This document shows positions 1 to 35,995 of a stretch of DNA of 35,995 bases, piece after piece (within the stretch, counting starts at the first letter, position 1; every line of letters begins with the position of its first letter). This DNA is from a virus: positions 1-35,995 of the IMG/VR virus record IMGVR_UViG_3300022413_000024, one strand, 5' to 3'. A program made the position numbers and the translations under genes. A model generated the notes under the pieces. The model did not search any database. It saw nothing but the letters and a program-made list of their open reading frames with translations, and was not told where the DNA came from.

Positions 1-162
1 CTTGGCATTAAAGCTGGAACCACCACCCGTGGTGATATTCGTGGGGACCGTGGGATGGCGTTTGATAAACCGCGTCCCGCTCTTTGCATCTCGCCGGGCT
101 TTCTGGGAACCGACTATATTTCCAATGCCCTGACCAATCATGCTGCCGATTGAACTACCCAT
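1..162 (-). CDS. Ejection/internal virion protein, N-terminus only (runs off left edge)
   Basis: The first 54 codons of a gene that continues beyond the left edge. The start is ATG at 162 and overlaps the stop of the gene before it as TAATG, the coupling used throughout this operon. The visible N-terminus is glycine-rich and small-residue-rich (MGSSIGSMIGQGIGNIVGSQ), followed by a basic stretch with KARRDAK and FIKRHP. Such N-termini are common in phage internal or DNA-transfer proteins that cross the host membrane. Position after the nozzle-like and GNAT-like genes supports that role. The function is inferred from context, because most of the protein is outside the window. Confidence 0.6.
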   Translation of the reverse strand, partial: MGSSIGSMIGQGIGNIVGSQKARRDAKSGTRFIKRHPTVPTNITTGGGSSFNAK

Positions 163-698
163 TACTTACTCCCACGCGCCTGACAGCGCATCGAATACAA
201 ATATTCATTCCCACTAGGACGACCGCCCCAGACTTTACCAACCCATTCAATCAGGCCCATTTTCTCTACCTTGTTCGTGAGATTCACCGTGTCTTTCTCA
301 ACCCGAATCAAGCACGCACCAATATCCTTGCGCCATTTCATCTTCTTTAGAAAGGCGACATACGACCTTAGTATAGTTCTTGGGGTAGCATTATCAAAAT
401 ACATCACATGCGGTTCAAGCTGCCAGCCATCGTTATTACACATCACCACAGCGATGGGCTGTAATTCGCCCTTCACGTAGTCCTCAACGATATAGATTTC
501 AGGAATGGCCTGGCTGACTTCATACAAATACTCAGCGAACTCCGCCATGGTCATGCCTTCTTCCACGCCATTGAGCTTCCCCTTGAGATAGGCATCCCAC
601 ATATACGGGGAATCACCCGCGCCCTTATCCGTTAAAGGAACATAATCCCGGAGAACAGGTTTGTTTCGTTTAAACAAAAGTCGTTTCAGGTCATTCAT
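162..698 (-). CDS. GNAT-like small virion-associated protein
   Basis: Protein of 178 residues starting MNDLKRLLF. I chose the ATG at 698 because it overlaps the end of the preceding gene; an upstream in-frame ATG at 737 would add 13 residues. The middle has the alternating strand pattern of a GNAT fold (EIYIVEDYVKGELQPIAVV), then a helix (RTILRSYVAFLKKMKW), and a segment ending in MGLIEWVGKVWGG, reminiscent of the late part of acetyltransferases and of T7 gp13-type proteins. Genes of this kind often sit just before ejection proteins in podoviruses, which is the case here. The enzyme activity is unproven, and an assembly role is as likely as acetyl transfer. Confidence 0.55.
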   Translation of the reverse strand: MNDLKRLLFKRNKPVLRDYVPLTDKGAGDSPYMWDAYLKGKLNGVEEGMTMAEFAEYLYEVSQAIPEIYIVEDYVKGELQPIAVVMCNNDGWQLEPHVMYFDNATPRTILRSYVAFLKKMKWRKDIGACLIRVEKDTVNLTNKVEKMGLIEWVGKVWGGRPSGNEYLYSMRCQARGSK

Positions 699-2238
699 GG
701 ATATCCGGGGACTCGATGTAGTCGATTTCAAACTCATTTACCGTGTCGATTTGGAACTCAGCAAAGACACTACTCCCTTTACCAATGGCTGAAAAGCCCC
801 TTGAGACCGGGTTTCCAACAGGGTCACCCTCGCCAAAGTATTCACCACCCCCAAAATACTTACCGCCCCCGAAGTAATTGACGTTACTGGCACCCGACCG
901 GCCCTTGATGGGGACCAGTAAATTGGTTGTGGCATTCTCATCACCCCACTCAAAGGTAATACTGAGTTCACATTCCCCCTGTCTGCGGTAATAAACACGC
1001 CCTTCGAGGAAGTTTTCATAGTCAAAATCTTGTAACGGCATCTTTCTGATAGTGGAAATCGATGCACTGCCCGCATCACCGGCTATTCCAGCACCATTTA
1101 AATCGTAAATATTCCCGGAATCATCCCCAAACAGGACAGTTTTATTGGTGGAGTCGGGGAGTTCCATATATACCGCCGCCTTGGTGGTGAAATTAGAGGC
1201 GTGGGCCGTTTTAAAGATACTCCACGGGCTCTTCTCTGAGTTAATCAGGTTCTTATACAGGACCAGGATAGACGTACCTACCCAAAACAATATCTTCTGG
1301 TTGGTCTGGTCATAAACAGCCCTGGCGGTGGTTAAATCCTTAACGGTCTCTCGAATGGGTAGAGAAATATCATCTGTCCCAACATCACCATAGGCTACAG
1401 TCGCCCTCAAGGATTCAATCACACCCCCGTCCCGCATGTAGAAGACATCATCCCCGGCATTAACAAAGGAATCTGCATCAATAGCGCCTGAGCCGCCGTA
1501 GAATGGCTCTAGCTTGTAGTTTGTTGAATCGTCGCCTATCAGCTCGAATAACTGCCCGCCCTCCGTAGAGATGATTGTAGAGCGTTTGAAGCGGATGAGA
1601 CCATTTATGGGTTGTAAGTCCGGGGTAAGGATATAGAACGCTTCACTGCCTGTAGTAAAACTACTATCGCCTGCCCGCTTGGTGGTATCCAAGACTTCCC
1701 GGTTCTCGAACTGGGAGAATACCAGCATGTGCGGGTTCTTACTGGTTGGTGAGCCATTGCCATCCGCGACATTCGCAAACACAGCACGCCCATCCTGGAC
1801 CAGCCCATACTTGGCGTAGAAGTGAGTCGTGGCTAAGCCTGTGGTGAGGGCTGCTAGAGTGGTCCCGTCCCACTCCCAGACCCGGTCTTCCTGCATTCTA
1901 TCCACAATAATAATCGTGGAATCCAAATCCCACTCGAAATGGTGGAGTTCTGAATCGACATCAATGGTTCCGCGACTGGTGAAAGTCGCTCCATCCCACT
2001 CATACATGGTATTGCCAGAGGCTACGAGGGTTGTTTTAACCCCAGCCCGGGTAATTAACTGGTGGATGCCGTGGATTTCAGAGGTATTGGTGCTGGTATC
2101 GAGCAAATCGAATGCCGCTCGACGTTTGAACTTGGTATTCCCTAAGCCTAGCTCGAAGTTCTGACCAGATATGGCTTCATCGGGCGATACGGCGATGTCA
2201 TTGAGTTCATTGATTCCGCCGCCAAAGGTAAATTTCAC
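691..2238 (-). CDS. Tail nozzle / beta-propeller-like tail protein
   Basis: Protein of 515 residues, rich in beta strands, with repeated short motifs of the form T-hydrophobic-hydrophobic-x-D/G and recurring W-D-G-T elements (YEWDGATFTS, WEWDGTTLAA) typical of beta-propeller or stacked-sheet tail nozzle proteins. Its N-terminus (MKFTFGGGINELNDIAVSPDE) resembles podoviral tail proteins that begin with a short strand and a statement of the propeller. It follows the adaptor gene with a 4-bp ATGA overlap, the usual adaptor-nozzle order. A glycine- and tyrosine-rich segment (YFGGGKYFGGGEYFGEG) near residue 465 is a small internal tandem repeat. Expected role: the tube through which DNA leaves the capsid. 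Family assignment is by pattern and context only. Confidence 0.65.
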   Translation of the reverse strand: MKFTFGGGINELNDIAVSPDEAISGQNFELGLGNTKFKRRAAFDLLDTSTNTSEIHGIHQLITRAGVKTTLVASGNTMYEWDGATFTSRGTIDVDSELHHFEWDLDSTIIIVDRMQEDRVWEWDGTTLAALTTGLATTHFYAKYGLVQDGRAVFANVADGNGSPTSKNPHMLVFSQFENREVLDTTKRAGDSSFTTGSEAFYILTPDLQPINGLIRFKRSTIISTEGGQLFELIGDDSTNYKLEPFYGGSGAIDADSFVNAGDDVFYMRDGGVIESLRATVAYGDVGTDDISLPIRETVKDLTTARAVYDQTNQKILFWVGTSILVLYKNLINSEKSPWSIFKTAHASNFTTKAAVYMELPDSTNKTVLFGDDSGNIYDLNGAGIAGDAGSASISTIRKMPLQDFDYENFLEGRVYYRRQGECELSITFEWGDENATTNLLVPIKGRSGASNVNYFGGGKYFGGGEYFGEGDPVGNPVSRGFSAIGKGSSVFAEFQIDTVNEFEIDYIESPDIHE

Positions 2239-2933
2239 GACCTGTAGCTCTTACCATACGATTTCGGTGGGTCTCGGTGTCTGAGAAAGTTCATTAATGT
2301 GCCTTGAGCCATCTGATACTCTCCATCTTGTTCCAGATTAGCCAGGTCTCTCTCCTTTTCGACCATATATACGAATCTTCTTGAGGCCATATCCGCGAAT
2401 GCCTGAGACTCAGCCTCTGTCGCGAAGGGGATTGGGTCGGTCGAATTAGAGACTGTCTTATCTTCCTCGTATTCAAATTCATAAGTCCGTATCGCGTCCG
2501 GCACCTGGAATAATCCAATTTGTTTGGATGTATTCTGACTCCAATACCACCAGTTCTCCTTGCCCTCGTTGGTTTTGTAGTCGTGATGGAGCCGTCTTAA
2601 TCGATCCTCGCCGCCATTGAATTCATAAAGTCTTTCGGCATCGTCTGTGGTCAATACCAGATAGGGATGGTCACCCCAGAAACGCACGAAATTCGCTGGC
2701 AGGGCATAGTTTCGCTGGCCCACCACGGTTGTAATCGTACCCAGGGTCTGCGCGCGCTCATAATCCAGAGAGAAAAAGGATAACAGACCATTAAGTTCAG
2801 TCTGAATCGCATTCTTCGCTACCCGAAGGGTCGCTTCGTGCTGATTATCATTAAAGTTAGTGAGTAAATCGTCATCACCCTTAATGATATAGGCATTGAC
2901 CAGTACCCGATTGACTGCGCCCAGAAAGTCCAT
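2235..2933 (-). CDS. Head-tail adaptor protein (SU10-adaptor-like)
   Basis: Protein of 232 residues. The N-terminus is helical, and a strand segment TVVGQRNYALPANFVRFWG (about residues 69-87) matches the Y-x-LP-x-(D/N)F pattern common in podoviral adaptor proteins that attach to the portal ring. The C-terminal third is helical, with the acidic helix EAESQAFADMASRR, and the tail end is basic (HRDPPKSYGKSYRS). It lies between the 131-residue gene and the nozzle gene, overlapping the latter by 4 bp. Adaptor function follows from motif and synteny. A head-completion protein is the main alternative. Confidence 0.6.
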   Translation of the reverse strand: MDFLGAVNRVLVNAYIIKGDDDLLTNFNDNQHEATLRVAKNAIQTELNGLLSFFSLDYERAQTLGTITTVVGQRNYALPANFVRFWGDHPYLVLTTDDAERLYEFNGGEDRLRRLHHDYKTNEGKENWWYWSQNTSKQIGLFQVPDAIRTYEFEYEEDKTVSNSTDPIPFATEAESQAFADMASRRFVYMVEKERDLANLEQDGEYQMAQGTLMNFLRHRDPPKSYGKSYRS

Positions 2934-3328
2934 TATTGAATATGGTTCTTACCGAGCTTTGCTATCAACCCAGACCGCAGTATGTCGTATACCGTGTCAG
3001 GCTTGTTGACATAAGCACCCGGAATACAACCAGTCGGATTGACTATCAGAATCTCCTGCTCGTGAACCTCACCATTGGGAGTTTCGACCATACAGGTAAT
3101 CTTGATATCACGGCGCACTGTCTCAACCGGGGGCTTGGGTGGTCGGTCTTCTGGTACGGGCTTGCGAGTGGCTTTCAATACCATTGACTCCAGTTGTGCC
3201 TTGGTCGCCTTGGAATTGTACTCCACGCCCAGTCTATCAAGCTTTTTCTTTAACTCTTTAACCGTTGCCATACTTTTCTCCGAAGAGTCAGGGGAGCCAA
3301 ATATCGCTGCAGTTGATGCAATAGCCAT
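2933..3328 (-). CDS. Small head-region protein with SAP/HeH-like N-terminal helix pair
   Basis: Protein of 131 residues from ATG 3328, or 112 residues from an internal ATG at 3271. Both starts have good Shine-Dalgarno sequences (GGGGAG and GGAG). From the internal start the sequence MATVKELKKKLDRLGVEYNS-KATKAQLESMV has the helix-extended-helix layout of SAP/HeH domains, which bind DNA or fit around phage head vertices. A proline-rich linker (VPEDRPPKPPVE) separates it from a beta-rich C-terminal half. It sits downstream of the capsid and decoration genes and directly abuts the adaptor gene, sharing one base. This suggests a head-completion or DNA-contacting structural role, but the function is not established. 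Confidence 0.6.
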   Translation of the reverse strand: MAIASTAAIFGSPDSSEKSMATVKELKKKLDRLGVEYNSKATKAQLESMVLKATRKPVPEDRPPKPPVETVRRDIKITCMVETPNGEVHEQEILIVNPTGCIPGAYVNKPDTVYDILRSGLIAKLGKNHIQ

Positions 3329-3344
3329 ACTAGCTCCCCTTAGT

Positions 3345-3881
3345 TTATGCGAACAAAGTCCACTTAAGCCAAACAGTACCCGTTACCGTTGCTGCCGTAT
3401 CGGTAACATCGGCATAAGCATCTGCCAGGTTAAGATAAACCGTGTGCGCGTCTGCTGCTTCAAGCTTTAAATCACAAACATGAGTAAATAACTCCGCTGT
3501 TCCAGCCAAATCAGCCAGTACAGGAGTAGATGCGCCGCCCATGATATCCTCAAAAGCCGGGGTTCCACCAAGAACAGCAACCGCACCAGAGGCAACCACA
3601 CTACCAAGGCCAATTTCAGGCGTATCGGTTGTTGGGGTACCAGTTGTCAGCGTGACACCCACATTGATACTGGAAGACTCAACGTGCAGTGGCCCAGCCG
3701 GGAAGGTGTAAATCAACGAGCCCGTCCCCAGAGAAGCATTATCACCAATGGTAATCGCTGCACTCGTCAGGGTTAGTTTCGTGATGTGACTACGCCCATC
3801 GCCGTACTCAGTTGCAGTAACGTTGGTCCCCGCAGTACCAACATTTACGTTGGTTGTATCGTCTGCTAGATTTTTATGCAT
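3345..3881 (-). CDS. Capsid decoration / head fibre-like structural protein
   Basis: Protein of 178 residues, almost wholly beta-rich, with many T, A, V and G residues and little charge. It starts MHKNLADDTTNVNVG and ends WLKWTLFA. It is the first gene after the major capsid gene, separated from it by a strong hairpin terminator, which is where phages commonly put a decoration or minor head protein. Composition, length and position support a virion protein on the outside of the head. No specific family signature is visible to me. Confidence 0.6.
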   Translation of the reverse strand: MHKNLADDTTNVNVGTAGTNVTATEYGDGRSHITKLTLTSAAITIGDNASLGTGSLIYTFPAGPLHVESSSINVGVTLTTGTPTTDTPEIGLGSVVASGAVAVLGGTPAFEDIMGGASTPVLADLAGTAELFTHVCDLKLEAADAHTVYLNLADAYADVTDTAATVTGTVWLKWTLFA

Positions 3882-3899
3882 TTCAAAATCCTCTTAGGT

Positions 3900-3925
3900 T
3901 AAAGGAAAGCCCCCCGAAGGGGGCT
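3900..3925 (-). terminator. Rho-independent terminator after the major capsid gene
   Basis: Read on the minus strand, a stem AGCCCCC / GGGGGCT closes a four-base TTCG loop and is followed by TTTCCTTT. It begins a few bases after the capsid stop codon. The UUCG tetraloop makes this a very stable hairpin. It should make part of the transcripts end after the capsid gene, giving more capsid mRNA than decoration and tail mRNA. Confidence 0.85.
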
Positions 3926-3932
3926 AACCACG

Positions 3933-4997
3933 TTACTCGCCAGTGGCCAGAGTACGGATACGGGTAATCCAGTTGTCGTTAAGAATCTTACCGACTAACC
4001 AGCCCTTCCAGCTCAGGGGCGCGATTTCCGCTTGAGGATCAGCAACGGTTGCCATCCTCTGCCCTTGAGTCAGGATTACAGCCGGAATACGGTCTCCGGT
4101 CATATAGGACTCTTTAGTATGATTCTCGCCCAGACCCACGGAACCAACCGCATCCATCGCGATGATATACGAATCGTACACATCGTTCAGGACATCCGAA
4201 GTACCCCGGAAACCAGCGGCTGAAGTTGTTGCTTCATCAGCACTGATTAGAGAGTCTTCTTCGGTCTCTGCCCAACGAACACCATTGGAATATCCAATCT
4301 CGAAGGGGAAGGTCTGCGTGTAACCACCATAAGCTTCAACCGGAATGAAGTCCGCAATATCACGAATATCATCGCCAACATCCACATGGCAGATACCCAT
4401 GTAAGATGCACGCAGCGGTGAAGTTCCGATATTGGTAGAACCGAATCCGAAGGGCAGGAATTTCTTACCGCCTTGACGGTTAATCAGGTTCTGCGCGTAC
4501 TTAATATCGTTGGCTGCGATGGCAGTTACGATGGCTGTTGCCGGTGTTACACCATTACCCAGTCGAACCTGAGTAGCTGCCTGGAATACGTCAGCCATCA
4601 GCTCATTGTAGGTGGCACCTGCGTTCTCACCCAGGGTCAGCATAAACTTCGCTGCACGGGCGTTAACGGACATCAGGTCCAGTTCTTCAGTGAGGTAGAT
4701 GGTGTTGCCGTACTTGAGCATCTGCGCGGTGATGGGCGTGATGGTCGGTACAACGCCAGTCCGGGTCGGCAGTGACAGGGCACCAGAGAGTTCAGTCAAA
4801 GGCGTGGTCGCCTTGGTCAGATTCTCGATGCGCTCCCACTTAACCGAGTCCGTGCCTGCATTGCGCTGCAACATACCGGGAAGTGTTCCGTTGAGGAACG
4901 GTGCGCGTACTTTCGCTGCTTCGAGCAGCATACGCATGAGTTGGTAGTCGACGGGATATTGATTTAATCCCCCCGCACCACTACTTGCAATAGTCAT
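3933..4997 (-). CDS. Major capsid protein, N4-gp56 family
   Basis: Protein of 354 residues that forms the icosahedral shell. The N-terminal region carries a helix (QLMRMLLEAAKVRAPFLNG), then the segment LLPGM-like GTLPGMLQRNAGTDSVKWER and paired TPLTELSGAL and TPITAQMLKYG elements, matching the layout of N4-gp56-type capsid proteins with an HK97-like fold. A helix with LGENAGATYNELMADVF follows near residue 125, and the C-terminal part ends with WKGWLVGKILNDNWITRIRTLATGE. The length is close to the family norm. The scaffold-like gene lies immediately upstream and a strong terminator immediately downstream, as expected for the most abundant virion protein. There is a short leader hairpin at 5010-5023. 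Confidence 0.9.
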   Translation of the reverse strand: MTIASSGAGGLNQYPVDYQLMRMLLEAAKVRAPFLNGTLPGMLQRNAGTDSVKWERIENLTKATTPLTELSGALSLPTRTGVVPTITPITAQMLKYGNTIYLTEELDLMSVNARAAKFMLTLGENAGATYNELMADVFQAATQVRLGNGVTPATAIVTAIAANDIKYAQNLINRQGGKKFLPFGFGSTNIGTSPLRASYMGICHVDVGDDIRDIADFIPVEAYGGYTQTFPFEIGYSNGVRWAETEEDSLISADEATTSAAGFRGTSDVLNDVYDSYIIAMDAVGSVGLGENHTKESYMTGDRIPAVILTQGQRMATVADPQAEIAPLSWKGWLVGKILNDNWITRIRTLATGE

Positions 4998-5009
4998 ATC
5001 AAATTACCT

Positions 5010-5023
5010 TGGGCAAATGCCCA
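5010..5023 (-). promoter_or_regulatory. Small hairpin just upstream of the capsid gene
   Basis: A perfect 6-bp inverted repeat TGGGCA-AA-TGCCCA lies in the 35-bp gap between scaffold and capsid genes, right before the AAGG that can serve as ribosome-binding site. It may stabilise or set the 5-prime end of a processed capsid mRNA. This is a structural observation only. Confidence 0.35.
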
Positions 5024-5032
5024 CTTTATGCA

Positions 5033-5632
5033 CTAGGCATCTTGTGACAGCCTGTGTGCATAATTCATAAATTCCCCAGAGTCCATCTTATCTAACTCCT
5101 GATGGAGAGAGTCCACTTGTACTGTGGCACCTCCCTTCTGGGATTCCTTTAAGGCTCTTTGATTTTCAGCGACGTTTGAATCAATGACATTGACATTCTT
5201 GGCAGCCCATTCGGGAGTTAGAATATCCAGCGCCTGTTGATAGGCTTCTGGATTCGTGTGCCGGTTCTGCCATACCTTTTCGAAGGCAGGATTCGAGCGC
5301 ACTTCTTTCTCCAAAAACAGTTCCGCCATGTCAGGGTCACCACCAACGCTTTCGTTGATTTTCCCTACCGCCTCGGCGATCTCTTTGTTCAGCAATTCTT
5401 GCTGTTGACTATTGGCAAGCTCGGCAGTCTGAGCCGAAGCCGTATCTACCTTCTCGGTGAGTTGATTAATCTTCTCGGCAAATGCCGCGAAATCACCCAC
5501 GTTGTCGGTTGACTGCTTCGTTTCAGCCTGTTGACTTGTGCTCTCAGCCGTCTCCTGAATACTGCTCGCCAGGTCGGCCATCGTTGTTTGAGCAGTTGCA
5601 TCCTCTGTTGATACAGTCTGTTCATCACTCAT
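5033..5632 (-). CDS. Capsid scaffolding protein (candidate)
   Basis: Protein of 199 residues starting MSDEQTVSTEDA. I chose the ATG at 5632, which has GGAG six bases upstream and overlaps the previous stop; the longer reading from 5659 lacks support. It is highly acidic and glutamine-rich, with long predicted helices (QTTMADLASSIQETAES, INQLTEKVDTASAQ, EIAEAVGKINESVGG) and almost no aromatic residues. That is the hallmark composition of phage scaffolds, which guide capsid assembly and then leave. The position directly before the capsid gene is the usual one. Assigned by composition and synteny. Confidence 0.7.
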   Translation of the reverse strand: MSDEQTVSTEDATAQTTMADLASSIQETAESTSQQAETKQSTDNVGDFAAFAEKINQLTEKVDTASAQTAELANSQQQELLNKEIAEAVGKINESVGGDPDMAELFLEKEVRSNPAFEKVWQNRHTNPEAYQQALDILTPEWAAKNVNVIDSNVAENQRALKESQKGGATVQVDSLHQELDKMDSGEFMNYAHRLSQDA

Positions 5633-5828
5633 AATATTCTCCAAAATATGAAAGCGCAAGCTCGAACCCGCGCCGTTGGTTGCTCAAAGCCTTCCACTCT
5701 TCCGTATTATCGGGTGTATTTTCTGTCTCGTGATTATGAAGTGGTATTTCAGGCCGCTCCTTTCTCACTTCCCGCATAACGGTTTGGAAGGTCTCATTTT
5801 GCCGTAAAATCTCTAATTCTGGGGTCAA
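5625..5828 (-). CDS. Small hypothetical protein before the scaffold gene
   Basis: A small acidic helical protein ending GFELALSYFGEYYE. The start is uncertain. TTG at 5828 has GGAGG nine bases upstream and overlaps the previous stop as TTGA, giving 67 residues (MTPELEILRQNETFQ). GTG at 5855 would give 76 residues but has its GAGG only two bases away. It overlaps the scaffold start by 8 bp. No family recognised; the position suggests a minor head-assembly factor or a small protein co-translated with the scaffold. Confidence 0.55.
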   Translation of the reverse strand: MTPELEILRQNETFQTVMREVRKERPEIPLHNHETENTPDNTEEWKALSNQRRGFELALSYFGEYYE

Positions 5829-8590
5829 AATCTTCTTCCTCCCCACATTATCCACTTCCTCGTGGAATACTTATTAGCAGCGGTAACTACTGGCGTACCC
5901 ACCGATAAACTGATACCCAGTATATCAGCACTGGGCCGGGTACTGGTTGTCCAGATAACATTAGAACCGTCAAATGATGGGGTGCCAACAACTGAACCGG
6001 CTGCGCCTGCACCATTAACCAGGGCAAGGCTATCAGAATGCACTGATTTAGCCGCTGTGTCTGATACTGACGCACTGATTGATGAAACGGTGGTTCCGTC
6101 AAATAACGTAAATCCGGGGGCCACATCAACCGTCGATACATTGGTATCTAGTGCCGTTGGGCCTTCCAGTGTTGCAGTCAGGTTAAAAGTCGGGTTAACC
6201 GACGTGGATATGGTTACATCGTCATCCGTTGGAACCGTTAACGTGTCAATGGATGCGGTGTACCCACTAGCCAAACCAACCGCGACAAATATTGCAATGT
6301 CATTGCCTGCACTGGCATCCAGATTAAACTGAAAATTACTAGTGGTTGGTGTATGCGGATATCCCGACCACAGCACCGACCCACCGATAGACTGCGATAA
6401 CATCACCGTATCTGATACTAAAGCGGTTGCATATTCACCAGATTGAGCATCATTTGCGCCGATTGAAACGCTACCGTGGTTCGTAAAATCACTAAACCCG
6501 AAACTCAGTAATCCGCCTGCCTGGACATCATTGGGGATAGTATTGCCATTTTGCGTAAATCCTAACAATAAGTCAGGTGGTGACGCCCAAACCTTAGAAA
6601 GCGAAATCGCCGTATCACCGCTAGCCGCGCCCAGATCATCTTGAATAATAACCTCTGCCAAATCAACGTCATCACCACCAATTAACAAGGCTGTGCAGAG
6701 ATAAGCTCCTGTTGGTGCGCTGTTGATAGATAACTGAACACCGTCTGTAATTAGTGTGCCAGAGATATCAAACTCAATCGTCGCCTCTGCGGTTGGGTCG
6801 GCACCTGATGCGAAACTAGAATAAAGCGTCCTATTCGTGTTCGATGTTGCAACAACATCTTGCGCTGAAAAACTGGCGCTCCCCTCTGTGGTGTCGTCCA
6901 TTGCGCCGACACTGATAAGCGCGTGAGCCACAATCGCCGCATCGACCGTGCCATAAGACACAAACAAAAGTACTGCTTTGGGCGTGCCGAAATCCGTTAT
7001 GGTAAGGTCAGTTGTTCCACTGGTCGGTAATGCACCATTAACCGTTTCGAACCTTGCGCCGGGGTTAGCTACTGCACTGGCAAAGGTTAGTGTCGGAACG
7101 CCTTTAACACTTAAGGTAACATCGTGAAGACCATCTGGTGCGCCTGTAGCCGTACCCGACAGGACATACATTTTGCTGTATATCGCGGCGGTCGTATCGT
7201 AATAATAAGATTTTAATGTAAAGGCTTCAGATGTAACGGTTATCTGGCTTTCACAGTACATCGTATCCGCTGACGCGATTGGCGCATCTCGCGTGCCTGC
7301 TGTGATGTGCCACTTATCACCATTGTCGAAATCGTCATCGGTGCCAGATGTAATATCGCCTACTGTCGTCGGGGTGGCGCGGGTCGTGGTATTTGTATTT
7401 ATCGCCGATACGTTGTCATCCGTAATATTACGCAGGATATCGCCAACTAAAGTATTAGATGCGCTCAGCGTAGTGCTGGCGTCTTGCATATAAGCGGTGT
7501 TATTGCCGCCATCATGAACGTCGGTAATCTCGCCACCAAACAGGCTTAATATGGAGTCCGTTTGAATTAACAGGCCATCATAAATAGCCGATTCGGTATA
7601 AGCCGTTGTCGTCAGTGGCCCGAAAGCCTCTACCGTGACGTTAGTCGATGCGTCTTCTGCGCGTAAATGAATATACGTCGCAGTCCCAGGAATTAAGCCC
7701 GGTATATCGTCAATTGAATTCGCGCCTGCTGAAATATTCCCGCTCTTGCGAGAATTGCTGGCGATGGTTGATTCTAATTCGCTAGCACTGGACGAACAAT
7801 AAACATCATACGTTCCCGCCTCGTCAGAGGTGAACGTGATATCCGCTTCGGTGGGGCCGTCTGCCCCTTCGGCTGCTGTTTTTAAGGTAATAACCGGGCC
7901 AGTTGCATCTGCCGAGGTAGGGGTCGGGATGGTGACCGGCGTTTGTATGCGCATCACCGGCGCGTGCTCGGCAACCGTTGGGGTATTAAAAGGCGTTAGA
8001 ATCCGACCCCCGACAACATCATGGTCTTCATCGCGGATTAATGGCGCATAGAAAATTAAATTCGCGGGACGTATGGTTAGAGGCGATATGCCTTCAGCGA
8101 GACTAGCAATTTCAGCATCGCTTAAATCAACATTCCAGGCGGCGCATTCTGCAAGCCTGCCTGATGCGTAATTACCGGGGGTCGAGTCCCCAAGCCTGCC
8201 GATTGAAACCCGGTTAGGCTGGTTGATCGCTATATTATTTATTGCTGTTCCTTCGCCGCCAGCGTCAAGAAAAACAGACTTATCGGTTGCTGATCTTGTA
8301 ACACCGCAAACATGATGCCATGTATTAACTGACATGGACGTAGTGGATTCGCATGTCGCTGTACCACCTGCATCTTGCACTAAAAAGCGAGCACGATCAC
8401 TGGTTCCAAGCGGGTCAAGCCAGGTCCTGTGTATATTATCCCCGGCGCTGTCAAACATACCCCAAAGGATGCCCGCAGCCGCCATGTTATCCACATAAGC
8501 CCAACAGGATAGCGTGTAAGCCGAGCCTAGTGTCGGCGCGGTATCGACTTCCAGATATTCACTTGACGCATCGTCAAATAAACGAGCCAT
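5825..8590 (-). CDS. Large adhesin-type tail protein with N-terminal LamG domain
   Basis: Protein of 921 residues. Residues about 1-175 form a LamG/concanavalin-like domain: strands such as YTLSCWAYVDN, WHHVCGVTRSATDKSVFLDAGGEGT and RLAECAAWNVDLSDAEIASLAEG are the classic LamG-type pattern, often used to bind carbohydrate. Next comes a fibronectin-like segment (ADITFTSDEAGTYDVYCSSS, residues about 245-330), then long threonine-, serine- and aspartate-rich beta modules. Large size, low charge and location among other beta-rich genes fit a receptor-binding or host-range protein on the virion. The C-terminus (STRKWIMWGGRRF) overlaps the next gene by 4 bp. Confidence 0.65.
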   Translation of the reverse strand: MARLFDDASSEYLEVDTAPTLGSAYTLSCWAYVDNMAAAGILWGMFDSAGDNIHRTWLDPLGTSDRARFLVQDAGGTATCESTTSMSVNTWHHVCGVTRSATDKSVFLDAGGEGTAINNIAINQPNRVSIGRLGDSTPGNYASGRLAECAAWNVDLSDAEIASLAEGISPLTIRPANLIFYAPLIRDEDHDVVGGRILTPFNTPTVAEHAPVMRIQTPVTIPTPTSADATGPVITLKTAAEGADGPTEADITFTSDEAGTYDVYCSSSASELESTIASNSRKSGNISAGANSIDDIPGLIPGTATYIHLRAEDASTNVTVEAFGPLTTTAYTESAIYDGLLIQTDSILSLFGGEITDVHDGGNNTAYMQDASTTLSASNTLVGDILRNITDDNVSAINTNTTTRATPTTVGDITSGTDDDFDNGDKWHITAGTRDAPIASADTMYCESQITVTSEAFTLKSYYYDTTAAIYSKMYVLSGTATGAPDGLHDVTLSVKGVPTLTFASAVANPGARFETVNGALPTSGTTDLTITDFGTPKAVLLFVSYGTVDAAIVAHALISVGAMDDTTEGSASFSAQDVVATSNTNRTLYSSFASGADPTAEATIEFDISGTLITDGVQLSINSAPTGAYLCTALLIGGDDVDLAEVIIQDDLGAASGDTAISLSKVWASPPDLLLGFTQNGNTIPNDVQAGGLLSFGFSDFTNHGSVSIGANDAQSGEYATALVSDTVMLSQSIGGSVLWSGYPHTPTTSNFQFNLDASAGNDIAIFVAVGLASGYTASIDTLTVPTDDDVTISTSVNPTFNLTATLEGPTALDTNVSTVDVAPGFTLFDGTTVSSISASVSDTAAKSVHSDSLALVNGAGAAGSVVGTPSFDGSNVIWTTSTRPSADILGISLSVGTPVVTAANKYSTRKWIMWGGRRF

Positions 8591-8592
8591 TA

Positions 8593-9096
8593 TTAAGTTT
8601 CCTGGATTTCAATAAATACCAATTCAGCATCGCCCGGACTCGCTGTACCGCTGGCGGCATCACGTTGAACGCTCATCCTGAAATATTCACCTGCGGCAAC
8701 AGAGTCCATATCCGCGCCATCTGTAAACGTAATGGTTGCATAGTCGACTTCACCGTCCGCACTGGCTGATGTTGCCGTCACTGAATTTGCCGCAGCAAAT
8801 GCCTTTGTATCCAAATCATCCGCATCGTCTGAGACTGATTTAAAAGCAACATCCCAAACACATGTATCTGTGCCTGGCGTGCCTGATGAGGTAAACATCC
8901 AGCCCAGCGTTACCGTTATTCCGGTTGTCGCCGCATAATGCCGAGGCATAAAGCCCGGAAATTCCACGGATTCAGACGTTGCGTCGTCAAAATCCAGTAC
9001 CAAAACACCGTTTCTCGTATCAAAAGTCGCGTAATTTGTGCTCGGCGGTTCTGACATCGCTGGAACAAAAACGCATAAAGTGTCACCACTTGCCAT
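8593..9096 (-). CDS. Beta-sandwich virion protein
   Basis: Protein of 167 residues with alternating strands (ATFDTRNGVLVLDFDD, GITVTLGWMF, VDYATITFTDGADMDSV, EYFRMSVQRDA, AELVFIEIQET). Proteins with this layout (D-x-x-N-G/H-x-V-x-x-F near the start and a final F-I-E-I-x strand) are found in phage tail-fibre clusters as small beta-jelly-roll modules. The gene stops two bases before the 921-residue adhesin and is probably translated with it. It is likely a partner or cap of the fibre. No enzymatic motif seen. Confidence 0.6.
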   Translation of the reverse strand: MASGDTLCVFVPAMSEPPSTNYATFDTRNGVLVLDFDDATSESVEFPGFMPRHYAATTGITVTLGWMFTSSGTPGTDTCVWDVAFKSVSDDADDLDTKAFAAANSVTATSASADGEVDYATITFTDGADMDSVAAGEYFRMSVQRDAASGTASPGDAELVFIEIQET

Positions 9097-9111
9097 AATT
9101 ACTGCCTCTTA

Positions 9112-11415
9112 TTAAGGTTTAGGGACGCCACCGGCATCCCAAAATGCTTTTGCGACCAAGTACTTTGGATAAGTTCTTTGCCCTGGATATTCCATATTCC
9201 CCCAAGTGCCTTGCGATGAGTAAGTCGCATGTGAGCCGAAAACGCAGGCCGCCTTTACCCCTTTCGAGGCTAGCCACTGAAAATAATAAATGTAATCATC
9301 TTCACAAACAGAGTCTCTCGCATATTCGGCTATTTTGCCATTCGGATCACTACCGCTGAATCCATTATGATCGCCACATTCATAGAGATATATAGGGATG
9401 CCTTTTAGGGTTAGGTGATGGCTGTCTACATAAGTGGCTAATTCATCTGCGGGCACTTGGCCTGTCGAACTAGGCCCTTGCACCCAGTCGGAAAGCTGTT
9501 GCATGGTAGCCGTTTCCCATCCGACAAGGTCGCGCCAGTTATAATAGGGTGCAATCGCAAACCCATCCAACGCATCACGATAGCCCACAACGGCTAATTT
9601 AGCGCCCGCCGCACCATTATTGGCAGCTTGGTCTGCGCCCATTCTAAAAATATTCGCGGCACCGACTTCGGTTTCGCACAAATCCCACATTTCCATTTCA
9701 CGCTTTGCCGCTTCCTTGGGTCTGCCGTCAGCAGATGGGACGCCTTTTTTCCAACGAATCAAGGTAACTTCCTCTAATCCCGTTGGGAATCTCACCATCG
9801 CCTGCGAACTGGCTGACGTTGTGAATGTCCCGTAGGCTTGAGAATCTATGCCCGACAATTCAAAAGTACCTGCGCCGACATTGGCGACTGTGTATTCGAC
9901 ATTACCATTAGTATCGTAATTTAATTCTGTCATTCCGTTGATGTTGATAAATCTTATCGTATCACCATTGGCTAGCACTTTATGCGACCCTGCCGGGGTT
10001 GTATAAGTAATCTGGCAAGGGTTTGCTTTAGTTGCAGCGGTGACTGTGTGCGCTGATGCTAGAACGGCAAAGTTATCATTGTCGATTTTATGCACCCATC
10101 GTTGAGCGCCGTTGGCATAGCCGTTTAACTGGGTGATTTGATTGCTGAACAATATAACCGAATCACCATTGACCAATCCGTGGGCAGTCTCTGCCGCTAT
10201 TGATGTTGACGGGGTAAAGGTGGAATCTGTCGAAGCTTGGTCGCCATAGATAAACCAGGAATTTTGATCTTTGAATGCCGCACTGGGATTCCATGTTTCG
10301 TTTGAAACCTCATACATGATCGGCCCATTGGCAAATTCATAATGTAGCGCGTGTTGTGCTGCGATTTCTGACACGCAGGCATCAGTAGCTTGATGGGGCA
10401 AGCAAGTCCAAAGTTGCGCGCCCAATTCGTTAGCCGCTTTAGCCTCTACTTCAGGCGGGACGGTTGTCCCCACGTCTTCCTGCCCTTTTTCGACTGACCA
10501 CGTTATATGATTAATAGTAGGGATATCTGCCACATCACGAATATTGCGTAACTCTGCGATTTGCCATTGCATTGTCCGAATCAAGGGGCATGAGCCTGTA
10601 TCACCCGCCAAATCGGTTTTAAATATCGGGGATAAAACCTTGCCCGCCTCAAAATCTGCCAAGTCGTCTTTTCGAAACAAATGAGCACGCCAGCTTGTGC
10701 CTGTTCCACTAAGAAAATCAACCTTCAAATTACCTGCTGTTCGGGCTTCACCATTTACGGTGCCTGCTGAATAACTGTATTCACGGTCGCGATAGATATT
10801 TTTATCATCGGGAGTAAGGGAGAAGTTTGTCCCACCTGCGGGAGCAACACTAGATTGATTATCTGCCGTACTATAAGCACTGTCCGATGTTTGCGTAGTT
10901 GAATCTACAGTAAATTGGGTGACTTGGTTACTGCCATTAACAGCATCAACCGTGACTTCTGCACCACTATTCAGGGTAATGACATCATTGACATTATAAC
11001 CACTAGTACCGCCTGAAAATGTCCCCTCGTCAGTGGGCGAGTTGTCATAACTGGTTTCATCCTGGCCGTTAATTAACCGAACAATGGTTGATTGTAGCGT
11101 TCCCTCATTCCATGCCGCAGTGCCAGTGCCAAACCATCTAAGGATATACCTATCAGTGGAGTCTATCGGGTACGAATTTCCGAAACTTAAAGTCCACAGC
11201 CCATTATTGGCGTCTGGATATCCGTTTGAATCGCGGGCACCAACAAAACCACTTAGTTGCGACCCTCTTAAAAAATCAATGAAGGGATGTGTTCGCGCCC
11301 AGTAAGTGGGATCTCCCGTTCCGATACCATAAATCATCCGTTCGCCGGTGTGGATCTTCTTCGTGCCGTCTTCGTATGCGTGATAATACGCTGATTTGCT
11401 GTATGCTAGTCCCAT
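9112..11415 (-). CDS. Tail spike with glycoside-hydrolase-like domain
   Basis: Protein of 767 residues. Residues 280-375 carry a TIM-barrel-like series (MQWQIAELRNI, LGAQLWTCLPHQATDACVSE, IMYEVSNETWN). The pattern hydrophobic-E-x-SNE-x-WN is typical of clan GH-A-type hydrolases and related surface enzymes, with E373 as candidate acid/base. A later strand PIYLYECGDHNG near residue 695 supplies a second candidate glutamate, the nucleophile position. Between them sits an inserted beta-rich region (about residues 380-545). The N-terminal segment includes GTFSGGTSGYNVNDVITL, a module repeated in many fibre proteins. Likely role: binding and degrading a host surface polysaccharide. Start is ATG in TAATG overlap with the upstream gene. 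Confidence 0.65.
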   Translation of the reverse strand: MGLAYSKSAYYHAYEDGTKKIHTGERMIYGIGTGDPTYWARTHPFIDFLRGSQLSGFVGARDSNGYPDANNGLWTLSFGNSYPIDSTDRYILRWFGTGTAAWNEGTLQSTIVRLINGQDETSYDNSPTDEGTFSGGTSGYNVNDVITLNSGAEVTVDAVNGSNQVTQFTVDSTTQTSDSAYSTADNQSSVAPAGGTNFSLTPDDKNIYRDREYSYSAGTVNGEARTAGNLKVDFLSGTGTSWRAHLFRKDDLADFEAGKVLSPIFKTDLAGDTGSCPLIRTMQWQIAELRNIRDVADIPTINHITWSVEKGQEDVGTTVPPEVEAKAANELGAQLWTCLPHQATDACVSEIAAQHALHYEFANGPIMYEVSNETWNPSAAFKDQNSWFIYGDQASTDSTFTPSTSIAAETAHGLVNGDSVILFSNQITQLNGYANGAQRWVHKIDNDNFAVLASAHTVTAATKANPCQITYTTPAGSHKVLANGDTIRFININGMTELNYDTNGNVEYTVANVGAGTFELSGIDSQAYGTFTTSASSQAMVRFPTGLEEVTLIRWKKGVPSADGRPKEAAKREMEMWDLCETEVGAANIFRMGADQAANNGAAGAKLAVVGYRDALDGFAIAPYYNWRDLVGWETATMQQLSDWVQGPSSTGQVPADELATYVDSHHLTLKGIPIYLYECGDHNGFSGSDPNGKIAEYARDSVCEDDYIYYFQWLASKGVKAACVFGSHATYSSQGTWGNMEYPGQRTYPKYLVAKAFWDAGGVPKP

Positions 11416-11921
11416 TAGTGTACCGTTATATTCATATTGTCAGTATCCATCATCAGGGCCATCAGGATAGCTTCTTCATCTTGTCGCCTGCGCTTGATAA
11501 GCCTGAGAATCTCGGCTTGCTCCTGTAAATCGAGTATGAATTCACGTGCTGCCAGTAAATCTCGAATGAGTATCTCACGTCTTATTAATAATTCAAGTGC
11601 CGCTGAAGCGGAGAGGAGGTCGATTTCGGCCTCGACTTGAGCTTCTTGCGCCTGCAAGATATCAATCGCCTGCTCGAATCGCTGAACCTCTTGACCAATG
11701 CCTTGAGCGCTTTCCTCGACCGGAATGGGCGGTATTTCAACATCGAAGACCTCCGTATCGCCCTTGAAGTTTAGTAATTCGTGGAAGCTCGTTGGCTTCT
11801 TGAGTCTTCTTCGTATGAAGGGACCGCCACCAATTCCCGGCCTGTAACCGGTTACTGCCACCTCGCCAATTAACAGCCCTAATGTATTGATGCCCCTCGA
11901 ATTGAGGCCAAACGTATTCAT
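11415..11921 (-). CDS. Coiled-coil structural protein in the fibre cluster
   Basis: Protein of 168 residues. The N-terminus is glycine- and arginine-rich (YRPGIGGGPFIRRRLKKP). From about residue 75 to 160 it is one long charged helix of E, Q, L, I and R (VQRFEQAIDILQAQEAQVEA, LIRREILIRDLLAAREFIL), which should form a coiled coil or helical bundle. It overlaps the upstream gene by 4 bp and the spike gene by TAATG. This is probably a linker or trimerising component of the tail appendage; not assignable to a named family. Confidence 0.55.
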   Translation of the reverse strand: MNTFGLNSRGINTLGLLIGEVAVTGYRPGIGGGPFIRRRLKKPTSFHELLNFKGDTEVFDVEIPPIPVEESAQGIGQEVQRFEQAIDILQAQEAQVEAEIDLLSASAALELLIRREILIRDLLAAREFILDLQEQAEILRLIKRRRQDEEAILMALMMDTDNMNITVH

Positions 11922-12484
11922 TGTGGCGTAATTTCACTGAGGTCTTCATTGGTGTCGAATACATGCAATGGCGTGACATCATCAGTATCATAAATAATCA
12001 GTGTGTTGCCAATCTTATCCCATTTTCGCTTACGAAATGCAGATTGGTGGAGTTCCTCTAGCTGCGTTTCCTGCAAGGCTGACAGACCAGAACCTGCGGC
12101 GACAAATGTACCATCCACCTGTGTTTCCAGCACCGTTACATCGCCCGCCGTTCCAGTAGCCTTGATAACCTCACCACCCAGCCCGCCGATTAACTTACCG
12201 CCCCGGATAGAGGTATATCCCGAACCGCCCCAGAATTGAACCTGCCAATCTGGGTTGAACTGAAGAATAATCTGCGTAAATACACCGGGGTTGTTGGCAT
12301 CTTCCAGTTTGCCCTCTGGCCTGGCGACATCACCCCGGAAATCCCAGTTAACGCCGTCACTCAACATACCAACAGGGCTTGCCATCTGGTCTTCAATATA
12401 ATCCGCTATCGCTTGCACCGTTGCCGTGGTGTCCGGGTTGGTAATCAAGAATAGCTTATTGAAATAATCAAGTTGAAACGGCAT
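11918..12484 (-). CDS. Tail appendage protein, unknown
   Basis: Protein of 188 residues starting MPFQLDYFNKLFLITNPDTTATVQAIADYIEDQM. A beta-rich core (IILQFNPDWQVQFWGGSGYTSIRGGKLIGG, then GEVIKATGTAGDVTVLETQVDGTFVAAGSG) is followed by a short helix and a final strand pair (KIGNTLIIYDTDDVTPLHVFDT). The last part resembles the small closing domain seen at the end of many phage tail-fibre attachment proteins. It lies in a block of overlapping structural genes and overlaps the 117-residue gene by 17 bp. Virion role inferred from context. Confidence 0.55.
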   Translation of the reverse strand: MPFQLDYFNKLFLITNPDTTATVQAIADYIEDQMASPVGMLSDGVNWDFRGDVARPEGKLEDANNPGVFTQIILQFNPDWQVQFWGGSGYTSIRGGKLIGGLGGEVIKATGTAGDVTVLETQVDGTFVAAGSGLSALQETQLEELHQSAFRKRKWDKIGNTLIIYDTDDVTPLHVFDTNEDLSEITPQ

Positions 12485-12821
12485 AGAAATCCCTAAAGTT
12501 CTTTTCGTAATCCGCTAACTGCTCGGTCAACGTATCAACAATCAGGGTATGATGCGCGATTTCCTCTTTGGCTAGTTTTACCTTATCGGATAAATGCCGG
12601 ATGTTAATATTGATATCCACAATAGAAGCACGCATTGATGCCTCGTCATACTGCCCTTCGTTTATCAAAGACAGATAACGCTTCTTTTTCTGAATTTCGT
12701 GCGCGACACTGGTTTTAAAGCTGTCCAGTGATAGTTTCGAAGTCTCAAGCAAAGACCTGTGTTTATCCAGGTCTCGCCTGATAACGACATCAACACCTTC
12801 AACAAAAAAATCCGGTTTCAT
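12468..12821 (-). CDS. Small helical protein in the structural block
   Basis: Protein of 117 residues, mostly two long charged helices (RRDLDKHRSLLETSKLSLDS and INIRHLSDKVKLAKEEIAHH) ending in EQLADYEKNFRDFY. It looks like a helical hairpin or coiled coil. Its ATG shares one base with the stop of the 831-residue gene, and its end overlaps the next gene by 17 bp. A chaperone or connector for fibre assembly would fit, but no family is recognised. Confidence 0.55.
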   Translation of the reverse strand: MKPDFFVEGVDVVIRRDLDKHRSLLETSKLSLDSFKTSVAHEIQKKKRYLSLINEGQYDEASMRASIVDININIRHLSDKVKLAKEEIAHHTLIVDTLTEQLADYEKNFRDFYAVST

Positions 12822-15316
12822 TAGACATATACAGTATTGGTGATTCGGGTAGTCGATGCCGAACCCCCGCCTGTCCCGATTGTGGTGTCGGCAGTATAGC
12901 CCTTGATCTTGGTCGCTGCTGCCGAGGTGTTTCTAACCACCACCCGAGCCTCGATGTCTGCGACATACTGCATTGATGCGGAGGCGGTTCCGTTCGCTTC
13001 TTTGAACTCAAAGACAATCATCACATAAACATCATCAGCCGTATCAACCAGTGCTATCGGGACACAGTTCAGCTCTATCGCATCACCCGTGGTCTGGCCG
13101 GTAATCGGCGGGTCAATCGTGCAGTTGTCATTGTCTGTAATCGCGCTGATATATGAAACCGCAGTTTGAGTGCTGTTATAGACCAGATCACCGACCTTGG
13201 CATTAGTGAATGCACCGGTCTCCTGGATAGTCGTGGTTGTTGCGGCATCTGCTGCCACGATAACGACATTCGACAAAGTAAATACACCCGTTGCAGCCGC
13301 GTAGGAGTCATATCGGATGACGTATTCCTGATTGTTGTCACTAACATCCCTCAAAACCAAAGTACCGCCCAAAGTCTTACCGGGCACGTCTGCGGGTACA
13401 GTTCCATCGACAGTCAATGTCGCATCGCCAGCAACCTCGCCACCCGTTGCGGAGAATTCGGTCTTTTCAATTGCACTGCCAGCACTCAGCAACCGGAAGC
13501 AACTCGCATAATCATATTGCAACAAATTACTGATAATCATGGTAATAGAGGTCGGTCTTGCCCTTGGTGTTCCAGTCGCATCGATAACCGAGAAGTTATT
13601 TTCCTCGGTCGTCTTGTAATCGATGGGAACAACGCCCCTTGAGAAAAAGTAACTAGTACCCGCAAGCGTACCAAACGAAGATTCCGCGACAGGTACGATA
13701 ACCTCAACCGTCAAACCAGAGGCATTAAACCGATTCGATCCGTCAACCTCGATATTCTCACCGTCAATGTAAGTGCCGCGAGTATTCCTGAGCAATGCTG
13801 TATTGCTAGAACCAGCAGGATTAGAAACTACGATAGAAGTGGCACCAGATGTTGCGCCCGTTACCGTAGCGCCCTCAGAGACCGTGCCGGTGATGGTTGA
13901 ATAGTTAACCGCGTAATCGAGACCGATCCATTCCTCGCCATCCAGGCCGTCATAATCAAGCGTACTGCCCCTGCGAGCCGTGTACTTATTATACTCGTGC
14001 ATCTGGGCAAGTGACGCTTGATTCAAATCAATCGTAATACCATATTCTTCCGCTGTGCCGTCATCGTTAATATCGACCTGCGTATTAGCAAAGGCATAGG
14101 TTGGCAAAACATTATTATCAAACCAAGTCGTTAAAGCTGGGCCTTGATTCGCTGGCGCAAGAGCGTCTTTCGTTGCATCACCCGTCGAATCAGGCGAGGT
14201 TAGGTTGTCCGCAGTGGTATCGAACGGTGTCAGCGGGTCGCCGACATAGTACCCGTGAAAGGTATAGGTTGGGTTTGTCCCGTCGATCTGCGTGATAATC
14301 ATCCTCGCGCCAGTTGTGCCACCGATAAGCTCATCACCGACCGTAAAGTCATCCGTTGTAACCGCCGTGGTAGTGATAGAGAAATATCCCGTGGTGTTGT
14401 TGATGTCCGCACCAGATGACAGTCCCGCCGATACATTACCGCCAGTGGTGGTATTCATTCGGATGACCGCATAAGTATGCTTGGAACCGTACTTATTCGC
14501 TTTAACCGTCAGATAACCCAAATCAATCGTCGGAAAGTTCGCAGTGGTATAGTCTGTGATAGGGATAGCCCGATCCATGTGACCATCCACCCACCAGTCG
14601 TTATCGGTCTGGTCGGAGCCGGTAATCTTAGTGCCATTCTGGAAGATATAAACATGAGTGTCTGAAACCAGCGCGCCCTGAGTGTAGACGTTGCCCCAGA
14701 CCATCTCACCCGTAATCGCTGCTGCGGATTGGGTTGCGGTATGCGAAGTACCTGCCTCGGTAATCGTGCCTGAACCTGTATCCCAGTCATTTGCCAGAGC
14801 ATTCGAGTCGGGCCGAATCCAGAGATAATCTGTTCCACCACCCGTAATAACAACATCCAACAACGTACCGGCATCGCCTGAAGCGTGTGTAATGTCCTGA
14901 CCGATATCACCTTCGACAATCGCGCCACCGGATGTGACAGGAACTACAACAATACCTGTATTACCCGTGCCATCGCCGGGGAGGTCTCGTTTCCAGCCTG
15001 ACGTTTTAAGCGCACACCCGGTAAAGTTCTGGTAGTCGCCGATAATATGCTGCATTGACTTGAGGTCGATAAACCAGGGGTCTATCTCGCCCGCATCAAT
15101 CTTGCCGATAGTGTATTCACCCGGCGTTTCAGCAGAAAAGATAAGCCCGTCGTCCTGCTGCGTCGGGAGGGTCATTAAATCCTCTGTCGCGCCATAGACA
15201 TCAATCATCTTTTGTGTGTCGGTTTTTGCCGTTGTACCAGTCCATCGGATCTGCTTGCGGCGGTTATCATCAAGGTAGTAAACCGTAAACTTACCCGATA
15301 GGATTGTATCTGACAT
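12821..15316 (-). CDS. Large beta-rich virion protein
   Basis: Protein of 831 residues. The N-terminal 130 residues look like a globular domain (MSDTILSGKFTVYYLDDNRR, then ATEDLMTLPTQQDDG and GKIDAGEIDPWFIDLKSMQH). The remainder is a series of beta modules rich in T, G, A and D, with motifs such as VTGATSGATSIVV and VGDELIGGTTGARMIITQIDG, short repeats that recur in phage tail-fibre and baseplate proteins. No catalytic motif seen. Size, composition and neighbours make it a structural tail or fibre protein, probably with the 552-residue protein upstream. Confidence 0.6.
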   Translation of the reverse strand: MSDTILSGKFTVYYLDDNRRKQIRWTGTTAKTDTQKMIDVYGATEDLMTLPTQQDDGLIFSAETPGEYTIGKIDAGEIDPWFIDLKSMQHIIGDYQNFTGCALKTSGWKRDLPGDGTGNTGIVVVPVTSGGAIVEGDIGQDITHASGDAGTLLDVVITGGGTDYLWIRPDSNALANDWDTGSGTITEAGTSHTATQSAAAITGEMVWGNVYTQGALVSDTHVYIFQNGTKITGSDQTDNDWWVDGHMDRAIPITDYTTANFPTIDLGYLTVKANKYGSKHTYAVIRMNTTTGGNVSAGLSSGADINNTTGYFSITTTAVTTDDFTVGDELIGGTTGARMIITQIDGTNPTYTFHGYYVGDPLTPFDTTADNLTSPDSTGDATKDALAPANQGPALTTWFDNNVLPTYAFANTQVDINDDGTAEEYGITIDLNQASLAQMHEYNKYTARRGSTLDYDGLDGEEWIGLDYAVNYSTITGTVSEGATVTGATSGATSIVVSNPAGSSNTALLRNTRGTYIDGENIEVDGSNRFNASGLTVEVIVPVAESSFGTLAGTSYFFSRGVVPIDYKTTEENNFSVIDATGTPRARPTSITMIISNLLQYDYASCFRLLSAGSAIEKTEFSATGGEVAGDATLTVDGTVPADVPGKTLGGTLVLRDVSDNNQEYVIRYDSYAAATGVFTLSNVVIVAADAATTTTIQETGAFTNAKVGDLVYNSTQTAVSYISAITDNDNCTIDPPITGQTTGDAIELNCVPIALVDTADDVYVMIVFEFKEANGTASASMQYVADIEARVVVRNTSAAATKIKGYTADTTIGTGGGSASTTRITNTVYV

Positions 15317-15330
15317 TTTCTAAACTCCTG

Positions 15331-16989
15331 CTACAAAATTGGGTTTTGCTCTAATAAAACAGTTGCGGAAAATCCACTACTGGTAACTTGCGAGATACCA
15401 GAAAAAGCCCTATAGCGCGGGCTATCTAAATCATCTGACTTACGACATTTATAAACGATATCGACAGGTGTTGTACCCGCGTAACTCTCCGATGCCACTC
15501 CCGCAACCGTATCTTCATTCATTAATTGTGTGAAAGGCGAGTCTTTTAAAAATATGGATGTTTGGACATTAGTTAATAGCGCCAATGAAATTGAATCCCT
15601 CACTGTAACCGTTAATGTTACGGGCTGAACAACTACCGTTACCGTAATGCCTGCTGCATCGTCCCAGCTAAAATTCTTGCTGCCGCCCGTGGCAACTGGG
15701 CTAATCCCATCAACCGTACAATCAATTAAATTTAATGTAAGTGTTCCTGATGTCGCTAGAAATCTAACATGCGAATCATTGGCATCATCCGTTGCGCCAA
15801 ATCCAGTAAATTCAATCCCTCTCAAGGTGATATCTGCCGTCACCGAAGTGCCGAAATCAATAGCGTGGTGCGCGTTAGTCCCTTTAGTGAACACCATATC
15901 ATCTAACTTGCCATCGGTGTCCGTGGCTGAATTATAAACCAGTGCGCCGGTATCCGCAGCTACTTCAGATAATAGGATAAATGTGCCTGTCATCGTTGTG
16001 GCAGGTGCAGTAATGGTATTGCACTGTGTAAACACGCACATGGTAATATTAGCGGTAGACAGGAAGGTAAACGTATCCCAGTCAAAGAACTGGCAAACGT
16101 CTAAATCACAAGTACCTGCGGTATGAACAAAAGTCCCTTTCGACCTTGTTCCCAGCGCGGACCAGATAATATTAGTCCACTCGCATACCGTGCTTGAGTT
16201 AAGAATCTCTATCCGATTAAAGCCTGTTGAAACAGCGTCATTGGTAAGATTATTTTCCTGCTTGCGCCAGAATAAAACCTTATCCGCATCCACAAACCGA
16301 CATGCCGTGCCAGATATGCCGATTGAATGAAATCCCTGCGTTTGATACGCACCATTTTGAAGCTCTAATAAGCCCCACCGAGTACCGTTAACATTGCCCA
16401 CCGCCTCTGCACCGGCAAAGGTCGCGGGGCCGTTCGGTGTCACATCACCTAACGTGTATTCAATGTCTCCGCGTCCATAACGTATTGCATCCATTGCAAT
16501 CGGGTTGCCTTTCGTCGGACCACTGGTTGTCGGTAAATCTGCAAGCACCCCTACCCACCGTTCGGAACCACCTGAACCTGAAACATCGGCTGTTGCAGTA
16601 TTGGGATCAATGACATACGGCACCCATGAATCAAATTCCAGCGTATCGCTGCCGCCAATATAGAACTCATCATAAGCAGAGGACGACGAGCCGACTATCA
16701 TGCGCAGCCCACCGCCTGCCTTTGTGTCCAGTGAACCAGCCGCGTCATACTTAATAAAACCAATTACGCAACCATCGGTAGGAACAGTAAACGTAGTACC
16801 CAGCGCGTCAATAATGAAACCCTTGACCGCGTTCGTCCATGCGCCTTTGCTAATACAGTCAGACCCCTGAATAAAAAAGTCAGTTTCTGGATTACCCAAA
16901 CCAGCACCGCCTGTACCAATAGCGGTAACGGTAGTGGCGCTTTCAAGCCAGAAGGTCGTGAGATTAGTGGCGTATGCCGCTGCTGCCAT
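15331..16989 (-). CDS. Beta-helix-like virion protein
   Basis: Protein of 552 residues. The central part (about residues 220-430) reads as stacked short strands (NRIEILNSSTVCEWTNIIW, GTFVHTAGTCDLDVCQFFDWDTFTFLSTANITMCVF, TLTLNLIDCTVDGI), the spacing expected of a right-handed parallel beta helix. The C-terminal part, VVVQPVTLTVTVRDSISLALLTNVQTSIFL, resembles an Ig-like module. Such proteins serve as spikes or fibre shafts. The gene starts in TAATG overlap with a 46-residue gene and lies 15 bp before the 831-residue gene. Enzymatic activity cannot be inferred. Confidence 0.6.
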   Translation of the reverse strand: MAAAAYATNLTTFWLESATTVTAIGTGGAGLGNPETDFFIQGSDCISKGAWTNAVKGFIIDALGTTFTVPTDGCVIGFIKYDAAGSLDTKAGGGLRMIVGSSSSAYDEFYIGGSDTLEFDSWVPYVIDPNTATADVSGSGGSERWVGVLADLPTTSGPTKGNPIAMDAIRYGRGDIEYTLGDVTPNGPATFAGAEAVGNVNGTRWGLLELQNGAYQTQGFHSIGISGTACRFVDADKVLFWRKQENNLTNDAVSTGFNRIEILNSSTVCEWTNIIWSALGTRSKGTFVHTAGTCDLDVCQFFDWDTFTFLSTANITMCVFTQCNTITAPATTMTGTFILLSEVAADTGALVYNSATDTDGKLDDMVFTKGTNAHHAIDFGTSVTADITLRGIEFTGFGATDDANDSHVRFLATSGTLTLNLIDCTVDGISPVATGGSKNFSWDDAAGITVTVVVQPVTLTVTVRDSISLALLTNVQTSIFLKDSPFTQLMNEDTVAGVASESYAGTTPVDIVYKCRKSDDLDSPRYRAFSGISQVTSSGFSATVLLEQNPIL

Positions 16990-17129
16990 TATTTTTTCGC
17001 CTTCTTCTTAACAGCTTTTTTCTTCACGGGCTTGTCTTGAACAACCCATCCCCGTAATTCGGCATAATCACGATTGGCCTGATTATCTTCAACCTCGATT
17101 ATTGCGCCTGACGGTTTTTTAACTTTCAT
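16989..17129 (-). CDS. 46-residue lysine-rich small protein
   Basis: A short gene encoding MKVKKPSGAIIEVEDNQANR followed by a tryptophan-containing segment (ELRGWVVQDKPVK) and a poly-basic tail (KKKAVKKKAKK). Both ends are TAATG overlaps with its neighbours, which is strong support that it is translated. The lysine-rich tail suggests contact with nucleic acid or membrane phospholipid, but no family is recognised. Proteins with a short V-x-x-P-S/D-G-x-x-x-E-V start are often found next to phage fibre genes. Confidence 0.65.
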   Translation of the reverse strand: MKVKKPSGAIIEVEDNQANRDYAELRGWVVQDKPVKKKAVKKKAKK

Positions 17130-17224
17130 TATTTAGCCACCAAATATCCTGATATGAATGCGGCGAATATTGCTATTGCCACGCATAATACTACAAACCG
17201 TGTGAACTCCTGCTGCGGTGTCAA
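17129..17224 (-). CDS. 31-residue single-pass membrane peptide
   Basis: A very short frame starting at TTG (17224), with GGTGG seven bases upstream, and ending in TAATG overlap with the lysine-rich gene. It encodes MTPQQEFTR, then a hydrophobic helix (FVVLCVAIAIFAAFISGYLV), then AK. It follows the 89-residue gene by two bases. The tight spacing on both sides and a clean transmembrane segment argue for a real peptide, perhaps a holin modulator. The non-ATG start lowers confidence. Confidence 0.5.
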   Translation of the reverse strand: MTPQQEFTRFVVLCVAIAIFAAFISGYLVAK

Positions 17225-17226
17225 GA

Positions 17227-17496
17227 TTAACCACCGTGGTTGCCCTTCCACCATGCCGCGATGGATGCTGCAATACCGCCTAAAATACCCAATACTGACC
17301 ATTGAATCACGGCCCTGGTTACAGCCTCCCGTCGTTCTTTTGCTGCTATTTGTGCATCAATTTCAGACTGCGCCCACCGATGATGCAGCGCATGTTTCTT
17401 CGGCTCAATCGTATCCTCATGCCGCAGAATCTTTAGCACGCGCCCTTCCAGCTCGTCCATTTCTTCAGGCGTCATTGCAATACTACCCACAGCCAT
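17227..17496 (-). CDS. Small protein with C-terminal membrane anchor
   Basis: Protein of 89 residues: a charged helical N-terminal part (EEMDELEGRVLKILRHEDT, then QSEIDAQIAAKERREAVTR), then one transmembrane helix (VIQWSVLGILGGIAASIAAWW) and a short KGNHGG tail. This resembles small phage membrane proteins sometimes labelled as holin-associated or hemolysin-XhlA-like (charged amphipathic helix plus C-terminal membrane helix). It overlaps the preceding gene by 14 bp. Its place in the lysis cassette supports a lysis-accessory role, not proven. Confidence 0.55.
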   Translation of the reverse strand: MAVGSIAMTPEEMDELEGRVLKILRHEDTIEPKKHALHHRWAQSEIDAQIAAKERREAVTRAVIQWSVLGILGGIAASIAAWWKGNHGG

Positions 17497-17674
17497 ATCG
17501 AGGCCCAGCAGGTAATGTTTTTATCGAGGCAGGTTGGGATGACCATTGAAATAACTCCTTTGCACCCTGCAACGTGGCGGCTGTTACCGTAAACGCGGAA
17601 AATCCGATAATTATGAACAACGCGATTACCGCGATATGTATCCCGGCAGTATAAAGATTTTTCATGAGCCACAT
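17483..17674 (-). CDS. Small membrane protein in lysis cassette
   Basis: Protein of 63 residues starting MWLMKNLYTAG, in TAATG overlap with the gene before it. A single strongly hydrophobic helix (IHIAVIALFIIIGFSAFTVTA) spans residues 12-32 and is followed by a short periplasm-like tail with a terminal cysteine (RYGCG). The layout could be a signal anchor of a spanin-like or antiholin protein. There is no clear lipobox, so an o-spanin is not supported. Function unknown. Confidence 0.5.
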   Translation of the reverse strand: MWLMKNLYTAGIHIAVIALFIIIGFSAFTVTAATLQGAKELFQWSSQPASIKTLPAGPRYGCG

Positions 17675-17976
17675 TAGTGTAATGCCTTAACGTGAGACTT
17701 CATCGCTTCACTGGTTCCACAGTCTTTCTCTCTAATGATGGTTCGCTCAATAATCCCAGCTTGCGCAACAGGCGCATCCTGAACCACAGCTTCCTCATTA
17801 ACCTGTTCGATATCTTGGCTTTCCTCCGCATACAATCGCTTCACTGTTTCTGAGTTAGTAAACCATCCCGCCCCGAACAAAGGGATGACAATCGCACCCG
17901 CTTTTGCCCAGTTAACTGCTCTCTCGCCAGGGGTTAGTCTTTTCCCCTCGACCTCGCCCTTTCTTCGCTGTTCCAT
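17674..17976 (-). CDS. Small protein with one membrane helix, possible i-spanin-like
   Basis: Protein of 100 residues. A basic N-terminus (MEQRRKGEVEGKRLTPGERA) precedes one membrane helix (AGAIVIPLFGAGWF, residues about 27-40) and an acidic helical C-terminal part (AEESQDIEQVNEEAVVQD). N-in, single helix, periplasmic helical tail is the topology of inner-membrane spanins, but the tail is short. It shares one base with the stop of the outer-membrane-like gene. Assigned to the lysis/membrane cassette by position; the exact role is uncertain. Confidence 0.5.
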   Translation of the reverse strand: MEQRRKGEVEGKRLTPGERAVNWAKAGAIVIPLFGAGWFTNSETVKRLYAEESQDIEQVNEEAVVQDAPVAQAGIIERTIIREKDCGTSEAMKSHVKALH

Positions 17977-18338
17977 TAGAAGTGAAAGTTCAGGCCCACG
18001 CCATACGCGGGCTTTTCATCATTATCCAGAACAACAGAGCCATTTAACAATAGCTTGTTATCGCCCAGTCGCTTGCCAAATCCCAATGCAACGGCGTTAT
18101 TGCTGGTATTGGCGTCATATCCAACACCCAAACAGCCTTGATTGGAATGGGTGCTCATATCGAAATGACACTGAGAGATTGCCACCGATGCCGCACGGTC
18201 GCTCTCAACTGTTGAGTTATTAACTGTTGTATTCTCGGTGTAATAGTTATTTGTCACACGGTTATAGCCTGTGGCAAATGCCAGCCCTGCCCAGATTGTT
18301 AACAATGCAGTCAGGGTGAATAGTGATAAATGTCTCAT
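17976..18338 (-). CDS. Secreted outer-membrane-like protein (YadA-anchor-like C-terminus)
   Basis: Protein of 120 residues with a signal peptide (MRHLSLFTLTALLTIWAGLAFA, cleavage likely after AFA). After it comes an asparagine/threonine-rich stretch (NNYYTENTTVNNST), then two cysteines (SQCHF and QGCLG), and beta strands ending in YGVGLNFHF, with a terminal aromatic residue as in outer-membrane beta barrels. The segment AVALGFGKRLGDNKLLLNGSV resembles the YadA-type membrane anchor. Too short for a full barrel, it could trimerise as YadA anchors do. In a phage it might alter the outer membrane at lysis or exclude other phages. Overlaps the holin gene by 4 bp. Confidence 0.6.
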   Translation of the reverse strand: MRHLSLFTLTALLTIWAGLAFATGYNRVTNNYYTENTTVNNSTVESDRAASVAISQCHFDMSTHSNQGCLGVGYDANTSNNAVALGFGKRLGDNKLLLNGSVVLDNDEKPAYGVGLNFHF

Positions 18339-18715
18339 TTGCTCCTCGCGTTACCGACGACATGCGCCAAAAAGTAGAATCCAACAATAATCATAAAAGG
18401 CGGGTTTACAACCTCATCGAGGACTTTGAATAACCAGTCCACCGCAGGCGTATCGCCGCCAAACATCAGACCGAGAGCAATCATTAGCAAGACTAAAGCA
18501 AGCCATGCCGCAGTAACCGCAAAGGTAATCACCCTACGGGAAATGCTCATGCCCTGCGTGGCTTTGGCATAGTCCAGCTTCCACTCAAGTATCTGGAAGT
18601 TAGCCCGCGCCTTTTCTTCCTCGGTATAAAACATGGCATCAATGCCATCGATTGCGCCACCGACTACTTTTTCAGCGGTTTCACTTTTACCTGATAAAAA
18701 ACTTAGCCAGCCCAT
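18335..18715 (-). CDS. Holin, GTA-type 3TM superfamily
   Basis: Protein of 126 residues that should permeabilise the inner membrane for the endopeptidase. The N-terminal amphipathic half (VVGGAIDGIDAMFYTEEEKA and LDYAKATQGMSISRR) and the following membrane helices (VITFAVTAAWLALVLLMIAL; PPFMIIVGFYFLAHVVG) match the layout of the 3TM holin superfamily. The gene overlaps the endopeptidase stop by one base and the outer-membrane-like gene by 4 bp, forming a lysis cassette. Confidence 0.8.
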   Translation of the reverse strand: MGWLSFLSGKSETAEKVVGGAIDGIDAMFYTEEEKARANFQILEWKLDYAKATQGMSISRRVITFAVTAAWLALVLLMIALGLMFGGDTPAVDWLFKVLDEVVNPPFMIIVGFYFLAHVVGNARSK

Positions 18716-19119
18716 TATGCCTCCGGGTTCACGGGGTCGCCCGCATCGTCTAGTATTTCATAATGTACATGGTTAATCATCGCGGGTTTCGAAGGGTCGC
18801 GATAACGACTAGAGATATCCTGTGAAGACCCCACCACATCCCCCGCATGGACTTCATCACCATGCACACACGTTGGCTCGACATAGAAGAGTCTATGCCT
18901 TAAACCGTCGTTCGCCATCACTTCGACATATCGAAATGACAGGTCGTCTCCATAAGGATAGCCTAATTTGGTAATAACACCATCGACCGGGGTTTGTATC
19001 TCGGTATCGGGATAACAGGCGTAATCGATACCTTTGTGTGTTCGAGTGCCTCTCGACGCCCCGAACTCACCTGACCCCCATGGGTCGTTCATGCGCTTTG
19101 GTAGTGTGCCGTTAATCAT
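18715..19119 (-). CDS. M23 family endopeptidase (endolysin)
   Basis: Protein of 134 residues, a stand-alone LytM/lysostaphin-type zinc endopeptidase that cleaves peptidoglycan cross-links. Zinc ligands are visible: H28 and D32 in THKGIDYAC (H-x-x-x-D) and H117/H119 in NHVHYEI (H-x-H). The core strands PVDGVITKLG and HAGDVVGSSQD correspond to the usual M23 segments. No signal peptide is seen, so export depends on the holin next door. It overlaps the portal gene by 4 bp, an unusual place for lysis genes. Confidence 0.85.
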   Translation of the reverse strand: MINGTLPKRMNDPWGSGEFGASRGTRTHKGIDYACYPDTEIQTPVDGVITKLGYPYGDDLSFRYVEVMANDGLRHRLFYVEPTCVHGDEVHAGDVVGSSQDISSRYRDPSKPAMINHVHYEILDDAGDPVNPEA

Positions 19120-21248
19120 TCAGCCTCGGCTTCCAGGGGGAGAACTTCTTGCATGTCCCCGTTTTCATCCCGTTTTACTCGAAATCCAGCGCCTTTTTCA
19201 ATATTGACTACAACAGAAGGCTGTTTTTCCTCGGATGTTCCACGTGGAGCCTCTTCGGAGTTCTTTTCTTTCTGGTGTTTAATCTCTAATTCGATGCGCT
19301 CGAGCTTTTCCTTCTCGTCCTTAATTTTTCCAATGTCTTGCAAGAAGTCAGCGGTACGCTCCATTTGAGCCTTGAGTGCCCGGATTTCTTCTCTGAGCGC
19401 ATTTTCAGTGGTGAGGGCACGTTCCTTGATAAGTTTGATTTCCTGACCCTTGGCAGCGTTTTCCTGCTCGCTCTTGACCAAATCCTGCCCGATTTTCTGG
19501 GCTTCCTGCTGCATCTGCTGAATAACCTCTTGAGCCTGAGCCTGTACTGCTTCAATCGCTTTTTGGAGCTTGTCGTTCTCATCTCCGACATTGAGTAGGG
19601 ATTCAGGGGTTTTATTACCGGCATCCAGGTACATCTGCTTGGCAACATTCTCGACATTAACAAGGCCTGCGGTCATCTCATTGCCTAACAAGAAGGCTGT
19701 GACAGCGGAGGTGGCTTCTGAGCGGCGTCTTTCCATCAGAACGCCCTTGGAGCCTACAATTTCAAAGTGTACGATTTTAGGCAGCTCTGCTTTGGTCAGG
19801 GTATCGAAGTCCTTCATGCCCATTTCTGGGTTGTAGAATCGATACTTCTTGAGGTTCTTCTTGTTCAGCTCATGCTGGATGTAGAGATAAGCCCTAAGCC
19901 CTTTCTCCATCTTGCCGACAAAATCAATGGTTCTGATCTCTGCGCCCTGTGCTTCCTGCTCGATTTGAGTCGCCGTTACGCGGTCAGCTTGTCTTTGTGC
20001 GCCTGATCTTGCAGATGAAACACCTGTACCCTCTTGAGTCTCGGACTTGAAGAACTGAATAGCAGGAACTGCCCATGAGGGGTCGCCAACATCAATCTGC
20101 TTGAAGTCCTGTGCACCGCCTTTGGTTGGAGATTTAGCGCCTGGATACATTCTCGGGCCACCTTGAGACACCAGTTGAGCGTCATTGCCATTATAGACAA
20201 TCGGAGGTTCGAGCTTGAGTTCGACATTATCAAGAAACCGATTGGCTATGATAGTCGTCAGGGTCTGATTCGGGCTGTGTTTAACGAGCGGAGACAGGTA
20301 ATAAGGGTCTTTTACGTCTATCCGGTCGTATCCACCATAAATGATAGAGATGTTATTCATCGGCTCAGCTTGTATGACAGTCCCTTCAGCTACCCGTATT
20401 CTCATGTTGGGCAGGAAGATGTCATCAGTCTTGCGCTTAACCGTGATATCACCGTAATAGGTCATAATCTCTACGGGATTGCTGGGTTTTGTATTGCGTT
20501 TCTGGAATGTGCTGAGATTAATGAAGTTCTTCTGGCGCATGATCCACTCTCCTGTTTTCTGAGAGGTGATAATCATGGAGCCTTGATAGAGGAGGTCTGT
20601 GCCTAATTCCAGGGTCTCGGGATAGCAATCCCACATGCTATGAGGAATCCAGACAGGAGAGGCCACAGATTCAAAGACGCCGCCCATTTTATACTGCTGG
20701 TTCTCTTGCCACAGGATTTCGGCAACAAATGAACCGTGCTTGAGGGCATCCTTGATGGACAGTTCAGTTCTGGCTCTCAGACCAAAGTCGGTGTGCTGCT
20801 GGGTCATCATGGCCCGCAGTTCAGCATCAGCCCTCTTTTGAATCTCTCGAAGACGCTTCTTGCTCATCTTCTGGCCGACTTCGGCTTCATCCCTGACTTG
20901 AAGACGGTCTTCTTCAATCTCGATATGAGCCTGCATCCAGCTACGGTCTTGAGGGAAGATTAATCTTAGAGCATCTGCTGCCAATACCTCACAGGCTGTG
21001 GATAAGTCTCCGAGTTCAAGGGCAGAGCGCCATTCCTCATCCTTATCCTTGATGATTCTTTCCATCGGTTCCATACGAACCTGCCTATCCACCTCTTTCC
21101 ACAGGATTTCATGGTTCTTTCGCTTATCCAGCCCTCGACGCTCACCGAGCTGCTGTTTGATGTAATCAGCAATGTAATCGTAATCAGAGGAAAGGAATCG
21201 GCGTTTCTTTGCCGTGGAAACGGTCTTTAACAGAGGTTCATCTGCCAT
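19116..21248 (-). CDS. Portal (head-tail connector) protein
   Basis: Protein of 710 residues that forms the dodecameric ring through which DNA enters and leaves. It begins with a charged helical region (ADYIKQQLGERRGLDKRKNHEILW) and contains the typical portal core: LAADALRLIFPQDRSWM, a long beta/alpha middle with WIPHSMWDCYPE, and SARSGAQRQADRVTATQIEQEAQGAEIRT, matching the A-x-x-R-x-T-A-x-E pattern of podoviral portals. Residues about 560-680 form a long coiled coil (QAQEVIQQMQQEAQKIGQDL and following). It starts 10 bp after the large terminase stop, the normal order. Confidence 0.85.
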   Translation of the reverse strand: MADEPLLKTVSTAKKRRFLSSDYDYIADYIKQQLGERRGLDKRKNHEILWKEVDRQVRMEPMERIIKDKDEEWRSALELGDLSTACEVLAADALRLIFPQDRSWMQAHIEIEEDRLQVRDEAEVGQKMSKKRLREIQKRADAELRAMMTQQHTDFGLRARTELSIKDALKHGSFVAEILWQENQQYKMGGVFESVASPVWIPHSMWDCYPETLELGTDLLYQGSMIITSQKTGEWIMRQKNFINLSTFQKRNTKPSNPVEIMTYYGDITVKRKTDDIFLPNMRIRVAEGTVIQAEPMNNISIIYGGYDRIDVKDPYYLSPLVKHSPNQTLTTIIANRFLDNVELKLEPPIVYNGNDAQLVSQGGPRMYPGAKSPTKGGAQDFKQIDVGDPSWAVPAIQFFKSETQEGTGVSSARSGAQRQADRVTATQIEQEAQGAEIRTIDFVGKMEKGLRAYLYIQHELNKKNLKKYRFYNPEMGMKDFDTLTKAELPKIVHFEIVGSKGVLMERRRSEATSAVTAFLLGNEMTAGLVNVENVAKQMYLDAGNKTPESLLNVGDENDKLQKAIEAVQAQAQEVIQQMQQEAQKIGQDLVKSEQENAAKGQEIKLIKERALTTENALREEIRALKAQMERTADFLQDIGKIKDEKEKLERIELEIKHQKEKNSEEAPRGTSEEKQPSVVVNIEKGAGFRVKRDENGDMQEVLPLEAEAE

Positions 21249-21258
21249 AAGCTTTAAT

Positions 21259-22734
21259 TTACCAGTTTCGAGCGCCTACACGTCTGGAAGGCTCAGGAAT
21301 GTACACTACCTCAGTTTGAGCGTGCCGTAAAGACTGAACTGCGTATCTCACGGCTGATATCACGTCATCCTGGAGTTTTACAATCTGGCTCTGACCATTC
21401 ACGTTCTTTCTGTGGTAGATACCTTTCTCCCGGAAGAATTCCGTACAAGTGGAGAAAACCTTCAATCTACCCGTTTCCATCCTATTTAGCATGTTGATAA
21501 GCCCGGCTTCGACCGAGTTTCCACCTGTGCCTTCTTTCTGGTCGCCTTGTGGGGGGTTGGTGAACCAGGTATTGTGCATATTCACGCCTTCATCCTCGTA
21601 GAGTTCTTTCATCGCCTTGCCCGTTTGTTTATCGGCGATAGACATTCCATCATGGGGCCACATTACGGGTATCCATGCGCCTCTGTGTTTAATAGCTGAC
21701 GCAACTATGGGAGGAAGGGTGTGGGATTCGGAGAACTCGTCTACGACGTACACACAGTCGTTTTCATTGTCATAGGCACAAAACGCCACTGCGGTAGGGT
21801 GGTCCCAGCCAAAGTCCATTGCATTAATACGTTGCCAGTGGTCTGGAATGGGGATGGGGTCTATCATGATCTGTTCATCGGCCACTGGGAAGATAAGTCC
21901 TGAACCCATCAGCGGAAGGCCCCGTGAGCGCATATCTCGCTCGTGTGGGCTTAATTGAGCTAACAGGTGTTCCATTCTTCCTTTCACGCCTGCGATGTGT
22001 TCTGCGTCCTCCCAGGTGGCTATCACTAAACCCTGTCCGTCTTGGATGTCATCGTTGATTTTACTGACGAGCTGAGTTACCCCATTTTCGGGTGTAAATG
22101 TGGCCAAGATAATAGAGCCGGGACGTGCAAATTGAGATCGTTGGACTTGAGACCAAATATCATAAGGCGGTTCTTCGTCCAGCCAACAGAAATCATTTCT
22201 GGAACCCATGAACTTCTTGAAGCCTGCCTCATAGGATTTTAATTTAATAGTGACTTCATGGCCGTCTTTATGTTTGACAAGGACAGATTCAAAGGCATTG
22301 GGGATACCCGGTTTGCGGAAAGTACGGATAATATTGCTTTTCGGGATGGTCCCCGTGCCTAGTTTCGTATCATCTTCAGGGTCACCAAAGAGTTCGGCCT
22401 GACAGATATCTCTTGTGGTGTCATTAGTAACACCACTTACTTGCCCTGTTTTGGGCTTGTCAAGCCGGATGCCGTCGTACCAGTCTGGATAAAGCCCAGT
22501 CGCGTGCATCGCAATCTCTTCCGCCGCACAGTATGTTTTGCCGATTTGATTGGCGGCTTGTAGAAACTTTTGATTGGCTTTCTCTCCACGTCTGTCCCTC
22601 AAGTTATGAAAGTTCATCTGGTAGTCGTAGGGCTTGTAATCAAGAAGTCTGCTTTCAGAGACCTTCTTATCGAGTTCAGTCAGAAGGTGGAGGACTTCTG
22701 ATAGTTCCTCGCGGGTGTGTTCTTCAAGGTTCAT
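21259..22734 (-). CDS. terL: Large terminase subunit (TerL)
   Basis: Protein of 491 residues, the ATPase-nuclease motor that packages DNA. Visible elements: adenine-binding Q-motif-like region KPYDYQMNF (34-42), Walker A variant AANQIGKT (60-67), Walker B CWLDEE (183-188), coupling motif ATFTPENG (211-218), and the RNase H-like nuclease with acidic residues in AMDFGWDHP (D307), WPHDG (D362) and LQDDVISA (D456/D457). The length is normal for the family. The gene overlaps the preceding small gene by 4 bp and is followed by the portal. Confidence 0.95.
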   Translation of the reverse strand: MNLEEHTREELSEVLHLLTELDKKVSESRLLDYKPYDYQMNFHNLRDRRGEKANQKFLQAANQIGKTYCAAEEIAMHATGLYPDWYDGIRLDKPKTGQVSGVTNDTTRDICQAELFGDPEDDTKLGTGTIPKSNIIRTFRKPGIPNAFESVLVKHKDGHEVTIKLKSYEAGFKKFMGSRNDFCWLDEEPPYDIWSQVQRSQFARPGSIILATFTPENGVTQLVSKINDDIQDGQGLVIATWEDAEHIAGVKGRMEHLLAQLSPHERDMRSRGLPLMGSGLIFPVADEQIMIDPIPIPDHWQRINAMDFGWDHPTAVAFCAYDNENDCVYVVDEFSESHTLPPIVASAIKHRGAWIPVMWPHDGMSIADKQTGKAMKELYEDEGVNMHNTWFTNPPQGDQKEGTGGNSVEAGLINMLNRMETGRLKVFSTCTEFFREKGIYHRKNVNGQSQIVKLQDDVISAVRYAVQSLRHAQTEVVYIPEPSRRVGARNW

Positions 22735-23012
22735 ACAGGGGTGTGGGCTGTGGTGGAGTCGTAATAGTGCCAGACGGCCCCGTCAGTGGCTCCTGAGGCG
22801 AATACTGTAATACCGGTGGTGGCGTTGAATACCGGATAACCAAGAACCTTCGCAGCGTCAGTATTAATCACATGAGTGATGTCTTCCAAGTGAGTTGTGG
22901 TAGAGACTGCGGGGGATTGTATTCTGGAATTGAATAGCTTATCCCCATCTGTAGTGACAAGATTAACGGCTTTGGCTTTATTGGAGCCTTTGGGTTGGTC
23001 AGTCAGTGTCAT
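22731..23012 (-). CDS. Small beta-rich protein between terminase genes
   Basis: Protein of 93 residues starting MTLTDQPKGSNKAKAV. The start at 23012 lies inside the end of the upstream gene (14-bp overlap); the longer frame from 23048 only reads over that gene. The sequence THVINTDAAKVLGYPVFNATTGITVFASGATDGAVWHYY looks like the small repeat module found in phage fibre and head-decoration proteins (K-x-x-G-x-x-V-x-N-x-x-T, then V-W at the end). A structural module placed between terminase subunits is not standard, and no packaging motif is seen. Confidence 0.6.
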   Translation of the reverse strand: MTLTDQPKGSNKAKAVNLVTTDGDKLFNSRIQSPAVSTTTHLEDITHVINTDAAKVLGYPVFNATTGITVFASGATDGAVWHYYDSTTAHTPV

Positions 23013-23376
23013 CGATAACCTTTGGGATAAGTCCCGCCATGATGGCAAGCGCGGGATTGTTTATCACCATATCCTTAACCCGAGCCTCTAATTCCTCCCG
23101 AGTGAGATTTTCTTCCCCACCACCATCGACAACCTGAACGGCAGACAGGACAGGAACGGCACGGGCAAGGAGCATGTCGGCTGCTTTCAATTGAGCCATT
23201 GTCATCTCATTTTTTTCAAATTCTTCTGTTCCAGGTTGTGCCGAGATAAACTTCGACATCTTCCCGGTCCATTTGGTTGTCTCTATCAGCATATTATGCC
23301 GGGCATCATCCTGCTGCCTTCGAGTCAGAGTTTGTTTGGCTTTAAAAGCCTTCAGGGAGGTAGCTGGCTTAGCCAT
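22999..23376 (-). CDS. Candidate small terminase subunit
   Basis: Protein of 125 residues. A basic N-terminus (SLKAFKAKQTLTRRQQDDARHN), a helix (MTMAQLKAADMLLARAVPVLSAV) and an acidic C-terminal helix (LTREELEARVKDMVINNPALA) give the DNA-binding plus oligomerising layout expected of small terminases. It is the first sizeable gene of the packaging block and sits just upstream of TerL in the same operon. GAGAAGAAGAAG precedes the ATG. Assignment rests mainly on position and general architecture. Confidence 0.55.
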   Translation of the reverse strand: MAKPATSLKAFKAKQTLTRRQQDDARHNMLIETTKWTGKMSKFISAQPGTEEFEKNEMTMAQLKAADMLLARAVPVLSAVQVVDGGGEENLTREELEARVKDMVINNPALAIMAGLIPKVIDDTD

Positions 23377-23397
23377 TACTTCTTCTTCTCAAGCATC

Positions 23398-23592
23398 TCA
23401 AGAACCTCTATCTACGACTTTAGTATGATATACAACAAAGCCGAGAAAGATTACTATACTCGTAATGAGTGGGCCACTCAAGGCCGGGGCCAATAGTAAA
23501 ACCCCGGAGACAGAAGCGATAAACTCCCCCGGTGGCCGATAGCTGTTGCTGACAGCGAACGGATAAACAAATACGTAGATAATTCCACTCAT
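23398..23592 (-). CDS. Small two-helix membrane protein (candidate)
   Basis: Frame of 64 residues starting MSGIIYVFVYPFAV, with a second hydrophobic stretch SVSGVLLLAPALSGPLITSIVIFLGFVVY and a charged end KVVDRGS. Two membrane helices fit. It would be the first gene of the late block, 21 bp before the terminase-like gene. CAGG lies directly against the ATG, so the ribosome-binding site is poor. Two related CTACGACT-containing sequences flank it at 23412 and 23612. It could be a real holin-like gene or a chance frame. Confidence 0.4.
   Translation of the reverse strand: MSGIIYVFVYPFAVSNSYRPPGEFIASVSGVLLLAPALSGPLITSIVIFLGFVVYHTKVVDRGS
23412..23419 (-). repeat. CTACGACT motif copy 1
   Basis: Within TCTACGACTTTAGT; on the minus strand it reads AGTCGTAGATAG about 36 bp before the terminase-like start. 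It matches the arm of the palindrome exactly 200 bp away at 23612. Confidence 0.4.
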
Positions 23593-23611
23593 CCTGCTCA
23601 GCTACTGCAAT

Positions 23612-23629
23612 CTACGACTAAAGTCGTAG
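23612..23629. promoter_or_regulatory. Perfect palindrome upstream of the late block
   Basis: CTACGACT-AA-AGTCGTAG, an 8-bp perfect inverted repeat with a 2-bp centre, about 20 bp upstream of the first minus-strand frame and in the divergent region. A second small dyad, GTCCT-AA-AGGAC, follows within about 35 bp with the same CTAAAG centre. This geometry suits a dimeric repressor/activator operator or a short hairpin in the late leader. No protein partner is identified. Confidence 0.45.
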
Positions 23630-23639
23630 GCCAGTATCC

Positions 23640-24160
23640 CCAAAAGTCCTAAAGGACGGGGGTGTCGCATTCTCTACAACAATAGTATTAGTAATATCTA
23701 ATATACCATAGTTGTAACCCAAAAGAAGTTACTACATATATTAGGCCCGAAAAATAGGGGTTTGGTAGGTAAATCTAATTGGGACATGCTATCCCCCCGT
23801 GTACATTGGATATGGGTTTGTAACTGACTACACCCTGTAGGACTAGGATTACAGGTTGTGAGTGCAGGTTGGTATGCTACATAACAGCTATAGACTACAC
23901 CAATAGTACAGTCCTTAGTTATAGCTTTGGGGTATATCACTCTTCTACAAATGGGGGATACTGTGTTACGAAAGGTAACACTTTATTCCTTTGATGGGAT
24001 TGGGGTTTTAATATCCTGATGTACCGCTTGTCTGTTATTTACTACCGTTCATCTGTTATAACTAACGCCTGGTTATAGATATCAACTACCGTGTAACCAC
24101 TGGCAACAAGACCAGCAACAGATACGCAAATGAGAATGATTTGCAACAAGGTGAAATGAT
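23640..24160. other. Divergent control region without convincing genes
   Basis: About 500 bp between the late minus-strand block and the plus-strand early operon. I see no convincing coding frame: an 80-codon minus frame at 23698-23940 has no ribosome-binding site and an odd, cysteine-rich composition. The stretch is AT-rich with scattered runs of G or C. It holds a 7-bp hairpin at 23963-23981 and a weak extended -10-like TGTTATAAC at 24055-24062, with two copies of TCTGTTAT. The first plus gene has AAGGTG ten bases before its ATG. Confidence 0.5.
23963..23981 (+). terminator. Hairpin GTGTTAC/GTAACAC, weak terminator or operator
   Basis: A 7-bp perfect inverted repeat with a GAAAG loop followed by TTTATTCCTTT on the plus strand. 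The tract is interrupted, so termination would be weak; a regulatory dyad in the divergent region is equally possible. Confidence 0.35.
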
Positions 24161-24373
24161 ATGAATAGAACACTTCCTAACGGCGCATTGATTATCGCCA
24201 TAGACTTCGACGCTGGCGTTGTACTGGCCCAAAGCGAGAATGACTATGTTACATGGTCTTTCTACAACCAAGACCTTAGCAGCACTGCTAGTGGCCATTA
24301 CTTCGGCAATAGCGATGCTGATCAGGCTGAAGCCCGTGCCGATTACGTTGAACGCTGCAAGCGCGGCTACTAG
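24161..24373 (+). CDS. Hypothetical 70-residue protein, first gene of plus operon
   Basis: Protein of 70 residues with the segment GALIIAIDFDAGVVLAQSENDYVTWSF (strand-turn-strand) and a C-terminal helix ADQAEARADYVERCKRGY. AAGGTGAAATGAT precedes the ATG. The first strand pair and the ending DYVERC resemble small phage accessory proteins found next to each other in early operons, but no family is named. It overlaps a tiny membrane frame as TAGTG. Confidence 0.6.
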   Translation: MNRTLPNGALIIAIDFDAGVVLAQSENDYVTWSFYNQDLSSTASGHYFGNSDADQAEARADYVERCKRGY

Positions 24374-24447
24374 TGGAAACTTTAGTTGAAATAGGGGCTT
24401 GGCTATTAGCGCTGTTTACAGTGCTTTTAGCTTGGTCAATGAAATAA
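24373..24447 (+). CDS. 24-residue hydrophobic peptide (candidate)
   Basis: GTG start overlapping the previous stop as TAGTG; encodes METLVEIGAWLLALFTVLLA then WSMK and a TAA stop. It is a single clean membrane helix with a charged end. The next repeated leader begins at its stop codon. Overlap and composition favour a real micro-gene, but the short length and GTG start keep it tentative. Confidence 0.4.
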   Translation: METLVEIGAWLLALFTVLLAWSMK

Positions 24448-24474
24448 CCATTAATAAACCGGAGTAATAGAGTG
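24447..24474 (+). repeat. Repeated leader ACCATTAATAAACCGGAG, copy A
   Basis: Conserved translation leader ending in the GTG start at 24472; shared with copies at 24701 and 24973. CGGAG is the ribosome-binding site. Confidence 0.7.
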
Positions 24475-24708
24475 AGAACTAAGGTGAATAAAATTCAATG
24501 GATTTATGAAGGTGAAAGCGGTTACTGGCATAGTTCAGAGCATCGCTTCGAAATTGAGCCTTACGGCTTCCGTGGTGGCGTTACACCAGACTATTATACG
24601 TTAACCGATAGAATGGGAGGGAATAGCACTAAAGCGGACACTGTAGGCGAATTGAAAGCTTACGCGCTCGATGCTATCAATCAACAAGAGCAGAAGTATT
24701 ACCATTAA
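24472..24708 (+). CDS. Hypothetical 78-residue protein
   Basis: Protein of 78 residues starting at GTG with CGGAG upstream in the repeated leader. Sequence features: IQWIYEGESGYWHSS, DYYTLTDRMGGNSTKADTVGELKAYALDAINQQEQ, ending KYYH. It looks like a small alpha/beta domain, with a C-terminal helix preceded by a T-V-x-E-L-K turn. The stop lies inside the next copy of the repeated leader. No known family; an early host-takeover role would fit its place. Confidence 0.6.
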   Translation: MRTKVNKIQWIYEGESGYWHSSEHRFEIEPYGFRGGVTPDYYTLTDRMGGNSTKADTVGELKAYALDAINQQEQKYYH

Positions 24709-24730
24709 CAAACCGGAGATTAGAAACATG
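24701..24730 (+). repeat. Repeated leader ACCATTAACAAACCGGAG, copy B
   Basis: Second copy of the leader, ending in ATTAGAAACATG, the start of the 68-residue gene. The stop codon of the previous gene is inside the repeat. Confidence 0.7.
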
Positions 24731-24934
24731 TATAGAATCGAAACAGCGCCAATGAATCGCGATCTAGCGGGAGTTAGAGACTTTGTTGACTTCCAGCCTT
24801 TGTGGGGCGAATACACTACACGCGCCGATGCTGAGGCTTTCGCGGCTGAACTGTTAGCGGATAATGACACTCTTTTTGCTGACTGTCCTTACCAGTATCG
24901 TGTGGTTTATATCCCTGTTACACAAGCTAGTTGA
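24728..24934 (+). CDS. Hypothetical 68-residue protein
   Basis: Protein of 68 residues starting MYRIETAPMNRDLAG at the ATG that ends the repeated leader; a longer in-frame reading from 24671 has no leader. The strand QPLWGEYTTRADAEAFAAELLADN and the ending YQYRVVYIPVTQAS give a beta-alpha-beta outline common among small phage proteins that pair a W-x-x-Y-x-T-R-x-x-A helix with a terminal strand. The stop codon is inside hairpin 24930-24974. Function unknown. Confidence 0.6.
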   Translation: MYRIETAPMNRDLAGVRDFVDFQPLWGEYTTRADAEAFAAELLADNDTLFADCPYQYRVVYIPVTQAS

Positions 24935-24974
24935 TAGCACTCAGGCTGGTGACAGCAGTCTGACTAGTATCAAC
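24930..24974 (+). promoter_or_regulatory. Intergenic RNA hairpin, copy 1
   Basis: Outer stem GTTGATA / TATCAAC and inner stems TCAG / CTGA and GCTG / CAGC around a GTGA loop. The outer parts match the hairpin at 25290 exactly, while the inner bases differ but still pair. It overlaps the stop codon of the preceding gene and leads straight into leader copy C. Suited to RNase III processing or control of downstream translation. Confidence 0.7.
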
Positions 24975-25002
24975 CATTAATAAACCGGAGATTAGAAACA
25001 TG
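24973..25002 (+). repeat. Repeated leader ACCATTAATAAACCGGAG, copy C
   Basis: Third copy, ending in ATTAGAAACATG at the start of the 96-residue gene, directly after hairpin copy 1. Confidence 0.7.
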
Positions 25003-25290
25003 AATAACGACTACATACCTAACAATGTGCCTAATTTAGACTGCCTTGATAGTTCTGAATTAATGGCGTTTTATGGCGAGGCGCATTTACATAATCGAGT
25101 TAAAGCGCGAGAGTTGTTCGCTTCACGTCCTAAAGGATACTGCCGAGTTACTAAGGATTTAGGACATTATGCGGCTAATCTAGCTACTGCCCAACGTTGC
25201 CGATTGTCAGGCGATATCAACACAGCGCAAGTATACGAGACTATCTGCGATCGTATTTACTCTGAATTGCCTACTTATGCTCAATGGTAG
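25000..25290 (+). CDS. Hypothetical 96-residue protein
   Basis: Protein of 96 residues: an asparagine-rich start (MNNDYIPNNVPNLDCLDS), then helices SSELMAFYGEAHLHNRVKARELF, YAANLATAQRCRLSGDINTAQVYETICDRIYSELP. It is all-helical, with a repeated A-x-x-R-x-x-G pattern. Similar short proteins are common in early operons of gammaproteobacterial phages, but I cannot name a function. The start is fixed by leader copy C, and the gene ends at the next hairpin. Confidence 0.65.
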   Translation: MNNDYIPNNVPNLDCLDSSELMAFYGEAHLHNRVKARELFASRPKGYCRVTKDLGHYAANLATAQRCRLSGDINTAQVYETICDRIYSELPTYAQW

Positions 25291-25333
25291 TTGATAGCAC
25301 TCTAGGCTCTGCGGAGTCTAGACTAGTATCAAC
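25290..25333 (+). promoter_or_regulatory. Intergenic RNA hairpin, copy 2
   Basis: Same outer stem GTTGATA / TATCAAC and flanking GCAC and CTAG as copy 1. The inner stem is TCTAG / CTAGA plus GCTC / GAGT around TGCG. Starts at the last base of the preceding stop codon. The inner sequence changed on both sides so that pairing is kept. Confidence 0.7.
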
Positions 25334-25358
25334 CATAAACCAACTAGATAAGGTGAAA

Positions 25359-25670
25359 ATGATGAAAATGAATAAAGTAACAACTCGCAAAGCTTGGGGT
25401 GACACTGAAGTCAGACGCGTGCTCGATTTATATGACTTCTTCCTGATCTGCCAACGCACGAACACCAAATACACAAAAGCAGGTAGTGTGCGAGAGCTTG
25501 CGGCTAAACTGGAACGCTCTAAAGGCTCTATTGAGGCTAAAATGATGAACGTGTCCGCCGTGCTTGTCTTATTAGGCAAGCCTTATGTCACTGGCTACAA
25601 ACCATTATCTAATTACAATAAAGATTTGGTTAATCAGGTAGGCCAATGGTTCGGGAGGTTGGCAGCATGA
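25359..25670 (+). CDS. Small HTH-like DNA-binding protein
   Basis: Protein of 103 residues starting MMKMNKVTTRKAWGDTE; the ATG at 25359 has AAGGTG just upstream, and a longer reading from 25284 would run over the hairpin. The segment SVRELAAKLERSKGSIEAKMMNVSAVLVLLGKP has the shape of the N-terminal helix-turn-helix of some HNH restriction enzymes, with the L-x-R-(S/T)-x-G-S-(I/V) pattern. Here it stands alone without a nuclease domain. Suggested role: DNA-binding regulator. It overlaps the next micro-gene by ATGA. Confidence 0.55.
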   Translation: MMKMNKVTTRKAWGDTEVRRVLDLYDFFLICQRTNTKYTKAGSVRELAAKLERSKGSIEAKMMNVSAVLVLLGKPYVTGYKPLSNYNKDLVNQVGQWFGRLAA

Positions 25671-25735
25671 AGCCTAAAACACTAGGACAATTCGCGGCTG
25701 GCATTAACAGCTATATCGGGGTATGCGTATCATGA
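25667..25735 (+). CDS. 22-residue micro-gene between two coupled genes
   Basis: ATG overlaps the previous stop (ATGA) and its own stop overlaps the next ATG (ATGA). Encodes MKPKTLGQFAAGINSYIGVC then VS. GGGAGG lies about 13 bases upstream. The double 4-bp overlap suggests it is at least translated as a coupling bridge; a function for the peptide is unknown. Confidence 0.4.
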   Translation: MKPKTLGQFAAGINSYIGVCVS

Positions 25736-25944
25736 AAACAACTCAAGAGCTAATTGCAATCGTCCGTGAACTGAAAACCACTTACCTGGCTATCGATAAC
25801 GGTGCCAGCTTTGCTGATCTCGCCGACCAATGGCATAAAGTAACACTAGCCACTAGTCCGACCGAGCAGGCTAGCATTCTCCAGGCTTTCGATGCTTGGA
25901 TAGAGCAAAGAGAAGCTAAACCCCAACTAACATTAATTAAATAG
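25732..25944 (+). CDS. Hypothetical 70-residue helical protein
   Basis: Protein of 70 residues, MKTTQELIAIVRELKTTYLA, then NGASFADLADQWHKVTLATSPTEQASILQAFDAWIEQRE. It is all-helical with no charged cluster for DNA binding. The start at 25732 is coupled by ATGA to the micro-gene; ATG 25723 would add three residues. Function unknown. Confidence 0.6.
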   Translation: MKTTQELIAIVRELKTTYLAIDNGASFADLADQWHKVTLATSPTEQASILQAFDAWIEQREAKPQLTLIK

Positions 25945-25952
25945 GTGATGAT

Positions 25953-26225
25953 ATGAAAGTACAAAATATGACAAGCTCGCGGGGTAATCCCGTGCCGAAT
26001 CAATTTATTATTAGTGATGGTTTTTGCGAATACTTCCAAAGCTATAAAAGTATTATTGTTAAACGCGAATACCATCACCCAATTAAAACCTACCTTGACG
26101 CTGATACATGGGATTATTCAGTCACTACGGGTAAGTATCGCAATCAATTCCTTGGCGAGACCAAAGCCGAGACACAAAAGAAGATAGACTCAGGCGAGTA
26201 TATCCTGACTGACTTGAACGGGTGA
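25953..26225 (+). CDS. Conserved-type hypothetical phage protein, 90 residues
   Basis: Protein of 90 residues: GNPVPNQFIISDGFCEYFQSYKSIIVKR, then TYLDADTWDYSVTTGKYRNQFLGETKAETQKKIDSGEYILTDLNG. The pattern G-N-x-x-x-N-Q-F-I-I, F-Q-S-Y-x-S-x-I and L-D-x-x-x-W-D-Y-S-x-T-T-x-K-Y-R-x-x-F-L is one I associate with small proteins found across many gammaproteobacterial phages; their function is not known. Normal start with AGGTGATGAT upstream. Confidence 0.7.
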   Translation: MKVQNMTSSRGNPVPNQFIISDGFCEYFQSYKSIIVKREYHHPIKTYLDADTWDYSVTTGKYRNQFLGETKAETQKKIDSGEYILTDLNG

Positions 26226-26228
26226 TTT

Positions 26229-26486
26229 ATGAGAACTATTCAACTCTCGAACTTAGATCCCGATGGCGAAGATATCAACTGCATCTTATCGGGTGACGTG
26301 ATTAAAATTAACTGGGGCGGCACATTGCACCGCTATCGATTAAGTAGAATGGACGCTACCCGCTTGCTAATGTTTGTCGAAGATTTAAACCGGCGATATG
26401 CTGCAGCTGACCGGCACAATACTTATACCGATTGCCAGGATCATACGGGTAAGGAATTCGACCATATAGAACGCAATCCGAAATGA
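26229..26486 (+). CDS. Hypothetical 85-residue protein
   Basis: Protein of 85 residues with early strands (MRTIQLSNLDPDGEDINC, ILSGDVIKINWGG, LHRYRLSRMDATRL) and a helical, charged C-terminal part (LMFVEDLNRRYAAADRHN). Starts 3 bp after the previous stop and overlaps the methyltransferase-like gene by 4 bp, so it may work with that gene. No family recognised. Confidence 0.6.
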   Translation: MRTIQLSNLDPDGEDINCILSGDVIKINWGGTLHRYRLSRMDATRLLMFVEDLNRRYAAADRHNTYTDCQDHTGKEFDHIERNPK

Positions 26487-27058
26487 TATTAATCGGATGC
26501 GAGGAAAGTCAGGTTTTATGCAGTGCTTTCAGGGCGGCGGGTTACAAAGCTTATAGTTGTGACCTGCTGCCCACCAGAGGCAACCCCGATTGGCATTATC
26601 AAGCGGATATCATGGAGGTGATACCACTGCGCCAATGGGATTTGATAATTCTACACCCCGATTGCAGTGCGATGGCAGTTAGCGGTAATCGCTGGTATGG
26701 CAAGGGAATGCCGAGACACTGGCAACGAATAAAGGCTATAAATTGGACGCTAAACTTATGGTCAACCGCACAGGCACACAGTGAAATGGTTGCACTGGAA
26801 AATCCTGTAAGCGTAATATTTTCGTATTTATATGACCCGGTTCAATATGTTCAGCCGTGGCAATTCGGGCATGGCGAAACTAAAAAGACTGGCTTTGCAC
26901 TGCGCAACCTGCCGCCTTTAAAGCCAACCAAGCTGGTAAGTGGGCGCGAGCAACGAGTCTGGAAGATGGGCCCATCACCCACAAGGAAGCGAGATAGAAG
27001 CGAAACCTATTCGGGTATTGCGGATGCTATTGTTAGTCAATGGGGGCCGTTAATTTAA
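26483..27058 (+). CDS. DNA cytosine methyltransferase-like protein
   Basis: Protein of 191 residues with a Rossmann-type start (MILIGCEESQVLCSAFRAAG then YKAYSCDLLPT), close to motifs I-II of phage C5-methyltransferase-like proteins. Motif IV, usually P-P-C, is HPDC (in LIILHPDCSAMAVSGNRWYG), keeping the cysteine but replacing a proline by aspartate. ALENPVSVI follows like the E-N-V motif (here ENP). The protein is shorter than full C5 methyltransferases and lacks an obvious target-recognition domain, as is usual for this phage family. It may modify DNA or nucleotides, or be a non-catalytic relative. The plus operon ends right after it. Confidence 0.6.
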   Translation: MILIGCEESQVLCSAFRAAGYKAYSCDLLPTRGNPDWHYQADIMEVIPLRQWDLIILHPDCSAMAVSGNRWYGKGMPRHWQRIKAINWTLNLWSTAQAHSEMVALENPVSVIFSYLYDPVQYVQPWQFGHGETKKTGFALRNLPPLKPTKLVSGREQRVWKMGPSPTRKRDRSETYSGIADAIVSQWGPLI

Positions 27059-27078
27059 TTATTAGCGGCTCTTTTTTT
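27046..27078 (+). terminator. Rho-independent terminator of the plus accessory operon
   Basis: Stem GCCGTTAAT / ATTAGCGGC (9 pairs, one G-U) around TTAATT, followed by TCTTTTTTT. It includes the stop codon of the methyltransferase-like gene and faces the convergent minus-strand operon. Confidence 0.9.
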
Positions 27079-27134
27079 ACCCTGCCCTTACCCTTACTAA
27101 ATTAAGTTCGTTGCTCTACGGGCCATTTAAACAG

Positions 27135-27548
27135 CTATAAATCACCAATTCTGGCTATTTGTTCCTTTATTTGTAAGTTCCAGGCTTTAATTAGCTCAAG
27201 TAAGTCTTTTTTGTAATATTTAATCGGGTGACGTTTTGTTTCTAACATGTAAGTCACAAAATCCCTTCCATAAAAGTCTTCCATCCAACGAGTATATTCT
27301 ATTGCTGCTGTTCCATATCGCATGCCCCAACCATTGCAGGATTTACATTGGACGTGGATGTTTTCCTCTCGTAAAGCCCAGTAGCTAGAGTGACCTTTAG
27401 CAATAAAATGACCGGCATCGCATTCTTTCCAGTGTTTCCAGGTGCCACACGTCACGCATTGACAATAACCATTATCATTAGCGGCTTTTAATCGGACTAG
27501 CTTTTGTAAGGTTGTTATGGCTTTAGCTTTTGGGTTTTTGGCGGTCAT
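27135..27548 (-). CDS. ninG: NinG/Rap recombination protein
   Basis: Protein of 137 residues of the lambda NinG (Rap) type, an endonuclease-like helper that targets recombination intermediates. Visible: a zinc pair YCQCVTCGTWK, an HNH-like segment CDAGHFIAKGHSSYWALREENIHVQ, and a second zinc pair CKSCN, in the order typical of NinG. The C-terminal helices (LLELIKAWNLQIKEQIARI) are as in the family. Last gene of the minus-strand accessory operon, overlapping the gene before it. Confidence 0.85.
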   Translation of the reverse strand: MTAKNPKAKAITTLQKLVRLKAANDNGYCQCVTCGTWKHWKECDAGHFIAKGHSSYWALREENIHVQCKSCNGWGMRYGTAAIEYTRWMEDFYGRDFVTYMLETKRHPIKYYKKDLLELIKAWNLQIKEQIARIGDL

Positions 27549-27768
27549 ATTTCCACGCTATTTTATCAATTTCCCTGAAAGGCGGTTTATTTAGGTCGGG
27601 ATTGCCGGGGCTTTTAATAACTCTAACCCGGTGCATATATTTACCCGGCACAATCTTCGCCGCTTCTTTCATCATAACATCATCCCAATTGGGGTCGCTT
27701 AATGACTCCACTAAATACTCAATACCGTAGTCGTATTTTGGATTAAACTTCACTTTTTCTTCTCCCAT
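27523..27768 (-). CDS. Hypothetical 81-residue protein upstream of NinG
   Basis: Protein of 81 residues, MGEEKVKFNPKYDYGIEYLV and onward, ending KIAWKYDRQKPKS. ATG 27768 lies inside the end of the preceding gene and has GGAAGG one to two bases away; a GTG at 27795 would add nine residues. The middle IVPGKYMHRVRVIKSPGN is strand-like. It overlaps NinG by 26 bp, so its product is probably coexpressed in recombination. Family not recognised. Confidence 0.55.
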   Translation of the reverse strand: MGEEKVKFNPKYDYGIEYLVESLSDPNWDDVMMKEAAKIVPGKYMHRVRVIKSPGNPDLNKPPFREIDKIAWKYDRQKPKS

Positions 27769-27914
27769 ACCTTCCAGGCTCCGCAATGCGGGCACTGGGT
27801 TTGCTTGTGCGTTTCGATAATTTCAATGCGCCACTTTAAATAATCATCCCATTTATCGGGCTGTTTGGTATGTCGGCATAATTCTGTATTGCCGGTGAAC
27901 TTCTTTTTTACCAT
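27750..27914 (-). CDS. 54-residue zinc-finger-like protein
   Basis: Short gene encoding MVKKKFTGNTELCRHTKQPD, a helix DDYLKWRIEIIETHKQ, then CPHCGAWKVWEKKK. The single C-P-H-C knuckle plus an upstream C-R-H suggest one zinc site (C13, H15, C41, C44). The basic ends fit nucleic-acid contact. The ATG overlaps the end of the 73-residue gene, and its end overlaps the next start by 19 bp. It resembles the zinc-knuckle small proteins often found beside NinG. Confidence 0.6.
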   Translation of the reverse strand: MVKKKFTGNTELCRHTKQPDKWDDYLKWRIEIIETHKQTQCPHCGAWKVWEKKK

Positions 27915-28129
27915 AAAGCCACGCCACGTGGATTAAAACCCGCTTCTCGCTGTATCCGGCGTAAAGCCAAATAATGTTTGTAACATAATCTCGAGCCTCT
28001 GGGTTTCTTCAGAACATATTTAACCAAATCCACATCGATTTGATGTAAGAAACGATAACGGTTTAATACTTTCTTCAATAATACCCGGTCGAGATCGTAA
28101 GTACCCTGGTTCCTACCTTTATTTAACAT
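27908..28129 (-). CDS. Basic 73-residue protein
   Basis: Protein of 73 residues rich in K, R and aromatic residues: MLNKGRNQGTYDLDRVLLKK then VLNRYRFLHQIDVDLVKYVLKKPRG and YLALRRIQREAGFNPRGVALW. It is helical and basic, so nucleic-acid binding is likely. AAGGTG six bases upstream gives a clear start. It is the first gene after the C4-like RNA, so it is the gene whose expression that RNA could govern. Confidence 0.6.
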   Translation of the reverse strand: MLNKGRNQGTYDLDRVLLKKVLNRYRFLHQIDVDLVKYVLKKPRGSRLCYKHYLALRRIQREAGFNPRGVALW

Positions 28130-28342
28130 AAATCACCTTTCCTCACTTTATTTAAGTTACATTTACCGCCCTTTCCTCAGTAGGTAGGCGCTTAATCTAA
28201 AGCTTTTGCCTATCTCCCTGAATACTAGGGGTGCCCTTCTCAGTAGTTCCAAATCGGCCAGCGGACAGTGCGCGGTAGTGGTCCTATTTACCTGGCAACT
28301 TTTACCCGCTTTTTTGACATCAGGCACGGCTAAGCCCCTGCG
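28130..28342 (-). other. Untranslated stretch between the C4-like RNA and the basic protein gene
   Basis: About 210 bp with no supportable coding frame. On the minus strand it lies between the C4-like structure and the next gene and contains AAAAAAGCGGGTAAAAG and a pyrimidine-rich end before the ribosome-binding site. No clear terminator or promoter with both boxes was found by eye. Confidence 0.4.
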
Positions 28343-28351
28343 CTTGTTGAA

Positions 28352-28428
28352 TGTGCTTCGATGTGGCGGCCCCGGTAGCTAAAGCCGGGTGGGGAGAGCA
28401 ACCTCCTATACCGCCACATCGAAACACA
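28352..28428 (-). ncRNA. C4-like antisense RNA (P1 c4 / P4 CI type)
   Basis: A three-way-junction structure. The outer stem pairs 28357-28369 with 28411-28423 (13 perfect pairs, TTCGATGTGGCGG on the plus strand), and a further TGTG/CACA extends it after one mismatch. Inside are two hairpins: CCCGG / CCGGG (28371-28389) and GGAG / CTCC (28393-28406). This is the fold and much of the sequence I know from C4 antisense RNAs of P1/P7 and the CI RNA of P4. Minus-strand orientation is chosen because the ash/icd-like reading (GGCCGCCACATCGAAGCACA) runs that way and the local operon does too. The 114-codon frame at 28320-28664 is then a by-product. Confidence 0.7.
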
Positions 28429-28534
28429 CTCTTTCGGTGGATCGACCGAACGGGATTTAACTTAACTTGCCTAACTTTGCAGGGAACTTGCTTGCATTTG
28501 TCGCTAACTTCGCTTATATTCGCCGAAATGGCTT

Positions 28535-28544
28535 GGAAGTTGCT
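28535..28544 (-). promoter_or_regulatory. Candidate pairing site for the C4-like RNA (seqA-like)
   Basis: On the minus-strand transcript this reads AGCAACTTCC and is complementary over 10 bases, with one G-U, to GGAGGTTGCT in the second hairpin of the C4-like RNA (28397-28406). It lies upstream of that RNA, like seqA upstream of CI RNA in P4. Confidence 0.5.
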
Positions 28545-28595
28545 TGCAGATAGTCCTGCATGAATTAGGGGTCTGATCCCGTTAGCCAAAAGATT

Positions 28596-28628
28596 AAGCC
28601 CTTGTTGATTCGTTCGCAAGGGCTTTTT
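28596..28628 (+). terminator. Rho-independent terminator, plus strand
   Basis: AAGCCCTTG / CAAGGGCTT stem with a 12-base loop followed by a T run on the plus strand. On the minus strand the same stem is followed by AATCTTTT, so it may act weakly there too, just after the 106-residue gene. Confidence 0.7.
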
Positions 28629-28650
28629 CATGCCTATTGAATATGATTTA

Positions 28651-28971
28651 TTAATCCGGTTCATTGTTCTGGTTTAGTTTTTTTGATTCAATCCCGCTTT
28701 TTATCAGCGCCCATAAACCTGCTGCACATTCACATTCGCTATTGGGCGGGATTAAATCTAATCCATGCTCTCGCTGCATGTCCTTGCCAAGCTCCCATGT
28801 TTTTCGAACATTCATCGCTGCATGGCGCAATGCCATCATGGTGTCGATACTCGGGACATCTGGCAGGTCAATCAAATCATTATTAAGTGCATGATTTTGA
28901 TTCCACATCCTGCGAAGTTCTCGCCTTAACTCTGCTTTAGTAAAACTGTTTTCGTATGGTTCAGTATCCAT
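28651..28971 (-). CDS. Hypothetical 106-residue protein, last gene of the junction array
   Basis: Protein of 106 residues: MDTEPYENSFTKAELRRELR, a helix RRMWNQNHALNNDLIDLPDV, DTMMALRHAAMNVRKTWELGKD and a C-terminal part with CECAAGLWALIKSGIESKK. Mostly helical and charged. It begins at a GAGGATAGATAGATGG unit, so start and ribosome-binding site are clear. No known family. Confidence 0.65.
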   Translation of the reverse strand: MDTEPYENSFTKAELRRELRRMWNQNHALNNDLIDLPDVPSIDTMMALRHAAMNVRKTWELGKDMQREHGLDLIPPNSECECAAGLWALIKSGIESKKLNQNNEPD

Positions 28972-28975
28972 CTAT

Positions 28976-29086
28976 CTATCCTCCGATTAAATACCCGATT
29001 AAGACGCCGGCAGCAAACCAGCACCAGCGAATAATTGTTTCTCTGCTAGGGTCGAACCATTCCTGAAAGAATTTATCAATATCCAT
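28976..29086 (-). CDS. 36-residue single-pass membrane protein in junction array
   Basis: Short gene bounded by two junction units. Encodes MDIDKFFQEWFDPSRETIIR then a membrane helix (WCWFAAGVLIGYLIGG) at the very C-terminus. It ends at the first TAG of the next junction. Perfect ribosome-binding spacing from the upstream unit. Role unknown; a membrane-directed early protein is plausible. Confidence 0.6.
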   Translation of the reverse strand: MDIDKFFQEWFDPSRETIIRWCWFAAGVLIGYLIGG

Positions 29087-29290
29087 CTATCTATCCTCCC
29101 CGATTAGGGTAAGCGACCGAATCGTTAAGCCGAGGCGACTTTCACCGTTTATTTCTTCTTTTAATTTTTGATATTCTTCCCAATCACCTGAAAACATTTT
29201 TTCACGCACTATAATGCCATCAAGGTGCGCTGTTTTAACTGCGCTCTCCTGCCGGGTTGCGTGGTAGTGATAAACGTATTTCTTAGCCAT
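29087..29290 (-). CDS. 67-residue hypothetical protein in junction array
   Basis: MAKKYVYHYHATRQESAVKT, then AHLDGIIVREKMFSGDWEEYQKLKEEINGESR and a final strand ending in EDR. Strand-helix-strand outline; the opening K-Y-V-Y-H-Y-H-A and the phrase LDGII resemble small phage proteins with a W-x-x-Y-x-x-L-K-x-x-I helix. It is bounded by two exact junction units, and its TAG is immediately followed by the ATG of the next gene. Function unknown. Confidence 0.6.
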   Translation of the reverse strand: MAKKYVYHYHATRQESAVKTAHLDGIIVREKMFSGDWEEYQKLKEEINGESRLGLTIRSLTLIGEDR

Positions 29291-29407
29291 CTATCTATCC
29301 TCTCGTCTGGGCCATTCAATAGACCCTTTCGCCCTGAACAGGAATTTAAGCCGCCACCAGAAGCTACTAAATACCAGCCTGCGAATACAGTCTTCGTTAG
29401 TATCCAT
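29291..29407 (-). CDS. 38-residue basic protein in junction array
   Basis: Short gene between two exact junction units. Encodes MDTNEDCIRRLVFSSFWWRL then a basic stretch (KFLFRAKGSIEWPRRE) and ends EDR. Amphipathic and tryptophan-rich, so it might touch membranes. Too short for family assignment; translation is supported by the two junctions. Confidence 0.55.
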   Translation of the reverse strand: MDTNEDCIRRLVFSSFWWRLKFLFRAKGSIEWPRREDR

Positions 29408-29411
29408 CTAT

Positions 29412-29537
29412 CTATCCTCCCATCGTACTAATTATTGTCTGGCATCCGTGGATAATTATAGCCACTGCAACAAGCCACAAAGCATTGCCGATTTGAGTTA
29501 GCGAATTAATCAATCGCGTTATCTGGTTGTCATCCAT
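29412..29537 (-). CDS. 41-residue membrane protein in junction array
   Basis: Encodes MDDNQITRLINSLTQIGNAL then a hydrophobic stretch (WLVAVAIIIHGCQTIISTM) and ends GG at the first TAG of the next junction. Single membrane helix. A second in-frame-shifted ATG at 29533 belongs to a different frame and is not used. Role unknown. Confidence 0.55.
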   Translation of the reverse strand: MDDNQITRLINSLTQIGNALWLVAVAIIIHGCQTIISTMGG

Positions 29538-29768
29538 CTATCTATCCTCTGTTTTATTATGCCTGTCCAGGTAAAGACTGAGGACGTTATAGTGCCGGTA
29601 ATGCTCAGGGCCGAAAGCCTCGCTACAATCTTTCATTTTGTCCATGTACCGGCTATAGAAATAACGCGCCGCCCAGAACAAAGCTAATTCGCCAACAGTT
29701 AGGGCCGCCATATCTGGCTTGATTTCAAATGGTTCGGCATTGTTATCGTCAATGTCTATTGTTTCCAT
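29538..29768 (-). CDS. 76-residue hypothetical protein in junction array
   Basis: METIDIDDNNAEPFEIKPDM, an acidic start, then ALTVGELALFWAARYFYSRYMDKMKDCSEAFG and HYRHYNVLSLYLDRHNKTEDR. Helical, aromatic-rich. Starts at an exact junction unit and ends EDR at the next one. No family recognised. Confidence 0.6.
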   Translation of the reverse strand: METIDIDDNNAEPFEIKPDMAALTVGELALFWAARYFYSRYMDKMKDCSEAFGPEHYRHYNVLSLYLDRHNKTEDR

Positions 29769-30218
29769 CTATCTATCCTCCCAAAATCTCGGTAGCCGGT
29801 TCCATGCATCTACCGCATATTCCATGCACTCATCGGAATCTAGCGCGGCATAGGAAGTTCTAAACTCCGTTTCCCATTCACCGCAAGCGGTACATGATGC
29901 CATCGCGCATTTCCCGCCTTGCCCTGCATCGCTAATGCATAAAGTTTCTGGGGTCTCGCCGCATGGGCATTGTTTAATATCCATCCATCTATCCTCTGGG
30001 GGTTCGGGGAGGGGCATCCAGTGGGTGATTCTATAATCATCGAGGCAGTGGGTAACGCGGGCATCGCCCGTTATTTCCTCATATTCCGATTGCTCAAACC
30101 ATGACCCCGCATCCGCTTCATACCGCGCAGCGATAATAGTCTCTGTCTGGAATGCCACCCTTGCTAAAACTGGTGCGTAATAGGGCGGCAATCTATCTTC
30201 TACCTTTATCCATTCCAT
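29769..30218 (-). CDS. Fused DUF551 + Lar-like zinc protein (stop-codon loss at the junction)
   Basis: Protein of 149 residues. Residues 1-77 are a DUF551 protein: MEWIKVEDRLPPYYAPVLA at the start and THWMPLPEPP at the end are the family hallmarks. Residues 79-149 are a Lar-like restriction-alleviation protein: IKQCPCGETPE, then SCTACGEWETEF and AVDAWNRL, with two Cys pairs for zinc. Between them is EDR-W-MD. At the other junctions this codon is TAG; here it is TGG (29985-29987), so the stop is gone and the genes read as one. The GAGGA and ATG of the second gene (29984) remain, so separate translation of the Lar part is still possible. Confidence 0.75.
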   Translation of the reverse strand: MEWIKVEDRLPPYYAPVLARVAFQTETIIAARYEADAGSWFEQSEYEEITGDARVTHCLDDYRITHWMPLPEPPEDRWMDIKQCPCGETPETLCISDAGQGGKCAMASCTACGEWETEFRTSYAALDSDECMEYAVDAWNRLPRFWEDR

Positions 30219-30500
30219 CTATCTATCCTCTATTAAAGGAACCGGATAGTAGTAATACCGAGTTCCTGTGTAATCAATCTCAAAATCAGGGTCTATTGAT
30301 TCAAATATTTTTTTTAGCTGGTCTCTGCGCTCATAAATTAAACCAGGCGCGTCAGAATTTGCGCCATGCAGTCTAAGCAGGTTTTCAAGCTCACCTACCC
30401 TTGCTTGAGCATCTTTTTCACTAAGATAGGCACAAACCGGCCATTCGTTACGGTCTGAATATTCCCCTGTTGTTCCAATAACAACATACACCTTATCCAT
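30219..30500 (-). CDS. 93-residue hypothetical protein in junction array
   Basis: MDKVYVVIGTTGEYSDRNEW then PVCAYLSEKDAQARVGELENLLRLHGANS and RYYYYPVPLIEDR. The opening V-Y-V-V-x-G-x-x-G-E-Y-S-D followed by A-Y-L-S-E-x-D-A-x-x-x-V is a familiar layout of small phage proteins with a strand, a turn and a helix that follows a beta hairpin. It begins the array (junction 30497) and ends EDR at junction 30215. Biochemical role unknown. Confidence 0.65.
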   Translation of the reverse strand: MDKVYVVIGTTGEYSDRNEWPVCAYLSEKDAQARVGELENLLRLHGANSDAPGLIYERRDQLKKIFESIDPDFEIDYTGTRYYYYPVPLIEDR

Positions 30501-30510
30501 CTATCTATCC

Positions 30511-30765
30511 TCACTCTACCTTGTCTGAAATATCATTCCACTTCGCCTGGAAGTCGGCATATGCCTGAACATATCGATATATCAATCGCATTCTTTCCGG
30601 GTTTGCGGTAATGAATCGGTATTTGGGGTTGGGCATAAACGCCCTATTCACCCAGGCCGGGCTTAAATCCAGTGTTTTTGTGATTTGTGCCAGTGTTAAA
30701 TCACATTCCCGGCACATCTCACGAATAACATCAGGGTCTGGGTTTACTGGGATGTATTGTCTCAT
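30511..30765 (-). CDS. 84-residue HTH-like protein
   Basis: Protein of 84 residues: CDLTLAQITKTLDLSPAWVNRAF (residues about 20-42) reads as a helix-turn-helix (L-x-x-I-x-x-x-L-x-L-S-x-x-x-V). A second helical part follows (NPERMRLIYRYVQAYADFQAKW). This suggests a small DNA-binding regulator. The start overlaps the preceding stop (ATGA), and the stop TGA comes before the first junction unit of the array, so this is not a junction-ended gene. Confidence 0.6.
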   Translation of the reverse strand: MRQYIPVNPDPDVIREMCRECDLTLAQITKTLDLSPAWVNRAFMPNPKYRFITANPERMRLIYRYVQAYADFQAKWNDISDKVE

Positions 30766-31100
30766 TGGTGACTCCGGTCAGTTAATCTCTCATTGGCGCA
30801 TTGGGTCTGCCATACGCGAGTCAAACCTTCAGCCGCTTCCATCTTCCAGCGATGGGTTTCTTCTTCCTGTACCGCTATCTGAAGGGCTACCAGTTGCTTT
30901 TCATACTCAGGATGGGCATAACACCAGTTCTTTTTGTCTTCGACTGTCTTGCAGTCTTCAGGTGCATGTTGGTAGAGATTGGCGAAACAGGTCTTTAGAT
31001 AATGCGTGATGTAAATACGATTCGCCTTGGCACTCGCCAGGTTTTTCGCATTATTCCGCATATACTCCAGTGCCGCTTCTACCTTGTTTTGATTAATCAT
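30762..31100 (-). CDS. 112-residue helical protein, first gene of the minus accessory operon
   Basis: MINQNKVEAALEYMRNNAKN, then LASAKANRIYITHYLKTCFANLYQHAPEDC and EYEKQLVALQIAVQEEETHRWKMEAAEGLTRVWQ. An all-helical layout (A-x-x-Y-x-R-x-N-A-x-x-x-A-x-A-x-A-x-R-x-Y at the start) that I associate with small proteins seen in several lambdoid and Burkholderia phages near recombination genes; role not known. The AGGGG ribosome-binding site sits inside a terminator-like hairpin that ends at the ATG, so expression is probably controlled. Confidence 0.6.
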   Translation of the reverse strand: MINQNKVEAALEYMRNNAKNLASAKANRIYITHYLKTCFANLYQHAPEDCKTVEDKKNWCYAHPEYEKQLVALQIAVQEEETHRWKMEAAEGLTRVWQTQCANERLTDRSHQ

Positions 31101-31131
31101 AAAAAAACCCCTGCTCAGTTAAGGACAGGGG
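31101..31131 (-). promoter_or_regulatory. Attenuator-like hairpin holding the ribosome-binding site
   Basis: Minus-strand stem CCCCTG / CAGGGG with a 12-base loop, then seven T, then the ATG of the 112-residue gene. It has terminator geometry, but its 3-prime arm is the ribosome-binding site. Two further hairpins stand upstream on the same leader: GCGAC / GTCGC (31141-31154) and ATGCAGG / CCTGCAT (31158-31185). Confidence 0.7.
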
Positions 31132-31200
31132 CTAAGGGTTGCGACCTGAGTCGCAGAATGCAGGAAGGTGAAGGGAAACCTGCATCCGGAGGAGAGTTGA

Positions 31201-31228
31201 ATAGTATCACCTTTTTAACCCCTGTAAA
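31201..31228 (-). promoter_or_regulatory. Promoter of the minus accessory operon
   Basis: On the minus strand TTTACA (31228-31223), 16 bp, TGA then TACTAT (31206-31201), an extended -10 type sigma-70 promoter. It is back-to-back with the plus promoter at 31234. Confidence 0.6.
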
Positions 31229-31233
31229 TATAT

Positions 31234-31263
31234 TTGACACTGTAACACATCCCATGTTATAAT
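31234..31263 (+). promoter_or_regulatory. Strong sigma-70 promoter of the right-hand plus operon
   Basis: TTGACA (31234-31239), 18 bp spacer, TATAAT (31258-31263), with TGT before the -10 box. Both boxes are consensus. A small dyad ACAT-CCC-ATGT sits in the spacer and could be an operator. The first gene starts 33 bp downstream with AGGTGAAG. Confidence 0.9.
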
Positions 31264-31295
31264 GCAAATCCAATCACAAACCAACAGGTGAAGAA

Positions 31296-31511
31296 ATGAA
31301 GGAAATTCCAGAAATCGGAGCAAAGGTTAAATACACCGGCAAATCAGGTATGTTCAAAGGCGCAAGCGGATTAGTAGTTGATATCTTCCCGCCCTTTGAA
31401 GACGAAGGCTACAGCATTGGTGTAATGGTTGTAGGCGATTTGCCGGAATTTTGGCCTTATCTCGGCACTCGCAAATTTGCACCAAGTTTAGAAGAAATTG
31501 AGGCCGCCTAA
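31296..31511 (+). CDS. 71-residue SH3-like hypothetical protein
   Basis: MKEIPEIGAKVKYTGKSGMF then KGASGLVVDIFPPFEDEGYSIGVMVV: short strands with the G-x-K-V-x-Y-x-G and G-L-V-V-D-I pattern of small SH3-like or KOW-like barrels, followed by a final helix LEEIEAA. First gene after the strong promoter, so expressed early and strongly. Function unknown. Confidence 0.6.
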   Translation: MKEIPEIGAKVKYTGKSGMFKGASGLVVDIFPPFEDEGYSIGVMVVGDLPEFWPYLGTRKFAPSLEEIEAA

Positions 31512-31513
31512 TC

Positions 31514-31705
31514 ATGAGCAAATCTAAAAAAGAATATTTCAAAGTCTGCGAGGCTGATGGCTGGCAGGCTGAACAATCCCGAGACCCGGACTACCCGGCT
31601 ATTTCAGTGGATTACTCCGAATCAAGCTGGGAGCAGTTTGAGAAAGATTTAAACAACAAGGACAGCACCCTGAACAAAACACTATTTAGATTTATTAGCC
31701 CTTAA
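31514..31705 (+). CDS. 63-residue hypothetical protein
   Basis: MSKSKKEYFKVCEADGWQAE then DYPAISVDYSESSWEQFEKDLNNKDST and LFRFISP. Small alpha/beta protein; charged ends. It is coupled two bases after the previous stop. Its stop is inside the first of two small hairpins that precede the ssDNA-binding-like gene. No family recognised. Confidence 0.6.
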   Translation: MSKSKKEYFKVCEADGWQAEQSRDPDYPAISVDYSESSWEQFEKDLNNKDSTLNKTLFRFISP

Positions 31706-31732
31706 AAGGGCAGCAACCGGGTTTAGAGACCC
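31698..31732 (+). promoter_or_regulatory. Two small hairpins before the ssDNA-binding-like gene
   Basis: GCCCTT-AA-AAGGGC (31698-31711, containing the stop codon) and GGGT-TTAGAG-ACCC (31719-31732), followed by AGAGGAAACC and ATG. They could act in processing or as mild attenuators. Confidence 0.4.
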
Positions 31733-31742
31733 AGAGGAAACC

Positions 31743-32438
31743 ATGAAGCTACAAGAAGACAAAGGCGGAAACTCCGTCGAATTCAAACTCACCCCAGCCG
31801 GTACGCACGTGGCAAGATGTGTTCGTGTTATCGATATGGGCACGCAAACCACTACCGGGATGTATGGGGAGAAGCATCAGCGCAAGCTGTTCGTTCTCTA
31901 CGAACTCCCGAATACTAAAGACGTATTCACCGACAAAGATGGGAATGAGAAAGAACTCCCCTTCTCAGCCGTTAAATCCTACACCAACTCAACTTTCGAG
32001 AAGTCTGCGCTTTATCAGCATCTCCAGGCGTGGTTTGGTGAGGAGTTTACCGATAATCCTAATGGGTTTGAGGTAGACCGGATGGTCGGCACACCCTGTT
32101 TGATTACTATTGTTCACAAGACCAATGAAAAGAACGGGGAAAGATATGCGAATATCGCAGGCGTCACCGCCCTTCCAGAGGGAATGGAATGCCCGCCTCA
32201 AATCAATCCCAGTGTATTGTTTGATTTGGATGCCTTCGACCAAGGCGTATTTGATTCATTCTCAGACCGGATGAAGGCAAAGATATCCAGTTCACCGGAA
32301 TTCAAGGTACTGACAGGACAGGTTGGACAACGACCGACTCAACCGATTGCCGAGAGTCAGGTAAGCCTGAGCAACCCTATGGGGGAGTCCGAGAATCCTG
32401 CGCCCTACGATTACGAACACGCTGAGCCACCGTTTTAG
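31743..32438 (+). CDS. ssDNA-binding-like protein
   Basis: Protein of 231 residues. The N-terminal part (EFKLTPAGTHVARCVRVIDM, then GEKHQRKLFVLYELPN) is a strand series common to phage single-strand-binding-like proteins of this operon position. The C-terminal part is disordered and proline-rich and ends in an acidic tip finishing with phenylalanine (DYEHAEPPF), as SSB proteins do to recruit partners. Its place at the head of the DNA-metabolism genes fits. It would coat and protect ssDNA during phage replication or recombination. Confidence 0.6.
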   Translation: MKLQEDKGGNSVEFKLTPAGTHVARCVRVIDMGTQTTTGMYGEKHQRKLFVLYELPNTKDVFTDKDGNEKELPFSAVKSYTNSTFEKSALYQHLQAWFGEEFTDNPNGFEVDRMVGTPCLITIVHKTNEKNGERYANIAGVTALPEGMECPPQINPSVLFDLDAFDQGVFDSFSDRMKAKISSSPEFKVLTGQVGQRPTQPIAESQVSLSNPMGESENPAPYDYEHAEPPF

Positions 32439-32520
32439 CGAGCGGGGTGGTTCCCGTTGGACCTGGGCCGGGGCAGGGTCGCTAAATTCCCCCGACATTA
32501 ACTCATAAAGGTGAAAGGTT

Positions 32521-32739
32521 ATGAAAAACTCACAGAACAAAAGACTGTTAGCCCATTTACAGGCTGGCAATGTGGTTGACCCACTCAAATCCTGGCAGAC
32601 ACTCGGTATCTATCGTCTGGCTGCAAGGATTCACGACCTGATTAATCAAGGTCACAACATTAACAAGTCATGGATTACGGCCTATAACCGTTACGGTGAA
32701 AAGGTACGGGTCCGGGCTTATTGGCTACCGAAACTCTAA
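32521..32739 (+). CDS. HTH_39-type small DNA-binding protein
   Basis: Protein of 72 residues. LLAHLQAGNVVDPLKSWQTLGIYRLAARIHDLINQGHNI (about residues 9-47) is the helix-turn-helix pattern of short phage proteins of the HTH_39 kind, with L-x-A-G-x-x-x-x-P-L, then G-x-x-R-L-A-A-R-I-x-D-L. The end is basic (YGEKVRVRAYWLPKL). A likely DNA-binding accessory of the replication/recombination module. AAGGTGAAAGGTT precedes the ATG. Confidence 0.7.
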   Translation: MKNSQNKRLLAHLQAGNVVDPLKSWQTLGIYRLAARIHDLINQGHNINKSWITAYNRYGEKVRVRAYWLPKL

Positions 32740-32753
32740 AAGAGGTGAACACC

Positions 32754-33527
32754 ATGATAAATTATGAAATAGAAACAATTACTCCCGAAATGGCCGCGCA
32801 AATGCTGGAATATAACCCCCGCAATCGCCGCCTCAAAGACAGGCATGTTGCTGAACTCGCTGGCGCAATGGAGCGCGGCGAATGGCAGCTTAATGGCGAA
32901 TCCATCAAGTTAAGCGGTAAAAATGTGATAGATGGGCAGCATCGCCTCTGGGCGTGCTTGCGGGCAAACAAGCCTTTTAAGACGCTACTTGTTCGCGGAC
33001 TACCAATGAATGCCCAGAAAACAGTTGATACTGGCAAGATACGAACAAACCCCGACCACCTACAAATGCTGGGCGAATCTTACGCGGGGCTTTTAGCCAA
33101 TGTTATTTACCGCGTATATCACTACCAGAAAGGCTCTTTGCTGGAACGCAGAAGCATGACGCACAAACAGACTGAAAAGTTCTTGATGGAAAACCCAACT
33201 CTACGGGATTACGTCGCAATATATGGCTCACTTCGCCCGGTTGGCCCCAAAGCATTGTTGGCCTCGGCCCATTTCATCTTTGCTGAAATCGACCAGGCGC
33301 AAGCGGATGATTTCATGGAAAGGTATACCAAGGGAACCGGACTAGAGGAAGGCAGCCCGATTTTAACCCTTAGAAATCGCCTGATTAAAGACTTATCTTC
33401 AGAGACCAAGCTGAACCAGTTCCAGAAGTTTGCCATGTTTATCAAGGCATGGAATACATGGCGCGACGGTGAGCAAATGCACCGTATTGGCTACCGCCCA
33501 ACTGAAGACTTCCCGGTGGCACGGTAA
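32754..33527 (+). CDS. ParB/Srx-like protein
   Basis: Protein of 257 residues starting MINYEIETITPEMAAQMLEY; ATG 32754 has GAGGTG at the right distance, and the frame open from 32721 lacks one. LSGKNVIDGQHRLWACLRANKP (about residues 53-74) carries the D-G-x-H-R motif of the ParB/sulfiredoxin fold, with N-P-R-N-R-R before it. The C-terminal two thirds are helical (RSMTHKQTEKFLMEN and LRNRLIKDLSSETKLNQFQKF). Members act as nucleases, regulators or nucleotide-dependent clamps. The gene is coupled by TAATG to the PD-(D/E)XK nuclease, implying a joint role in DNA processing. Confidence 0.7.
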   Translation: MINYEIETITPEMAAQMLEYNPRNRRLKDRHVAELAGAMERGEWQLNGESIKLSGKNVIDGQHRLWACLRANKPFKTLLVRGLPMNAQKTVDTGKIRTNPDHLQMLGESYAGLLANVIYRVYHYQKGSLLERRSMTHKQTEKFLMENPTLRDYVAIYGSLRPVGPKALLASAHFIFAEIDQAQADDFMERYTKGTGLEEGSPILTLRNRLIKDLSSETKLNQFQKFAMFIKAWNTWRDGEQMHRIGYRPTEDFPVAR

Positions 33528-34354
33528 TGGGACACTGGTACACAAAAGATGGCGAACCGATGCACTACATCGTAGGCGCGAACGGTAAAGAACGCGATAC
33601 GAACTTGCGTGATGCAAGAAAACTCAACCTGTTTCCGAGCTATACGGGAATCGCCGACCAATTGGCAAAACCTGGGCTGGAAGCATGGAAACAGAACAAC
33701 CTCCTGTATGCCGCTCTAACGACTCCGAGACCCGAAGGCATATCCGACGATGAATTTCTTAAAATCGTCCGTCTGAGCGCTGCTGAGGAGGCTGAGAAGG
33801 CTAAATTGAGGGGTAATGAGATACACGATTGCATAGAAGCGCTTTGGAAGGACAATACAGGCGAAGCAATGGACTATCCGCCGGACGTGATGGCGATATC
33901 CAGTGCAGCGATTCCGGTCATTACAGATTATTGCCTAAGCGATAATTTCACCCCCGAAAAAACTTTCGCCTCACCGTTAGGTTATGGCGGGATGATAGAT
34001 TTGGTTAGCAATGAATATGACAATCGGAATGAATCAGATCCCAGCTACAATCGTCTCAGATGGTTGGTGGATTATAAGACCAAAGACATCAGTGATGAGC
34101 AGTGGCAGTTGTATGAGGATAAGAAGAACCCCCGCATTGCTTATCCGAATAACTTACAGCAGCTAGTCGTCTATGACCGGGGGTTAGGCCAGTCAGGACG
34201 TCGATTGTTGAATGTTTATATCGATAGAACCATTCCAGGCAGGGTTATTTTGCACGAGTGGACGGATATGGAAGCGGCCGACCGGGAATTTACCAAGTTC
34301 ATGGACTTGTTGCATCATTGGCAGACTGACAAACAGTACGCGCCAGAGTCATGA
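33527..34354 (+). CDS. PD-(D/E)XK family nuclease
   Basis: Protein of 275 residues of the RecB/Cas4-like PD-(D/E)XK superfamily. Visible catalytic elements: KLRGNEIHDCIE (residues about 92-103, helix with the conserved H), YGGMIDLV with the motif D (about 151-158), and RWLVDYKTK with the D-x-K motif (about 178-186), followed by LQQLVVYD as the Q-x-x-x-Y helix. The order matches phage exonucleases that process DNA ends during recombination. It is coupled to the ParB-like gene. Confidence 0.8.
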   Translation: MGHWYTKDGEPMHYIVGANGKERDTNLRDARKLNLFPSYTGIADQLAKPGLEAWKQNNLLYAALTTPRPEGISDDEFLKIVRLSAAEEAEKAKLRGNEIHDCIEALWKDNTGEAMDYPPDVMAISSAAIPVITDYCLSDNFTPEKTFASPLGYGGMIDLVSNEYDNRNESDPSYNRLRWLVDYKTKDISDEQWQLYEDKKNPRIAYPNNLQQLVVYDRGLGQSGRRLLNVYIDRTIPGRVILHEWTDMEAADREFTKFMDLLHHWQTDKQYAPES

Positions 34355-34536
34355 TTGAGACTTACATTCTAATTGTCTGGGCGGCAACGGCATCTATCGG
34401 GGATAAGCCTTTGTTTGTCGACCCCCGCCCGATGTCATTTGCCGAGTGTCGGATGATGCGAAATTCAAACTTGGCATTCTATGAAATGCTGAGAAACCAA
34501 GAGGTGCATGTACTGTGCCAGAGGGAAGAATCATGA
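34351..34536 (+). CDS. 61-residue protein with hydrophobic N-terminus
   Basis: MIETYILIVWAATASIGDKP then LFVDPRPMSFAECRMMRNSNLAFYEMLRNQEVHVLCQREES. The first helix is hydrophobic and may be a signal or membrane anchor, with two cysteines in the remainder (at 33 and 56) that could pair in the periplasm. Short phage proteins with this layout are common in early operons. It is coupled by ATGA on both sides. Confidence 0.6.
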   Translation: MIETYILIVWAATASIGDKPLFVDPRPMSFAECRMMRNSNLAFYEMLRNQEVHVLCQREES

Positions 34537-34937
34537 CTGAAAAATATACATTAGAGGAAGCTAAAGACGCACTCCGGCGAATATATTCCGATGATATTGC
34601 CGCGCCTGCTCAAGAACGATTGTTAATGGAATTTGAGGCCGAACTCACCACCCCCAAGTTTGCACCGGGGCAAATTATAGCGCATATGATATTCGGTGTT
34701 GATTGCCCGGAGTATGAATATGTTTTGTTTAATAAGGATGCGCATCAATCGCCACCTGATCGCCCCCTGAATCAAACCGAGGTCGGGCCTGATTGGGTCC
34801 CCCGCGCAGAGTTTGACAAGCTGCGGGAAGACATACGGTATTTTTATTCTATGTGGAGCCGGCAAATGATGGCCTCTGATGAGGCTTTCGAAGGGATTTT
34901 TGAAGCCCTCGACGCCATACCGGAGGAATTGAAATGA
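34533..34937 (+). CDS. 134-residue hypothetical protein
   Basis: Protein of 134 residues starting MTEKYTLEEAKDALRRIYSD at ATG 34533 (ATGA overlap). A strand with PKFAPGQIIAHMIFGVDCPEYEYVLF is followed by NQTEVGPDWVPRAEFDKLREDI and a final acidic helix. Likely a two-part small protein; the phrase W-V-P-R-A-E-F-D-x-L-R-x-x-I is often seen in phage hypothetical proteins next to coiled-coil genes. Function unknown. Confidence 0.6.
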   Translation: MTEKYTLEEAKDALRRIYSDDIAAPAQERLLMEFEAELTTPKFAPGQIIAHMIFGVDCPEYEYVLFNKDAHQSPPDRPLNQTEVGPDWVPRAEFDKLREDIRYFYSMWSRQMMASDEAFEGIFEALDAIPEELK

Positions 34938-35614
34938 GCATGAAAACACTGATTGAGCGGCACAAGTGTACTGAATGGATTAAGGGCCGATGTACTGAGT
35001 GTGATGAACACTACATCGATTACGTCGAGAAATTACATACCGCCCTGCGGGAGCAGGAAGCCCGAACCGAGTTACATCGAGAATTAATCGTTCAGCAGCA
35101 AGCCCGTATTGAGGAGCTGGAAAAGGATTTGCAAGCATGCGAACCGATATTGAAGATGCTAAAGGAAGGAAAGAATATTTATGTAGAGGGTGAAAATATT
35201 TTAACTGATGCCGCTAAGCGGTTTATACATGATCCTATGCAAGCCCGTATTGAGGAACTGGTAGACCATCACGCCAAATATGCTACCGAGGCGCAAGCCC
35301 GTATCCACGGCCTCGAACAAACCATCGAAGGCTTAAAGCTGGATAATAATGAAATCCCTGCTATGCAAGCCCGTATTGAGGAACTGGAATTCCGCAACAA
35401 ATTTCTTGAGGCGCGGCAAGAAGCAAGGGAAAGTAATATAGAGCGACTCGATGCGGCTTTAGATACTTGTAACCAAATGATTCTCGAAGTGGCTCATGCA
35501 CAAAGAAGCGGCGCAGATTGGTATACAAAAGGTGGAAGCGGGTTACACCAGCAGGTTTCGATGTGGATCAGAAAGGCCAGTGATGCAATCAAAAAAGCGA
35601 GGGCGGGGGAATGA
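34934..35614 (+). CDS. Coiled-coil protein with repeated QARIEELE segments
   Basis: Protein of 226 residues. An N-terminal part with two cysteine pairs (HKC-TEW, GRCTECDEHY) may bind zinc. The rest is a long coiled coil in which QARIEEL recurs at about residues 56, 103 and 145, with a degenerate QARIHGL at about 121. The repeated amino acids come from repeated DNA (GCAAGCCCGTATTGAGGA), so the coil has grown or is re-copied at DNA level. The C-terminal part (SGLHQQVSMWIRKASDAIKK) is non-repeated. Function unknown. Confidence 0.65.
   Translation: MSMKTLIERHKCTEWIKGRCTECDEHYIDYVEKLHTALREQEARTELHRELIVQQQARIEELEKDLQACEPILKMLKEGKNIYVEGENILTDAAKRFIHDPMQARIEELVDHHAKYATEAQARIHGLEQTIEGLKLDNNEIPAMQARIEELEFRNKFLEARQEARESNIERLDAALDTCNQMILEVAHAQRSGADWYTKGGSGLHQQVSMWIRKASDAIKKARAGE
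35098..35382 (+). repeat. GCAAGCCCGTATTGAGGA direct repeats
   Basis: Copies at 35098-35115, 35239-35256 and 35365-35382, a partial copy (GCAAGCCCGTAT) at 35293-35304, and another entering the window edge at 35983-35995 inside the next-but-one gene. The related segment ACCGCCCTGCGGGAGCAG also occurs in both genes, near 35039 and 35881. Confidence 0.85.
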
Positions 35615-35805
35615 CTGACGACTATCAAGATGCCGCTGATTATTTTATATCAGAGATTGAACGGCGCGACAATTGCATTAAAGCAATGTGGAAACAGATG
35701 GGCAGAAACATCAGAGCGCCGTGGGATAACCAGTCGAGCTTCAAGGAAACATATCCAGAGTATGAAGACATCATAGAGAGGCTGACTAATGAAAACACTG
35801 GTTGA
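35611..35805 (+). CDS. 64-residue hypothetical protein
   Basis: MTDDYQDAADYFISEIERRD then NCIKAMWKQMGRNIRAPWDNQ and YEDIIERLTNENTG. Helical, acidic. It is coupled by ATGA to the coiled-coil gene before it, and its end overlaps the next ATG by 17 bp. Function unknown. Confidence 0.55.
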   Translation: MTDDYQDAADYFISEIERRDNCIKAMWKQMGRNIRAPWDNQSSFKETYPEYEDIIERLTNENTG

Positions 35806-35995
35806 GGAAATTGAGGAATTGTTAGCCTGCGCGGGTGATATGAAACCGCATTATGATATGCAGCTTTTCCGTAAAGCCATCACCGCCCTGCGGGAGCAGA
35901 CAACATGGAGAACAGAAGCAGAGGGCAAATTAATTGAATACGGTAAATTTGTCGTTCAGGTCGCTGATGAAAGAAAAGAACTGCAAGCCCGTATT
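35789..35995 (+). CDS. Paralogue of the coiled-coil gene, N-terminus only
   Basis: 69 codons from ATG 35789 to the right edge, still open. Encodes MKTLVEEIEELLACAGDMKP, then KAITALREQTTWRTEAEGKL and ends in LQARI at the edge. The phrases MKTL, ITALREQ-x-x-x-RTE and QARI match the gene at 34934 (MKTL, HTALREQEARTE, QARI), so the two are relatives sharing DNA repeats. The rest lies beyond the edge. Confidence 0.6.
   Translation, partial: MKTLVEEIEELLACAGDMKPHYDMQLFRKAITALREQTTWRTEAEGKLIEYGKFVVQVADERKELQARI

Follow-up and report, generated by a model that had tools for sequence, protein, structure and literature searches.

A 16-base stop/start unit repeated at the junctions of nine consecutive small genes in a phage early operon

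The DNA analysed here, called the window, is the whole of IMG/VR virus record IMGVR_UViG_3300022413_000024, 35,995 bases long. On its minus strand, between 28968 and 30512, the sequence GAGGATAGATAGATGG is present nine times, in eight cases exactly and once with a single base changed, and the positions reported in the initial annotation proved correct (Table 1). A small open reading frame (ORF) begins at every copy (9/9), the ATG being supplied by the repeat itself, and all eight segments lying between successive units are open from the ATG of one unit to the next unit. When estimated with dinucleotide shuffles, the product of the open-frame probabilities over these eight segments is about 5e-13. 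Likewise, the chance expectation for GAGGATAGATAGATGG with at most three mismatches is 0.23 matches, and no shuffle reached nine. The copies are all found at gene starts and nowhere else (9/9 and 0, respectively), all on the minus strand, in the leftward early region, and all with ATG as the initiation codon. No other predicted gene of this 36-kb contig is preceded by the unit, and the start regions of these other genes are varied.

Table 1. Positions of the repeated units, of the genes that they join and of the neighbouring features in the window.
Feature	Coordinates	Strand	Remarks
Promoter-like site TTTACA-16-TACTAT	31228-31201	-	start of operon
112-aa gene	30762..31100	-	first of operon; ATGA overlap with following gene
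84-aa gene	30511..30765	-	upstream of array; ordinary, different start region
Unit 1, exact	30497..30512	-	starts 93-aa gene; TGA of 84-aa gene overlaps its first two bases
93-aa gene	30219..30500	-	47% identical homolog in viral contig locus L233
Unit 2, exact	30215..30230	-	end of 93-aa gene (EDR), start of DUF551 gene
149-aa ORF	29769..30218	-	DUF551 (PF04448, E 2.6e-13) and Cys-rich 71-aa gene in frame
Unit 3, variant GAGGATAGATGGATGG	29981..29996	-	TAG to TGG; DUF551 gene fused to Cys-rich gene
Unit 4, exact	29765..29780	-	start of 76-aa gene
76-aa gene	29538..29768	-	no family match
Unit 5, exact	29534..29549	-	start of 41-aa gene
41-aa gene	29412..29537	-	hydrophobic stretch; ends Gly-Gly
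Unit 6, exact	29404..29419	-	start of 38-aa gene
38-aa gene	29291..29407	-	ends EDR
Unit 7, exact	29287..29302	-	start of 67-aa gene
67-aa gene	29087..29290	-	weak match to phrog_29890, E 0.003; ends EDR
Unit 8, exact	29083..29098	-	start of 36-aa gene
36-aa gene	28976..29086	-	hydrophobic stretch; ends Gly-Gly
Unit 9, exact	28968..28983	-	start of 106-aa gene
106-aa gene	28651..28971	-	last in array; no significant family match
NinG/Rap-like gene	27135..27548	-	downstream; PF05766, E 1.8e-11; lambdoid nin-region marker
Predicted exonuclease	33527-34354

The unit is laid out as a GAGG Shine-Dalgarno core, two overlapping TAG codons and an ATG-G start, and it combines, as had been proposed, a ribosome-binding site with stop codons for two reading frames and the ATG of the gene that follows. 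One TAG stands directly before the ATG and the other one four bases earlier, in the second frame; the junctions of the array take either the form TAG-ATG or the form TAG-ATAG-ATG. The third frame is open and is used by none of the upstream genes, apart from the route through the mutated copy. Fifteen of the 16 columns are identical in all nine units. To the left, conservation stops sharply at the Shine-Dalgarno G, at the same place in all copies; to the right, the second codon is mostly GAT and the likeness fades across the following codons. The upstream flanks are unrelated, no inverted repeat is tied to the units, and a minus-strand promoter-like or terminator-like site was found at none of the nine junctions. 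Predicted pairing with the 16S anti-Shine-Dalgarno sequence averages -8.8 kcal/mol in the array against -5.8 for the other genes of the contig, and it is chiefly the copies with a G in front that account for the stronger value.

Five ORFs (93, 149, 76, 38 and 67 aa) terminate in Glu-Asp-Arg and two (41 and 36 aa) in Gly-Gly; the initial annotation had the Gly-Gly count right and gave four Glu-Asp-Arg ends, which we correct to five. Its description of the genes as otherwise unrelated holds, for comparison of the array proteins with one another detected no similarity, and descent of the genes from a common ancestor by tandem duplication was rejected on this ground. Apart from DUF551 and the weak PHROG match of the 67-aa protein, no array protein has a significant family match. 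A Lar-like label for the Cys-rich gene was rejected as not significant (E 0.11), and nothing significant links the array genes to a defence system.

Short repeats at gene starts have been described in other phages under the name of start-associated sequences (SAS). In cluster K mycobacteriophages, these are sequences of 13 bp, present in 11-19 copies at the position of the ribosome site, in one orientation, before non-structural genes (PMC3203893). Their conservation exceeds what ribosome binding explains, and the authors left their role open (PMC3203893). A second, unrelated SAS set exists in cluster EF Microbacterium phages (PMC7302621). In our comparison, the cluster K SAS come closest to the array unit in function: both are near-identical short repeats that occupy the place of the ribosome site in front of numerous small non-structural genes unrelated to one another, in one orientation and mainly with ATG starts, and in both the preceding gene may have its stop inside the repeat (PMC3203893, PMC7302621). 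On the other hand, the array unit is not a member of the SAS by sequence, the SAS consensus being GGGATAGGAGCCC / GGGAAAGGACCCC. The SAS are scattered over the right arm, whereas the unit joins nine consecutive genes; the start codon lies outside the SAS at a variable distance, whereas the unit includes both stop and start; and the extended inverted repeat termed ESAS, which lies upstream of roughly half the SAS in cluster K, is absent at the array units. Altogether, the array is a case of start-associated repeats, which certain other phages are known to have, and its density and exactness are unusual. The initial annotation knew of no named system of this kind; the SAS are one, and the PeSLs, as cited in PMC4503421 and discussed below, are another.

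We propose that the unit is probably a SAS-like translational junction that has been copied along an early operon. GAGG would act as the Shine-Dalgarno sequence, the TAG codons would terminate a preceding gene read in one or the other of two frames, and ATG-G would start the next one. Ribosomes finishing one small gene would in this way be placed for re-initiation on the following gene, so that the nine genes would be translated at similar, coupled levels. According to PMC10666635, a stop-to-start distance of about 20 nt nearly abolishes re-initiation, and the distances of 0 and 4 nt in the array fit re-initiation as treated there. Translation alone does not explain the exactness of the unit, since ribosome binding needs no identical spacer ATAGATAG and since the starts of the other genes are varied. 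Because bases beyond the needs of ribosome binding are also identical, the copies would descend from one sequence copied to each junction, and we infer that they are kept identical by selection or by recent spread and not by recombination between phages. The array would tolerate gene loss or reordering as a by-product.

Recent spread could also have been neutral, the junction being copied by replication slippage or gene conversion too recently to have diverged and serving as a plain ribosome site. Units 3, 6 and 8 align with unit 9 over 28 nt (82-86%), and this residual similarity reaches into the first codons, as expected if a longer stretch had been copied; the GATA-like internal repetition of the unit could favour slippage. 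However, the absence of similarity among the array proteins implies that the junction was copied repeatedly without the genes, and its left edge is identical in all copies instead of ragged, so that we hold this explanation to be highly improbable. When the flanks were permuted, similarity past codon 2 came out at p 0.002, a value on which we do not rely because genes usually begin A-rich and the shuffles take no account of this.

The array belongs to an operon in which an ATGA overlap occurs only at the junction of the 112-aa and 84-aa genes, upstream of the first unit. Within 31101..31228 (minus), the promoter-like site is followed by a leader that folds into three hairpins (-37.5 kcal/mol, z -4.9), of which the last is terminator-like with its U-run abutting the first ATG of the operon. 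This arrangement suggests that attenuation or antitermination may operate there. A perfect sigma-70 consensus promoter (TTGACA-18-TATAAT) lies on the plus strand at 31234-31263 and diverges from the neighbouring promoter-like site, which points leftward. At its predicted 5' end, the leftward transcript reads CUCUCCUCC (31187-31196, minus); this sequence is complementary to Shine-Dalgarno sequences such as GGAGG and could possibly base pair with ribosome sites in the operon. Among the neighbours on the opposite strand are a predicted replication initiation protein (NGO0469 family) and the exonuclease. The phage genome shows some lambdoid features, and the array lies in its early, accessory part.

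Alternatively, the unit could be a regulatory site, at which a phage or host RNA-binding protein or a small RNA would switch the translation of the nine genes together. The structured leader suggests regulated expression, and the conservation is exact beyond what a Shine-Dalgarno sequence needs, the same argument having been made for the SAS. Against this, the contig holds no antisense copy of the unit with up to three mismatches, neither the unit nor the leader matches an Rfam family, no candidate RNA-binding protein was identified and no ESAS-like inverted repeat lies beside the unit. We consider such a switch very unlikely.

The third copy deserves separate consideration. Its TAG to TGG change removes the in-frame stop and, therefore, the second and third genes read as a single ORF, inside which the Cys-rich gene retains its own unit start at 29984. 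Several DUF551 homologs from other viral contigs (two copies in L227, one each in L231 and L172) end two residues past a PEPP/PQPP motif, which is the position at which an unmutated unit would place its stop; those of L228-L230 and L232 differ from this pattern. Given the ends of these several homologs, the fusion is probably derived. The simplest reading would be that unit 3 lost its stop recently, and a sequencing or assembly error at the variant base is possible.

We then come to the distribution of the unit. In viral contigs, GAGGATAGATAGATGG is found in 35 stretches, one copy in each and never twice, and in species genomes in 96 stretches among 257 billion bases, again never with two copies in one; about 120 occurrences of a 16-mer would be expected by chance in 257 billion bases, an estimate that assumes equal base frequencies. 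That many of these single copies precede genes simply reflects the make-up of the sequence, which consists of a ribosome site and an ATG. Freeing two spacer positions of the unit returned single-copy contigs alone among the matches listed. No near relative of this phage was found, in a collection that may omit records very near to it, so that an unseen sister phage is possible. Searches with the terminase, the exonuclease and NinG yielded distant kin only, the terminase relatives being at most 47-49% identical, and GAGGATAGATAGATGG with up to two mismatches is absent from the eight related records searched whole, which is how the proposed look at related phages turned out. At the DNA level, annotated phages gave no match in searches for either close or remote similarity, nor did the 93-aa, 67-aa and DUF551 proteins against phage proteins, and no relative of the neighbouring gene at 32721-33527 was found in viral contigs.

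Arrays of this kind also seem to be rare among the loci compared. Our detector, which picks out ORF starts preceded by 14-base sequences resembling one another, was applied to 337 mostly phage-derived loci or records (4.0 Mb); these are not a random sample of phages because they were collected by similarity to genes of this phage or to the unit. TM4, in which 10 SAS matches are present, served as positive control for the known SAS. The array described here is the only nine-copy case. The next real gene-start cases have three or four copies, with AGGAGAWAWAACT-ATG in L142, L219 and L222, which are distant podovirus-like relatives, and GGGAGGGGTGAGTG-ATG in L013. In L222, four exact AGGAGAWAWAACTATG starts precede small genes between 7946 and 11405, and the same sites are present in L142 and L219; this is a weaker iterated start unit of another sequence. 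L013 has, within 11652-12352, one exact GAGGATAGATAGATGG, after which come three small genes whose GGGAGGGGTGAGTG-ATG starts are nearly identical. The four- and five-copy matches of L217 and L260 were judged to be evenly spaced short tandem repeats and not gene starts.

The initial annotation had seen in the uniform junctions a means for genes to be lost, gained or duplicated by homologous recombination. Interchangeability stands as far as the sequence goes: genes with no detectable similarity lie between identical units, and when we simulated the loss of blocks between two units, both neighbours were left unchanged in 59 of 72 products, all 13 exceptions involving the mutated third copy. The units could then be recombination linkers, homology arms by which phages with the unit in common would gain, lose or exchange genes, and the array would be a cassette array assembled by homologous or slippage recombination. 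In T4, recombination proceeds via homologies of 6-10 bp (PMC9391042), and our phage has both a predicted exonuclease and a NinG-like endonuclease. Nevertheless, none of the scanned proteins was recognisable as a single-strand annealing protein, the junctions of the 93-aa homolog (L233) and of the DUF551 homologs in other contigs are unrelated to the unit, and, as no other record with at least two copies was found, a donor pool is not visible. Actual gain, loss or exchange at the units is accordingly not borne out by the records found, in which the unit never exceeds one copy.

The SAS offered a comparable case. We related gene presence or absence to SAS in three cluster K1 mycobacteriophages; four of the 20 gain/loss blocks begin at a SAS, against a background of 36 of 158 genes, the blocks being pairwise and not independent. 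There is no enrichment, and in our analysis recombination at such sites is neither excluded nor favoured by this result. One gene, annotated as a SprT-like protease in Adephagia, is flanked by two SAS there and in Anaya and is missing in CrimD, which would be in keeping with linkers. The segments concerned are L425 30344-30805 and L427 31403-31864, without counterpart in L426. On balance, we regard recombination linkers as an unlikely account of the array. A true modular gene-cassette system, in which relatives would share the 16-bp unit and their genes would have been gained, lost or reordered by recombination inside it, is quite unlikely; were it true, one sequence would serve as translation signal and recombination joint at once.

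Three known arrangements of small genes bear on this question. In T4-like phages, the PeSLs (promoter early stem-loops; Arbiol 2010, Comeau 2014) are, as cited in PMC4503421, repeated regulatory elements between small early genes that are reported to permit gene shuffling. A PeSL as described there consists of a promoter and a stem-loop, whereas the array unit is a translation junction devoid of promoter or terminator, and the shuffling reported for PeSLs between relatives was not seen at the array units. The lambda nin region, according to Kroger and Hobom 1982 as cited in PMC8022706, resembles the array in that its small early genes, which are nonessential, are closely packed and meet at stop/start junctions, and a NinG/Rap-like gene lies downstream of our small early genes on the same strand; the lambdoid junctions are ATGA overlaps, whereas the array has an identical 16-bp unit in which TAG precedes ATG. 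Integron gene cassette arrays, the analogy drawn in the initial annotation, also hold interchangeable small genes between repeated elements. In the array, the junctions are just 16 bp and the genes abut or nearly abut; a structured attC-like site was not seen, and no integrase was recognised among the proteins scanned, which cover part of the ORFs.

A SAS-like translational junction thus remains our preferred reading of the unit. In the literature that we found, start-associated repeats have so far been described in phages of Actinobacteria. The present case is denser and cleaner, with nine consecutive genes and a 16-base unit carrying both the stop and the start. With one short construct, it would be possible to ask if exact start repeats have a role beyond ribosome binding and, with the same construct, if they double as recombination joints for small phage genes.
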